A stretch of 49,243 nucleotides of DNA from assembly GCA_949297975.1 (NCBI GenBank), contig CASFUX010000108.1, positions 1 to 49,243 of the forward strand, written 5' to 3'. The notes beneath the pieces were generated by a model. The model saw nothing but the letters and a program-made list of their open reading frames with translations. It ran no database searches and was not told where the DNA came from. The number at the start of each line of letters is the position of its first letter. The stretch's first letter is position 1. Source of the stretch: an uncultured Bacteroidales bacterium (lineage in GTDB: Bacteria; Bacteroidota; Bacteroidia; Bacteroidales; Paludibacteraceae). Positions 1-49,243 of this stretch are shown piece by piece. The translations under genes and the position numbers were made by a program.

Positions 1-117
1 GCTTCCCGAACCATTCCGCCCCCTGGCGGCCCGCAGGCCCACGAACCTAACCACGGACGACCTCCCGCTTAACTCCGCAATCCGCAATCCGCTATGCCGG
101 GGCGGGCGTGCATATAC

Positions 118-150
118 GACAAGTCCCGGCACGTCGTGCCGGGACTTGTC
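118..150. terminator. Perfect 15-bp palindrome downstream of the GH127 gene
   Basis: The arms 118-132 and 136-150 are perfectly complementary (GACAAGTCCCGGCAC with its reverse complement) around a 3-base loop. It lies 25 bp beyond the stop codon of the minus-strand glycosidase, so a transcript-end hairpin is likely. No U-run follows on either strand, so processing or 3'-end protection is as plausible as intrinsic termination. The first 117 bases hold no gene that can be supported. Confidence 0.6.
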
Positions 151-175
151 GCGTTCGGGGCGGGGTGCCGTCCTG

Positions 176-2047
176 CTACTCGGTTGCGCAGTCAATCCAC
201 ACCTTCATCGGCCCCGCCTCGCGGTTGTCCCACGCGTAGTAGGGGATGAAAGTCCACGTGCGGCCGCCCGCGTCCAGCTTGAGCTGGCGGATGCCTCCCA
301 GCACGTCCGGCGCATCGGTTACTTCAAACGGCGCGTCGGCTGCAATCCGCAGCTGTTCCAGTCCCCACGGGTTGTCCGCCTGCTCCACGCAATAGACCAG
401 CGGGCCGCGTTGCATGGCCCGTTTGCCCACGTTCTGCTTCACGCGCGGGTCGGCCTGCACCTGTTCCACGGGCATGTCCAAGGCGAGCGCGATGGCATCG
501 CCCGGTTGCCAACGTTCCAGCACCGCATATCCCTGTTCCACCGGCGCGTCCACCTCCCGGCCGTTGACGGTCAGGGCGTATTGCCTGCACCAGCCGGGGA
601 TGCGGATGCGCAGTTCCCTGTCCACCGCGGCGGGGGCCGACACGGTGAGCGTCACCCGCCCGTCCCAAGGGTACGCCGTCTGCTGTTGCAGGCGCACCTC
701 CTGCCCGTCGATGGAGACCGTGGCCGTGTTGCCCATGAAGAGGTTGACCCAGATGGCGCGGTCGGACACGCCATAGACGTAGCTGCCTATCGAGGGCAGG
801 AAGCGCGACAGCTGGCTCGGGCAGCACGCGCATCCGTACCACGCCTGGCGGTGATGGTCGCCCCTCGACTCCAGGGGATTGACGTAGAAGAAGCGGTCGC
901 CGCTCAGCGAGATGCCGGCCAAGGCGCCGTTGTACAGCGCGCGTTCCAGCACGTCCGTGTATTTCGCGTCGCCCGTGAACTGGAACATGCGCTGGTTCCA
1001 AAGCACCATGCCCACGGAGGCGCAGGTTTCGCAATAGGCTTCCAGGTTGGGCAGGTCGTAGTCTTGCGTGAAGCCTTCATTGTGTTTGGACGAGCCGATG
1101 CCGCCGGTCACGTACATGTTGCGCAGCACCACGTCGTCCCACAGGCGGTCGAGGGCTGCCACGTAGCCGGTGTCGTGCTTCAGTGCCGCCACATCGGCCA
1201 TGCCGCAATACAGGTACATGCAGCGCACGGCGTGACCGGAGATGCTCTCCAGCTCGCGCACCGGCACGGCATCCTGGTAATAGGCGGGGTCCCAGTCGCC
1301 TTCGCCGCCCTTGGTGCCGTGCCCGTGCCCGCGTTCTTCGAGCAGCCAGGCGGCGAAGTCCAGGTACTTCTCTTCGCCGGTAGCCTCGTACAGCTTCACC
1401 AAGGCCAGTTCAATCTCCTCGTGCCCGGGCACCCAGTGGCGTTTGCCCGGCCCGAAGAGGCTCATCATATGGTCGGCCATGCGGCGGCTTACCTCCAGCA
1501 GCTTGTCCTTGCCGGTGGCACGGTGGTAGGCCACCGCCGCTTCTATCAGGTGCCCGGCGCAGTACATTTCGTGCTTGTCCATGTTCGTCCACCGCTTGTC
1601 CAGCCCCGTGAGGGTGTAGTAGGTGTTGATATAGCCGTCGGGTTGCTGGGCCGCCGCCATCTTGTCAATCCACTCATCGGCCTTCCTTTCCAGTTCGGCG
1701 TTCGGGTGGTTGATGAGGCTGTAGGCGATGCCTTCCAACGCCTTGTACACGTCCGAGTCGTCGAAGAAGATGCCCGAGTGCGTGCCTTCGCCCCGGGCGG
1801 CGTTCTCGAAGTTGCGGATGCGCCCCGTCTGGTTCTCAATCTGGTCGATGCACACCGGCAGGGTGGCCGACGAGTGCTTGTCCAGCCGGGGCGACCAGAA
1901 CGGGTCGGCAATCTTCACGTGGGAGAAGTCCACCGGTGCAATCATGTTCAGCGAAGCGTCCTCAGCCGCTTCCTTCGGCCCTTGGCAGCAGCACAAGGCC
2001 GCGCACAGTGCCGGGAACAGTAAGCTGTTTCTCATTGCTCTTTTCAT
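176..2047 (-). CDS. GH127 beta-L-arabinofuranosidase, probable lipoprotein
   Basis: This is a 623-residue family GH127 (DUF1680-type) glycosidase, expected to remove terminal beta-L-arabinofuranose from plant glycans or glycoproteins. The metal/nucleophile set known from the characterised family member HypBA1 is visible: Glu340 and Cys342 in YCETCAS, and Cys408-Cys409 in WYGCACCP. An N-terminal alpha/alpha-barrel region is followed by beta-rich C-terminal modules, and the length is usual for the family. The N-terminus is a signal sequence ending in three cysteines (19-21). This suggests lipid attachment, although the lipobox is atypical. Met5 is an alternative start. It stands alone, with no SusC/D pair next to it; proA lies 47 bp upstream on the same strand and could be cotranscribed. 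Confidence 0.9.
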   Translation of the reverse strand: MKRAMRNSLLFPALCAALCCCQGPKEAAEDASLNMIAPVDFSHVKIADPFWSPRLDKHSSATLPVCIDQIENQTGRIRNFENAARGEGTHSGIFFDDSDVYKALEGIAYSLINHPNAELERKADEWIDKMAAAQQPDGYINTYYTLTGLDKRWTNMDKHEMYCAGHLIEAAVAYHRATGKDKLLEVSRRMADHMMSLFGPGKRHWVPGHEEIELALVKLYEATGEEKYLDFAAWLLEERGHGHGTKGGEGDWDPAYYQDAVPVRELESISGHAVRCMYLYCGMADVAALKHDTGYVAALDRLWDDVVLRNMYVTGGIGSSKHNEGFTQDYDLPNLEAYCETCASVGMVLWNQRMFQFTGDAKYTDVLERALYNGALAGISLSGDRFFYVNPLESRGDHHRQAWYGCACCPSQLSRFLPSIGSYVYGVSDRAIWVNLFMGNTATVSIDGQEVRLQQQTAYPWDGRVTLTVSAPAAVDRELRIRIPGWCRQYALTVNGREVDAPVEQGYAVLERWQPGDAIALALDMPVEQVQADPRVKQNVGKRAMQRGPLVYCVEQADNPWGLEQLRIAADAPFEVTDAPDVLGGIRQLKLDAGGRTWTFIPYYAWDNREAGPMKVWIDCATE

Positions 2048-2094
2048 ATGGATGTCATGTTGGGTTTATACAATAGGAATAAGGGCGGCGCGGG

Positions 2095-3333
2095 TCATTC
2101 CCTCACCTGCCCGTTGCCCCGGATGAGCCATTTGTACGTGCACAGCTCGGCCAGTGCCATGGGTCCCCGCGCGTGCAGCTTCTGGGTGCTGATGCCAATC
2201 TCCGCGCCGAGGCCGAACTGCGCCCCGTCCGTGAAGGCGGTCGATACGTTGGCGTACACGCAAGCCGCGTCCACCGTGCGCAGGAAGCGGTCGATGCGCT
2301 CCTCGCTCTCGCTCACGATGCATTCGCTGTGCTTCGAGCCGTAGCGGGCGATGTGCTGCAAGGCCTCTTCGAGCGAGTCCACGGTGCGGACGGCCATCTT
2401 GTAGTCCAGAAATTCCGTGCCGAAGCTCTCCTCCGTGGCGGGTTGCAGCAAGGGGGCGGGGTAACGGCCTTCGAGGGCGGCGTAGGCGCGTGGGTCGGCA
2501 TACACGGTCACGTGGCGGTCGGCCAGCCGACGGCACAGGTCGGGCAGGTCGGCCAGTCGGGCGGCGTGCACGATGAGGCAGTCCAGCGCGTTGCACACGC
2601 TTACCCGGCGCGTCTTGGCGTTGTAGATGATGCGTTCGCCCTTGGCGGTGTCGCCGTGTTCGTCGAAGTACGTGTGGCAGATGCCCGCGCCCGTCTCGAT
2701 GACCGGTACGCGCGAATGCCCGCGCACGAAGTCGATAAGCCCCCGTCCGCCGCGCGGGATGATGACGTCCACGTAGCCCGTGGCTTGCATCAGCTCGGTG
2801 GCGGCCTCGTGCCCGGCGGGCAGCAGGGTCACTGCGTCCGGGTCGATGCCCCGGCGCGACAGTACGGAGCGGATGAGCTGCACGATGGCTTCGTTGGAGT
2901 GCCACGCGTCGCTGCCGCCCTTGAGCACGCAGGCGTTGCCCGACTTCAGGCACAGGGAGAACACGTCGAAGCTCACGTTGGGACGCGCCTCGTAGATGAT
3001 GCCCACCACGCCGAAGGGCACGCTCACCTTCGTGAGTTTCATGCCGTTGGGGCGCACGGTCTCGGCCAGCACCCGCCCCAGCGGCGAGGGCAGCGAGGCC
3101 ACGTTGCGCATGTCGGCGGCGATGCCTTCGATGCGTTCGCGGGTGAGCAGCAGGCGGTCGCGCATCGGGTTGTCGGCGGGCATGGCGGCCAGGTCGCGGG
3201 CGTTGGCTTCCAGCAGGCGGTCGGCCTGCGCCACGGCTTCGTCGGCAATGGCGAGCAGCGTCTCGTTGATTTGTTCCTCGTGCAGCAGGTTGAGCGTGCG
3301 CGAGGCTCTTTGGGCGTTTTCTTTCCAGTTCAT
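2095..3333 (-). CDS. proA: Glutamate-5-semialdehyde dehydrogenase (gamma-glutamyl phosphate reductase)
   Basis: ProA catalyses the NADPH-dependent reduction of gamma-glutamyl phosphate to glutamate-5-semialdehyde, the second step of proline synthesis. The 412-residue length is normal for the family. Recognisable segments are the cofactor-domain stretch [11 protein letters not shown] (110-120), [12 protein letters not shown] (129-140) and the catalytic cysteine Cys247 in VSVCNAL. It is cytosolic and lies downstream of proB on the same strand. The two genes are separated by a 367-bp spacer filled by an array of mini-hairpins, which is unusual for a proBA operon. No separate promoter box was recognised for proA, so the array is probably transcribed between the two cistrons. 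Confidence 0.97.
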
Positions 3334-3349
3334 CTTTGGGTTGATATTA

Positions 3350-3697
3350 GTCCCCTGCGGGGACGATATTAAGCCTTACGGCTGAGATTAGGTCTTCGAC
3401 CGAGATTAGTGCGAAGCACGAGATTTGCCCTTTCGGGCGGGAGTGGCACTTCGTGCGAGATTGGAGATTAGGCCTTTGGCCGAGATTGGCCCTTTCGGGC
3501 GGGATTGGAGATTGGTGCTTGCGCACGAACCAATTCCCGGTCTCGGGCGGAGACCTGCTCTCGTGCGAAGCACTAATCTCAACTCTCGCACGTAGTGCTA
3601 CCCTCGCGCGTAGCGCAACTCTCTAATCCCGCACGAAGTGCCAATCTCGCGCGTAGCGCAAATCCCCCCGTAGGGCTATTCTCGCCCGCAAGGGCAA
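3350..3697. repeat. Array of about 17 mini-hairpins between proB and proA
   Basis: The spacer is built of 11-12 nt self-complementary units, typically a 4-bp stem with a 3-4 nt loop, separated by a 7-nt linker resembling NAATCTC. Stem starts lie near 3352, 3372, 3391, 3409, 3427, 3446, 3471, 3489, 3515, 3536, 3563, 3588, 3606, 3631, 3649, 3667 and 3684. Spacings cluster at 18 and 25, that is one or two linkers. Stems differ (CCCC/GGGG, AGCC/GGCT, GGTC/GACC, GCAC/GTGC, GCGC/GCGC) yet stay paired. Most units left of about 3530 have GNA/GNRA loops on the minus strand, and units right of 3560 have them on the plus strand. The array is therefore two opposed halves. Confidence 0.85.
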
Positions 3698-3700
3698 ATG

Positions 3701-4786
3701 TCATTCTATATACAAATAGTCGTAATGTATCACGGGCTTCTGGTTCTTCTGCCCGGCCAGTTGGCGGGCGGTGTCGCTGTCGCATTGCGCCTTGCCCACG
3801 CCCAGCAGATGCCCCTGGTCGTCCATGATTTTCACGATGTCGTCCTTCTCGAAGTCGCCTGCCACGCGGGTGATGCCCACGGGCAGCAGGCTCACCGCCT
3901 TGTCGCCGGTGAGGGCGCGTGCGGCGTTGGCGTTCACGTGCAGTTCGCCCTTGGCGAAGCCGCCGCTGTGGGCAATCCACTTCTTCACGCTCGACACCGC
4001 GCCCCGTGCCGCCACGAAGTGTGTGCATACTACGTTGCCTCCCTCGTGGAGCAGGTCGGTGAGGATGTGCTCGGTGCCGCCGTTGGCGATGTACACGTCG
4101 ATGCCCTCGTCGGCTATGCGGCGTGCGATGCCGGTCTTGGTGTGCATCCCGCCGCGCCCGAAGGTGGACTTGCCCGCCTGGATGAAGGCGGATACGTCGT
4201 CGGCGGGGCGTATCTCGCGTATCACGGTGGAGTGGGGGTCGGCAGGCGGGCCGTTGAATATGCCGTCGATGTTGCTCAGGATGACGAGTGCCTCCATGTC
4301 CATCATGGAGGCGATGAGGCCGGACAGTTCGTCGTTGTCCGTGAACATCAGTTCGGAGACGGACACCGCATCGTTCTCGTTCACGATGGGTATCACGCCG
4401 TTGTCTATCATGACCCTCATGCAGTTGCGCTGGTTGAGGTAGTGGCGGCGGTCGGCGAAGTTCTCCTTGGTAGTGAGCACCTGCCCCACCACGATGCCCT
4501 GCTCGCGGAACAGGTCGTAGTAATGGTTGATGAGCTTGGCCTGCCCCACGGCCGAGAAAAGTTGCCGCTGGTCCACCACGTCCATGCGGCGGTCCACCCG
4601 CAATGTGCTGCGCCCCGAGGCGACAGCCCCGGACGAGATGAGCACCACCTCCGCGCCTTCGCGGTGCAGCAGGGCCACCTGGTCCACCAGGGCGGACATG
4701 CGCGTGATGTTGAGCGTGCCGTCCGCGCGGGTCAGCACGTTGCTGCCTATCTTGACGGCGATGCGTTTGTAGCGTAGGGAGGTCAT
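3701..4786 (-). CDS. proB: Glutamate 5-kinase
   Basis: ProB phosphorylates glutamate with ATP to give gamma-glutamyl phosphate, the committed and normally proline-inhibited step of proline synthesis. The 361-residue protein has the amino-acid kinase fold at about residues 5-255, starting with IAVKIGSNVLT and containing VLISSGAVASG. A PUA domain follows at about 270-350, so this is the long two-domain form. The C-terminal end overlaps the right edge of the hairpin array. The upstream spacer (4787-4829) carries short degenerate repeats of a TAAGTCA type just before the ATG, and no clear -7 box was seen. Confidence 0.97.
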   Translation of the reverse strand: MTSLRYKRIAVKIGSNVLTRADGTLNITRMSALVDQVALLHREGAEVVLISSGAVASGRSTLRVDRRMDVVDQRQLFSAVGQAKLINHYYDLFREQGIVVGQVLTTKENFADRRHYLNQRNCMRVMIDNGVIPIVNENDAVSVSELMFTDNDELSGLIASMMDMEALVILSNIDGIFNGPPADPHSTVIREIRPADDVSAFIQAGKSTFGRGGMHTKTGIARRIADEGIDVYIANGGTEHILTDLLHEGGNVVCTHFVAARGAVSSVKKWIAHSGGFAKGELHVNANAARALTGDKAVSLLPVGITRVAGDFEKDDIVKIMDDQGHLLGVGKAQCDSDTARQLAGQKNQKPVIHYDYLYIE

Positions 4787-4829
4787 AAGTCAGTTATAAG
4801 TCAAAAATTCCGAAGCCCCTCCCGGCCTC

Positions 4830-5828
4830 CTATTCATTATATATAATATGCAGCAGCGTCAGTCCCACGGCTTGCAGCGTCTGGCGGTCGATGTGGTCCA
4901 TGTCGTCGTCCGCCGTGTGCCAATACGCGCCGAAGCCCGTGGGCGACTGCGGGTCGTGCTGGATGATGTCTATGGCCGGGATGCCCGCCAGCCGGTTCAC
5001 GTACAGGTGGTCGTCGGTCACTGCGCCGCCGGGTCGGTTCACGAAGTACGCCCCGAAGCCCAGCGCGTCGGCCTGCGCCCATACCTTGTCCACGATGTGT
5101 CCCGCGTAATAATCCGACAGCTGCTCGCGGTAGAAAGTCGCGCCCGGTGCGCCCACCATGTCGAGCAGGATGCCGTAAAAAGCCCGGTAGCCGCTCACGT
5201 GCGGATGCCTGGCCCAGTATTGCGAACCGAGTGCCCACGAGTCGGCGGTGTTGCGGGCAGAGAGGTGCGAGGGAGCACCGTAGTCCTCCGCGTCGAACAG
5301 GGCGATGTCCACGCCCACCTCGGGCAGTTGCTTGCCCACTTGCCGTGCCACTTCCAGCAACACGCCCGTACCGCTCGCGCCGTCGTTCGCGCCCGGCACC
5401 GGGCGGTTGTGGTTGGCGGGGTCGGGGTCGTTGTCGGCCCAGGGGCGGCTGTCCCAATGGGCGAACAGCAGCACCCGCCGTTTCGCCTCGGGGCGGAAGC
5501 TGCCGATGACGTTCACGGCGTGCAGCACCGTGCCGTCGAACGCCCGCAGGTCGGCCCGCTGCTCCGTGACTTCCGCGCCGAACGAGCGCAGCGTCTCCGC
5601 CAGGTAGGCGGCGCAGGCCTGGTGTGCGGGCGTGTTGGGCACGCGCGGCCCGAACGCCATTTGCCGCTGCACGTATGCCCAAGCCGAGTCCGCCGAGAAA
5701 GGCGGCACCTCCACCGTGGGCGCAGCGGGTTGTGCCTCGTGCCGGTTGCGGGCTGCCTTGCCCGTGCAGGCCGCCAGCGTGGCCGTGGCGAGTGCCAGGG
5801 GCAGGATGGTTTTCAACAAATGCTTCAT
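4830..5828 (-). CDS. M28-family peptidase / glutaminyl-cyclase-like lipoprotein
   Basis: A 332-residue lipoprotein: the signal sequence ends in a lipobox LAAC with Cys21. The rest is an M28-type zinc fold. Candidate zinc ligands and catalytic residues are His124 and Asp126 (FAHWDSRP), Asp149 (GANDGASGTG), Glu181-Asp182 (FDAEDYG), Asp223 and His304 (AYWHTADDDMDHID). The WADNDPDP and WHTADDDMDHID segments recall the glutaminyl-peptide cyclotransferases of oral Bacteroidales, which cyclise N-terminal Gln of exported proteins, rather than broad aminopeptidases. The start at 5828 is chosen because it gives the signal peptide; the open frame continues upstream only into repeat sequence. QC versus aminopeptidase activity cannot be settled from sequence. 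Confidence 0.85.
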   Translation of the reverse strand: MKHLLKTILPLALATATLAACTGKAARNRHEAQPAAPTVEVPPFSADSAWAYVQRQMAFGPRVPNTPAHQACAAYLAETLRSFGAEVTEQRADLRAFDGTVLHAVNVIGSFRPEAKRRVLLFAHWDSRPWADNDPDPANHNRPVPGANDGASGTGVLLEVARQVGKQLPEVGVDIALFDAEDYGAPSHLSARNTADSWALGSQYWARHPHVSGYRAFYGILLDMVGAPGATFYREQLSDYYAGHIVDKVWAQADALGFGAYFVNRPGGAVTDDHLYVNRLAGIPAIDIIQHDPQSPTGFGAYWHTADDDMDHIDRQTLQAVGLTLLHIIYNE

Positions 5829-5941
5829 AACGTTGTGCGGATGAGGTTGCGGCCGTCCCGGAGCGGTCGCCTCATAAAAACAAAAATGAATATCCGTATG
5901 ATGCCAAATGTGCCACCGCCCCACCTGTCTTCGGTGTTTTG

Positions 5942-6029
5942 TTTTTGAACGCAAAGACGCTAAGTCGCCAAGCCGCAACGCTCTTTTACTCTTTGCGCCT
6001 TTGCGCCGCAGCGTCTTGGCGTTCAAAAA
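5942..6029. repeat. AACGC(C/A)AAG-type inverted repeat
   Basis: An imperfect inverted repeat with outer arms TTTTTGAACGC and GCGTTCAAAAA, and inner direct units of the CTTTGCGCC / GCAAAGACGC kind. It is one of five loci of this family in the window and occupies most of the 330-bp spacer between the M28 lipoprotein gene and the small membrane-protein gene. Confidence 0.7.
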
Positions 6030-6103
6030 TACAGGCGGCTTTCCAAGGGAAATGGTGGATGAGCAGCGTGATTGGCAGATTTCGGGCATTCATAAAAACA
6101 AAA

Positions 6104-6131
6104 GCCCTTCGAAGGCCGATGCCTGAAGGGC
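6104..6131 (-). terminator. Intrinsic terminator of the 57-residue membrane protein gene
   Basis: The arms GCCCTTC (6104-6110) and GAAGGGC (6125-6131) pair. On the minus strand the stem is followed by TTTTGTTTTTATG, a good U-rich tail, 29 bp past the stop codon. Confidence 0.75.
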
Positions 6132-6159
6132 GAGGTACGTGCACGGGTCGCCGCGCCGC

Positions 6160-6333
6160 TTATTCGATGACTTTGTTCAAGACGATGTGGCCTATCGTGC
6201 CAGCCACCACGCACGCGCCTGCCGCTATCAGCAAGCCGTTGGTGGGGTTGCTGCCGAATTGATACACGGCCAGCAGTATCACGCCGACCAGAATAACCAC
6301 GATGCCCAAGTATTTCAATAGCTCGTTCTTCAT
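6160..6333 (-). CDS. Small two-helix membrane protein (57 aa)
   Basis: The frame runs from ATG at 6333 to TAA at 6160. The protein starts MKNELLKYLGIVVILVGVIL and has two hydrophobic helices (about residues 8-24 and 32-52), separated by a short polar turn (QFGSNPTNG). Basic and acidic residues sit at both ends, consistent with a helical hairpin in the inner membrane. A matching terminator lies just downstream, which supports a real gene. I recognise it only as resembling small membrane proteins seen in Bacteroidales genomes; no function is assigned. Confidence 0.75.
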   Translation of the reverse strand: MKNELLKYLGIVVILVGVILLAVYQFGSNPTNGLLIAAGACVVAGTIGHIVLNKVIE

Positions 6334-6473
6334 TGCGATAAATATTATATGTTCGTTTTCAGGCTACAAATTAAACTAATTTTTATCGAGTGGTCAAATT
6401 ATTCCCTTAAAAAAATGAAGGAATAAACGATTTTTAATAAAGGGAAAGCCGGAAAGGGGCTTCGGAGGCGGAC

Positions 6474-6556
6474 GAAATTCCCTTATAACGGAAATATTTT
6501 TCCGTAGGCACGGAAATAAAATTCCGTAGTAAGGGAATAATATTTCCGTACTGACG
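6474..6556. repeat. TTCCGT-hairpin element, copy 1
   Basis: An 83-bp element made of consecutive small palindromes such as TTCCGTAGGCACGGAA and ATTCCGTAGTAAGGGAAT. It is nearly identical, at equal length, to the copy at 16968-17050. It lies upstream of the first adhesin-like gene, in a 554-bp spacer whose remaining content is a promoter and a structured leader. Confidence 0.85.
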
Positions 6557-6742
6557 CAGCTGCGCCCCTGTCCCGGCTGCCGGACGCGGCGATGGCATGT
6601 GTACGGGGGATATTGCATATTTATCGTGTCGGCATCCGCTTTTCCCCTTTTGGATTTGGCAAAACGGGTTTCGTTTTGTTGCCGGATTGCTTGAAAAATG
6701 ATAAATTTGGCGAATAATCGTAAGATTGTTGGAGTTTATTCC

Positions 6743-6750
6743 TACCTTTG
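6743..6750 (+). promoter_or_regulatory. -7 box (TACCTTTG) of the first adhesin gene
   Basis: A perfect match to the Bacteroidota TAnnTTTG element, followed by GC as is common. No equally clear -33 TTTG lies 19-21 bp upstream. Transcription from here would give a leader of about 130 nt before the ATG at 6888. Confidence 0.65.
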
Positions 6751-6761
6751 CAGTCACCCTT

Positions 6762-6832
6762 CGTGGGAAAGGGGATGCCGGGTTCGGCATGTTTATGTAA
6801 AGCCCGGCGGGGCAGGCAGGCCGTTTCCCACG
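6762..6832 (+). promoter_or_regulatory. Structured 5' leader, candidate three-way junction
   Basis: The closing stem is 9 bp and perfect: CGTGGGAAA (6762-6770) with TTTCCCACG (6824-6832). It encloses a hairpin ATGCCG-GGTT-CGGCAT (6775-6790) and a smaller GCCC-GGCG-GGGC hairpin near 6802. An AT-rich, unstructured stretch then runs to the ATG at 6888. It matches no riboswitch class that I can recognise. Confidence 0.55.
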
Positions 6833-6887
6833 GGTCGGAAGGCATATTATAATTATTGTCAATATAAATTTTAATCAATCGGAAAAA

Positions 6888-9800
6888 ATGAAGAAGATTT
6901 ATCTTACATGGGCCTTGTTGTTCGCTGTGTTCAGCTTGGCGGCACAAGGGAAGGTCTTGTTGGACGAAGATTTCGAAAGCGGCTCGACAGGCGAACTCGG
7001 GGACACGCGTTACGAAGACCCCCAGATGCCTGAAGGCTGGACTACGCAGAATCATTACCAGGGACAGGACAACAGATACCGTTGGCACAACCTGTACCAA
7101 AGCAGCGGTGCCATTAGCGGGACGCACAACGCGGCATGCGATGGCATCATGTTTGAAAACGACCAAGAAAGCCAGACGGCCTTCGGTCCGAAGGAAGAAG
7201 TGCTGTTCACCCCCGAGCTGACGCTGGATGACACTTACCAGCTGACGTTCCTGTGGAAGTCCGCCATCGGGGTGTTGAACGATGAAAGCTACACCTTGCA
7301 GGTGCGCGTGGTGGAACAAGGGGCCGACGTGGCCACGGCACCGGTCGTGCTCGACATTGCCGACCAGGAGTCGCTTTACAACAGCGGGGTCACCAACTTC
7401 CCGTGGACGGGCTGGACACCTTATGCGTCGGCCATCGACCTCAGCGCGTGGCAAGGCAAGACGGTGCGCATCGCCTTCGTGCACAAGATGCTGGAGGCAA
7501 CGGCGAACGTTGTTTACATCGACGACGTGAAGGTGGAACAGTTCACGCCTGCCACCACCCCCGTGGCCGAGGTGACGCCTGCCGCCAAGTGCTACTTCGG
7601 CGACGTGTACCTCGGTTCGAAGAAGTATTCGGGGCAGCTCGCCCAGCCGGTACTCTATACGTTGGAGAATACGGGTCTGGACGGCCTGAAAGTGACTGCC
7701 GTCGAATCGTGGTCGCCTGACTTCAGCACCACCATCGAGGTAGGCGAGGTGAACCTGAAGCGGTACGAGACATACCAGTTCCAACTGGTGTACGAACCGA
7801 CGCTGACGGGAGCCTCGACCGACCAGACCGTCACGATAAAGACCAACGGCGGCGACATCACGCTCGAAGTCACGGCGGTGAAGCTGCCTTTGACCGGCGG
7901 TAAAACGTTCGAGGGCTTTGAAAACGGTGTGCCCCCTGTGGGCTGGACGGCTGCCGATTGGATTGCCACGGGGACTGCCTTGGAAGGCGACCTTTCGGCC
8001 TCGTGCCAAGGTTCTATCTTGAATGACTCGGCCTGGCTCGTTACGCCCCAGCTCGACTTTTCAAGCACCGGAGGCACGGCGCAGACCTTGAACTTCACCT
8101 ACTACGAAAACTTCATTTCGGAAACCCTCGAAGAGGCCGATTCCGAATTCAAGGTGGAATTTTCGCAAGACGGTGGCAAGACGTGGACGGAAGTCTTCGC
8201 CAGCGAATCGTCGGACTACAACGCCATGCGCAAGGAACGGGTGACCCTGCCCGCCACTTCCTCGTTCAACTGCTACATCCGCTGGTTGTACCTGAACCCC
8301 GAAATATCTTCCTCGGATTATGCGCCCGAATTGTCCGTGGTGTACCTTGACGAGGTAGTGTTGCCGCCGCTCTTCGGCACCGACCTGCCGCCTGTGGCCT
8401 CGGCCAACCCCTCGCCTGCCGACGGGGCCACCGGGCTGGACAACCGCGACGTGACCCTCGGGTGGGACCGCGTGCTCTTTGCTGACAGCTATAAATTATA
8501 TGTGGGCACGACCGCCGCTGCCAACGAACTGGTCAACGGGCAGGACATGGGCGATGAAAACACCTACGCCTTTGCGGATTATCTGGAATATGCCACCACC
8601 TATTATTGGAAGGTAGTGCCGGTGAACGGCAACGGCGAAGCCTCCGACGTGCCCACGTGGACGTTTACCACCATGGGCGACCCCACCATCACGTCCCTGC
8701 CGTGGAGCGAAAGCTTTGAAGGCGACGTGTTCCCGCCGGCGGGCTGGCGCGTGCTGAGCGACAACGGCTATACCGAATGGGATGTGACCAACGTGGGCGG
8801 ATATGAAGGCGAGCAGGCCGTGTACGTGTCGCCGGTGTATGACGCTGCGGGTTCGGTACTCGAAACGCCCGAAGTAGAACTCCCGGCCGAAGGCGAACAG
8901 CAAATTTCCTTCTACTGGGGCAACCGCGTGGCGGGCAGCCTGCTGGTGGACGAAACGGGGCTGGTGGAAAACACCACGACCGCCTATGACGGCATCGACG
9001 GCAGCTACTTCGAAATAAAGGCCGAGGGCGAAACGGAATGGACGCCGCTGGCTTTGCTGTCGGACAAGACTAACCCCTACTGGGTGCGCGAACGCATACT
9101 GCTGTCCGACTACGCGGGCAAGACCGTGTCCTTCCGCTGGAGGTACGCATGCTCCGACTACTACAAGAGCACGGGCGTGGCACTCGACAATGTGCGCCTG
9201 ACCGCCGCTTCGGCCGAGGCCGTGTCGTTCAACATGGACGGATGGCACATTGGCGAGCAGAACTGCACCTGGCCTATCTCGTCGGGCAACATCTTTACCT
9301 TGCTCAACGACGGCACCCAGCCGCTCACCATCGATAGCGTGGCGTTCGATAACGCCTGCTTCGCCAGCACCCTGGAGGTCGGCACGCAGGTAGGCGCGGG
9401 CAAGGGTGTGCAGTTTGGCATCACCTTCACCCCGGCCGAGCCCGATCAGCAGATTGACGACCAGCTCACCGTGGCCTTCACCAGCGGGTACAAGGCTACT
9501 TTCCCCGTGTCCGTCACCGTGCTCCCGGCCGACGTGATGTATTACAGCTTCGAGCAGGACGAATACGGCACGCTCACCCCGCGCGACTTCACCACCATCG
9601 ATGTGGACAAACGCTCCACCATCGAGCTGACGATGGTGACCTACGCGCACAGGGGCGAGCCGATGGCCTTCGTGGTGCTCAACCGTGACAAGATGGATTG
9701 GCCCGCGCACGAAGCGCACAGCGGCATGCAGTCGCTCGTGGCGTTCGGGGCCAATAGCGAGAAGGTGGACGTGGACGACTGGATTATCAGCAACGCCATG

Positions 9801-10376
9801 ACCGCCACCGAGCAGTCGCAGTTCCGCTTCTTCGCCCGCAACTATGAAACCACTTCCTTGGGCAGCTTGGGCTTCGGCCAGAGCCATGCCAGTGTGTTGG
9901 TGGCCACCGTGCCCTACACGGAGGACAACCTGGAGCAGGTATTTATCGAAGAAATGCCCGCCAAGCAGCTGCCTGCTGACGACACTTGGAGCGAATACAC
10001 CGTGGACCTGAGCGAATATGCCGGCAAGACCATTTACATCGCCGTGCGCCACACGGTGAACGACGGGCTGGCCGCCTTCTTCGACGACTTCTATTTCGAG
10101 CACTTCAGTGCCTTCAACACCACGCCCCCCTCGGGCTTGCAGAGCGTGGCCGGTGACCTGCAAGTGCGCCTCTACCCGAACCCCGCCGCCGACGTGGTGT
10201 GCGTGGAAGGGGTGACCGAGGCCACCATGACCCTCACCTCGCTCTCGGGCGTGGTGATGAAGCGGGAAGCCGTTGCCAACCAGCTCAGCGTGGCCGACCT
10301 GGCCGAAGGCCTCTACCTGCTCACCGTGGAAACGGCGGAAGGCCGCAGCACGCAGCCCATCGTGGTGAAACGGTAG
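6888..10376 (+). CDS. Secreted choice-of-anchor J / cleaved-adhesin-type protein with T9SS tail
   Basis: An 1162-residue exported protein with a signal peptide (about 1-20, ending LAAQG). It contains repeated beta-sandwich modules of the choice-of-anchor J / cleaved-adhesin type, marked by DEDFESG near the start, ENGVPPVGWTAADW, and SFEGDVFPPAGWRVL. A fibronectin-III-like domain (about 500-600, PSPADGATGLDNRDVTLGWD) lies between them. The last 75 residues (RLYPNPAADVV ... GLYLLTVET ... IVVKR) match a type A T9SS sorting domain, which directs export across the outer membrane and surface attachment. No protease motif is visible, so adhesion or scaffolding is inferred. Two related genes follow on the same strand. 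Confidence 0.85.
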   Translation: MKKIYLTWALLFAVFSLAAQGKVLLDEDFESGSTGELGDTRYEDPQMPEGWTTQNHYQGQDNRYRWHNLYQSSGAISGTHNAACDGIMFENDQESQTAFGPKEEVLFTPELTLDDTYQLTFLWKSAIGVLNDESYTLQVRVVEQGADVATAPVVLDIADQESLYNSGVTNFPWTGWTPYASAIDLSAWQGKTVRIAFVHKMLEATANVVYIDDVKVEQFTPATTPVAEVTPAAKCYFGDVYLGSKKYSGQLAQPVLYTLENTGLDGLKVTAVESWSPDFSTTIEVGEVNLKRYETYQFQLVYEPTLTGASTDQTVTIKTNGGDITLEVTAVKLPLTGGKTFEGFENGVPPVGWTAADWIATGTALEGDLSASCQGSILNDSAWLVTPQLDFSSTGGTAQTLNFTYYENFISETLEEADSEFKVEFSQDGGKTWTEVFASESSDYNAMRKERVTLPATSSFNCYIRWLYLNPEISSSDYAPELSVVYLDEVVLPPLFGTDLPPVASANPSPADGATGLDNRDVTLGWDRVLFADSYKLYVGTTAAANELVNGQDMGDENTYAFADYLEYATTYYWKVVPVNGNGEASDVPTWTFTTMGDPTITSLPWSESFEGDVFPPAGWRVLSDNGYTEWDVTNVGGYEGEQAVYVSPVYDAAGSVLETPEVELPAEGEQQISFYWGNRVAGSLLVDETGLVENTTTAYDGIDGSYFEIKAEGETEWTPLALLSDKTNPYWVRERILLSDYAGKTVSFRWRYACSDYYKSTGVALDNVRLTAASAEAVSFNMDGWHIGEQNCTWPISSGNIFTLLNDGTQPLTIDSVAFDNACFASTLEVGTQVGAGKGVQFGITFTPAEPDQQIDDQLTVAFTSGYKATFPVSVTVLPADVMYYSFEQDEYGTLTPRDFTTIDVDKRSTIELTMVTYAHRGEPMAFVVLNRDKMDWPAHEAHSGMQSLVAFGANSEKVDVDDWIISNAMTATEQSQFRFFARNYETTSLGSLGFGQSHASVLVATVPYTEDNLEQVFIEEMPAKQLPADDTWSEYTVDLSEYAGKTIYIAVRHTVNDGLAAFFDDFYFEHFSAFNTTPPSGLQSVAGDLQVRLYPNPAADVVCVEGVTEATMTLTSLSGVVMKREAVANQLSVADLAEGLYLLTVETAEGRSTQPIVVKR

Positions 10377-10382
10377 AACATT

Positions 10383-10423
10383 GAAACCCCCTCGACTCCC
10401 CCTGAGGGGGGAGCTTGCGGGGA
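10383..10423. repeat. CCCCCT/AGGGGG palindromic repeat
   Basis: The sequence CCCCCTCGACTCCCCCTGAGGG and its continuation form a C-run/G-run hairpin directly after the adhesin stop codon. It belongs to the same loose family as the repeats at 31806, 36519, 36580, 36665, 39605 and 40513, and could act as a transcript-end hairpin. Confidence 0.55.
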
Positions 10424-10446
10424 AAGTGCCGGATGCCGGGACTTGG

Positions 10447-10540
10447 GAAATTCCGTTATAACGCGGCCAAATTTCCGTAGGTACGGAAATAAAATTCCGT
10501 TATAACGCAGGAAAATTTCCGCAGGCACGGAATTTTATTG
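10447..10540. repeat. TTCCGT-hairpin element, copy 2
   Basis: A diverged copy with ATTCCGTTATAACG twice and TTTCCGTAGGTACGGAAAT plus GCAGGCACGGAA. It is placed between the first and second adhesin genes. Confidence 0.8.
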
Positions 10541-10915
10541 AACCGCTAAGACCGCAAAGAACGCCAAGGTTCATCCTTTGCGTCCTTTGCGCTCTCTGCG
10601 GTTAATGAAACCGCCGGGTTGTTTTATTGAACCGCTAAGAACGCCAAGACCGCCAAGTTCATCCTTTGCGTCCTTTGCGCTCTTTGCGGTTAATGAAACC
10701 GCCGGGTTGTTTTATTGAACCGCTAAGAATGCCAAGACCGCAAGTTCATCCTTTGCGTCCTTTGCGCTCTCTGCGGTTAATGACACCGCCGGGTTGTTTT
10801 ATTGAACCGCTAAGAATGCCAAGACCGCCAAGTTCATCCTTTGCGTCCTTTGCGCTCTTTGCGGTTAATAAAACCGTTCTCTGCGGTTAATGAAACCGCT
10901 CCTTGCGGTTCAATC
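10537..10915. repeat. Four tandem 87-89 bp units of the AACCGCTAAG family
   Basis: Units start with ATTGAACCGCTAAG at 10537, 10626, 10714 and 10801. Each carries a right arm reading CCTTTGCGC-CTCT/CTTT-GCGGTT, so every unit is itself an inverted repeat. Each is followed by AATGAAACCGCCGGGTTG or a near copy. A degraded fragment continues to about 10915. The array fills most of the 607-bp spacer between two adhesin genes. Spacing is constant and no variable spacers exist, so it is not a CRISPR. Confidence 0.85.
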
Positions 10916-10983
10916 ACATGATAACACTTGGCGTTTTCACGCCTTGGGCTTTTATATATGTTTAATTTCAACATTACAAGATT

Positions 10984-13900
10984 ATGAAGAAGCTATTTAC
11001 TATGATGGCAGCCGCCCTCTTGGCAGGGTGGAGCGCGGGCATGGCCCGTGCGGAGGTAGTGACGAACTACACCGAGAGTTTCGACAACCTCGACGTGAAC
11101 AAACACGACTTCGCCCCCAAGGGATGGGGACATATCGTGGACAGTTATGAAGATTGGTATGAAACCTATTATGTGGAATATGCCAACCCTGCCACGGGCG
11201 GCCAGGATGGCGCGTACCTGCAAGCCGGTTCGCAGACCTTGGGCAGCGGGTATGAGGGCGAGGACGTGTACGACCTGCTGGTAACCCCGGCGGTGACGGG
11301 CGACGTGACGTTCTACGTGAAACTGACGAAGGCGGGCGGCACGTTTACCGTGTACACCTGCACGAAGAACGAGCAGGGCGAATTCTCCCGTGGCGCAGCC
11401 TATGTGGCTGAGGTGCCCGAGTTGAGCACCGATGCCTGGACGCAAGTGACCCTGCCCGCCGTGCCTGCGGGCACGTACCTCGGTTTCCGCCTGGACGAGG
11501 CCGCCATTGACGAATTTGCCGCCGCCTCGGCCGACGTGGTGCTGAAAAGTTCGTTGGAAATCACCGATGTCACCCTTGTGGGCGGTGAAGACGAGCTGTT
11601 GGCCAACGAGCAGAACGCGATATCGTTCACCATCGAGGCCATCGTGCGCAACAATGGCGAGGTGGACCTCACCCCGGGCATGGACAACTACAGCGTGAGC
11701 GTGGTCATCAATAGCCTCGATGACGAATTGGTAACCACCCAGGACATTGCGGTGCCTTTGGCTGTCGGCGCGGAAACCACCCTCACCATCCCCGTCACGT
11801 ACACATTGAATTTGGCGGAAGGGAAAACTGAATTCTACGAAAGCTTCTACGTCAAGGAAAACCTTACCGGCACGAGCGAATTTGTAGACTGGATTACGGG
11901 CATTCCTTATATCGGCATCCTCCAGGCTTGGCAGGCAGGCGAAAGCGGAACGTTGGAAAGCACCGATGTGCTCGACTTCGGCATCGTGCGCGATGCGCCC
12001 TACAGCCTTCTGCTCGAAGTGCGCAACGACGGGGCAAAGCCCATCCGGCTCACCGGGATAGCATTGCCCGAAGGCTTCACCTACAGCCCCGCCCTGCCTC
12101 TCGACTTGCAGCCGGGAGCGGACAAGGATACCATCACCCTCACCCTCGGCACATCCGTGACGGGCGACAGGGGCGGACAGCTCACCCTGACCTGCGATGA
12201 TGGCACGACGTTCGCCGTGAACGTGGCAGGCCTCGTGCTCGATGCGGAAGCCTATTACGAGGACTTCGAGGACGAAACCCTGCCCGCAGGTATGATAGTG
12301 GTCGACAGCTGGAAATTGAGCAAAGACCCATACGAAGCACAGACCGACCAGAACAAGCAGTGGATGGAGCACGGGACATCCAGCAATCCCACGCGGCTCA
12401 TCTTGCCGAAGCTGGTTGTGGCCGAGGGCGGTGAAACGCTTTCGTTCCGTGCCGCCAAGCGTGCCGACAACAGCACGTTGTCCGTGTACTATTCTGCCGA
12501 CAGGCAGCAGTGGACACCGCTTCTCGACCTCGTCAATGAGAACTTTACCGATGACAAGCCTGACGGTGTGTATGGAGGATACGATAACTTCGCCTTCTCC
12601 TGGTTCTCCGTGGACCTGCCCGAGGGCGAATGGTACGTGGCTTTCGAATCGGGGTATGCCCGCTTGGACGACATCTATGGCTGCAAGCTGGCCGAAGTGG
12701 CTCACGACTTGTACCTCACGGGTAGCGAGTTGCCTGCCACCGCCACGGTGAACAGCACGTACACGGCCACCGCATCGGTGCTCAACGTGGCCTCGCAGGC
12801 CGAAGCGGCTGAAAGCTACACCGCCACCCTCTACGTGGACGGGCAGGCCGTGGCCACCGCCGACAATACCACCGAATGGGCGGCAGGCGAAACGCGCACC
12901 TTCACTTTCTCCTACACGCCCCACGCCGCAGGCGCGGTGCAGGCCTACATCGAAGTGGCACTGGCCGATGATTACAAGCTCGCCACTCCCGAAACAACCG
13001 TCAACGTGGCCGAGGAAGTGTTTACCAGCGACTATGTGGTAGGTACGCCTACGGCGGAAGCATTCCAACAGCAAGCTCCATTGAGGACGTACTTTAAAAA
13101 GAGCGCGTCCGAAACCATTTACCCGGCTTCCGTCCTCAGCGGGCTGGAAAGCGGCACGAAGATATTGGGCATTGCCTACAATGGCTATACGGACAGCCGC
13201 TTCCCCGTGGCCACGCACATCAGGGTATGGATGGAGTGCACACAGGATGCCCCGTTTACCGAGACAATTACCGCGCGCAACACGGACGAGATGACGTTGT
13301 TGTACGACAGCGATTATGAACTGCCTAAGGTAGGGTCGGCTGAAGCGACTGCCGAAATCATGCGTTTCGTGTTCACCGAGCCGTTCACTTATACGGGCGG
13401 TAATCTGCGTGTGGTAATCGAGTCCATTAGTGATACCTGGGGGTATTCCTATTTTGAAACGGACCAGTCCGTGTCCAATACGAGCATATGGCGTGGTATA
13501 GATAATGGTAATCTGGCGGATGAAGACTGGGATTTGACAGATCAAGGCATGCCGGTCGTTCGTTTGCAGCTCGAAGCCGAAGCTCCCTCCATCAGCGGTA
13601 AGGTGACCGATGCCGAAACGGGCGAAGCGTTGGCCGGTGCCACGGTAACGTTTACGTCCACCTCGGGCAACGTGCTCTACACCGGCACCACGAATGACGC
13701 GGGCGAGTACAACGTGCCCATCTTCAAGCAGGAGTACTTCATCTACAATGCCACCGTGGTCAAGGAAGGTTACTTGACGCTGGAAAAGGAACGCGCCGTG
13801 ATGTTCTCCCTCGAAAGCGTGGCGGGTGTTGACTTCCAGTTGCAACGCAACAACACCACGGGCTTGCCGTCCGCCGAAGCCGATGGCCTGCTCATCGCCT

Positions 13901-14070
13901 CCTTGCCCGAAGGCCTGCTGGTACAGGCAGCCCACGACACCACCGTGCAGGTGCACGACGTGGCGGGCCGCTTGGTGCGCCGCATGGACGTGCAGGCCGG
14001 GCAAACGTGGATAAGCGACCTCACCCCGGGCCTCTACATCGTGAACGGGCAGAAGGCCGTGGTGCGGTAA
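10984..14070 (+). CDS. Secreted adhesin-like protein with carboxypeptidase-regulatory-like domain and T9SS tail
   Basis: A 1028-residue exported protein with a signal peptide about 1-23 (MARAEV junction). A choice-of-anchor-type module opens the mature protein (YTESFDNLDVNKHDFAPKGWG) and another begins near AYYEDFEDETLPAGM. Ig-like beta-sandwich segments follow (TATASVLNVASQAEAAESYT). A carboxypeptidase-regulatory-like domain (ISGKVTDAETGEALAGATV, about 870-950) precedes the terminal T9SS-type A domain (VQVHDVAGRLVRR ... LTPGLYIVNGQKAVVR). A surface role in binding or scaffolding is inferred. It lies 607 bp after the preceding paralogue and 220 bp before the next, with no clear -7 box in front. 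Confidence 0.82.
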   Translation: MKKLFTMMAAALLAGWSAGMARAEVVTNYTESFDNLDVNKHDFAPKGWGHIVDSYEDWYETYYVEYANPATGGQDGAYLQAGSQTLGSGYEGEDVYDLLVTPAVTGDVTFYVKLTKAGGTFTVYTCTKNEQGEFSRGAAYVAEVPELSTDAWTQVTLPAVPAGTYLGFRLDEAAIDEFAAASADVVLKSSLEITDVTLVGGEDELLANEQNAISFTIEAIVRNNGEVDLTPGMDNYSVSVVINSLDDELVTTQDIAVPLAVGAETTLTIPVTYTLNLAEGKTEFYESFYVKENLTGTSEFVDWITGIPYIGILQAWQAGESGTLESTDVLDFGIVRDAPYSLLLEVRNDGAKPIRLTGIALPEGFTYSPALPLDLQPGADKDTITLTLGTSVTGDRGGQLTLTCDDGTTFAVNVAGLVLDAEAYYEDFEDETLPAGMIVVDSWKLSKDPYEAQTDQNKQWMEHGTSSNPTRLILPKLVVAEGGETLSFRAAKRADNSTLSVYYSADRQQWTPLLDLVNENFTDDKPDGVYGGYDNFAFSWFSVDLPEGEWYVAFESGYARLDDIYGCKLAEVAHDLYLTGSELPATATVNSTYTATASVLNVASQAEAAESYTATLYVDGQAVATADNTTEWAAGETRTFTFSYTPHAAGAVQAYIEVALADDYKLATPETTVNVAEEVFTSDYVVGTPTAEAFQQQAPLRTYFKKSASETIYPASVLSGLESGTKILGIAYNGYTDSRFPVATHIRVWMECTQDAPFTETITARNTDEMTLLYDSDYELPKVGSAEATAEIMRFVFTEPFTYTGGNLRVVIESISDTWGYSYFETDQSVSNTSIWRGIDNGNLADEDWDLTDQGMPVVRLQLEAEAPSISGKVTDAETGEALAGATVTFTSTSGNVLYTGTTNDAGEYNVPIFKQEYFIYNATVVKEGYLTLEKERAVMFSLESVAGVDFQLQRNNTTGLPSAEADGLLIASLPEGLLVQAAHDTTVQVHDVAGRLVRRMDVQAGQTWISDLTPGLYIVNGQKAVVR

Positions 14071-14243
14071 CGATAGCCACTGACTGACGCACACGGGATA
14101 CACGGGTCGGGCAGATTTACCCGGACATCAAAGGGCTTACGGGCAGTATGATGCGGGGCGGTCTGTGCCGTCTGTGTATTCCGTGTGTTGGGTTTTGACC
14201 CTTCCCGCGCCCTTTACGGCCCAGTCGGGAGCATGATATGAAA

Positions 14244-14290
14244 AGACGATTTTACGATTTCACGATTTACCGATTAAACGATTCGACAAG
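14244..14290 (+). repeat. Degenerate short direct repeats in front of a start codon
   Basis: The sequence repeats an ACGATTT/CCGATTA-type heptamer five to six times immediately before the ATG at 14291. Similar degenerate leader repeats occur before the SRPBCC, rmuC, HD and ybeY genes. Confidence 0.6.
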
Positions 14291-16867
14291 ATGAAACAAC
14301 TGAAAACAGGATTGCTGGCCTTGTTGCTGGGCATATGGCTCTGCCCTGCCGGAGCGCAGGGCTTCGAAGAGCACCGGTTGACCGTCAGGGTGGCGACCGA
14401 TGTGCCGGGCGAACAGCTTGCCGGGCAGCCTATCGTGCTGGCTGGCACGTATGGCTTCACCTTCAATGGAGTGCTGGATGACACCGGGCAATGGAGCGGG
14501 GCGGTGTATGCCGACCACTATGTGCTCACCATCGACCGGGCGGGATTCCTGCCTTACGAGGCCGAGTTTGACGTGACGGAGGATATGGCCTGGGACGCGA
14601 AGCTCGCCGAAGCCACCCAAACGCCCTACGCCTTGCAGGGCGAAGTGGTGCATGATGCCGTGACCGGCCGCAACGATGTGCAGCTCACCTGGAACGTGGC
14701 CCCGCCGGTGTTCTTCGATGGCTTCGAGGATTACGCAGACTTCTCCATCAACGAGACGGGCAATGAATGGAACGGCTGGACGGGCATCGACGGCGACCTC
14801 CTCGCCACGGCCATCATCAACGGCACGTATCCCAACATGGGCAAGCGGCAGTATGCCATGGTCATCAATCCCATGGAAGCGGGCGAGCCTGCCTGGTGGT
14901 ACCAGTTCGAGCAACTGCGCCCCTACGAGGGCAAAAAGTACATGGGCTTCTTCCGCACCCAGAGCGGCGAAGCCAACGACGACTGGCTCATCTCGCCGGC
15001 CCTGACGGTGGAAAAGAACAACATCGTGCAGTTCATGGCCAAAGCAGGCAACGTGAACCCCGAGCACTTTGTGGTGGGCATCACCACCGTGACGGACGAC
15101 CCGCAGCCTGCCGACTTCGCCAACCTTACCCCCGGCAATTACGAGACGGCGGACAGCTGGGCCGAATGGCGCACCGTGCAGTACGACCTGGCCCGCTACG
15201 AGGGGCAGACCGTGCGCATCGGCATCCACTACGTGGGCGATGCCAACCGCTACGGCTGCATGATGCTCATGGTGGATAATTTCTACGTGGGGCAGCCCCG
15301 TTACGATGAAATGTCCGCCCGGGCGCGTCGCATCTCGCCCCGCTCGGTGGCCAACCCCAACGAATCGTTCCGCCTGTACGTGGACGGCGAACAGGTGGCC
15401 GAGACGGAGGCCTACACGTATCTGTTCGAGGACTTGGCGGAAGGCACGCACACGCTGGCCGTGGAAGCCGTGTACCGCTCGGGGGTCGTGTCGGAACGCG
15501 CCACGTTGGATGTCGTCCTGAGCAACGACACCTGCTATGCCCTCGCCTTGGACGTGACGACCGACAACGGCGTGTCGCCCGACGGCTTGATGCTCGAAGT
15601 GCTGAACAAGGCCACGGGCGAAGTGGTCGCGGTGGCGGTGGACGGCGGCAAGGCCGAGATGCTGTCGCTGCCACGGGGCGCGTACAGCCTCTCCATCGCG
15701 AACGAATTGTATGAACCGTACAACGAGGAAGTGGTCATGGACGAAGACAAGAGCCTGAAAGCCGCGTTGAAAGAAAAGCGTTTCACCCCCTATAACATCA
15801 CCGCCGACGTGACCGAGGCCGAAGACGGCACCTTCGCAGCCGTGGTGAAGTGGAACCAGGACCTCGGTTTCTACGATAGTTTCGAAGAATACGACGACTT
15901 CGCCACCGCCTTCGGCGAATGGACTTCCCTCGATGTGGACGGACTGCCCGTGTATCCCATTGCGTTGGGCACGGTGGACAATGTTGTTTCGTTCCCCGGT
16001 TCGGGCACGGCCTCTTCCCCGGCGGCCATCCCCCCGATGGTGTTCAACCCCGCCCGTACCCAACCGGCCATGTATCCGAGCGACCCGGCTTCGGCGCCCG
16101 TGTACGGCGACAAGTATGCCATCTTCTTCTCGCCCCAGCAGGCGCAGGCCGACAAGTGGCTGATATCGCCCGAGCTGACCGTGCGCGAAGGATACGTGTG
16201 GCGGTTCTCGCTCAAGGCCTATTTGTCCATATATCCGGAGATGTTCTCCCTCTGCGTGTCCACAGCGGGCACCGACCCTGCCGATTTCACGGAGTTGGAT
16301 CAAATCACGTTGTCGGAAAGCGACTGGATGCAGTACGAAGTGGACCTCGCGGCCTATGCGGGCGAACGGGTCTATCTGGGCTTCCGCTACCGGGCGTATG
16401 ACGGCTTCTTCTCCATGCTCGACGGGGTGTATGTGGGACCGGCCGACGAGGGCGAGGCCGCCGAAGTGGGCGCGGTGCTGCACTACGAGGTGTCGCTCGA
16501 CGGCGGACCGGTGCAGCAGGCCGAAGAGCCGCAGTGCACCTTCGCCGGATTGGCCGAAGGCGAACACACGGTGAGCATCGTGGCCGTGTACGCATCGGGA
16601 CGTTCGGACGAGGCGACCTATACGTTTGAAGTGAAGAAGGAAGCGCACAACGGCATCGGCCAGTTGCAGGCCGACGGCTTGGTGGTGGCCGCCGCGCCGG
16701 GCGAAGTGCGGGTGTGGACGGACGAAGCCGCCATCGCCCTTTACACGCCGGACGGCTGCCTGCTCGAAACTCGCGCCGCCGTGCCGGGAGCCAACGTGTT
16801 TGCCGTCGCGCCTGGCGTGTACCTGGTCAAGGCGGGCAACCGCACCTGCCTGACGGTGGTGCGCTAA
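14291..16867 (+). CDS. Secreted protein with two cleaved-adhesin modules and T9SS tail
   Basis: An 858-residue exported protein with a signal peptide (about 1-23, PAGAQG). Two similar modules each open with a glycine/aromatic motif (FFDGFEDYADF near 140; FYDSFEEYDDF near 525). Each contains a DDWLISPALTV or DKWLISPELTV segment and ends with MMLMVDNFYVGQP or FSMLDGVYVGP. This is the pattern of cleaved-adhesin (gingipain haemagglutinin-type) domains. A beta-sandwich follows each. The final part (VRVWTDEAAIALYTPDGCLL ... APGVYLVKAGN ... VVR) is a T9SS type A-like tail. Haem, matrix or glycan binding is possible but not shown. Confidence 0.83.
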   Translation: MKQLKTGLLALLLGIWLCPAGAQGFEEHRLTVRVATDVPGEQLAGQPIVLAGTYGFTFNGVLDDTGQWSGAVYADHYVLTIDRAGFLPYEAEFDVTEDMAWDAKLAEATQTPYALQGEVVHDAVTGRNDVQLTWNVAPPVFFDGFEDYADFSINETGNEWNGWTGIDGDLLATAIINGTYPNMGKRQYAMVINPMEAGEPAWWYQFEQLRPYEGKKYMGFFRTQSGEANDDWLISPALTVEKNNIVQFMAKAGNVNPEHFVVGITTVTDDPQPADFANLTPGNYETADSWAEWRTVQYDLARYEGQTVRIGIHYVGDANRYGCMMLMVDNFYVGQPRYDEMSARARRISPRSVANPNESFRLYVDGEQVAETEAYTYLFEDLAEGTHTLAVEAVYRSGVVSERATLDVVLSNDTCYALALDVTTDNGVSPDGLMLEVLNKATGEVVAVAVDGGKAEMLSLPRGAYSLSIANELYEPYNEEVVMDEDKSLKAALKEKRFTPYNITADVTEAEDGTFAAVVKWNQDLGFYDSFEEYDDFATAFGEWTSLDVDGLPVYPIALGTVDNVVSFPGSGTASSPAAIPPMVFNPARTQPAMYPSDPASAPVYGDKYAIFFSPQQAQADKWLISPELTVREGYVWRFSLKAYLSIYPEMFSLCVSTAGTDPADFTELDQITLSESDWMQYEVDLAAYAGERVYLGFRYRAYDGFFSMLDGVYVGPADEGEAAEVGAVLHYEVSLDGGPVQQAEEPQCTFAGLAEGEHTVSIVAVYASGRSDEATYTFEVKKEAHNGIGQLQADGLVVAAAPGEVRVWTDEAAIALYTPDGCLLETRAAVPGANVFAVAPGVYLVKAGNRTCLTVVR

Positions 16868-16892
16868 GCCGATACGATAGATGTTTGTCAAT

Positions 16893-16934
16893 AAAGGGGA
16901 TGCGCCTCTCTGCCGAGGGAGGTGCATCCCCTTT
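16893..16934 (+). terminator. Terminator after the third adhesin gene
   Basis: AAAGGGGATGCGCCTC pairs with GAGG..TGCATCCCCTTT. The hairpin sits 25 bp beyond the stop codon with T-rich sequence following. Confidence 0.75.
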
Positions 16935-16967
16935 GCTTGTATTCCGACTGCCCGTCGGGACATCCCC

Positions 16968-17050
16968 GAAATTCCCTTATAACGGAAATATTTTTCCGTA
17001 GGCACGGAAATAAAATTCCGCAGTAAGAGAATAATATTTCCGTACTGACG
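16968..17050. repeat. TTCCGT-hairpin element, copy 3
   Basis: The same 83-bp length and almost the same sequence as copy 1 at 6474. It lies just downstream of the third adhesin gene, so copies 1 and 3 bracket the adhesin cluster. Together with the terminator and the pyrE promoter it accounts for the 330-bp spacer. Confidence 0.85.
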
Positions 17051-17118
17051 GAAATTCGCATCCCTCAAAAAATGTTGCAAAATATCTTTCCGCATTTTAG
17101 GGTCTTGATTAGATTGCT

Positions 17119-17126
17119 TATTTTTG
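17119..17126 (+). promoter_or_regulatory. -7 box (TATTTTTG) of pyrE
   Basis: A TAnnTTTG match followed by CG, 71 bp before the chosen pyrE start. It supports a start downstream of the longer open frame that begins at 17072. Confidence 0.6.
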
Positions 17127-17197
17127 CGCCATCTTATGCGGCTTGGGCTTTGCCGGGGCATCCCGGCGGGACGGGCCGGTTTGCAAATGAAACATAT

Positions 17198-17848
17198 ATG
17201 GAATTACTGGAAAAGACCGTAGCAGAAAAATTGCTGAAGATCAAAGCGGTGAAGTTGCAGCCCAACAACCCCTTCACTTGGGCGTCGGGCTGGAAGTCGC
17301 CGTTCTACTGCGACAACCGCAAGACCTTGTCTTACCCGCGGCTCCGCTCCTTCATCAAGATGGAGCTGGCGCGGCTCATCCTCGAACAATACCCCGAAGT
17401 GGAAGTGATAGCGGGCGTGGCCACCGGGGCCATTCCCCAAGGCGCGTTGGTGGCCGACGCGTTGGGCCTGCCTTTCGTGTACGTGAGGCCCAAGCCGAAA
17501 GACCACGGGCTGGAAAACATGATCGAAGGCGACCTCAAGCCCAAGCAGAAGGTGGTAGTCGTGGAAGACCTCATATCCACCGGGGGCAGCAGCCTCAAGG
17601 CCGTGGAAGCCATCCGCAACAACGATGCCGAGGTGCTCGGCATGATGGCCATCTTCACCTACGGCTTCCCCGAAGCCCAGGCGCGTTTCGCCGAAACGGG
17701 CGTGCAGCTCACCACGTTGTGCAACTACGAGGCCATCATCCGCGAAGCCGTGGCCACCCGTTACATCAGCGAGGCCGACGTGGCCACCCTCAACGAGTGG
17801 CGCAAAAGCCCCTCCACCTGGAAGGCCGGGGCAGAGGTGAGCAAGTAA
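17198..17848 (+). CDS. pyrE: Orotate phosphoribosyltransferase
   Basis: PyrE joins orotate to PRPP to make OMP in pyrimidine synthesis. The 216-residue protein has the PRPP-binding motif VVVVEDLISTGGSS at 119-132 and the conserved FTWASGWKSPFYCDNR segment (26-41). The start at 17198 is preferred because family members begin close to this methionine and the longer frame runs back over the promoter. SRPBCC and argH genes follow in the same orientation, a familiar Bacteroidales neighbourhood. The spacer to the next gene holds a GAGACG palindrome at 17873-17894. Confidence 0.96.
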   Translation: MELLEKTVAEKLLKIKAVKLQPNNPFTWASGWKSPFYCDNRKTLSYPRLRSFIKMELARLILEQYPEVEVIAGVATGAIPQGALVADALGLPFVYVRPKPKDHGLENMIEGDLKPKQKVVVVEDLISTGGSSLKAVEAIRNNDAEVLGMMAIFTYGFPEAQARFAETGVQLTTLCNYEAIIREAVATRYISEADVATLNEWRKSPSTWKAGAEVSK

Positions 17849-17872
17849 GGGGTAAGAGGCAAGAAGGCTGTA

Positions 17873-17894
17873 GAGACGCGGCGTGCCGCGTCTC
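17873..17894. repeat. GAGACGCGGC palindrome
   Basis: A perfect 10-bp-arm palindrome (GAGACGCGGC, GT loop, GCCGCGTCTC). Relatives lie at 26044-26064, 37819-37840 and 38269-38291, so it is a small dispersed repeat. Here it could end the pyrE transcript. Confidence 0.65.
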
Positions 17895-18046
17895 CCGGGG
17901 CGGTTCTGCGTTTTCCCTGGATGCCATGCCGCGAGGGCAGTCTCCTGTTGTGGCTGGGTGTCCGGATAGCCTCGTGCCGGATAAGTGTTTTTAAATAGCT
18001 GATGGCTGAATAGTCAATCGTAAATAGTCCAATAGTCAATCATTCC

Positions 18047-18484
18047 ATGCCCACAACCTACGAAAGCGACATCAAGGCTTTGGCCTGTGACGAGCAGTCG
18101 GCGTTCGCCCTGCTGAGCGACCTCTCGCGTCTGGCGGCCTTCAAGGACGCGCCCAACGCCCCCAAGGAGTTGCGCGAGGCCGAATTTGATACGGACAGCT
18201 GCCACTTCCGCGTGGAAGGCATCGGCACCATCGGTCTGCGCATCATCGAGCGCGAGCCGTACAAGACCATCAAGTTCGAGACCGAGAACATTCCCATGCT
18301 GGCCTTCAACGCCTGGATACAACTGAAGCAGGTGGCCGAGGGCGATACCCGCATGAAGCTCACCCTTCGCGCCGAGCTGCCCCCCATGGTTAAGATGATG
18401 GTGGACAAGAAACTGCGCGAAGGCATCAACCGTGCCGCCGACGTCATCGCCCAGGCCGTGAACCGGCGGGAAGCGACGTCATGA
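18047..18484 (+). CDS. SRPBCC (START-like) family protein
   Basis: A 145-residue cytosolic protein of the SRPBCC / polyketide-cyclase-like superfamily. An N-terminal beta strand and helix (ESDIKALACDEQSAFALLSDLSRLAAF) lead to a beta sheet, then a long C-terminal helix (MMVDKKLREGINRAADVIAQAVN), as the hydrophobic-pocket fold requires. The ligand is unknown. It sits between pyrE and argH on the same strand, an arrangement common in Bacteroides-type genomes, but no metabolic link follows from that. Repeats of an AATAGTCAATC type lie directly before the ATG. No promoter box was seen, so cotranscription with pyrE is possible. Confidence 0.85.
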   Translation: MPTTYESDIKALACDEQSAFALLSDLSRLAAFKDAPNAPKELREAEFDTDSCHFRVEGIGTIGLRIIEREPYKTIKFETENIPMLAFNAWIQLKQVAEGDTRMKLTLRAELPPMVKMMVDKKLREGINRAADVIAQAVNRREATS

Positions 18485-18559
18485 GGGGAGGGGTGCCTCT
18501 TCTCCTTTGGCGGGGGAAAGGGGGCGGATAGCCCCCATGCAATGGAAAAACACATGCGC

Positions 18560-18567
18560 TATTTTTG
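18560..18567 (+). promoter_or_regulatory. -7 box (TATTTTTG) of argH
   Basis: A TAnnTTTG match followed by C, 46 bp before the GTG start at 18613. It overlaps the upstream in-frame TTG at 18565, which therefore cannot be the translation start. Confidence 0.65.
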
Positions 18568-18612
18568 CAGCGTAGCCATAGTGGTTTCAACTCTCAATTT
18601 TCAACTAAAGAC

Positions 18613-19956
18613 GTGTCAAACAAACTTTGGGAAAAAAATACGCAGGTTGACAAGCGCATCGAGCGGTTCACCGTGGGGCTTGACCGCGAGATGGACCTGC
18701 ACCTCGCCAAGCACGATGTGCTCGGCTCCATGGCTCACATCACCATGCTGGCTTCGGTAGGGCTGCTGGGGCAGGACGAACTGCCCCCGTTGCTGGCCGA
18801 ACTGAAGCGCATCTACCGCGAAGCCGAGGAGGGTACATTTATCATAGAGGACGATGTGGAGGACGTGCATTCGCAAGTGGAACTCCTCCTCACCCGCCGC
18901 CTGGGCGACGTGGGCAAGAAGATACATAGCGGCCGTTCGCGCAACGACCAGGTGCTGCTGGACCTCAAGCTCTTCGCCCGCGAAGGCCTGGAGTGCACCG
19001 TGCAGGCCGTGTGCCGCCTCTTCGACACGCTCGTGGCGCAAAGCGAACGCTACCGCGACGTGCTGCTGCCCGGCTACACCCACCTGCAAGTGGCCATGCC
19101 GTCGTCCTTCGGCCTGTGGTTCGGCGCGTATGCCGAAAGCCTGGCCGATGACCTCCAGATGCTGCTCGCCGCCTGGCGCGTCACCAACCGCAACCCGCTC
19201 GGGTCGGCGGCGGGCTACGGCTCGTCGTTCCCCCTCGACCGTCAGATGACTACCGACCTGCTGGGCTTCGACTCCATGGACTATAACGTGGTCTATGCCC
19301 AGATGGGGCGCGGCAAGATGGAGCGCACCGTGGCCACGGCACTCGCCTCGGTGGCCGCCACCGTGGCCAAGCTGGCCTTCGATGCCTGCCTCTATACGTC
19401 GCAGAACTTCGGCTTCATCAAGTTGCCCGACGAGTACACCACCGGCTCCAGCATCATGCCCCACAAGAAAAACCCCGACGTGTTCGAGCTGACCCGCGCC
19501 AAGTGCAACAAGTTGCAGGCCTTGCCGCAGCAAATCACCCTCATCACCAACAACCTGCCTTCGGGCTATTTCCGCGACTTGCAGATGACCAAGGAGCTGT
19601 TCGTCCCCGCCTTCGACGAGCTTATCGACTGCCTCGACATGGCCGAGCGCATGATGGCGCAGGTGCGGGTGAACGAGCGCATCCTGGACGACCCCCGCTA
19701 CGACCCCATGTTCAGCGTGGAGGAAGTGAACCGCCGCACGCTGGCGGGTACGCCCTTCCGCGATGCCTACAAGCAGGTGGGGCTGGAGATAGAGGCCGGG
19801 CAGTTCCACCCTTGCAAGCAAGTGCGCCACACCCACGCCGGCAGCATGGGCAACCTGTGCAACGACCGCATCACGGCTTACCGCGACTCCATCCTCGCGC
19901 AGTTCACCTTCGACCGCGTGCACGAGGCGGAAAGGAAATTATTAGGGCAGGAGTGA
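18613..19956 (+). CDS. argH: Argininosuccinate lyase
   Basis: ArgH splits argininosuccinate into arginine and fumarate, the last step of arginine synthesis. The 447-residue protein has the fumarase/aspartase-superfamily signature GSSIMPHKKNPD at 278-289, the substrate-binding segment HSGRSRNDQ (105-113) and GYTHLQVAMP (154-163). It acts as a cytosolic homotetramer in characterised relatives. A GTG start is chosen because SNKLWEK is the usual family N-terminus, and because the only longer start (TTG at 18565) lies inside the -7 box. The downstream spacer is a palindromic repeat. Confidence 0.95.
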   Translation: MSNKLWEKNTQVDKRIERFTVGLDREMDLHLAKHDVLGSMAHITMLASVGLLGQDELPPLLAELKRIYREAEEGTFIIEDDVEDVHSQVELLLTRRLGDVGKKIHSGRSRNDQVLLDLKLFAREGLECTVQAVCRLFDTLVAQSERYRDVLLPGYTHLQVAMPSSFGLWFGAYAESLADDLQMLLAAWRVTNRNPLGSAAGYGSSFPLDRQMTTDLLGFDSMDYNVVYAQMGRGKMERTVATALASVAATVAKLAFDACLYTSQNFGFIKLPDEYTTGSSIMPHKKNPDVFELTRAKCNKLQALPQQITLITNNLPSGYFRDLQMTKELFVPAFDELIDCLDMAERMMAQVRVNERILDDPRYDPMFSVEEVNRRTLAGTPFRDAYKQVGLEIEAGQFHPCKQVRHTHAGSMGNLCNDRITAYRDSILAQFTFDRVHEAERKLLGQE

Positions 19957-19967
19957 AAATGTAGAAG

Positions 19968-20127
19968 CCGGAAGTCAGCATACAGCAGTCAGAACAGAGA
20001 AGTCGGAAGTCAGAAAACAACAAACTGAAGCAAGAGGGACGCAGATGACAGGTTTCCCATCTTATGATTGCTGCTTTCTGCCTTCGGTATGCTGACTTCC
20101 GACTTCTGTATTCCGACTTCTGCCAAA
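19968..20127. repeat. GGAAGTCAG / CTGACTTCC inverted repeat
   Basis: The left part repeats GGAAGTCAG-type words several times, and the right part (from about 20086) repeats CTGACTTCCGACTTCTG. Together they form a large imperfect inverted repeat between argH and the exonuclease gene. Confidence 0.65.
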
Positions 20128-20140
20128 CAACCATCCACAC

Positions 20141-20908
20141 ATGAAACTGAATTTAAAGAATCCCATCGTTTTCTTCGACCTTGAGACTACCGGCACCGAT
20201 ATCGTGCACGACCGCATCGTCGAGATTTCGTACCACAAGGTATATCCCAACGGCCGCGAGGAGGGCAAGACCCTGCGCATCAATCCGCAGATGCCTATCC
20301 CCCCGGCCAGCACCGCCGTGCACGGCATCACGGACGAGGACGTGAAGAATTGCCCCACCTTCAAGGAAGTGGCCAAGGAAATAGCCCGCGACATTGAGGG
20401 ATGCGACCTCGCCGGGTACAACTCCAACCGTTTCGACGTGCCCGTGCTGGCCGAGGAATTGCTGCGTGCCGGTGTGGATATCGACCTCAAGCGGCGCAAG
20501 TTCGTGGACGTGCAGGTCATCTTCCACAAGATGGAGCAGCGCACCCTGGCGGCTGCCTACAAATTTTATTGCCACAAGGAACTGACCGACGCGCACACCG
20601 CCGAGGCCGACACACTGGCCACCTACGAAGTGTTGCAGGCGCAACTGGATCGCTACCCCGAATTGCAGAACGACGTGGACTTCCTCGCCAAGTTCACCAC
20701 GCAGAGCAACAACGCCGACTTCGCCGGGCGCATCGTGTACAACGAGCGCGGCGAAGAGGTGTTCAACTTCGGAAAGTACAAAGGGAAAAAAGTGACCGAT
20801 GTGTTCAACACCGACATCGGCTACTACGGATGGATGATGTCCAACGACTTTGCGCTGCACACCAAGAAGGTGCTCACCGCCATCAAGTTGCGGAACTTTA
20901 ATAAATAG
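20141..20908 (+). CDS. DEDDh 3'-5' exonuclease (DnaQ-like) with C-terminal DUF3820-type domain
   Basis: A 255-residue exonuclease. The catalytic set is Asp13 and Glu15 (FFDLETTG), Asp99 (YNSNRFD), and His152 with Asp157 (AHTAEADTL), defining a DEDDh nuclease of the polymerase III epsilon type. Residues about 200-250 (FNFGKYKGKKVTDVF ... YYGWMM) form a small C-terminal domain found in DUF3820-type proteins. It is not fused to a polymerase. It may act in proofreading, repair or RNA turnover; the exact role is unknown. It is convergent with corA across a long inverted repeat. Confidence 0.88.
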   Translation: MKLNLKNPIVFFDLETTGTDIVHDRIVEISYHKVYPNGREEGKTLRINPQMPIPPASTAVHGITDEDVKNCPTFKEVAKEIARDIEGCDLAGYNSNRFDVPVLAEELLRAGVDIDLKRRKFVDVQVIFHKMEQRTLAAAYKFYCHKELTDAHTAEADTLATYEVLQAQLDRYPELQNDVDFLAKFTTQSNNADFAGRIVYNERGEEVFNFGKYKGKKVTDVFNTDIGYYGWMMSNDFALHTKKVLTAIKLRNFNK

Positions 20909-21005
20909 CTACAAGCTACAAGCTACGAGCTACAAGTCGTATGCGCTGAGGTGTTCGCCCTCACACCGCATGGTACTTGTAACTCGTAGCTTGTAGCTTG
21001 TAGCT
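20907..21005. terminator. Long AGCTACAAG inverted repeat between convergent genes
   Basis: The left arm (20907-20936) repeats AGCTACAAG three times. The right arm (20976-21005) is its near-perfect reverse complement, about 30 bp each, around a 39-nt loop. It lies between the stop codons of the exonuclease (plus) and corA (minus), so bidirectional termination is likely. Confidence 0.7.
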
Positions 21006-21010
21006 GCTGC

Positions 21011-21967
21011 TTACAGCCATTTCTTCCGTTTGAAGTAGAAGAGTACGATGGCCACGGACAATATCATGGCCGCCAGGGAGAAGGCGTAGCCCCATCCCCA
21101 CGACAGTTCGGGCATGTGGCGGAAATTCATGCCGTAGATGGAGGCGATTAGCGTGGGTGGCATGAACACGACCGACACCACGGTAAATATCTTGATAATC
21201 TTGCTTTGCTGCAAATTGACGAGACCGAGGAACGTATCCTGCAAATAATCCAGGCGGTCGAAGCCGAAGCGCGTGTACTCGAACAGGGAATTGATGTCCT
21301 TGATTATCATCGTCAGGCGCGGTTGCAGATCGTCCAGGAAGAAGTTGCCTTTCAACATGCTCGACACCACGCGCTGCTTGTCCATGATGTTCTGACGGAT
21401 GATCATCACCTTTTCTTGCAAGTCTTTTATCTCGATGAGGATATCTTCGCGCAGCGGCTCGTCGTCGCTCGTGGTGCCGATAGATTTACTTAGCAGGGTG
21501 ATTTGGTCGGTCACGTCCTCGATGATGTCCGCGTCGTATTCCACCCGCGTCTCCAGCAGCGACACCAGCACGTGCTGTCCGGTGGGAAAGCTCTTGGGGT
21601 TGGCGTATATCTTCTTCACCGTTTCGTTGAACGATTTCAGTTCCTCGCTGCGCACCGAGACCAGGATGTTGTTCTTCAAGATGAACGACACCGGCTCCAG
21701 CGTGTAGTTGTCCAGCATGAAGTTGGAGTTGGCCACCAGGCTGTCGTCCGTCTGGATGTAGCGCGAACTCATCTCTATTTCTTCCATTTCCTCGTCTTCC
21801 TGGATATATATCTTGAGGAAGTCTTCGAGCCGTTCCTCCGTTTCTTCGGACACGTCGTTCAGGTCAATCCAGATGATGTCCTTCAGTTCCGTCTGCCTCA
21901 CGGTGTCGATGTTCTTGGATATCTTCAGCCGCCCGTTTTCGTGGTAGAATATTCTTAATTCAGACAT
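21011..21967 (-). CDS. corA: CorA-family magnesium/cobalt transporter
   Basis: A 318-residue inner-membrane channel for divalent cations, mainly Mg2+. A long cytoplasmic domain with extended helices (about 110-255) precedes two C-terminal transmembrane helices (about 258-278 and 292-311). The hallmark YGMNF motif (GMN at 279-281) ends TM1, and a basic tail (KRKKWL) follows TM2, as in pentameric CorA proteins. Length is normal. Sequence alone does not separate Mg2+ from Zn2+ or Co2+ transport. rsmA lies upstream on the same strand with 57 bp between them. Confidence 0.93.
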   Translation of the reverse strand: MSELRIFYHENGRLKISKNIDTVRQTELKDIIWIDLNDVSEETEERLEDFLKIYIQEDEEMEEIEMSSRYIQTDDSLVANSNFMLDNYTLEPVSFILKNNILVSVRSEELKSFNETVKKIYANPKSFPTGQHVLVSLLETRVEYDADIIEDVTDQITLLSKSIGTTSDDEPLREDILIEIKDLQEKVMIIRQNIMDKQRVVSSMLKGNFFLDDLQPRLTMIIKDINSLFEYTRFGFDRLDYLQDTFLGLVNLQQSKIIKIFTVVSVVFMPPTLIASIYGMNFRHMPELSWGWGYAFSLAAMILSVAIVLFYFKRKKWL

Positions 21968-22024
21968 GATGTTTCGTTTTGTAGGTTGGTGGATAGGGTT
22001 GGAAGGCGGATGCGCGTCCCGCCG

Positions 22025-22798
22025 TCAGGTGGCCTCCTCGACCATGCGCGTGAGGCGGATGAAGTCCGCCACCGTCAGTTGCTCGGGCCGTCGGTCGAAC
22101 AGGGGATCGGCGTACATGGCGTGTCCCCGGGGTACCAGCGGCTGGAGCGAGTTGCGCAGGGTCTTGCGGCGTTGGTTGAAGGCCGTCTTCACCACGGCGC
22201 GGAAGCGTGTCTCGTCGCAGCCAAGCGACTGCACCCCGTTGCGCGTGAGGCGGATGACTGCCGACTGCACCTTGGGCGGAGGGTCGAACACGTGTTGCGG
22301 TACGGTGAAGAGGTATTCGATGTCGTAAAATGCCTGGAGCAGCACGCTGAGGATGCCGTAGGCCTTGCGTCCGGCGGGCGAGGCGATGCGCTCTGCCACT
22401 TCCTTCTGGAACATGCCGGACAGCACGGGCACGCGGTCGCGCACATCGAGCAGGCGGAAAAGTATCTGGCTGGAAATGTTGTAGGGAAAGTTGCCGATGA
22501 TGCAGAACTGCCCGGGGAACATCTGCTCCAGGTCGAGGCGCAGGAAATCGGCTTCCACCACGTGCAGTTGCGGGTAGTGGCGGTGCAGGTACGCTACCGA
22601 CTCGGTGTCCAGTTCCACGGCGGTGAGGCGCACGCGCGGGTCTTGCAGCAGGAACTGGGTGAGTACGCCCATGCCCGGCCCCACTTCGAGCACGTCGGTC
22701 TCAGCGTCGAGAGGCAAGCTCCCGGCGATACGTTGGGCGATGGACAAGTCCGTGAGGAAATGCTGTCCCAAGTATTTTTTGGCTCTTACTTCGCTCAT
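22025..22798 (-). CDS. rsmA: 16S rRNA (adenine1518-N6/adenine1519-N6)-dimethyltransferase
   Basis: RsmA (KsgA) uses SAM to dimethylate two adjacent adenines near the 3' end of 16S rRNA during 30S maturation. The 257-residue protein has KKYLGQHFL near the N-terminus (7-15), SAM motif I LEVGPGMG (37-44) and the catalytic motif NFPY (103-106), a normal variant of N-L/I-P-Y. The start at 22798 gives the family N-terminus; an upstream in-frame extension overlaps the promoter region. Its -7 box (22885-22892) faces that of the GtrA-family gene, so the two 5' ends overlap. Confidence 0.95.
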   Translation of the reverse strand: MSEVRAKKYLGQHFLTDLSIAQRIAGSLPLDAETDVLEVGPGMGVLTQFLLQDPRVRLTAVELDTESVAYLHRHYPQLHVVEADFLRLDLEQMFPGQFCIIGNFPYNISSQILFRLLDVRDRVPVLSGMFQKEVAERIASPAGRKAYGILSVLLQAFYDIEYLFTVPQHVFDPPPKVQSAVIRLTRNGVQSLGCDETRFRAVVKTAFNQRRKTLRNSLQPLVPRGHAMYADPLFDRRPEQLTVADFIRLTRMVEEAT

Positions 22799-22847
22799 AT
22801 GGCGGCTGGTCGTCGGGCATGGCGGATGATGGATTGAAATAAAATTG

Positions 22848-22855
22848 TACCTTTG
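22848..22855 (+). promoter_or_regulatory. -7 box (TACCTTTG) of the GtrA-family gene
   Basis: A TAnnTTTG match followed by C. The predicted transcript starts near 22862, about 45 nt before the chosen start codon at 22908. Confidence 0.6.
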
Positions 22856-22884
22856 CACCGTGCCGGGGCGCGGTTTCGGCAACG

Positions 22885-22892
22885 CAAAAGTA
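22885..22892 (-). promoter_or_regulatory. -7 box (TACTTTTG) of rsmA
   Basis: A minus-strand TAnnTTTG match followed by C. The predicted start is near 22878, giving an 80-nt leader that runs across the opposing -7 box at 22848. Confidence 0.6.
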
Positions 22893-22907
22893 ATGATATT
22901 TGTTGGA

Positions 22908-23411
22908 ATGCGAAAACTTTTCACCGAAATAGGGGCGCGTATCGGGCGTATGGTGGATTTTTTCTACCCGCCATTCCGCCACCTGGTTCCGCAGCAGATG
23001 TTCCGCTACGCGGTGTGCGGGGGGGCGAACGTGCTGTGGGACTGGCTGCTGTTCTACCTCATGGTCAACTACGTCTTCCACCAGCAGGTGGTGCGGGTGG
23101 GGGGCTGGGCCTTCGAGGCGCACACGGCGGCGCTGGCCGTGAGCTTCCCGGTGAGCACGCTCACGGGCTTCCTGTTGCAGAAGTACGTCACCTTCACGGC
23201 TTCGGACCTGCACGGGCGGGTGCAGCTGGTGCGCTACCTGGTGGTGGTGGGCTTCAACCTGCTGCTCAACTACGCGGGGCTGAAGCTGTTCATCGAGGTG
23301 TGCGGCTTTTGGGACACGCCCTCGAAGATGCTCGTCACCTGCCTGTGCACGCTGGTGAGCTACCTGTGCCAGAAGCATTTCACGTTCCGCGTGCGGGGGA
23401 AGGGAATTTGA
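22908..23411 (+). CDS. GtrA-family membrane protein
   Basis: A 167-residue protein with four predicted transmembrane helices of the GtrA / DPMS-like family. Members are thought to move lipid-linked sugars or to help glycosyltransferases at the membrane. Typical segments are FRYAVCGGANVLWDWLLFYLM, FPVSTLTGFLLQKYVTF and the C-terminal CTLVSYLCQKHFTFR. No glycosyltransferase is adjacent, so the partner is unknown. The methionine at 22908 is chosen because upstream candidates overlap the promoter; 22893 is an alternative. It is convergent with serA across a repeat-rich spacer. Confidence 0.82.
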   Translation: MRKLFTEIGARIGRMVDFFYPPFRHLVPQQMFRYAVCGGANVLWDWLLFYLMVNYVFHQQVVRVGGWAFEAHTAALAVSFPVSTLTGFLLQKYVTFTASDLHGRVQLVRYLVVVGFNLLLNYAGLKLFIEVCGFWDTPSKMLVTCLCTLVSYLCQKHFTFRVRGKGI

Positions 23412-23448
23412 CCGCAACGGCTTTTTGTTTGACCGCAAAAATTTTTTA

Positions 23449-23627
23449 TTTAACCGCAAAGAGCGCAGAGGGCGCAAAGGCATTTTCTCTGATTTCACCA
23501 CAGAGTTCTTATTTATTAACCGCAAAGAGCGCAAAGGACGCAAAGGTCATCCGGTCGGCAGTCAACGGTCAACAATCTGTCGTTTCGCTGCCGGATGGCC
23601 TTTGCGTCCTTTGCGCTCTTTGCGGTT
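23449..23627. repeat. AACCGCAAAG inverted repeat with 29-bp perfect arms
   Basis: The arms at 23518-23546 (AACCGCAAAGAGCGCAAAGG and continuation) and 23599-23627 are perfectly complementary. A further left-arm-like copy lies at 23449. It fills the spacer between the convergent GtrA-family and serA genes and could terminate both. Confidence 0.8.
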
Positions 23628-23672
23628 GAAATAACCCGTGCATGGCGGTGAAATCATTCCCGCCCGTGCGTC

Positions 23673-24593
23673 TTACTTGTTCACGCGGAATTTCTCGTCG
23701 CCGTGCAAGAGGTAGCCCACTATCTGGCGGGCGGCGGCTATGCCGGCGTTGATGTTGGCCTCGGCGGTTTGCGCTCCCATCTTCTTGGGGGTGGCGAAGT
23801 AGCGTGCGGCGAACTTTTCCATCATTTCCTCGTGGTTGTCGGGGCGGATGTCGGTGACGTATTTCACGTCCGGGCGGGCTTCCAGGAAGCGTACCAGGCC
23901 GGGTTCGTCGATGACTTCCTTGCGGGCCGTGTTCACCACGACCGCGCCTTTGGGCAGGTGGGCGAGCAGGGCCTCGTTGATGCTTTGGCGCGTCTCGGCG
24001 GTGGCGGGGATGTGCACGGACACCACGTCAGCGGTGGCGTAGAGTTCCTCAACAGAGGCGAGGGGCTTCACGCCGTCCTTTTCCATGACTTCGGCGGGTG
24101 CGTAGGCATCGTAGGCGTAAATCTCCATGCCGAAGCCACGGGCGATGCGGGCCACGTTGCGCCCCACGTTGCCGTAGGCGTGTATGCCCAACTTTTTGCC
24201 CTTCAGCTCGGTGCCCGACGTGCCGTTGTAGAAGTTGCGCACGGCGTACACCAGCAGGCCGAACACGAGTTCTGCCACGGCGTTGGAGTTCTGCCCCGGC
24301 GTGTTCATCACGCACACGCCTGCGGCGGTGGCGGCGGCCAGGTCCACGTTGTCATAACCGGCTCCGGCGCGCACCACTATCTTGAGGTTGGGAGCGGCGG
24401 CGAGCACTTCGGCATCCACCTTGTCGCTGCGGATGATGAGTGCGTCGGCGGTGGCCACGGCATCGAGCAGTTGCGCCTTTTCCGTGTATTTTTCGAGCAA
24501 CGCCAGTTCCATGCCGGCGGCTTCCACTTCCTTGCGTATGCCGTCCACGGCCACTTTGGCGAACGGCTTTTCGGTTGCTACAAGAATTTTCAT
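23673..24593 (-). CDS. serA: D-3-phosphoglycerate dehydrogenase (short, Lys-type active site)
   Basis: SerA oxidises 3-phosphoglycerate to 3-phosphohydroxypyruvate, the first step of serine synthesis. The 306-residue protein lacks ACT and intervening domains, so it is a short type III enzyme. The NAD-binding stretch is GIHAYGNVGRNVARI (136-150) and the substrate arginine is Arg224 (VVNTARKEV). The usual catalytic histidine (TPH) is a lysine here: Lys270 in ATPKKMG, which corresponds to the known IIIK subclass. It lies 103 bp downstream of serC with an inverted repeat between them. A DUF1015 gene often found in this operon in Bacteroidales is absent. Confidence 0.93.
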   Translation of the reverse strand: MKILVATEKPFAKVAVDGIRKEVEAAGMELALLEKYTEKAQLLDAVATADALIIRSDKVDAEVLAAAPNLKIVVRAGAGYDNVDLAAATAAGVCVMNTPGQNSNAVAELVFGLLVYAVRNFYNGTSGTELKGKKLGIHAYGNVGRNVARIARGFGMEIYAYDAYAPAEVMEKDGVKPLASVEELYATADVVSVHIPATAETRQSINEALLAHLPKGAVVVNTARKEVIDEPGLVRFLEARPDVKYVTDIRPDNHEEMMEKFAARYFATPKKMGAQTAEANINAGIAAARQIVGYLLHGDEKFRVNK

Positions 24594-24610
24594 AACAATA
24601 CATGTGATTT

Positions 24611-24691
24611 TGTACGCTAAGACGCGGGGATGCGAAGGTTTGTATTCTTTTCGCTTGGTTGGCCTTTGCGTCTTCGCGTCTTTGCGTACTT
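24611..24691. repeat. GTACGCTAAGACGC-type inverted repeat between serC and serA
   Basis: The left arm GTACGCTAAGACGCGGGGAT and right arm CTTCGCGTCTTTGCGTAC are imperfect complements. It is a member of the AACCGCAAAG-like family, here inside an operon spacer rather than between convergent genes. Confidence 0.65.
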
Positions 24692-24696
24692 GTTCT

Positions 24697-25764
24697 TTAA
24701 TAATTACCTTCGAATTCCTTCATGCAGTCCACCAGTGCCTGTACGCTTTCGAGGGGGCAGGCGTTGTAGATGGAGGCGCGGAAACCGCCCACCGAGCGGT
24801 GTCCCTTGATGCCTACCATGCCGCGTGCCTTGGCCAGTTCCATGAAGGCGGCTTCCTGGTCTTTGTACTCGTCGGCCATGACGAAGCACACGTTCATGAT
24901 GGAGCGGTCTTCGCGGCGGGCGGTGCCTTGGAACATCTTGTTGCGGTCGATTTCGGCGTAGAGCAGTTCGGCCTTGCGTTTGTTCATCTCGTACATGGCT
25001 TCCACGCCGCCGAGCTGCTTGAGCCACAAGAGCGTTTCGTGCATCACGTAGATGGCGAATACGGGAGGCGTGTTGAACATGGAGCTGCCGTTCACGTGCG
25101 TGCGGTAGTCTATCATGGTGGGTATGGGGCGGTCAACCTTGCCGAGCATGTCCTCGCGCACGATGACGAAGGTGACCCCCGCCGGGCCCACGTTCTTCTG
25201 GGCACCGCCATAGATGAGGGCGTACTTGGACACGTCCACCGGGCGGCTCATGATGTCGGACGACATGTCGGCCACCGGTGGCACGGGGCTGTCGAGGTCG
25301 GTGTGCAGCTCGGTGCCGAATATCGTGTTGTTGGTGGTGATGTGGAAGTAGTCCGCGTCCGTCGGCACGGTGTATCCGGTGGGTATGTACGAATAGTTCT
25401 TGTCTTCCGAAGAAGCCACGATTTCCACCTCGCCGAAGAGGCGCGCTTCCTTGGCGGCCTTCTTGGCCCACGTGCCGGTTTGCAGGTAGGCGGCTTTCTT
25501 GGCCATCAGGTTGTAGGGCACGTAGCAGAACTGCGTGCTGGCCCCGCCTCCGAGGAACAGCACCTTGTATCCGTCGGGGATGTGGAGCAGGTCTTTCCAA
25601 AGTTGTTCGGTTTCGGTCATGATGCGGTCCCAGCCCGGCGTGCGGTGGGATATTTCCAGAAGCCCGACGCCCGTTCCGTCGAAATCCTTGATGGCGGCAA
25701 TGGCGGATTCGATTGCCGGCTGGGGCAGGATGCACGGTCCCGCGTTGAAAACATGTTTCTTCAT
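24697..25764 (-). CDS. serC: Phosphoserine aminotransferase
   Basis: SerC transfers an amino group from glutamate to 3-phosphohydroxypyruvate, giving phosphoserine, and also serves pyridoxine synthesis in some bacteria. The 355-residue class V aminotransferase begins [11 protein letters not shown]. It has GGGASTQF (72-79) for cofactor phosphate binding and the PLP lysine Lys190 in [12 protein letters not shown]. Substrate-phosphate-binding residues of the ISHRTPGW segment (38-45) are present. It is first in the serC-serA pair and has its own -7 box at 25816. Confidence 0.96.
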
Positions 25765-25815
25765 ACTGACAAATTTTTAATTGTTGAACGTTTGATGCGT
25801 CCCGCAAGGGGAGTA

Positions 25816-25823
25816 CAAATGTA
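25816..25823 (-). promoter_or_regulatory. -7 box (TACATTTG) of serC
   Basis: A minus-strand TAnnTTTG match. The predicted transcript begins near 25809, about 45 nt before the start codon. Confidence 0.6.
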
Positions 25824-25922
25824 GGGATTTTTTCCCAACCCTCGCCCGATACACGGATTTTTTTGCGGGAAGCCCCGAAATGCCCCTTCAATTCCCCCGA
25901 AGGGGAGAGCTTGGGCGTCTGC

Positions 25923-26012
25923 GAAATTGCGTTATAACGGGGCTGGATTTCCGTAGGTACGGAATTTTATTTCCGATATAACGGAAATAAATTTTCAGTA
26001 TAGCGGAAATAT
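25923..26012. repeat. TTCCGT-hairpin element, copy 4
   Basis: The most diverged copy, with GCGTTATAACGGGG, TTTCCGTAGGTACGGAA and TTCCGATATAACGGAA. It lies in the 390-bp spacer between the divergent serC and HD-domain genes, next to a GAGACG palindrome at 26044-26064. Confidence 0.75.
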
Positions 26013-26043
26013 AGGGGCATCGGAACGCGCCTGCCTGCCCGTA

Positions 26044-26064
26044 GAGACGTGGCGTGCCGCGTCT
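26044..26064. repeat. GAGACGTGGC palindrome
   Basis: A near-perfect palindrome (AGACGTGGC, GT loop, GCCGCGTCT), a relative of the one after pyrE at 17873. Confidence 0.6.
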
Positions 26065-26121
26065 GCGGGCTGGACGCAAAATCGTCAATGGAAAATCGTC
26101 TAATGGTAAATAGCAAAATCG

Positions 26122-26129
26122 TACCTTTG
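26122..26129 (+). promoter_or_regulatory. -7 box (TACCTTTG) of the HD-domain gene
   Basis: A TAnnTTTG match followed by C, 26 bp before the ATG at 26155. It is preceded by degenerate AAAATCGTC-type repeats (26080-26120). Confidence 0.6.
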
Positions 26130-26154
26130 CACCATCAGAGTTAAAACGGACGTT

Positions 26155-26703
26155 ATGCTGGACACGGAAGCTATCTTGGAAAAATATTACGCGGACAACC
26201 GCGAGGCGCACGACCTGCTGCTGCTCCACAGTCGCCAGGTACGCGACTATGCGCTGGCCTTGCTCGACCGCCGACCGGGGTTGCAGGGGAAAATCGACCG
26301 CGCCTTTGTGGCCGAGGCGGCCATGCTGCACGACATCGGCATCGGCCTGTGCGACGCGCCGGGCATCCATTGCCACGGCACGCACCAGTACATTGAGCAC
26401 GGCTATCTGGGGGCGGAGCTGCTGCGTGCCGAGGGGCTGCCCCGCCACGCCCTGGTGTGCGAGCGACACACGGGCATGGGGCTGAGCCGGGAGATGATAG
26501 AGGAACGCGGATGGCCGTTGCCCCACCGCGACATGCGCCCCGTGACGCTGGAGGAGAAGCTGGTGTGCTATGCGGACAAGTTCTTCTCCAAGTCGCATCC
26601 CGAGGCGATGTACACGCCGGAGGTGGCGCGGGAGAAAGTGGCGCGCTTCGGCGAGGACGAGGGGCGGCGGTTCGACGCGCTGCGCGAGCTGTTCGGCGAG
26701 TGA
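26155..26703 (+). CDS. HD-domain metal-dependent phosphohydrolase
   Basis: A 182-residue cytosolic HD-superfamily protein. The metal ligands are His25 (LLLLHSRQV), the His59-Asp60 doublet (AAMLHDIGIG) and Asp141 (CYADKFF). Extra histidines in GIHCHGTHQYIEHG (70-83) and CERHTGMG (102-109) extend the site. This pattern resembles small HD enzymes that act on nucleotides or phosphate esters. It lacks the GYP motif of cyclic-di-GMP phosphodiesterases and the synthetase domain of RelA/SpoT. The substrate is unknown. It has its own promoter and lies 86 bp before the MNT gene. Confidence 0.88.
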   Translation: MLDTEAILEKYYADNREAHDLLLLHSRQVRDYALALLDRRPGLQGKIDRAFVAEAAMLHDIGIGLCDAPGIHCHGTHQYIEHGYLGAELLRAEGLPRHALVCERHTGMGLSREMIEERGWPLPHRDMRPVTLEEKLVCYADKFFSKSHPEAMYTPEVAREKVARFGEDEGRRFDALRELFGE

Positions 26704-26754
26704 GGGGGAAGAAAATATTTTTCATACAATGCACGATATGAGCTTGTTTTTCGC

Positions 26755-26762
26755 TACCTTTG
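26755..26762 (+). promoter_or_regulatory. -7 box (TACCTTTG) of the MNT/HEPN pair
   Basis: A TAnnTTTG match, 28 bp before the ATG at 26790. It supports that start over the longer frame beginning at 26760. Confidence 0.6.
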
Positions 26763-26789
26763 TTCCCAACGACACAAAACGACCGTGAC

Positions 26790-27098
26790 ATGAAACGACC
26801 GCACATAGTCAACCGCATAGCGGATGCCATGCACCGGGCTGAGCCGACGGCCAGCACCTGGGTGTACGGGTCGGAAGCGAGGGGCGACGCCCGGCCAGAC
26901 TCGGATATCGACTTGCTTATCTTGTTGGACGAGCCGGAACTGACCCCCGAACGGGAATGGTCGGTGCGGCACGTGCTGACCGGGCTGGAGGTGGAGAGCG
27001 GCGTGGCCATCAATGCGCTCGTCATGCTGCGCCGTATGTGGGAAGGCTTGGCGACCCCGTTCGCCTTGCGGGTAAATCAAGAAGGAGTTTTGTTATGA
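26790..27098 (+). CDS. MNT-type minimal nucleotidyltransferase
   Basis: A 102-residue nucleotidyltransferase of the polymerase-beta fold. The signature GSEARGDARPDSDIDL gives GSxARG at 27-32 and the metal-binding Asp39 and Asp41. A third acidic residue is probably Glu67 (VESGVAINALV). In known MNT/HEPN modules this partner adds AMP groups to the HEPN protein and so neutralises it. The stop overlaps the start of the HEPN gene (ATGA at 27095-27098), so the two are translationally coupled. Assignment as an antitoxin is inference from context. Confidence 0.87.
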   Translation: MKRPHIVNRIADAMHRAEPTASTWVYGSEARGDARPDSDIDLLILLDEPELTPEREWSVRHVLTGLEVESGVAINALVMLRRMWEGLATPFALRVNQEGVLL

Positions 27099-27493
27099 AA
27101 GAAAGGCTTGACGAGGAAACGCGTTCGGCCATCGTGGCTTACCGCATGGAGCGGGCGCGGCAGACGCTGGGCGAGGCGGACTTGCTCCGGCAGGGAAATT
27201 ATTACAATGCAGCGGTCAACCGGCTTTATTATGCCTGTTATTACGCGGTGTCGGCTCTCCTGCTGCGGCATCACATAGAAGCCAGCACCCATAATGGGGT
27301 GAAAACCCAGCTGTCCATCCATTTTGTGCGTACCGGCAAGCTGAGCCTGGAGCACAACACGACTTTCGGCCTGTTGTTTGACAAGCGTCACAGCAGCGAT
27401 TACGATGATTTTGCCTATTGCGATGCTCCGCTGGTGGACATGCTCCGTCCTCGTGCCGGGGATTTCATCGATGCCATCGAGCGGCTGCTGTAA
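27095..27493 (+). CDS. HEPN-domain protein, partner of the MNT
   Basis: A 132-residue all-helical HEPN protein. Conserved segments are AVNRLYYACYYAVSALLL (40-57) and FDKRHSSDYDDF (95-106), the latter matching the R-x3-D-Y region of PF05168-type HEPN domains. The Rx4-6H ribonuclease motif of HepT toxins is not evident; Arg98-His99 are adjacent. It may be a nucleotide-binding partner instead of an active RNase. It begins inside the stop codon of the MNT gene and ends 47 bp before the convergent DUF3078 gene. Confidence 0.85.
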   Translation: MKERLDEETRSAIVAYRMERARQTLGEADLLRQGNYYNAAVNRLYYACYYAVSALLLRHHIEASTHNGVKTQLSIHFVRTGKLSLEHNTTFGLLFDKRHSSDYDDFAYCDAPLVDMLRPRAGDFIDAIERLL

Positions 27494-27539
27494 CCTGCTG
27501 CCGCATTTCCCTAAAACAATAGTAAATCAAGATTTCCCC

Positions 27540-29354
27540 CTACAAAATCCGGTACGAGATGCCCACGGTGAGCATCTGCTTCATCTGGAGCTTGGCTTTC
27601 TCGTCGTCGGGCAGGATGACGGTGTTGTCGAAGCGCGGGTTGAGCATCAGGCGGGTGGAAAGGAAGCGGTTGATGGCAAGCTCGGCCACGATTTCCCAGT
27701 CTATTTCCACCTTCTTGTAGTTGGTGTAGAAGTTGAGTTTGGAGTTGATTTTCAGTTCGGGGATGGGACGGAATTCCTTTACTTCCACCACCAGCTTGCT
27801 ACCGATTTCGGCTAGCTGGTTCTTGCCTTCCTCGATACCGAACTCGGTGGGCTTGATGAAGAACCCATCGGTCGTGGTGGTGTCCGTCAGGTAGATGAAT
27901 TTGAACGAGAGCGGGGCCAGGTTGACCGACAGCCATTCGTACTTGAACTCCATACCAAGCCCCACGTTGAGCCGGATGGGGGTGAGGAAGCGGGTTTTCA
28001 TCTCGTAGTTGTTCAGCTCCTTCGGGTTGTCGAAGAAATTGGTCTGGAATTCGGCGGACGCGCTGTAATAGAAGTTACCGCTGGCTTGCAGGCCGAATTT
28101 GCTGTTCACTTTGAACACGTCGTCGCTCGGCATGGCCTTGCGCCCGCCCTTGGGACCGATGGTGTCGCCCGTCACGGTGTTGAAGCCCGTGCGCCACTCG
28201 AAACTGTTTTCCCACTTTATCTTTTTGCGGTTGTCGAAGTTGAGGTAGCCGTTGAGGCCTCCCAGCAGCGAGAAGAAGTTGTAGCCCCCCTGGTGCCAGT
28301 TCTTGGACACGGCCGTTTGCGAGAATTGCAGCAGGGAATTGAGCCGTCCCGACCACGGGCTGAATTGCTTGCGGCGCACCACGATGCGGTTGGTGGCCAC
28401 CACCGGCGCGTGGGCAAAGTCGTCCATGGCGTATTCCTTGATGGGGCGGTGGCGCACCTGTTCGTTGTCGGCCCAGGTCACTTCCGGCAGCTGGTCGAGG
28501 GTGGTGGTGTAGAGCAGCACGTCGGTACGCGCGATGTAGTCGCGTGCATCCTGGCGCAACTTGGTCAGGATGCCGCGTGCGTCGGGCATGGCAAACGTGT
28601 CCAACGGGGCTTGCAGCGTGCGCCGCCTGCCCCCGTAGAGCAGCGAGTCGGCCAGGTGGTTGCTTCGCCAGTCGAGCGGTTTCTTGTCGATTTTGAATAC
28701 CAGCTCGCAGAACAGGGGGTTGTGTCGGTACTCGGCGGAGTCGAGCAGGCGGGGGGTGAAGTGCAGGCGTGCCAGCAGGGCGGAGTCCACCACGATGCTG
28801 TCCGGTATCATGGAGCGGATGACTTTTCCGCGCCGCAGCAGTGTCATGAGGTCGGTCGGTTCGGCGGGGGGGATGCTGTCCGGCATGGCCATGCTGTCCG
28901 TGGGGAGCGCGGGCGGCACGGTGTCGATGGTGTCCCGGCCGTTGAAGTATTTGTCCAAATCGATGTCCGCCAGGTGCATTTGTTGCAAGGCCCGGCACAT
29001 TTCCTCCATGGACAGCGTGCCGATGCCTGCGGTGTCCAGGGCGAGGGTGTCGGCGGGGAGGGTATCGGTTGGCAGGCTGTCGGGGACGATGCTGTCCGGC
29101 AAAGCGATGGCGGGCAGGCTGTCGGCGGCCAGCGAGTCGGGGCGGAGGAGCAGTGCGATGCTGTCCGGCGGCAGGGCGGGTGCTTGCAGCGTGTCCGGCG
29201 GCACGGTGTCGGACGCGGCGGTCAGCGTGTCGGCAGGCAGGGGCATGACGAGGGTGTCGGCAGCGGGCAGGCTGTCTGTCGGCAAGGGCTGCGCTCCCCC
29301 GGCCAGGGGCAGGAGGAGCAGGAGTGCCAATAGTATGTGCCGCGTGAGCTTCAT
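27540..29354 (-). CDS. DUF3078-containing outer-membrane protein with D/S/L/P repeats
   Basis: A 604-residue exported protein with a signal peptide (about 1-21). Residues about 22-110 are a low-complexity run of degenerate LPxDSLPxDTL pentad-like repeats. A further T/D/P-rich stretch surrounds 145-170. The C-terminal third (about 340-604) has alternating aromatic/hydrophobic strands ending in ISYRIL with a terminal leucine. It matches DUF3078 proteins, which are predicted outer-membrane beta-barrels. The repeat region may be a flexible periplasmic linker. Substrate and role are unknown. rmuC lies 46 bp upstream on the same strand. Confidence 0.8.
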   Translation of the reverse strand: MKLTRHILLALLLLLPLAGGAQPLPTDSLPAADTLVMPLPADTLTAASDTVPPDTLQAPALPPDSIALLLRPDSLAADSLPAIALPDSIVPDSLPTDTLPADTLALDTAGIGTLSMEEMCRALQQMHLADIDLDKYFNGRDTIDTVPPALPTDSMAMPDSIPPAEPTDLMTLLRRGKVIRSMIPDSIVVDSALLARLHFTPRLLDSAEYRHNPLFCELVFKIDKKPLDWRSNHLADSLLYGGRRRTLQAPLDTFAMPDARGILTKLRQDARDYIARTDVLLYTTTLDQLPEVTWADNEQVRHRPIKEYAMDDFAHAPVVATNRIVVRRKQFSPWSGRLNSLLQFSQTAVSKNWHQGGYNFFSLLGGLNGYLNFDNRKKIKWENSFEWRTGFNTVTGDTIGPKGGRKAMPSDDVFKVNSKFGLQASGNFYYSASAEFQTNFFDNPKELNNYEMKTRFLTPIRLNVGLGMEFKYEWLSVNLAPLSFKFIYLTDTTTTDGFFIKPTEFGIEEGKNQLAEIGSKLVVEVKEFRPIPELKINSKLNFYTNYKKVEIDWEIVAELAINRFLSTRLMLNPRFDNTVILPDDEKAKLQMKQMLTVGISYRIL

Positions 29355-29400
29355 TATATAATAAATGTAACTTCTCCTTTAGGGGGAAGCGGTATGCTTT

Positions 29401-30741
29401 TTATTCCTCCTCCGCGATGCCTGCGGGCAGGGACTTGTTGCCCACCTTGGCACCGAGCTTGCGGATGCGTTCTGCCGTGCGCACGATGTTGCCTTGGCCG
29501 GTGCACATCTTCTTGAATGCTTCATCGTAGGAAGCCGAGGCGCGGTCCAGCCCGCCTTTTATCTTCTGCATGTCCTCGGTGAAGCCCACGAACTTGTCAT
29601 AGAGCGTGCCGCCGAGGCGGGCTATTTCCTGCGCGTTTTTCGTCTGGTTCTCCTGTTTCCAGATAGAGGCTATCGTGCGCAGGGTGGCCAGCAGCGTGGT
29701 GGGGCATACGATGACGATTTTCCGGTCCCATGCGAAGGAGAACAGTTCCGGGTCGCTCTGCACGGCCACGGAAAACGAGGCCTCGATGGGCAGGAACATG
29801 AGCACGAAGTCGGGTGTGTTGAGCCGCTGGGCGTTCTGGTAGTTTTTGTCGCTCAGTTCCTTCACGTGGGCGCGCAGCGAGGCAATATGCTCGCGCAGGC
29901 AGCGTGCCTTGTCCTCTTCGTCGTCGGCGGATACGAATCGTTCGTATGCCACGAGCGACACTTTGGAATCCACGATAATATGCTTGTTGTCCGGCAGGTG
30001 GATGATGACATCGGGGCGTTGGCGTTGTTCTTCCGAACCCTCTACCACTTCTTCGCGTTCGTATTCGATGCCTTTGGTCAGCCCCGACCGTTCGAGTACG
30101 CGTTCGAGCACCACCTCGCCCCAGTTGCCTTGCTTTTTCACGTCGCCTTTGAGGGCGCGGGTCAGGTTGTTGGCTTCCTGGCTCACGCGTGCGTTCAGCT
30201 CGGTGAGTTTGCGCACTTCCTCGCGCAGGCTGATGCGGTCGCGCAGTTCCTTGTCGTAGGTTTCGTCCACCTTTTTTTCGAACAGCTGGATTTTTTCCTT
30301 CAAGGGGTTGAGCAGTTCGCTCAGGCGTTGGTGGTTGGATGCGGTGAATTCTTCCGAGCGTTGTTTGAGCACGCGCCCGGCGATGTTCTCGAATTCCGCG
30401 GTGAGCCGCTTTTGCAGCTCCTCGATTTCCTGCTTGCGGTGTTCCAGCTGTTCCAATAGGTTGGCGTTGGTGGTGCGCAGGGCGGCGGCTTCCACGGCGC
30501 GGTCGGCGGCCAGGCTGGTCTGCTCGTCCAGTTCGCGGCGCAGGGTCTGTGCTTCCTCGGTGCGCAGGCGGAGCGTTTCCTGCGTGATGGAGCATTGGCG
30601 CAGGGCTTCGGCCTTGTCGGCTGTCAGCTGCCTTTCGTTGTCGGCGGCGGTGGCTTGCCAGGCGGACAGCTGGCGCGACCGGACGAACCAGGCGATGGCG
30701 AAACCGAGGCAGCAGGCGGTTATGGCGAGTACGTATTCCAC
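29401..30741 (-). CDS. rmuC: DNA recombination protein RmuC
   Basis: A 446-residue RmuC-family protein. A single N-terminal transmembrane helix (about 2-20) anchors it. A long coiled coil (about 30-200, with repeated ELD/QLE heptads) follows, then the RmuC nuclease-like domain (about 200-420) with GNWGEVVLERVLERSG, RPDVIIHLPDNKHIIVDSKVS and FAWDRKIVIVCPTTLLATLRTI. Known roles are limiting inversions at short inverted repeats and, in E. coli, phage defence. That is of interest in a window so rich in inverted repeats, but no link is shown. Degenerate TTTAGTGATTAG repeats precede its start. Confidence 0.93.
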   Translation of the reverse strand: MEYVLAITACCLGFAIAWFVRSRQLSAWQATAADNERQLTADKAEALRQCSITQETLRLRTEEAQTLRRELDEQTSLAADRAVEAAALRTTNANLLEQLEHRKQEIEELQKRLTAEFENIAGRVLKQRSEEFTASNHQRLSELLNPLKEKIQLFEKKVDETYDKELRDRISLREEVRKLTELNARVSQEANNLTRALKGDVKKQGNWGEVVLERVLERSGLTKGIEYEREEVVEGSEEQRQRPDVIIHLPDNKHIIVDSKVSLVAYERFVSADDEEDKARCLREHIASLRAHVKELSDKNYQNAQRLNTPDFVLMFLPIEASFSVAVQSDPELFSFAWDRKIVIVCPTTLLATLRTIASIWKQENQTKNAQEIARLGGTLYDKFVGFTEDMQKIKGGLDRASASYDEAFKKMCTGQGNIVRTAERIRKLGAKVGNKSLPAGIAEEE

Positions 30742-30800
30742 AATGTTCAGCGATTGACGATTAGGGATTAATGATTAGTGTTTAGTGATTAGCGTTTAGT
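30742..30800 (-). repeat. Degenerate short direct repeats in front of rmuC
   Basis: A GATTAGTGTTTAGT-type 14-bp word recurs, flanked by diverged copies (GATTGAC, GATTAGGG, GATTAAT). It belongs to the same class of leader repeats as at 14244. Confidence 0.6.
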
Positions 30801-30809
30801 GATGAACGG

Positions 30810-31016
30810 TCAGAACAGGGTGGGGTGGTCTTCCTCGAACTTGCGGATGACGGCCAGCATTACCGTTTCGCGCAGGAAACGGGCGCGGTTTTGCACCTTG
30901 TATCGTTCGATGTAGCGCAGCAGGGCGCGGTTTTCTTCCTCGTTCAAGGTGAAAACGTAGCGGTGCGTGCGTGGCGAACGTTTCGTTTTCCGTTCGGAGA
31001 GTTGCCCTTTTGCCAT
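30810..31016 (-). CDS. Small basic DNA-binding-like protein (68 aa)
   Basis: A 68-residue protein starting MAKGQLSERKTKRSPRTHRY. A basic N-terminal arm precedes one beta strand (RYVFTLN) and helices (EEENRALLRYIERY, RARFLRETVMLAVIRKFEED). This layout resembles ribbon-helix-helix or MobC-like accessory proteins. No relaxase or mobile-element gene is nearby, so a chromosomal regulator is as likely. The start at 31016 follows its -7 box (31039-31046); a longer frame to 31082 would overlap it. Function is unknown. Confidence 0.7.
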   Translation of the reverse strand: MAKGQLSERKTKRSPRTHRYVFTLNEEENRALLRYIERYKVQNRARFLRETVMLAVIRKFEEDHPTLF

Positions 31017-31038
31017 GGGTTTTGTTTGAATTGCGGTA

Positions 31039-31046
31039 CAAATATA
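31039..31046 (-). promoter_or_regulatory. -7 box (TATATTTG) of the 68-residue protein gene
   Basis: A minus-strand TAnnTTTG match, 22 bp before the chosen start codon. Confidence 0.55.
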
Positions 31047-31103
31047 GTGAATGCCGGGCGCAAATCCATCAAGTTTGCCCAAAATAGTGCCGATGAAGCA
31101 CTC

Positions 31104-31345
31104 GTGGGAGTATGGTCACATAGCACACAGAGTTTTTATAGATGCCGTCAGGCTCGCCAAGGAAGCACACATAGCCGTCCCGATGGCAAGCATCGGGACC
31201 TTGGATTACCCTTGCATATCAGCAGGCAACTCATGGCGGGTGGTTTGCATCCCCCAGTCCTGGCACTGAGTGCTGGGACAGCTGTGTTTGCTTGCTTTTC
31301 CTTATAACAATAAGTGCTATATGTGCTCTGTGTCCCCATAGCGTT
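31104..31345. repeat. Diverged inverted-repeat element with CACATAGCACACAGAG end
   Basis: The left end (GGTCACATAGCACACAGAG) and right end (AGTGCTATATGTGCTCTGTG) are imperfect inverted repeats. Inside is a CCCGATGGCAAGCATCGGG hairpin near 31178-31200 and a TTGCATATCAG word shared with the element at 38111. It occupies most of the 350-bp spacer between tadA and the 68-residue protein gene. Confidence 0.55.
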
Positions 31346-31366
31346 CCTATGCTTCCTTCTGCCGCC

Positions 31367-31801
31367 TCACCGCCGCTTGTCCCGGAAGAAGTCTTTTACC
31401 AGTTGCCCGCATTCGTCGGCCAGTACGCCGGCGGTCACTTCGGTCTTGGGATGCAGGGCTTCGGGTGCGAAGCGGCGGTAGCCTCGTTTTTCGTCGGCCG
31501 CGCCGTAAACCAGCCTGCCCACCTGTGCCCAGCCGATGGCCCCGGCGCACATCACGCACGGCTCTACGGTGACGTACAGGGTGCAATCGGGCAGGTATTT
31601 GCCGCCTAAGTACTGCGATGCGGCGGTGATGGCCTGCATCTCGGCGTGGGCGGTGGCATCGGTGAGGGTTTCGGTGAGGTTGTGCCCGCGCCCGATGATG
31701 CACCCGGCGCACACCACCACCGCGCCGATGGGTACTTCGTCGCGCTGCAAGGCCTGCCGGGCTTCGGCCAAGGCCAGTTGCATGTATTGTTCGTCGGTCA
31801 T
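31367..31801 (-). CDS. tadA: tRNA-specific adenosine deaminase
   Basis: TadA converts A34 to inosine in the anticodon of tRNA-Arg(ACG), and is essential in most bacteria. The 144-residue zinc enzyme has the motif HAE at 52-54 and PCVMC at 81-85, giving His52, Cys82 and Cys85 as zinc ligands and Glu54 as the proton shuttle. The start at 31801 is chosen because MTDEQYM begins the first helix of the fold; a longer frame enters repeat sequence. It lies downstream of parE with a 109-bp repeat-containing spacer. Confidence 0.93.
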   Translation of the reverse strand: MTDEQYMQLALAEARQALQRDEVPIGAVVVCAGCIIGRGHNLTETLTDATAHAEMQAITAASQYLGGKYLPDCTLYVTVEPCVMCAGAIGWAQVGRLVYGAADEKRGYRRFAPEALHPKTEVTAGVLADECGQLVKDFFRDKRR

Positions 31802-31805
31802 AATG

Positions 31806-31905
31806 GTAAATAGGCCTCCCCAAGCCCCTCCCAAGGAGGGGATGTGGAGTTGCTATTGGAAACTGAAGTATCTTGAGCCTCCCCTTGGGGGAGGTTGGAG
31901 GGGCA
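31806..31905. repeat. CCTCCCC/GGGGAGG inverted repeat between parE and tadA
   Basis: CCTCCCCAAGCCCCTCCCAAGG on the left and CCTTGGGGGAGGTTGGAGGG on the right are imperfect complements. It is a member of the C-run/G-run family. Confidence 0.6.
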
Positions 31906-31910
31906 GGTTG

Positions 31911-33803
31911 TTACCCTTCCACTTTGTCCTCTTCCACCACCAGGTTGTCGATGATGAAGTTTTGCCGTTCCGGCGTGTTGTTGCCCATGTAGAAGGCGAG
32001 CAGGTCGGCCACGGCATCGTCCTTGCGCAGGGTCACCTGGTCGAGGCGCATGTTTTCGTCGATGAAGTGCTTGAACTCCTTGGGGTCGATTTCGCCCAGC
32101 CCCTTGAAGCGGGTGATTTCGGGGTTCGCGCCCAGGCGTTCGATGGCGGCGCGGCGTTCTTCCTCCGAATAGCAGTACACGGTCTCCTTCTTGTTGCGCA
32201 CGCGGAAGAGAGGCGTTTGCAGGATGTAGACGTGCCCCTTGCGCACCAGCTCGGGAAAGAACTGGAGGAAGAAAGTGAGCAGCAGCAGGCGGATGTGCAT
32301 GCCGTCCACGTCGGCATCGGTGGCTATGATGACCTTGTTGTAGCGCAGCCCCTCCAGCCCGTCCTCGATGTTGAGGGCGGCTTGCAGCAGGTTGAATTCC
32401 TCGTTTTCGTACACCACGCGCTTGGTTTTGCCGTAGCTGTTGTACGGTTTCCCCCGCAGGCTGAACACGGCCTGTGTCTCCACGTTGCGGCATTGGGTGA
32501 TGGAGCCGCTGGCCGAGTCGCCTTCGGTGATGAAGATGGAACTGTCATCGCGCGGGTCGGGGTCGTCGGGGCTTTTGCCGCCCTTCGTGTCGTTGTAGTG
32601 GATGCGGCAGTCGCGCAGCTTGCGGTTGTTGATGCTCACCTTTTTCGCCCTTTCGCGTGCCAGCTTGGTCACGCCCGCGATGGCCTTGCGTTCCTTCTCG
32701 GAGGCGAGTATTTTTTGAAGCATCGCGTCGGACACGTCTTGGTTGCGGTGCAGGTAATTGTCCAGTTCCTTTTTCAGGAAGTCGTTGATGAACTTGTTCA
32801 CCGTGGGTCCATCCTTGCCCATGTCGCGCGAGCCGAGTTTCGTTTTCGTCTGGCTCTCGAACACGGGCTCTTCCACGCCGATGGCGATGGCTGCCACCAT
32901 GCCGTTGCGTATGTCGGCCACCTCCATGTTCTTGTTGTAGTATTCCTTGATGGTGCGTGCCACGGCTTCGCGGAAAGCGCTTTGGTGCGTGCCTCCGTCC
33001 TTGGTGTGCTGGCCGTTGACGAAGGAGTAGAACTCCTCGCCGTACTGGTCGCTGTGGGTGATGGCCACCTCGATGTCGTCGCCTTTCAAGTGGATGATGG
33101 GGTAGAGCGGTTCGCCGGTGAGGTTTTCGGTGAGCAGGTCGAGCAGGCCGTTGCGCGAGTAGAAACGCTTGCCGTTGAACGTGAGGGTGAGTCCCGTGTT
33201 GAGGTAGGCGTAGTTGCGCAGCATGGTCTCGATGATGTCTTCCTTGTAGGCGTAGCTGGGGAAGAGCGTGTTGTCGGGCGTGAAGGACACGTAGGTGCCG
33301 TTCTTCTCGCCCGAGGAGTCGGGCACGATGCCCGTGTCCGCCGTCAGCTGTCCCCGCTCGAAGGTGGCGCGGCGCGTCTGCCCGTCGCGGAAGGCCTGTA
33401 CCGTGAAGGTGGAGGAGAGGGCGTTGACGGCCTTCGTGCCCACACCGTTCAGCCCGACGGACTTCTTGAACGCCTTGTCGTCGAATTTGCCGCCGGTGTT
33501 CGGGATGGAGACGGCCTCGATCATCGCGCCCAGCGGGATGCCGCGTCCGTAGTCGCGCACTTCCATGGTGTCCTCGTGCAGGCGCACGTCGATGCTGCGC
33601 CCTATCCCCATGCGGTACTCATCGATGGAGTTGTCTATCACTTCCTTGAGCAGCACATAGATGCCGTCGTCGGCGTGCGAGCCGTCGCCCAGCTTGCCGA
33701 TGTACATGCCCGGGCGCAGGCGTATGTGCTCCAGCCCCTCGATGGTGCGTATGTTGCTTTCGTCGTATGCCGTGGCGGTGGTGTTGTTGATTAAATCGTC
33801 CAT
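31911..33803 (-). CDS. parE: DNA topoisomerase IV subunit B (type IIA topoisomerase ATPase/TOPRIM subunit)
   Basis: A 630-residue ATPase/TOPRIM subunit of a type IIA topoisomerase. The GHKL ATPase motif EVIDNSIDE (54-62) carries Glu54 and Asn58. The TOPRIM motifs are [12 protein letters not shown] and [19 protein letters not shown]. The SASGS form and the short length favour ParE (decatenation) over GyrB. The partner ParC is not in the window. The start at 33803 lies 36 bp from its -7 box; a longer frame overlaps that promoter. Ten phased 22-bp repeats lie upstream of the promoter. Confidence 0.9.
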
Positions 33804-33838
33804 GGGTGTCCTCCTGTCGTTTTTTTCCAGATGCCTTG

Positions 33839-33846
33839 CAAAGTTA
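33839..33846 (-). promoter_or_regulatory. -7 box (TAACTTTG) of parE
   Basis: A minus-strand TAnnTTTG match followed by C. The predicted start is near 33832, giving a leader of about 30 nt. Confidence 0.65.
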
Positions 33847-33909
33847 GTGAATTTGCCTGCTCCAGCCAAATGGACGGCAGTCGCATCAGAAAGACTTGCT
33901 TTCGATATA

Positions 33910-34129
33910 AGATGTTTTCCAAATCATGAGCAGATGTTTTCCCAAACGTGAGCACAAGTTTTACTGCCCACAGTTATGGGTTATACGACCCACAGTTATG
34001 GGTTGTACGACCCACAGTTATGGGTTATATAACCCACAACTGTGGGCTGTAAAACTTCTCAGCAGAATTAGGAAAAGTCATGCTGACAAACCGGAAAAGT
34101 TATGCTGACAAAGCGGAAAAATCATGCAA
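33910..34129. repeat. Ten phased 22-bp units upstream of parE
   Basis: Units begin exactly every 22 bp at 33910, 33932, 33954, 33976, 33998, 34020, 34042, 34064, 34086 and 34108. Sequence drifts along the array. Units 1-2 share AGATGTTTTCC, units 4-6 share ATGGGTT-N-TA with CCCACAG, and units 8-10 share GGAAAAGTCATGC-type words. Units 4-6 each contain a small palindrome (GGGT/ACCC), and unit 6 contains GGGTTATATAACCC. The exact two-helical-turn period suggests protein binding on one DNA face. The array fills most of the spacer between parE and the DUF5686 gene. Confidence 0.85.
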
Positions 34130-34190
34130 GGGAAATGCGAAAATGGGCATTGGAACGGCATCCATCCGTGCAGCCCATGTGCGGAAGCAC

Positions 34191-36650
34191 TCAGAAGCCG
34201 AACCGCAGCCCGAAGCAGAAACGCCCGGCATCCACGCCTTCGTAGTGGTGGGTGAAGCGGTAGTTGTATTGGAACGAAAAGATGCCCAGCAGGTTGGTCA
34301 CGCCGATGCTGCCTTCCACGTAGGGTACGCGCATGGGACGCAGGTAGCCGGGCAGCGCGGGGAAGTCCAGGGCGGAGCGGTGACGGTCGGACAGCCCGCC
34401 CCACACGGTCTTGAGGGAGACCATCTCGCGCAGGTTGAGGTGCTTGATGAGGGGGATGCGGTTGAAGATAAGCCCGTTGAAGACAAACTCGGTGTTCGCC
34501 TGCACGTAGCGGTCGTGGGCGAACTCCAGGTAGTTCATCCTGTTGAACTGGTAAAAGGCTATGCCGTTAGGTTCGTTGCCGGGGGATATCTCCAGGAAGG
34601 GGTAAGGCACACGCCCGGCGATGCATCCGGCCTCGGCCAGGTAACGCCACGTGCCGAGGGCGGTGGGCACGCGCTGCTTCACCGAGGCGGTAAAGCGGCC
34701 GTACCACCCCGAGCGGAGGCCCGTGTCGTAGCGTCCCCCTTCGGCCACGAGGTAGACCACGGGGCGGGAAGTGCCGGTGTACAGGCGGCGCAGGTGGTCG
34801 TCGTATTTGCTTTCGTCCCACGACAGGCGGGCGGCCACCGTGAGCGACTGGCGGTGCAGGGCTTCGATGCGCGTGCCGTCGAAGGTCAGGGGCAGGCAGT
34901 CGCCGTAGAGCAGGGTGTGGGCGCGGGCGTAGGCGGACAGTTCCGCGCGGGGACCCAGGTCGCGGGCATAGCTCAGCTCCCATTCGTGGCGGCGGCTCAC
35001 GCGCCGGGCGGAGTAGAAGGAGAGGAGGGTGGACACGATGTCCTCATCGCCCAAATCCCACACGTCTTCGCGTCGGCTGAAGTCGTTGTAGTCGTAGTCG
35101 ATGCGCCGGTTGTCGTCCGTGTAGCTCAGTCCGATGACTTGCCGCTGCGTCCCTGGCAGCCGCACCTGTCCGAAGGCTTGCCATCCCACGGAATGGTCGC
35201 GGAAGCCGTATCCGGCATATCCGCCGAGGGAGATGTTGCGCCACAACCGTTCGTTGGTGCGCAGGGGGATGGCCAGGCGGAACCCTTCCTGGTCTGTGAG
35301 GCGCATCACCTGTTGCAGCGGCCCGAAGTCCACCCATCCGGCGCGTGCGTAGGAGGTGAGGGCGGCATCGGCTATCCAGCGGGCGGTGCGCATCAGGGGC
35401 GAGCCGTCCACGGCCTGGAGCTTTTGTTCCAATGCTTCCACGGTGTAGGGCGTGCCGGCAAACGAGTCCGGGGGCAGGGTGGGGGCGTGCGTGTGGTGCA
35501 GGGAGAGGCGTTGGCGCACGAGCAGCTCGGCGGGCAGCGTGATGGAGTCGTGCAGGGCGGCATAGCCCATGGCCACGGCGAGGGTGGACGAGGCGGGTGC
35601 CCATGCACCGCCCGCCACGGTGTCGAACGTCTGGCGGGTGGTCATGCCGTGCACGTAGTTTATGTTGGCCTGCCGGGGCAGGGTGGCTTCCAAGTAGGTG
35701 AGGGCAAGGGTGGCGGAGTCCAGCCGCAGCCGCCCGTCGAAGGCGGGGTTCTTCGGGTTCTTGGTGCGGAAATGCACTTCATACTGCTTGCCCCCTGCGC
35801 CCATGAGGCTGTCGGCCAGGAAGTAGTCGTAGTACGAGTTGCCCACGTTGGCCATCGGGCTGACGAGGTTCTTGCCGAAGAGGGTGACGGCGTTGTGGTA
35901 GAAGTTCATGCGGGGTGCGAGGCCTTCGGTGAGCTGCATCACCGTGCGGTCGGTTTCCTCGGGGGTGGAGTGCAGTCGGCGGTCGGTTTCGTCCATACCC
36001 TGGTCGGTCACCGTGTAGTCGGTCTCGGCGATGTAGAGGGGCACGAGCAGCAGGCTATCGCTTTCGGACAGGTTGCCTGCCCGCAGTTGCTCCACAAGCC
36101 TGCGCCCCAGCCGCGCGTCGCCTTCGCGGCTCAGCATCACCGCGCTTTGGGTGGTGGCGGTGGCGCGGTAGCCGGGGCGGGCGGTGAGGTCGTTGGCCTT
36201 GCGCATGAGCCTGGCCCGCTTCATCAGGGGCAGGGCGGGGTTGGAACCGGGCAACACCAATATCTCGTCCAAGGCGGTGAACTGCTCGCGCAGGGGCATG
36301 TCCACGTAGGCCGTGCCTCCGCCCTTGATGCGCACCTGTTCCGTGCGGAAGCCCACGGCGGAAACCACGAGACGGCCTCCTTCGTCGCCCGTGCGCAGGA
36401 GGAAGTACCCGGCATCGTCCGTGGCCGTGCCGTCGTCCGTACCTTTGAAATAGACGTTGGCCGAGGCAATGGGTGTGCCGTCGGCTTGGTCCGTTACCCG
36501 CCCGATGACGACGGTCTCACCCCCTAACCCCCTGAAGGGGGCAATGGTAAAGAGGCAAAGGAGACCTATCCGCCACCCCACCCCCAACCCCCTAAAAGGG
36601 GCTTTGGCCATGCGGGCAAGGAGTATATATATATAATGTATAGCGCTCAT
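34191..36650 (-). CDS. DUF5686-type outer-membrane protein with carboxypeptidase-regulatory-like domain
   Basis: An 819-residue exported protein. After a weak N-terminal hydrophobic segment comes a carboxypeptidase-regulatory-like beta-sandwich (about 45-125, VIGRVTDQADGTPIASANVYFKGTDDG), as in TonB-dependent-transporter-like proteins. A long DUF5686-type region of alternating beta strands ends in a terminal phenylalanine (LRFGF), consistent with an outer-membrane barrel. The ATG at 36650 overlaps the xer stop codon (ATGA); Met14 at 36611 is an alternative. Residues 14-46 are largely encoded by two copies of a C/G-run repeat, giving APFRGLG twice around the hydrophobic core. Function is unknown. 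Confidence 0.78.
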   Translation of the reverse strand: MSAIHYIYILLARMAKAPFRGLGVGWRIGLLCLFTIAPFRGLGGETVVIGRVTDQADGTPIASANVYFKGTDDGTATDDAGYFLLRTGDEGGRLVVSAVGFRTEQVRIKGGGTAYVDMPLREQFTALDEILVLPGSNPALPLMKRARLMRKANDLTARPGYRATATTQSAVMLSREGDARLGRRLVEQLRAGNLSESDSLLLVPLYIAETDYTVTDQGMDETDRRLHSTPEETDRTVMQLTEGLAPRMNFYHNAVTLFGKNLVSPMANVGNSYYDYFLADSLMGAGGKQYEVHFRTKNPKNPAFDGRLRLDSATLALTYLEATLPRQANINYVHGMTTRQTFDTVAGGAWAPASSTLAVAMGYAALHDSITLPAELLVRQRLSLHHTHAPTLPPDSFAGTPYTVEALEQKLQAVDGSPLMRTARWIADAALTSYARAGWVDFGPLQQVMRLTDQEGFRLAIPLRTNERLWRNISLGGYAGYGFRDHSVGWQAFGQVRLPGTQRQVIGLSYTDDNRRIDYDYNDFSRREDVWDLGDEDIVSTLLSFYSARRVSRRHEWELSYARDLGPRAELSAYARAHTLLYGDCLPLTFDGTRIEALHRQSLTVAARLSWDESKYDDHLRRLYTGTSRPVVYLVAEGGRYDTGLRSGWYGRFTASVKQRVPTALGTWRYLAEAGCIAGRVPYPFLEISPGNEPNGIAFYQFNRMNYLEFAHDRYVQANTEFVFNGLIFNRIPLIKHLNLREMVSLKTVWGGLSDRHRSALDFPALPGYLRPMRVPYVEGSIGVTNLLGIFSFQYNYRFTHHYEGVDAGRFCFGLRFGF
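36519..36604. repeat. Two direct copies of a CCCCCTAACCCCCT repeat inside a coding region
   Basis: Copies at 36519-36542 and 36580-36604 lie in the N-terminal coding region of the DUF5686 gene. A third, inverted copy at 36665-36690 lies in the 3' end of the adjacent xer gene. Confidence 0.75.
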
Positions 36651-37585
36651 AGCTCTGCTTGGTTAGCCCCCTTTAGGGGGTTGGGGGTGGTGGGTTCGTG
36701 CTGTGACAACGGGTGGTACTTGAGCAGGGTATCTTGCAGGTAGTGCATGTCAACGTGGGTGTAGAGTTCGGTGGTGACGATGCTCTCGTGCCCTAAGAGC
36801 TGCTGGATGGCGCGGAGGTTGGCTCCGTTTTCCAACAGATGGGTGGCAAACGAGTGGCGGAACGTGTGGGGACTTACCGGCCTGCCGATGCCAGCCGCCT
36901 CGGCCAGCCGTTTCACTATCTCGAATATCATGGCGCGGGTGAGTTTCGCCCCTCGCCGGTTGAGGAACACGTAGTCCTCGTTGCCGCGCTTTATCTGCAA
37001 CTCGCTCCTGTCCACGAACCACAACTCCATCTGCTTTATCGAGGTGGGCGAGAGGGGGACGAGCCGTTGCTTGCTGCCTTTGCCTTCCACCAGCATGTAG
37101 CCTTCGGCCAGGTAGAGGTTGGACAGCCGCAGCCCCACCAGCTCGGACACCCGCACGCCCGAGCCGTAGAGCACCTCCAGCATGGCGCGGTTGCGGTGGC
37201 CTTCGGGCTTGGACAAGTCGATGGCAGCCATCATCGCGTCTATCTCCTCCACGGACAACACGTCGGGCAGTTTCATCAGCCACTGCGGGGTCTCCACCAG
37301 TTCGGTGGGGTCGCGGTCGATGAGGTCGCGGTACAACAGGAAGCGGTAGAAAGACTTCACGCCCGACAGGATGCGCGATTGCGAGCGGGGATGGATGCCC
37401 ATCTCGCCCAGCGTCACCATGAAGTCGCGCACGTGGTCGGTCTCCGCCTCGCGCGGCTCGACATCGGCATCCTTCAAGTAGTCGAGCCACTTCTGCAAGT
37501 CGCGCATGTAGGCATCCACCGTGTGGGGCGACATGGCCCGCTCCAGCTTGAGGTACAGGCGGTATTCTTCCTCCAACTTCATCAT
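36647..37585 (-). CDS. xerD: XerC/XerD-type tyrosine recombinase
   Basis: A 312-residue site-specific recombinase of the XerC/D type, expected to resolve chromosome dimers at dif. A SAM-like N-terminal domain (5-95) precedes the catalytic domain, which has Arg145 (GSGVRVSEL), Lys169 (VEGKGSKQR), His240 and Arg243 (HTFRHSFATHLL), His266 (LLGHESIVTTELYTHV) and the nucleophile Tyr275. All catalytic residues are intact. No att-like repeats or phage genes flank it, so it is a host enzyme. The last 17 residues (HEPTTPNPLKGANQAEL) exceed the family norm and are encoded by a C/G-run repeat. The -7 box lies only 8 bp from the start. Confidence 0.9.
   Translation of the reverse strand: MMKLEEEYRLYLKLERAMSPHTVDAYMRDLQKWLDYLKDADVEPREAETDHVRDFMVTLGEMGIHPRSQSRILSGVKSFYRFLLYRDLIDRDPTELVETPQWLMKLPDVLSVEEIDAMMAAIDLSKPEGHRNRAMLEVLYGSGVRVSELVGLRLSNLYLAEGYMLVEGKGSKQRLVPLSPTSIKQMELWFVDRSELQIKRGNEDYVFLNRRGAKLTRAMIFEIVKRLAEAAGIGRPVSPHTFRHSFATHLLENGANLRAIQQLLGHESIVTTELYTHVDMHYLQDTLLKYHPLSQHEPTTPNPLKGANQAEL
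36665..36690. repeat. GCCCCCTTTAGGGGGTTGGGGG repeat at the 3' end of the xer gene
   Basis: A third copy of the C/G-run repeat, inverted relative to the two in the next gene. It encodes the TPNPLKGA segment of the recombinase tail. The same sequence occurs between genes at 40513-40540. Confidence 0.75.
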
Positions 37586-37592
37586 ACGGGCG

Positions 37593-37600
37593 CAAAGGTA
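37593..37600 (-). promoter_or_regulatory. -7 box (TACCTTTG) of the xer gene
   Basis: A minus-strand match followed by CG, placed so that the expected transcript start (about 37589) is 4-7 nt from the ATG ATG pair. The mRNA would be nearly leaderless. Confidence 0.6.
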
Positions 37601-37649
37601 CGGAAAAAACAATGGAGGAACAAAGGAATGTGACACAGCAGGACAACCG

Positions 37650-38051
37650 ACCAAAATATAAATACAATAGACACAATAGCATAGCAGGAGGAATAGCGCG
37701 GCTTGTCCCACGCAGACAAGGGAAGTTCACAATAGTTTGTCCCGATGCTACACCTCGGGACGGTGGATGGCAACGGTTGCTGCTGTCTGTCAAGCTGGAA
37801 AGCTATGTGTGCTCCCCGGAGACGGGGCACGCCCTGTCTCTACTGAAGCTGTGTAAAAAAGTACCATTTTCATGCCGTCCTCGTCATTTCGAGCGCAGCG
37901 AGAAATCTCACAGTGGCTTTGGAAGCGTTGTAGAAGGGGATTTCTCCCTACGGTCGAAATGACGGCAGGTTTGTTTCGTGGTTTTCATACAGCCTCTACT
38001 ACGCATGGGTGATAAACTTCCTATTGTATCTATTGTGTTTTATATTTTGGT
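37650..38051. mobile_element. Nonautonomous element A with 30-bp terminal inverted repeats
   Basis: The ends read ACCAAAATATAAATACAATA and continue with GACACAATAG (37650-37679). The right end (38021-38051) is a near-perfect reverse complement. The 402-bp element has no coding capacity. It contains a CCCGATG/CGGGAC hairpin, a GAGACGGGGC palindrome (37819-37840) and a nested second repeat (37883-37963) with ends GTCATTTCGAGCGCAGCGAG and TCGAAATGAC. With element B it fills the 794-bp spacer before the SpmAB gene. Confidence 0.7.
37883..37963. repeat. GTCATTTCGA inverted repeat nested in element A
   Basis: The arms are GTCATTTCGAGCGCAGCGAG plus AAATCTC, and GGATTTCTCCCTACGGTCGA plus AATGAC. This second repeat family is absent from element B, which suggests an insertion into element A. 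Confidence 0.65.
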
Positions 38052-38110
38052 ACGGTTGTCCTGTCCCGATGCAGGTTTATTCAATGAAATAATGTACTTT
38101 TGCCCCTTGA

Positions 38111-38347
38111 AACAAAACACAATAGGCACAATGGATTGATAGAAGGGACGGCACGGCTCATCCTGCGTGTATAAGCAGTTCACAATAGTTTGGCCCCGAT
38201 GCCATGCATCGGGACGGTGGTCATCCTTTTCCGCTGCATATCAGACTGGAAAGCTATGTGTGCTCCCTGGAGACGGGGATACCCCGTCTCCATCGCGTGC
38301 TGAGTGAGCTGACTTCCTATTGTGCCTATTGTGTTTTATATTTTGGT
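38111..38347. mobile_element. Nonautonomous element B, related to element A
   Basis: The left end contains AACACAATAGGCACAATGG. The right end (38316-38347) reads CCTATTGTGCCTATTGTG and continues into TATATTTTGG. The interior shares AGTTCACAATAGTTTG, the CCCGATGCCATGCATCGGG hairpin and GGAAAGCTATGTGTGCTCC with element A, but lacks the nested insertion. Confidence 0.65.
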
Positions 38348-38379
38348 GTGGTGTCTTACTTTGAAACAACGGCGGGAAG

Positions 38380-39606
38380 ATGGTACTCAACTACATTTGG
38401 ATAAGTTTCATACTGGTAGCGTTCATCGTGGCGTGCGTGCAGCTGGTGGCGTTCGGCAACGCGCAGGCGTTTACCGACATCGTGAACTCCACTTTCACCT
38501 CGGCACGCACGGGCTTCGAGGTGTCCCTGGGGCTGACGGGCGTGCTGGCCTTGTGGATGGGCATCATGAAGATAGGCGAACGGGGCGGCATGATACAGCT
38601 GTTTGCCCGCGCCGTGCACCCGCTGTTCCGCCGCCTCTTCCCCGACATTCCGAAAGACCACCCTGCCGCAGGTTCCATCCTGCTTAACCTCTCGGCCAAT
38701 ATCTTGGGGCTGGACAACGCCGCCACCCCGGCCGGGTTGCAGGCCATGCGCGAGTTGCAGGAACTGAACCCCGACAAGTCGCGTGCCTCGAACGCCATGA
38801 TTATGTTCTTGGTGCTCAATGCTTCTGGACTGACGCTCATCCCCGTCTCCATCATGACCATCCGGGCGCAGATGGGGGCTTCGAACCCCGCCGACGTGTT
38901 CATCCCCATCATGATAGCCACCTTTGCCTCCACCGCCGTGGGCGTGCTGGCCTTGTGCATCAAGCAGCGCATCCGCATAGACGGGGTCATCCTTGGCACG
39001 TTCGGCAGCGTGGCCTTGCTCATCGCGGGCGTGGTATGGGCGTTCAGCCGCATGGAGCAGGACGAGGTGCAGCGCGTGTCGGCAGCGGCGGCCTCCATCA
39101 TCCTGTTTACCATCATCGTGCTGTTCATCCTGAGTGGGGTGCGCAAGCGCATCAACGTGTACGACGCTTTCATCGAAGGGGCGAAGGACGGCTTCGGCAC
39201 CGCCATCCGCATCATTCCCTACCTGGTGGCCATCCTGGTGGCCGTGGGCATGTTGCGGGCATCGGGCACGCTCGACTTCCTGGTGGACGGGCTGAAGTCG
39301 CTCGTGGCCGCCTTGGGACTGGACACCCGCTGGGTGGACGGTATGCCCACCGCCCTGATGAAGCCCCTGAGCGGCAGCGGTGCACGCGGCATGATGGTGG
39401 AGGCGATGAACACGTTCGGTGCCGACTCGTTTGCCGGGCGGCTGTCAGGCATCCTGCAAGGCGCATCGGACACCACCTTCTACGTAGTGGCCGTGTACTA
39501 CGGGGCGGTCAACATCAAGAACAGCCGCTACACCGTGCCCTACGCCCTGCTGGCCGATCTGGCCGGGGTGATAACCGCCGTGGCCGTGGCGTATGTGTTC
39601 TTTTAG
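38380..39606 (+). CDS. Nucleoside-recognition (Gate) domain membrane protein, fused SpmA-SpmB type
   Basis: A 408-residue integral membrane protein with about ten predicted helices. Two gate / nucleoside-recognition halves are fused. The first half (about 40-200) matches SpmA (GILNLSANILGLDNAATPAG-like motif SILLNLSANILGLDNAATP). The second (about 265-400) matches SpmB (GAKDGFGTAIRIIPYLVAILVAVGML, QGASDTTFYVVAVYYGAV). In sporeformers these proteins aid spore-core dehydration; the function in non-sporulating Bacteroidales is unknown, and solute or nucleoside movement is only inferred. It is followed 68 bp later by ybeY. Confidence 0.88.
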   Translation: MVLNYIWISFILVAFIVACVQLVAFGNAQAFTDIVNSTFTSARTGFEVSLGLTGVLALWMGIMKIGERGGMIQLFARAVHPLFRRLFPDIPKDHPAAGSILLNLSANILGLDNAATPAGLQAMRELQELNPDKSRASNAMIMFLVLNASGLTLIPVSIMTIRAQMGASNPADVFIPIMIATFASTAVGVLALCIKQRIRIDGVILGTFGSVALLIAGVVWAFSRMEQDEVQRVSAAAASIILFTIIVLFILSGVRKRINVYDAFIEGAKDGFGTAIRIIPYLVAILVAVGMLRASGTLDFLVDGLKSLVAALGLDTRWVDGMPTALMKPLSGSGARGMMVEAMNTFGADSFAGRLSGILQGASDTTFYVVAVYYGAVNIKNSRYTVPYALLADLAGVITAVAVAYVFF

Positions 39607-39641
39607 TGCCTCCCCAAGCCCCTCCAAAGGAGGGGATGTGC
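39605..39641. repeat. CCTCCCC/GGAGGGG palindromic repeat
   Basis: CCTCCCCAAGCCCCTCC is followed by AAAGGAGGGGATG, right after the SpmAB stop codon. It is a C/G-run family member and possible transcript-end hairpin. Confidence 0.55.
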
Positions 39642-39674
39642 CGATATAGTAAATAGTAAATTGTCAAATAGTAA

Positions 39675-40103
39675 ATGATACAATTTCTCAATGAATATCC
39701 CGAAACCTTGCCGATAGACGAGCGGCGCGTGTCGGCTTGGATAAAGCGCACGGCGGCGCGTTACGGACGGCACGTGGGGCGCATCAACTACCTGTTCTGC
39801 ACGGACGAACGCATCCTGGAGGTGAACCGCCAGTTCCTTGCACACGACTACTACACGGACATCATTACCTTCGACTACGGCGAGGGCGACACCGTGGCAG
39901 GCGACCTCTTCATCAGCGTGGACACCGTGCGCTCTAACGCCGAACAATATGGCGCATGCTTCGAGGACGAACTGCACCGCGTCATCATCCACGGTGTGCT
40001 GCACCTGTGCGGACAGGACGACAAAGCCCCCGCCGACCGCGCCGAAATGACAAGGAAAGAGAATCTGGCGTTGGAGGAATGGGCAGATATGCTTGCTCCT
40101 TGA
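39675..40103 (+). CDS. ybeY: Endoribonuclease YbeY
   Basis: YbeY is a metal-dependent endoribonuclease needed for 16S rRNA 3'-end maturation and ribosome quality control. The 142-residue protein has DIITFDYGEG and GDLFISVDTVRSNA (77-90). The metal motif is HGVLHLCGQDD, with His106 and His110. The third histidine of H-x3-H-x5-H is Asp116 here. As I recall, Bacteroides homologues also lack the histidine, so a lineage variant is more likely than loss. AAATAGT-type degenerate repeats precede the start. Confidence 0.92.
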   Translation: MIQFLNEYPETLPIDERRVSAWIKRTAARYGRHVGRINYLFCTDERILEVNRQFLAHDYYTDIITFDYGEGDTVAGDLFISVDTVRSNAEQYGACFEDELHRVIIHGVLHLCGQDDKAPADRAEMTRKENLALEEWADMLAP

Positions 40104-40270
40104 TGCCATCTGCGGCAGTTGTCAAGTTAACCATTGTCCGTAGGGCGTTGCCCTACGCTGAGTGCTCCAAGGCCGTTGGCCTTGGATGCCTCCTCAAAAA
40201 AACTCCTTACGTTAAATCAGGAAAATCCGTTGCTCCTTTCTTACCTCTCGCCTCTCATAGAAGGGTAGGT

Positions 40271-40403
40271 GAACCCTTAGGCAAAAGGGTCGTACCCCTT
40301 TGGGCAAAAGGCTCGCACCCCTTTGGGCAAAGGGTTCGTACCCCTTTGGGCAAAAGGTTCGCACCCCTTTTGGGCAAGTGGGCAAGACCCTTTTCAGAAG
40401 GGG
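40271..40403. repeat. 23-bp phased mini-palindrome array between convergent genes
   Basis: Units begin near 40271, 40292, 40315, 40338, 40361 and 40384, the inner ones exactly 23 bp apart. Each contains ACCCCTTTGGGCAAAAGG or a close variant. The minus strand forms a CCTTT-GCCC-AAAGG-type hairpin with a short TACG/GCGA linker. The array lies between ybeY (plus) and the SLC13 gene (minus). Confidence 0.8.
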
Positions 40404-40429
40404 CTGTGGGATGCTTTGGGGCTTATGAT

Positions 40430-40510
40430 TAACCGCAAAAGGCGCAAAGGAAATGGAAACGACACGATCACTTCCATTTCCTTTGCGCCCTTTGCGCTCT
40501 CTGCGGTTAA
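40430..40510. repeat. AACCGCAAAAGGCG inverted repeat
   Basis: The left arm ATTAACCGCAAAAGGCGCAA and right arm TTTGCGCTCTCTGCGGTTAA frame an inner GGAAATGGAA/TTCCATTTCC stem. It is one of five loci of the AACCGCAAAG family, again between convergent genes. A C/G-run repeat follows at 40513-40540. Together with the 23-bp array these account for the 447-bp spacer. Confidence 0.75.
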
Positions 40511-40550
40511 TCAAAGCCCCCTTTAGGGGGTTGGGGGTAGTAGTTTTGTT

Positions 40551-42428
40551 CTAAAACGGGAACAGCAGCGGCAGCACGAACACCATGACCACGCCCACGG
40601 CCAGTTGCAATGGCAGACCCACGCGGATGTAGTCGGAGAACTTGTACCGCCCGGCGGACATCACCAGGGCGTTGGGCGGGGTGGAGAAGGGGCTGGCGAA
40701 GCACATGCTTGCCGCCACCGTGACGCACAGCAGGAAGGGGTAGGGGCTTACGCCGAGGGCCAACGCCGCCTGTATGGCGATGGGGGCGAAGAGTACCGCC
40801 GTGGCCGTGTTGCTGATGAACATGGTGAGCAGGCTCGTGGCTGCGTAGATGCCCGCCAGCACCACCATGGGTCCCAGGTCGCCCAGGCCGGACACGATGC
40901 CGCTTGCCACCAGGGCCGACGCGCCCGTCTTGTCCATGGCCGTGGCCAGCGGGAACATGCCTGCGAACAGGAAGATGCTCTCCCAGTTGATGGTCTTGTA
41001 GGCGGCCTCCACGTTGCGGAAACAGCCTGTGAGTATCATAAGCAGGGCGGCCAGCAGCGTGCACATCACGGCGGGCAGCCACTCGGCCACCATGGCTACC
41101 ACCATGAGTACCATGATGGCGGCTGCCACGGGGGCTTTGCGGTCCAGCGGCACCTTGGCGGCGGTCTCCATGGGGTTGCCCGCCACCACCCATTCGGCGG
41201 TCTCGCCGCTCAGCTTGGCTATGTCGCTCCACCGGCCTTGTACCAGCAGCACGTCGCCCGCTTGCATTTTCACGTCTTTGATGCCTTGCAGCAGGTATTG
41301 TTGCTTGCGTTGGATGCCCAGGATGTTGAGGTTGTACAACTGACGGAAGCCCGACTCCTTTACCGGCTTGTTCACCAGTTTGGAACTGGACAGCAGCACT
41401 ACCTCGGCGATGCCTATCTCCCCGAAGTCCATGCCGCCCGCCTGCGCCACGGGGCGTGCCGCGTTGCTCTCGCTCTGGTGCACGTCCACCAGCGACAGGC
41501 CGTTGTCATCCACCAGCCGTTGCACGTCGGCGAAGTCGCCTACCACGTAGAGCATGTCGCCCTCGCGCAGTACATTGCCCGGTCCGGCCATGGTCATGTC
41601 CACCGTGCGGTGGAAGCGGTGTTGCGACACGGTGCGCCTTATCTCTACCACGCTGGTGTTGTACTTCTGGGTGATGCCCAAGGCTTGCAGCGACTGCCCG
41701 GCAAAGGGCGATCCTCCCTCCACGCGGATGCGGTACAGGTTGTCGGCCAGCCGGTACTCGCCCGCCAATTGCTTCAGGCTCTTGCCGCCCGCTTTGTCCC
41801 CGGCCTCATCGGGGCGGCCTTGGCTGCGGGTCAGCAGCTTGCTCAGCGGCCACAGCAGCGCGATGCCCAGTCCGAGCGTGACGGCACCCACGGGGAGGAA
41901 TGAGAAGAAGCCCAGCGGCTCGTAGCCTCCGCCTGCCAGCGTGTCGTTGATGATGAGGTTGGGCGGGGTGCTGATGAGGGTGAACAGTCCCAAGCTGCTG
42001 GCAAAGGCCATGGGCATGAGGTAGCGGCGCGACCTGGTTTGTGCCTCGGCGGCCAGGCTCATCACGATGGGCAGCATGAGGGCTACCGTGCCCGTGTTGC
42101 TTACGAACGCGCCGATGCCGCCCGTAGTGAGCATCACCAACAGGAACAACTTGCGCTCGTTTCCCCCGGCCAAGGCCAGGATGCGGGAACTGATCATGCG
42201 GGCCAACCCCGTCTGGAAGATGCCCCCGCCCACGATGAAGAGGCAGGCCATCATGATGACCACCGAGTTGGAAAAGCCCGCCAACCCCTCTTCGGGGGTG
42301 AGGATGCCGCTAAGCACCAGCACGGTCAGGGCACACAAGGCCACGATGTCCGACCGCACCTTGCCCCATACGAAGCAGGCGGCGGAAAGTATCACCGTGG
42401 CGAATACGATGAGGATATCTGTTGTCAT
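40551..42428 (-). CDS. SLC13-family permease with two RCK_C (TrkA-C) domains
   Basis: A 625-residue inner-membrane transporter of the SLC13/DASS type. Two transmembrane halves each carry a sodium-site-like SNT motif (SNTGTVALMLP at 110-120; SNTATAVLFAP at 539-549). Between them, about residues 205-395, are two RCK_C domains (LREGDMLYVVGDFADV and MQAGDVLLVQGRWSDI), which usually sense a small ligand. Likely substrates are dicarboxylates or sulfate; the sequence does not decide. The gene is downstream of cbpM on the same strand, 99 bp away. Confidence 0.88.
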   Translation of the reverse strand: MTTDILIVFATVILSAACFVWGKVRSDIVALCALTVLVLSGILTPEEGLAGFSNSVVIMMACLFIVGGGIFQTGLARMISSRILALAGGNERKLFLLVMLTTGGIGAFVSNTGTVALMLPIVMSLAAEAQTRSRRYLMPMAFASSLGLFTLISTPPNLIINDTLAGGGYEPLGFFSFLPVGAVTLGLGIALLWPLSKLLTRSQGRPDEAGDKAGGKSLKQLAGEYRLADNLYRIRVEGGSPFAGQSLQALGITQKYNTSVVEIRRTVSQHRFHRTVDMTMAGPGNVLREGDMLYVVGDFADVQRLVDDNGLSLVDVHQSESNAARPVAQAGGMDFGEIGIAEVVLLSSSKLVNKPVKESGFRQLYNLNILGIQRKQQYLLQGIKDVKMQAGDVLLVQGRWSDIAKLSGETAEWVVAGNPMETAAKVPLDRKAPVAAAIMVLMVVAMVAEWLPAVMCTLLAALLMILTGCFRNVEAAYKTINWESIFLFAGMFPLATAMDKTGASALVASGIVSGLGDLGPMVVLAGIYAATSLLTMFISNTATAVLFAPIAIQAALALGVSPYPFLLCVTVAASMCFASPFSTPPNALVMSAGRYKFSDYIRVGLPLQLAVGVVMVFVLPLLFPF

Positions 42429-42527
42429 TGTGATGAGTTACGAGTGACGGGTTACAAGTGGCAAGCTCAAGGCCAACGGTCTTGTGGCTTTCAGCGTAGG
42501 GCAACGCCCTACGTTCTTATTTTCAAT

Positions 42528-42845
42528 CTACCATTCCTCAAAAAAGTCTTCCGGCTCGAAGGGTTCCGTCCCTAACTGCCGCCGCAGCAAGGCCAGTTCC
42601 TGCTCCATGCGACGCATACGTCCCAGTAAGTTGTGTATGACATCGATGCCCTCGATGTTGATGCTCAGGTCGTAGTGCAGGCGGGCGAAAAGGTCCAGGT
42701 CGTGCAGTTGCGAAGCCAGGATGTAGGGCAGGTCGTCGTGCATCTCGGTGGCGATGAGGCCTTCCTCGGCCAGTTGCAACACGAAGTCGGGTTCGGCGCA
42801 GCTGTGTGCGCAGTATTCGCTTAACAATATGATGTCTTCGTTCAT
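42528..42845 (-). CDS. cbpM: Chaperone modulator CbpM
   Basis: A 105-residue helical protein of the CbpM family, which binds the J domain of CbpA and blocks its co-chaperone activity. Features are LSEYCAHSCAEPDFVLQLAEEGLI near the N-terminus, the central YDLSINIEGIDVIHNLL, and a C-terminal coiled coil (RMRRMEQELALLRRQL). It starts 12 bp after the cbpA stop codon, the usual operon order, which strongly supports the call. Confidence 0.9.
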   Translation of the reverse strand: MNEDIILLSEYCAHSCAEPDFVLQLAEEGLIATEMHDDLPYILASQLHDLDLFARLHYDLSINIEGIDVIHNLLGRMRRMEQELALLRRQLGTEPFEPEDFFEEW

Positions 42846-42857
42846 GATGCTGTTGTA

Positions 42858-43772
42858 TTATGAATTTGCCAATTGTCTGAACAATTCTTTTTGCCGCTCG
42901 GTGAGGCGGGTGGGTATCTTCACGTTGTAGGTGATGATGAGGTCGCCGTGCTGCCCTTCCTGTTTGTACACGGGGAAGCCTTTTCCTTTCAGCCGCACCT
43001 TGGTGCCGTTTTGCGTTTCGGGGGCTACTTTCAGCTTCACCTTGCCGTCGAGGGTGTCGATGGTGGCCTCGCCGCCCAGCACGGCGGTGTACAGGTCGAG
43101 GTCGGCGGTGGCGTACAGGTCGTTGCCCCGGCGGGTGAACACGGGGTCGGATTCCACGACGAACGTGATGTACAGGTCGCCCGCCGGGCCTCCGTTGGCA
43201 CCGGGTCCGCCCTGCCCCTTCAGTTTGATGACTTGCCCGTCGGCCATGCCGGCCGGTACGGTGATGCGGATGTTGCGCCCGTTCACGTTGAGCGTTTGCT
43301 TGTGGGTTTTGGCGGCATCGCGCAGGGTCAGGTGCAGTTCGGCGGTGTAGTCGCTGCCCTTGTACCCGGCGGTGCGGCGGCCGTGCGCGTGGCTGCCGAA
43401 GAGGTTTTCGAAGAAGTCGGAGAAGCCGCCCGTGCCGTAGTCCCCGTCGCCGAAGTCGTACCGGTAGTTGCCGCCGCCGAAGTCTGCCCCGGAGGCGAAA
43501 CCGCCGTTTTGCGCCTGTTGGCGGCGGGCTTGTTCGTATTCCTCTGCGTGTTTCCAGTTTTCGCCGTACTCGTCGTATTTCTTCCGTTTTTCCGGGTCGC
43601 TCAGTACCTCGTTCGCCTCGTTGATTTGCTGGAACTTGGCGTGCGCTTCCGGGTTGTTCGGGTTCAAGTCCGGGTGGTATTGGCGCGCCAACTTGCGGTA
43701 CGCCTTCTTGATGTCCTCGGGCGAGGCGTTTTTGTCGAGCCCTAAAATGCTGTAATAATCGATGAATGCCAT
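42858..43772 (-). CDS. cbpA: DnaJ-like co-chaperone / curved-DNA-binding protein CbpA
   Basis: A 304-residue class II J protein. The J domain (1-70) has the HPD motif at 33-35 ([10 protein letters not shown]). A Gly/Asp/Phe-rich linker (about 95-130) and two C-terminal beta-sandwich domains (about 140-300, [38 protein letters not shown]) follow. The zinc finger of DnaJ is absent, consistent with CbpA. It stimulates DnaK and, in E. coli, binds curved DNA. The start at 43772 is preceded 30 bp upstream by a -7 box; a longer frame overlaps that promoter. It forms an operon with cbpM. Confidence 0.92.
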
Positions 43773-43801
43773 CTTGCAATTTCTCCTTTCGTTGGTTGGG
43801 G

Positions 43802-43809
43802 CAAAAGTA
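43802..43809 (-). promoter_or_regulatory. -7 box (TACTTTTG) of cbpA-cbpM
   Basis: A minus-strand TAnnTTTG match followed by CC, 30 bp before the start codon. Confidence 0.65.
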
Positions 43810-43866
43810 CGCAATCTTTCCGTGCGTTGTGCACGGCGGGGTATTTCTTTACACAATTTAGGGGAA

Positions 43867-44146
43867 AAGTTATATGAATGTCCGCATGTTGCCAACACAG
43901 AACCACAATAGACACAATAGAGATTACATGGCCCTGCGAGGGACCCCCACATATTATATAGATAGATTGAGAGAAGCACACAATAGAAGTCCCGATGCCA
44001 AAGCATCGGGACTCAGGGTTACTTCCATGTGGCCTGCCAAGTAACCTGTGTGGATGATACATGCTTTATGCCCGCTGCAAAGCGGCGGGCATTCTATTGT
44101 GCCTATTGTGTTTATCATTTGGCGCAATGCGGATATTCATAAAACT
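43867..44146. mobile_element. Nonautonomous element C with CACAATAG ends and outer inverted repeat
   Basis: The outer inverted repeat AAGTTATATGAATGTCCGCA (continuing TGTTGCCAA, 43867-43895) pairs with its near-complement at 44119-44146. Just inside are ACCACAATAGACACAATAG (43902-43920) and CTATTGTGCCTATTGTG (from 44094). The interior has GTCCCGATGCCAAAGCATCG with C-A-matched ends, and a GCCCGC/GCGGGC hairpin. No coding sequence is seen; it accounts for the spacer between cbpA and the tRNA. Confidence 0.65.
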
Positions 44147-44187
44147 TATGACCAGCGAAACATTTTCGGAAAATAATGCGTGGTTTC

Positions 44188-44219
44188 TTTGGCGGATTAT
44201 GAGAAAAGTACTACTTTTG
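44188..44219 (+). promoter_or_regulatory. Promoter of the initiator tRNA gene (TTTG-N20-TACTTTTG)
   Basis: TTTG at 44188-44191 and TACTTTTG at 44212-44219 match the Bacteroidota -33/-7 consensus with 20-bp spacing. They are placed 14 bp before the mature tRNA 5' end. Confidence 0.8.
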
Positions 44220-44233
44220 CACCACGAAAAAAT

Positions 44234-44305
44234 CGCGGAGTGGAGCAGAGGTAGCTCGCCAGGCTCATAACCTGGAGGTCATGGGTTCGAATCCTGTCTC
44301 CGCAA
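44234..44305 (+). tRNA. Initiator tRNA-Met (CAT)
   Basis: A complete cloverleaf. The acceptor strands 44234-44240 and 44298-44304 pair except at position 1-72, which is C-A, the hallmark of bacterial initiators that allows formylation and excludes EF-Tu. The D arm is GAGC/GCTC, the anticodon loop CTCATAA (anticodon CAT at 44266-44268) and the T loop TTCGAAT. The discriminator is A44305 and CCA is not encoded. The anticodon stem reads CCAGG/CCTGG, so pair 29-41 is A-U rather than the usual G-C. Confidence 0.95.
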
Positions 44306-44311
44306 CACAGG

Positions 44312-44357
44312 CAACAATCAGGCCGCTTCCTGCAAGGGAGGTGGCCTGAGTTGTTTC
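44312..44357 (+). terminator. Terminator of the tRNA gene
   Basis: CAACAATCAGGCC (44312-44324) pairs with GGCCTGAGTTGTT (44343-44355), followed by TTCTT. Confidence 0.7.
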
Positions 44358-44409
44358 TTGGGACAATGGAAGCAAGCCACGTGTGCGTTCTGTGCCGGTG
44401 GCGACGGGC

Positions 44410-44461
44410 GGATACAAGAAACGGGAAACCCTCCAAGCGGGCTTCCCGTTTTCTTGTATCC
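44410..44461. terminator. Bidirectional terminator between tRNA and winged-helix gene
   Basis: GGATACAAGAAACGGGAA (44410-44427) pairs with TTCCCGTTTTCTTGTATCC (44443-44461) with one bulge. TTTT follows on the plus strand. It lies 15 bp past the stop codon of the minus-strand winged-helix gene. Confidence 0.75.
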
Positions 44462-44476
44462 TTTTGCCTCGTTTTT

Positions 44477-44674
44477 TTACGACAAGCGGGCAAATGTTTC
44501 CCCTTCTACATCGAACAATTCGATTTTTCCTTCGCGAGCCAACCAGCCCAGCGCCATGTTCAAATCCTTTTCGTTCAATTTGGTCGCTTTCTTGACGGCT
44601 TTCAAGCTGGCTTCGCCTTTTTCCAATGCTTTCCATACAAGTCCGGCATTGGTTCCGATTTTTTCGATAAACAT
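44477..44674 (-). CDS. Small winged-helix domain protein (65 aa)
   Basis: A 65-residue protein starting MFIEKIGTNAGLVWKAL. Three helices (to about residue 45) and a beta wing (GKIELFDVEGETFARL) form a minimal winged helix-turn-helix of the kind seen in short Bacteroidota proteins. DNA targets are unknown, and it is too small for a ligand domain. The start follows a -7 box at 44699-44706, and an upstream extension overlaps that box. Confidence 0.8.
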   Translation of the reverse strand: MFIEKIGTNAGLVWKALEKGEASLKAVKKATKLNEKDLNMALGWLAREGKIELFDVEGETFARLS

Positions 44675-44698
44675 GATGTTGTTGTTTGAATTCGGGGG

Positions 44699-44706
44699 CA
44701 AAAGTA
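44699..44706 (-). promoter_or_regulatory. -7 box (TACTTTTG) of the winged-helix gene
   Basis: A minus-strand TAnnTTTG match followed by CCC, 25 bp before the start codon. Confidence 0.6.
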
Positions 44707-44844
44707 GTAAAAATATGTTATACAACATATTTTTATTCTCTTTTTTGCTGGAAATTTACTAAAAAAGGCGAGTTGGAGCGCAAGTTCAAGCGGGGTTGGG
44801 TGTCCTTGTGGGTTGCCAAGTGTTTGGGCAGGGGATGGTGCATG

Positions 44845-45219
44845 TCATTTCCTGCCCGCTTTCTTCCTGTCTGCCATGATGGCCGCTTTGTTTTCCACTG
44901 CCCATTCTATTAGCGAATTGAGATGTGGCAGCAGCGAGTGCGTCCGAGGTGTCAGCGTATATTCGACCCTTGGGGGCACTTCGGGATAGACGGTTCGGGT
45001 GACGTAACCGTCATTTTCCAATGTCCGCAGGGTGACCGTCAGCATTTTCTGCGATATATCGGGGATTTCCCGCTGCAACTCTTTGAACCGTATTGTTTTG
45101 TTGCCCGCCTTGTCCAGCGTGTAAATGACCAGAAGCGACCATTTGTCGCAGAGTCTGGCCAGGATATTCCGTATCGGACAATCTGGGAATACGGCATCTT
45201 CTATCGTTGTCCTATCCAT
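44845..45219 (-). CDS. HxlR-family transcriptional regulator
   Basis: A 124-residue winged-helix regulator. CPIRNILARLCDKWSLLVIYTL (with the near-N-terminal cysteine typical of redox- or electrophile-sensing HxlR proteins), FKELQREIPDISQKMLTVTLRTLENDGYVTRTVYPEVPPRVEYTLT and a C-terminal dimer helix are visible. The start at 45219 fits the family N-terminus and its promoter (45246-45253); the longer frame overlaps that box. It is divergent from the MBL-like gene, and a strong palindrome lies between them. Confidence 0.9.
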   Translation of the reverse strand: MDRTTIEDAVFPDCPIRNILARLCDKWSLLVIYTLDKAGNKTIRFKELQREIPDISQKMLTVTLRTLENDGYVTRTVYPEVPPRVEYTLTPRTHSLLPHLNSLIEWAVENKAAIMADRKKAGRK

Positions 45220-45245
45220 AATGTGATATGTTTCAAATTGCTGTG

Positions 45246-45273
45246 CAAAGGTAAGCAAATGCCTTTCAAGCAC
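45246..45273 (-). promoter_or_regulatory. Promoter of the HxlR gene (TTG-N20-TACCTTTG)
   Basis: The -7 box TACCTTTG lies at 45246-45253 on the minus strand, with a TTG about 20 bp upstream of it. The predicted leader is about 20 nt. Confidence 0.65.
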
Positions 45274-45332
45274 CAAGAAACTTTTTTTTGAAAAATATTT
45301 TGTCTGCAAGCGGCTCATCTACAGCAATGGTT

Positions 45333-45370
45333 ACTTGAACGTAAGTATATGACGCTCAAGTGCCTACTTG
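45333..45370. promoter_or_regulatory. Candidate HxlR operator overlapping the -33 region
   Basis: ACTTGAACGT (45333-45342) and ACGCTCAAGT (45352-45361) are inverted repeats with one mismatch around a 9-bp spacer. A further ACTTG at 45366-45370 makes a second palindrome (CAAGT-GCCT-ACTTG). The site abuts the -33 TTG (45368) of the MBL-like gene promoter, so a bound repressor would block it. Confidence 0.6.
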
Positions 45371-45398
45371 TCGGGATGAAATGCTCTCTCTAATTTTG
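45368..45398 (+). promoter_or_regulatory. Promoter of the MBL-like gene (TTG-N20-TAATTTTG)
   Basis: TTG at 45368-45370 and TAATTTTG at 45391-45398 have 20-bp spacing and are followed by C. The predicted leader before the ATG at 45481 is about 78 nt. Confidence 0.7.
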
Positions 45399-45480
45399 CA
45401 GCGCAAAAGAAACAAAGGTACTTTTGGTAAGCAATGCGCATTTAAATGTATTAGAACAATCAATCAAAAAACAGAAAGCA

Positions 45481-46314
45481 ATGAAAAAGGTATTGTTTAT
45501 TTTGTTCAACTTCTTAACAATTACAGTTATGGCACAAACAAAAGGACGTTTCGAGGTACACGACCTCGGCAATTTCAAACTGCATGTGTATTACACCAAC
45601 GATGCGTTGGGCGATGCGAGTTACATTATCGAGGGCCAGGATGCCCTTGTCACCATGGAGCAGCCGTTGTTCAAGGACAATGTGGCGGAGTTTGACAGCT
45701 ATCTCTCCAAGTTGGATAAGCCTGTGGAAAAGCGCATCACGGACTACCACGTGGGTGGCACGGGAAACCATGACGTGGTGATGGCGCAGGGTATGCCCGA
45801 ATTTACCAAAGGCGAAATCTATGGCGGTATGATGCAGGGTTTTGCCCAGGCATTCGGCGATGCCTTGACAGACCTGCCCACGGGTCAGGCCACGGAAGTG
45901 GCTTTCGGCACTACGCATACGTGGGTGGGAGTGCCTTTCGAGTTCCGTCGCGGGGCATCTTCTGATTTTCCTGCGGCAAGCATTCTGATAGGAGGCAAGG
46001 CCTATTATACCCATTGGACTCCTGCCAAGGCGCATGTCAGCCATCTGCAAGTATCTTCCCCGGCGGCCATTGACGCGGAAATAGCGGAAGCGGAAAACTC
46101 GCTGGCTTCGGGCGCGACGCTGTTCATCGGCGGGCATGGAGGCGCGGCCAAGCGCGATGCGGTGGAGTTCAAAATCGCTTATCTGAAAAGGATGAAAGAG
46201 TTGCTTGCGGACAACAAGACGGCACAGGCTTTCGTGGATGCCATGAAGCGGGCTTATCCTGAATTGCCGGGAGAAGCAGGATTGGAAGAGTTAGGCAATG
46301 CGCTGTATAAATAA
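45481..46314 (+). CDS. Exported metallo-beta-lactamase-fold-like protein lacking the HxHxDH motif
   Basis: A 277-residue protein with a signal peptide (about 1-19, VMAQ). The body resembles the metallo-beta-lactamase fold: a strand ASYIIEGQDALVTMEQPLF leads to ITDYHVGGTGNHDVVM, where HxHxDH would be expected, and a later FIGGHGG. The canonical ligand set is incomplete, so hydrolase activity is doubtful. The upstream in-frame extension is unlikely given the signal peptide. Divergent placement from the HxlR regulator, with an operator-like palindrome at its promoter, suggests induction under that regulator. The terminator at 46332 ends the unit. Confidence 0.75.
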   Translation: MKKVLFILFNFLTITVMAQTKGRFEVHDLGNFKLHVYYTNDALGDASYIIEGQDALVTMEQPLFKDNVAEFDSYLSKLDKPVEKRITDYHVGGTGNHDVVMAQGMPEFTKGEIYGGMMQGFAQAFGDALTDLPTGQATEVAFGTTHTWVGVPFEFRRGASSDFPAASILIGGKAYYTHWTPAKAHVSHLQVSSPAAIDAEIAEAENSLASGATLFIGGHGGAAKRDAVEFKIAYLKRMKELLADNKTAQAFVDAMKRAYPELPGEAGLEELGNALYK

Positions 46315-46331
46315 TAAGATACGAATGTGAT

Positions 46332-46373
46332 GTTTCGGGCGGCTCGGTACTCAGCCACAAGGCCGCCCGAAAC
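46332..46373 (+). terminator. Terminator of the MBL-like gene
   Basis: GTTTCGGGCGGC (46332-46343) pairs perfectly with GCCGCCCGAAAC (46362-46373), followed by TTTATAT, 18 bp past the stop codon. Confidence 0.8.
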
Positions 46374-46460
46374 TTTATATATCTGTGCTTTATTTGCAGG
46401 GTAGGAGGGTGTGTGGACACCAGCCGTACTTGAAACAGGATGGATGTTCCCATGAGAAAA

Positions 46461-47240
46461 TTATTCCTCGGTCGGTTGCGGTTGTTCGATGATTTTCTCG
46501 AGGAAGTGCGGGTCGGCACACATTTTCTTGTAGGCTATTTCGGCGGCCTTTTGTTGCGACTCTTTCTTGCTGCCGCCCGTGGCCTGGCTGATGATGTGCC
46601 CTTGTATCTTCAGGCAAGTGTGGAAGGTGTGTTTGTTGCGCTGCACGGTTTCGTTCAGCAGGTCGAATTCCGGTTCGATGTGCCGCTTGTGACACCATTC
46701 GAGCACCCGCGACTTGTAGTTGATTTCCTTTTGCAGGATGTCGTTCCAGTCCAGGATGTGGCTGAAAAGCCGCTCTTCAACGAACGTCTTGCACTTGCGG
46801 TAGCCTTGGTCCAGGTAGATGGCCCCGAAGAGAGCCTCCAAGGCATTGCCGTAGATATTGCTGTTGGCGTGCAGGTTGACGTAGCGGGAGGCGATGATGG
46901 CTTTGTCCAGCCCGATTTCCTTGGCGATGTGGTTGAGCGACTCGCGGCTCACGATTTTTGAGCGCAGGTTGGTGAGGAAGCCTTCGCGTTCGTTCTGGAA
47001 GCGTTTGTAGAGGATGTCGGTGATGACCGAGTTGAGGATGGCATCGCCCAGGAACTCCAGCCGCTCGTTGCACAGGTTGCGTCCGTCCTGCGTGTGGATG
47101 GGGACGGACTTGTGGTGCAGGGCCAGCTGGTAGTAGCGGATGTCGTCGGGATAGAAGCCGAGGAGGTTGTAAAAAAGCAAATAAGGCTCCTTTCGCTTGT
47201 GGAAAAGAAGCCTTATTTGTCGAGTTATGATTTTTGACAC
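46461..47240 (-). CDS. rnc: Ribonuclease III
   Basis: RNase III cleaves double-stranded RNA in rRNA and mRNA maturation. The 259-residue protein has the signature NERLEFLGDAIL (58-69) with Glu62 and Asp66 acidic-cluster residues, and EALFGAIYLDQG (about 134-145) with the second acidic set. A C-terminal dsRNA-binding domain (about 175-245, QATGGSKKESQQKAAEIAYKKM) follows. It is third in the acpP-fabF-rnc cluster, 39 bp after fabF. Codons 7-22 contain a terminator-like hairpin (47178-47219), which may control its own expression. Confidence 0.95.
   Translation of the reverse strand: MSKIITRQIRLLFHKRKEPYLLFYNLLGFYPDDIRYYQLALHHKSVPIHTQDGRNLCNERLEFLGDAILNSVITDILYKRFQNEREGFLTNLRSKIVSRESLNHIAKEIGLDKAIIASRYVNLHANSNIYGNALEALFGAIYLDQGYRKCKTFVEERLFSHILDWNDILQKEINYKSRVLEWCHKRHIEPEFDLLNETVQRNKHTFHTCLKIQGHIISQATGGSKKESQQKAAEIAYKKMCADPHFLEKIIEQPQPTEE
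47172..47219 (-). promoter_or_regulatory. Terminator-like hairpin inside the start of rnc
   Basis: CAAATAAGGCT (47178-47188) and AGCCTTATTTG (47209-47219) form a perfect 11-bp stem with a 20-nt loop. On the minus strand it is followed by CTTTTTT. It lies within codons 7-22 of rnc. It could attenuate transcription from fabF, or serve as an RNase III target for autoregulation. Confidence 0.55.
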
Positions 47241-47279
47241 GAGAACGATGCTTTTTCAGAGCCGTCCGGCGCAGGGACG

Positions 47280-48542
47280 CTATTTCACGAACTTCTTGAA
47301 AATGGCGCTTGCGTTGTGCCCGCCGAAGCCGAACGTGTTCGACAGGGCGGCGTTCACCTCGCGCTTCTGAGCATGGTTGAACGTGAAGTTCAGCCGGTAG
47401 TCGATTTCCGGATCCTCGTCGCCTTCCGCGTGGTTGATGGTGGGAGGCACAATGCCGTCGGCAATGGCCAGCACCGAGAAGATGGCTTCGATAGCACCGG
47501 CAGCTCCCAGCAAGTGTCCCGTCATGGACTTCGTGGAGCTGATGTTGAGCTTGTAAGCATGTTCGCCGAACACGGTTTCGATGGCTTTCACCTCCGAGAT
47601 GTCGCCCACGGGGGTCGACGTGCCGTGCACGTTGATGTAGTCGATGTCCTCGGGCTGCATCTTCGCGTCCTTCAACGCACGGCGCATGGCCAAGATGGCA
47701 CCCAGCCCTTCGGGATGCGAAGCCGTCATGTGGTACGCATCGGCCGAGAGGCCGCCGCCCGCCAGTTCGCAGTAGATTTTCGCTCCGCGAGCCAAGGCAT
47801 GTTCCAGTTCCTCCAGCACGAGGCATCCGCCCCCTTCGCCAATGACGAAGCCGTCACGGCTCTTGCTGAACGGGCGCGAGGCATGCTCCATGTCATCGTT
47901 GCGGGTGGAGAGAGCCGTCATGGCGTTGAATCCGCCCACGCCCGCAGGCGTGATAGCCGCTTCCGAGCCGCCTGCCAACATCATGCTGGCCTGCCCCAGC
48001 CGGATGCAGTTGTATGCATCGATCAGGGCATTGTTGGACGAGGCGCACGCCGAGGTGGTCGAATAGTTCGGCCCCCGGAATCCGTACATGATGGAGATTT
48101 GCCCGGCAGCGATGTCCGCTATCATCTTCGGGATGAAGAAGGGGTTGAACTTCGGACCTTTGTCCTGGTTGGCATAATAATACCCCACTTCCTGCTCGAA
48201 AGTGAGGATACCGCCGATGCCGGCAGCCATGATGACGCCGATTTCATCCTTGTCGGCGGTTTCCAGGTCGATGCCGCAGTCGCTGATAGCTTCCTTGGCC
48301 GCAACCATGGCGTATTGGGTATAGATGTCCAATTTGCGTGCTTCCTTCCGGTCGAAATACAGGGAGGGGTCGAAATTCTTCACCTCGCAGGCAAATTGGG
48401 TCTTGAATTTGGATGCGTCGAAATGCGTAATGGGCTGGGCCGCGCTTACGCCCTTGATAATATTGGCCCATGTGTCGGGCACATTATTACCCAAGGGCGT
48501 AACCGCGCCTAAGCCCGTTACAACTACTCTTTTTAATTCCAT
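47280..48542 (-). CDS. fabF: 3-oxoacyl-[acyl-carrier-protein] synthase II
   Basis: FabF condenses malonyl-ACP with a growing acyl-ACP in fatty-acid elongation. The 420-residue thiolase-fold enzyme has the nucleophile Cys166 (TTSACASSNNAL), His in NVHGTSTPVGD (about 305) and His in STKSMTGHLLGAAGAIEAI (about 342), forming the Cys-His-His triad of FabF/FabB. Length and the N-terminal KRVVVTGLGAVTPLG are normal for FabF. The gene starts 20 bp after the acpP stop, so the two are cotranscribed. Confidence 0.96.
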   Translation of the reverse strand: MELKRVVVTGLGAVTPLGNNVPDTWANIIKGVSAAQPITHFDASKFKTQFACEVKNFDPSLYFDRKEARKLDIYTQYAMVAAKEAISDCGIDLETADKDEIGVIMAAGIGGILTFEQEVGYYYANQDKGPKFNPFFIPKMIADIAAGQISIMYGFRGPNYSTTSACASSNNALIDAYNCIRLGQASMMLAGGSEAAITPAGVGGFNAMTALSTRNDDMEHASRPFSKSRDGFVIGEGGGCLVLEELEHALARGAKIYCELAGGGLSADAYHMTASHPEGLGAILAMRRALKDAKMQPEDIDYINVHGTSTPVGDISEVKAIETVFGEHAYKLNISSTKSMTGHLLGAAGAIEAIFSVLAIADGIVPPTINHAEGDEDPEIDYRLNFTFNHAQKREVNAALSNTFGFGGHNASAIFKKFVK

Positions 48543-48562
48543 AAATGATTAATTAATGGAAA

Positions 48563-48799
48563 TTATTTCTGCAAAGCTTCGATGTGCTCGATAGCGTCGC
48601 CTACAGTTGCGATTTTTTCCGCTTCTTCATCCGGAATCGAGATGCCGAATTCCTTTTCGAATTCCATGATCAACTCAACCGTGTCCAGAGAGTCAGCTCC
48701 CAAGTCGTTCGTGAAACTTGCCGTGGGCGTTACTTCCGATTCTTCAACACCCAGCTTATCAACGATAATCGCTTTTACTTTATCTGCAACTTCTGACAT
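48563..48799 (-). CDS. acpP: Acyl carrier protein
   Basis: A 78-residue acidic helical carrier. The phosphopantetheine attachment site is Ser37 in [12 protein letters not shown]. The four-helix pattern, length and net negative charge are typical. It carries acyl chains for FabF, encoded immediately downstream, and for lipid A and phospholipid synthesis. No clear TAnnTTTG box was found upstream; the region 48800-49015 is AT-rich and holds nothing else I can identify. Confidence 0.97.
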
Positions 48800-49015
48800 A
48801 ATTTTGTTGTTTTAAGTTTGTAAATAAAATTAGTTTTTGATTTGCGGTTGCAAAGAAACGACTTTTTTTTGACTTGACCACACAAAGGTGCAAAAAAAAT
48901 AGGAAATATTGCGCAAATTCTCTTCGTTTGTGCACAAACAACAAGAAGAAGAAAGTCCTATTTTCCCCTTGTCGGAGAACGATTCGAAAAAATGCATACA
49001 TTTTTTTCATTTTTC

Positions 49016-49047
49016 TTTGGCAGTGAAATAAAAAAAGCCTACATTTG
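49016..49047 (+). promoter_or_regulatory. Strong consensus promoter (TTTG-N20-TACATTTG) of an RNA gene
   Basis: TTTG at 49016-49019 and TACATTTG at 49040-49047 have ideal 20-bp spacing. It points at the structured RNA that begins about 49051 and has no start codon with a sizeable frame behind it. Confidence 0.8.
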
Positions 49048-49050
49048 TAT

Positions 49051-49240
49051 CAGCAAACCATGTTGCTCCGAGATTGGAAAACTCAACACTAAAAAAATAA
49101 CGGGGTACATCGGCATTTCAATGGCGGGCTGCGCCTTCGGGTATGTCTTCGCGACACGGCAGATTACAAAGGATACCGACACCCCAAATCCTGTTTACAG
49201 GAGTTTTCTCAACAAACGGCAACATGGTTTGTCCTTTTTC
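49051..49240 (+). ncRNA. Rod-shaped structured RNA, 6S-like candidate
   Basis: About 190 nt. The closing stem is 13 bp and perfect: CAAACCATGTTGC (49054-49066) with GCAACATGGTTTG (49219-49231). A second stem GAAAACTC (49077-49084) pairs with GAGTTTTC (49201-49208). An asymmetric A-rich bubble follows (about 49085-49102 opposite 49180-49200), then an interrupted apical stem with GGGGT/ACCCC, TCGG/CCGA and a terminal TGTC-TTCGC-GACA-like loop. The end is TCCTTTTTC, a U-run. Length, central bubble and end pairing match the 6S RNA architecture; identity was not tested against a covariance model. Confidence 0.6.
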
Positions 49241-49243
49241 AGA

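What the first reader, a model, noticed from the sequence alone, without database searches (positions are those of the whole stretch)
3350..3697. Two opposed arrays of GNA/GNRA-loop mini-hairpins inside the proBA operon
Direct reading shows about 17 units of 18 nt: an 11-nt hairpin plus a 7-nt linker near NAATCTC, with spacing of 25 where the linker is doubled. Stems change from unit to unit yet keep complementarity, which argues for selection on pairing and not simple tandem duplication. Nearly all loops are GNA or GNRA when read on the minus strand left of about 3530 and on the plus strand right of about 3560. The array is therefore directional and flips in the middle. It sits between proB and proA and would be carried in their mRNA. 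GNRA loops are classic docking or protein-recognition loops, so a role in RNA folding, RNase processing, or differential proA/proB expression is possible. I know of no described element with this unit structure.
Basis: partly seen in the sequence, partly recalled or inferred. Interest (0 to 1): 0.78.

Follow-up and report, generated by a model that had tools for sequence, protein, structure and literature searches.

The report
Intervening-sequence-like repeat between proline genes
Between the proline genes proB and proA of a bacterium (likely a Bacteroidales) lie 16 tiny hairpins in two opposed halves, one of twelve such runs found in its genome; the run is likely a gene-less relative of the "intervening sequence" insertions known from ribosomal RNA genes, which would mean that such insertions also sit inside ordinary operons.

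Summary
In detail: 16 mini-hairpins with heptamer linkers in two opposed halves, GNA/GNRA loops in 14 of 16. Pairing survives stem changes: a pattern leaving the stems free found 25 units in this genome, 24 complementary, reversed control 0. It is not private to proBA: twelve such arrays were found here, 11 between co-directional genes. In one (contig C99) an S23 gene (PF05635, the protein of 23S rRNA intervening sequences) sits at the flip; one congener has the same S23 with single hairpin units, a closer one an empty site with overlapping genes. S23 genes mostly lie between opposed repeats (23 of 35 sites), along their operon (29 sites, against it 1), also on cyanobacterial plasmids. Best reading: an ORF-less, IVS-like insertion whose arms would pair in the proB-proA mRNA. 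RNase III cutting and mobility are inferred. A proBA-specific RNA is not supported: three congeners lack the array in this spacer.

The parts
3701..4786 (-). proB (glutamate 5-kinase), gene upstream in the transcript
   Evidence: 361-aa ORF, Pfam AA_kinase + PUA
3563..3695 (+). 5' half of the array in the mRNA (mRNA is the minus strand): 7 mini-hairpins with GRGATTR-like linkers in the mRNA, GNA/GNRA loops on the plus strand
3527..3562 (.). flip between the two halves; inverted repeats I1-I7 join the halves at 71-86% complementarity
   Evidence: reading of the sequence
3350..3526 (-). 3' half of the array in the mRNA: 9 mini-hairpins with YAATCTC-like linkers, GNA/GNRA loops in 7 of 9
2095..3333 (-). 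proA (glutamyl-5-phosphate reductase), gene downstream; start codon 16 nt after the last hairpin
   Evidence: 412-aa ORF, Pfam Aldedh; the name proA follows from its place after proB and from the orthologues
19957..20140 (.). sister architecture in the same window: opposed heptamer arrays (GAAGTCA type / TGACTTC type) without S23 in the spacer between two co-directional genes
   Evidence: neighbours Lyase_1 and exonuclease
20909..21010 (.). sister architecture: opposed heptamer arrays (AGCTACA / TGTAGCT), here between convergent genes
   Evidence: neighbours exonuclease and CorA

Best explanation
The array lies between proB and proA and is likely an ORF-less relative of the S23 (PF05635) intervening-sequence elements, whose two opposed repeat arms are predicted to pair in the proB-proA mRNA and would be cut out there by RNase III, as is known for intervening sequences of 23S rRNA. 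Shown by sequence: sixteen mini-hairpins with heptamer linkers in two opposed arms occupy the spacer from stop to start; eleven sister arrays were found in this genome; in one of them the flip holds an intact S23 ORF; at that site a congener has the same S23 gene with single hairpin units and a closer relative has no element at all, its two genes overlapping; S23 genes in many genomes lie between opposed repeats, pointing with the operon, and one S23 insertion in a 23S rRNA gene has the same opposed heptamer arms. Inferred: that the proBA array descends from such an element (loss of the ORF, or spread of the flanks alone), that the arms grow by slippage and tandem duplication, that S23 or another protein acts on the arms in trans, that the mRNA is cut there, and that the element moves at all. 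Untested: any effect on the ratio of ProB to ProA.
For: (1) Same unit and layout in 12 arrays of this genome; 11 of 12 between co-directional genes, starting within about 30 nt of the upstream stop (for L001 and L003 with the ORFs, for the window and L138 by reading); the twelfth (C17:20191) stands beside an RNase P RNA gene and its other neighbour was not resolved. In 5 of 11 the upstream ORF ends inside the array (-RD stop, encoded by GATTAG or GATTGA of a linker). (2) C99: S23 ORF of 122 aa (PF05635, E 1e-26) between the GAGATT half and the AATCTC half. (3) G003: S23 at 82% identity at the same place, with one hairpin unit upstream and one downstream; G002 (93%): no element, stop and start overlap. 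(4) 49 S23 loci: shared inverted 8-mers of the two flanks 13.6 on average against 1.97 for 29 proB loci (Mann-Whitney p 2.6e-7); more than 5 in 33 of 49, and in 23 of 35 independent sites; orientation with both neighbours 29, against both 1, mixed or uncalled 5. (5) S23 identity correlates with flank-heptamer similarity over 1152 non-orthologous pairs, r 0.19, permutation p 0.0005. (6) 13 plasmid S23 loci examined: 8 exceed the cross-pair 95% limit for inverted flanks; S23 lies between cas6 and cas4 twice and between cmr2 and cmr3 once; in Azospirillum lipoferum it interrupts 23S rRNA (RF02541 over the whole locus) between opposed heptamers. (7) In a published S23 IVS of 23S rRNA tandem heptamers stand just upstream of S23, RNase III cuts at the first of them and excises the element (PMC4990558, passages). 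(8) RNA of the array folds at -176.5 kcal/mol, z -9.3, with arm-to-arm pairing; limited to spans of 30 nt only -114.3.
Against: No S23 ORF in the proBA array; the link of hairpin-type arrays to S23 rests on one locus (C99 and its G003 orthologue), the link of S23 to opposed repeats on many. 16 of 49 S23 loci do not pass the inverted-flank threshold and 3 of 29 proB controls do. Direct 8-mer sharing is raised at S23 loci too (mean 7.6 against 3.1 for proB). The order of stems is not mirrored between the two arms, so they are not a simple inverted duplication. 5 of 13 plasmid S23 loci do not exceed the limit, one (L204) sharing nothing, and 2 of 11 annotated plasmid S23 genes run against both neighbours. 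Opposed heptamers also occur between convergent genes (window 20909-21010), and one hairpin array stands beside RNase P RNA. The empty site is a single case and may be a loss. In the folP-dacA spacer one orthologous unit is unpaired in G002. The Mantel effect is weak and may carry base composition. S23 neighbours were called by a longest-ORF rule. No transcript data.
Confidence: 0.55

Rival explanations
1. A REP/BIME-like selfish DNA repeat: the unit is kept because it folds as a very stable single-stranded DNA mini-hairpin (C-GNA-G triloop) that a hairpin-reading enzyme copies or moves, RNA being irrelevant.
For: GNA loops with C-G closure; a dispersed related hairpin, ATTYY-GA-NC-GNA-GN-GA-RRAAT-CTC, has 93 copies in G000 and 61 in G002, and its core pattern has hits in 63 of 395 Bacteroidota genomes, reversed control 0. 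With loop, GA and inner pair left free, 73 of 395 genomes match, against 7 reversed-control matches in 6 genomes. Of the rows listed there, 139 were analysed (the rows left out repeat sequences of G374 and G169), giving 106 distinct genome-sequence rows from 52 genomes, chance hits included: tandem GA on both sides 82 of 106, inner pair complementary 84 against 34 in shuffles, outer pairs 98 and 97 against 53 and 59, none of 2000 shuffles reaching them. Three of the 12 arrays (C17:27008, C40, C76) carry such GA hairpins.
Against: No Y1 transposase (RAYT, PF01797) in G000 or G002, the two congeners with the GA repeats, while G001 and G003, without them, have 1 and 5 (G000 and G002 are 88-89% complete). 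Loops are not strictly GNA: 54 of 106 in the free-loop search. Does not explain the stop-to-start placement or the S23 gene at the flip.
Confidence: 0.2
2. A neutral product of replication: slippage of heptamers plus template switching between near palindromes makes and repairs the hairpins, with no function.
For: Plain tandem duplications of 36 and about 55 nt in sister arrays; heptamer repeats are common in other genera (PMC4692102, PMC4679880, passages); quick turnover of the spacer between congeners; one unpaired orthologous unit in G002.
Against: Non-random place between co-directional genes (11 of 12; rough baseline 21 of 34 in the window); a coding gene (S23) nested along the operon in 29 sites against 1; covariation of the related hairpin over 52 genomes.
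Confidence: 0.15
3. One reading: a structured RNA that tunes proA against proB expression.
For: Occupies the intercistronic space; strong predicted RNA fold, z -9.3.
Against: Absent from the proB-proA spacer of all 15 other genomes whose spacer could be read, three congeners included (one of them, G026, has a single GCCCGAAGGGC hairpin, another, G010, a short opposed heptamer pair); found in 11 other places of the same genome; no Rfam match; no terminator-like site.
Confidence: 0.1

Closest known systems
S23-coding intervening sequences (IVS) of bacterial 23S rRNA (for example that of PMC4990558)
   Same: Inverted complementary termini, heptamers beside the S23 ORF, an S23 (PF05635) ORF in a sister element, place inside a (presumed) transcript, ORF-less versions known (recall: Salmonella IVS). 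The Azospirillum lipoferum 23S rRNA insertion has opposed heptamer arms.
   Different: Lies between protein genes and not in rRNA; arms are long arrays with mini-hairpins; this copy has no ORF; RNase III processing not shown.
Convergent heptamer arrays (GGGAATC) of Xanthomonas; GGGGATT arrays of Nostoc (PMC4692102)
   Same: Heptamer units, mostly intergenic; in Xanthomonas two sites in convergent orientation in 70 and 75 cases (passages).
   Different: No hairpins between heptamers in the passages read, and no occurrence of S23 or XCC0516 in its main text, although XCC0516 of the same genus is an S23 protein of known structure (2gsc).
TAACTGA heptamer repeats (PMC4679880)
   Same: Intergenic heptamers near start codons, also in some Bacteroidetes.
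   Different: Almost always direct repeats, not opposed; no S23 noted in the abstract and passages read.
REP / BIME / REPIN elements with RAYT
   Same: Intergenic short palindromes, opposed pairs, spread over a genome.
   Different: No RAYT found in this genome; no constant GTAG or CGTC tag; unit stems vary.
Avd protein of diversity-generating retroelements
   Same: PMC10053308 (passages) says that PF05635 resembles Avd and points to an alignment of structures 4DWL and 2GSC.
   Different: No reverse-transcriptase link tested here; a PDB profile search returned 2rld and 2gsc only, not 4DWL.

Membership tests
23S rRNA IVS (S23 type) | located inside a 23S rRNA gene | tested here: not met
   between proB and proA; no rRNA match in the window
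23S rRNA IVS (S23 type) | complementary inverted termini | tested here: met
   inverted pairs I1-I7, arm pairing in the predicted fold
23S rRNA IVS (S23 type) | S23 ORF (optional in known IVS, by recall) | tested here: not met
   none in 3334-3700; present in the sister array C99
23S rRNA IVS (S23 type) | excised from the transcript by RNase III | not testable with these tools
   needs RNA; known for rRNA IVS (PMC4990558, passages)
REP/RAYT | Y1 transposase (PF01797) in the genome | tested here: not met
   0 matches in G000 and G002; both MAGs are 88-89% complete
REP/RAYT | constant GTAG or CGTC tag at the foot of the palindrome | tested here: not met
   by reading the 16 units: the foot is followed by a NAATCTC-like heptamer
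Intrinsic terminator | GC stem followed by a T run | tested here: not met
   0 sites in 3300-3760
Rfam families | match at gathering score | tested here: not met
   only a tRNA and Bacteroidales-1 elsewhere in the window
Heptamer tandem repeats | head-to-tail 7-nt units | tested here: inconclusive
   linkers are heptamers and sometimes doubled, but separated by hairpins

The most novel reading that the evidence does not exclude
Intervening sequences are not a curiosity of rRNA but a bacteria-wide class of operon-resident elements: an S23 four-helix-bundle gene (Avd-like) between two opposed heptamer arms of matching specificity, inserted at stop/start junctions of co-transcribed genes, silent because the arms fold and are cut out of the mRNA; ORF-less copies such as the proBA array spread in trans, perhaps through an RNA intermediate.
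Probability: 0.35. Interest if true: 0.9.

Novelty: new variant of a known kind. Interest (0 to 1): 0.75.

Why it matters
The origin and purpose of rRNA intervening sequences and of the widespread S23 / four-helix-bundle protein have long been open. If the same element sits in mRNA spacers of several phyla, the question becomes testable: orthologous filled and empty sites exist, arm sequences vary with the protein lineage, and RNase III mutants can be read by RNA-seq. It would also explain many heptamer and hairpin repeats that now have no accepted origin, and why a small protein of unknown role turns up inside cas, sdh and polysaccharide operons.

Tried and rejected
Rejected or dropped: (a) private proBA RNA: other places carry the array, congeners lack it. 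(b) RAYT-driven REP: no PF01797 in G000 or G002, present in the congeners without the repeats. (c) A genome collection scan for a strict two-linker unit gave 6 stretches, close to what chance would give (my estimate); five look like chance hits and one (L014, Chloroflexota) has a similar GGAGATTG/CAATCTCC layout that I did not follow. (d) Relatives scan for a unit between two complete linkers: 0 of 60 other genomes. (e) Phage collection: no match to the array. (f) Papers: searches returned none; searches listed no paper on this repeat by its title (one search listed 20 of 45, 40 of 122, 20 of 34; the others listed all). A claim that this is not in print rests on these ten searches of an open-access library only. 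(g) Terminator: none. (h) Structure prediction of S23 was not attempted, since loci from the genome search are not among that tool's stated sources.

Full report
What is there. Window 3334-3700 is the spacer between proB (4786-3701, minus) and proA (3333-2095, minus). It is occupied by 16 mini-hairpins and heptamer linkers in two opposed halves. Read on the strand where the linker is NAATCTC-like, the loop is GNA or GNRA in 14 of 16. A Markov control of the same region gives 3.0 such hairpins on average and at most 9 in 5000 runs, against 16 observed. In the mRNA the 5' half carries GRGATTR linkers and the 3' half YAATCTC linkers, so the halves can pair with each other; the fold has z -9.3 as RNA and -7.8 as DNA, and limiting RNA pairs to 30 nt costs about 62 kcal/mol of predicted stability, so arm-to-arm pairing is predicted to matter and not only the local hairpins. 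The order of stems is not mirrored between the arms; because the linkers are repeats, arms of any length could pair.

Pairing is kept. A pattern that fixes G..CGNAG..C plus NAATCYC but leaves the two inner pairs free hits 25 places in this genome (4 of them in the window array, so it catches only part of the units) and none in three congeners, with no reversed-control hit; 24 of 25 have complementary stems, in six different stems (GCAC, GTGC, GCGC, GCCC, GGTC, GGGC), where 1 in 16 would be expected by chance. Units are not all independent: two sister arrays contain plain duplications of 36 and about 55 nt.

It is a family of sites. Searches give twelve arrays in this genome. In one search, and reading of the sequence for four of them, 11 lie between genes that point the same way, from within about 30 nt of the upstream stop to 6-68 nt before the next ATG (for C99 the next ATG is that of S23). 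The twelfth, C17:20191, stands beside an RNase P RNA gene; its other neighbour was not resolved. In five of the 11 the upstream ORF runs into the array and stops at a linker (-GRD, -ARD, -KRD). In the seven uninterrupted arrays that have both halves, GRGATT comes first in the mRNA each time (five by script, the window and L138 by reading), and the same holds for C99 around its S23 gene. As a rough baseline 21 of 34 neighbouring pairs in this window are co-directional (longest-ORF calling).

The S23 link. In contig C99 the two halves are separated by a 122-aa ORF that is a clear member of PF05635, the protein of 23S rRNA intervening sequences. At the orthologous place G003 has S23 at 82% identity, flanked by one hairpin unit upstream and one downstream; G002, much closer (93%), has no element and its two genes overlap at ATGA; G001 has no S23 there and a different spacer. 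So this hairpin type belongs to the flanks of one S23 lineage, and the whole unit is present or absent at a stop/start junction. Whether G002 shows an original or a restored empty site cannot be told.

S23 in general. PF05635 genes are found in 45 of 61 genomes (this one included, with 6). For 49 S23 loci (of 54 ORFs in 51 loci; the rest one duplicate and ORFs outside 85-160 aa) the two flanks share inverted 8-mers far above 29 proB loci (13.6 against 1.97 on average), pass a threshold of 5 in 33 of 49 and in 23 of 35 independent sites (3 of 29 in the control), and S23 points with both neighbours in 29 of 35 sites and against both in 1. Direct sharing is raised too (7.6 against 3.1). Heptamers differ from lineage to lineage (AGCTACA, AGTTACA, AGTGACA, GTTAAAG and others) and resemble each other more when the S23 proteins do (r 0.19, p 0.0005 over 1152 non-orthologous pairs). 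Recurrent sites include the spacer before sdhB and polysaccharide operons (recognised by me from the reading frames, not by a family search). On plasmids, 44 records hold relatives of one S23 protein and 1 record of another; of 13 loci looked at, annotation puts S23 between cas6 and cas4 in Pseudanabaena galeata and Anabaena sp. 90 and between cmr2 and cmr3 in Picosynechococcus; 9 of 11 annotated ones run with both neighbours and 2 against both; 8 of 13 exceed the cross-pair limit for inverted flanks and 5 do not. The Azospirillum lipoferum locus is a 23S rRNA gene (RF02541 over the whole stretch) interrupted by S23 between opposed heptamers: the classical place with the same arms. A published S23 intervening sequence has tandem heptamers directly before S23, and RNase III cuts at the first repeat (PMC4990558, passages).

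A second, related hairpin. The dispersed element GTCATTYYGA-NC-GNA-GN-GA-RRAATCTC has 93 copies here and 61 in G002, none in G001 and G003 (core pattern), and the core pattern occurs in 63 of 395 Bacteroidota genomes. With the loop, the tandem GA and the inner pair left free, 73 of 395 genomes match, against 7 reversed-control matches in 6 genomes; in 106 distinct rows from 52 of those genomes (the listing is cut short by the tool) the GA.GA motif is present in 82, the inner pair is complementary in 84 (shuffle mean 34), and the outer pairs in 98 and 97 (shuffle means 53 and 59). Loops are GNA in 54 of 106 and end in A in 76. Arrays in C17:27008, C40 and C76 contain such GA hairpins with the same linkers, and in G002 the proB-proA spacer itself holds a small array of them. 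It supports a structural constraint on the C-GNA-G hairpin; whether it acts in DNA or RNA is open.

Against the reading. The proBA copy has no ORF; the hairpin-to-S23 link is one locus in two species; one orthologous unit in G002 is unpaired; a third of S23 sites fail the flank test; opposed heptamers also stand between convergent genes in this window; there are no expression data. Processing by RNase III, action of S23 on the arms, and movement are inferences.

Place among known things. It works like an intervening sequence, but it is not filed as one: it is not in rRNA and this copy lacks S23. It is not a RAYT-linked REP as far as the genome is complete, not an intrinsic terminator, not an Rfam family. 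Convergent heptamer arrays are known in Xanthomonas (PMC4692102, passages) without any mention of S23 in that text. Ten searches of the open-access library, passages of ten papers and the abstract of one more gave no description of opposed heptamer or hairpin arms around S23 genes in operons.

Noticed in passing
window 37885-37963: A copy of the dispersed GA-mismatch hairpin element (GTCATTTCGAGCGCAGCGAGAAATCTC with an inverted partner) lies in this window; 93 copies in the genome, at least ten of them within 100 bases of a contig start, so it probably breaks the assembly.
   Followed up: partly
window 19957-20140 and 20909-21010: Two further opposed heptamer arrays without S23, each in one whole spacer, one between co-directional and one between convergent genes.
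   Followed up: partly
window 10533-10876, 23455-23624, 40443-40505: Opposed arrays of a 9-nt unit (CGCAAAGGA / TCCTTTGCG), in one place within a fourfold 88-nt tandem repeat: same opposed layout with another period.
   Followed up: no
window 6487-6550, 10448-10532, 25969-26011, 33910-34127, 40280-40394: Arrays of 22-23 nt units, most of them palindromic in themselves; probably other repeat families of the genome.
   Followed up: no
window 30759-30803: Heptamer array GATTAGT/GATTAGC without an opposed partner nearby.
   Followed up: no
L014 (Caldilineaceae MAG), about 2760-2900: A Chloroflexota locus with GGAGATTG / CAATCTCC repeats around a GGCC-GCA-GGCC hairpin, very like the window array.
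   Followed up: no
L208, L209, L214 (cyanobacterial plasmids): S23 genes nested inside CRISPR-Cas operons (cas6/cas4, cmr2/cmr3) beside or between repeats; may be mistaken for cas accessory genes.
   Followed up: partly
L121, 1501-1965 (G000 contig C17): A short hairpin array stands directly beside an RNase P RNA gene (RF00010 at 1581-1965 minus).
   Followed up: partly
window 49061-49230: Bacteroidales-1 (6S-like) RNA at the end of the window, in keeping with a Bacteroidales host.
   Followed up: no
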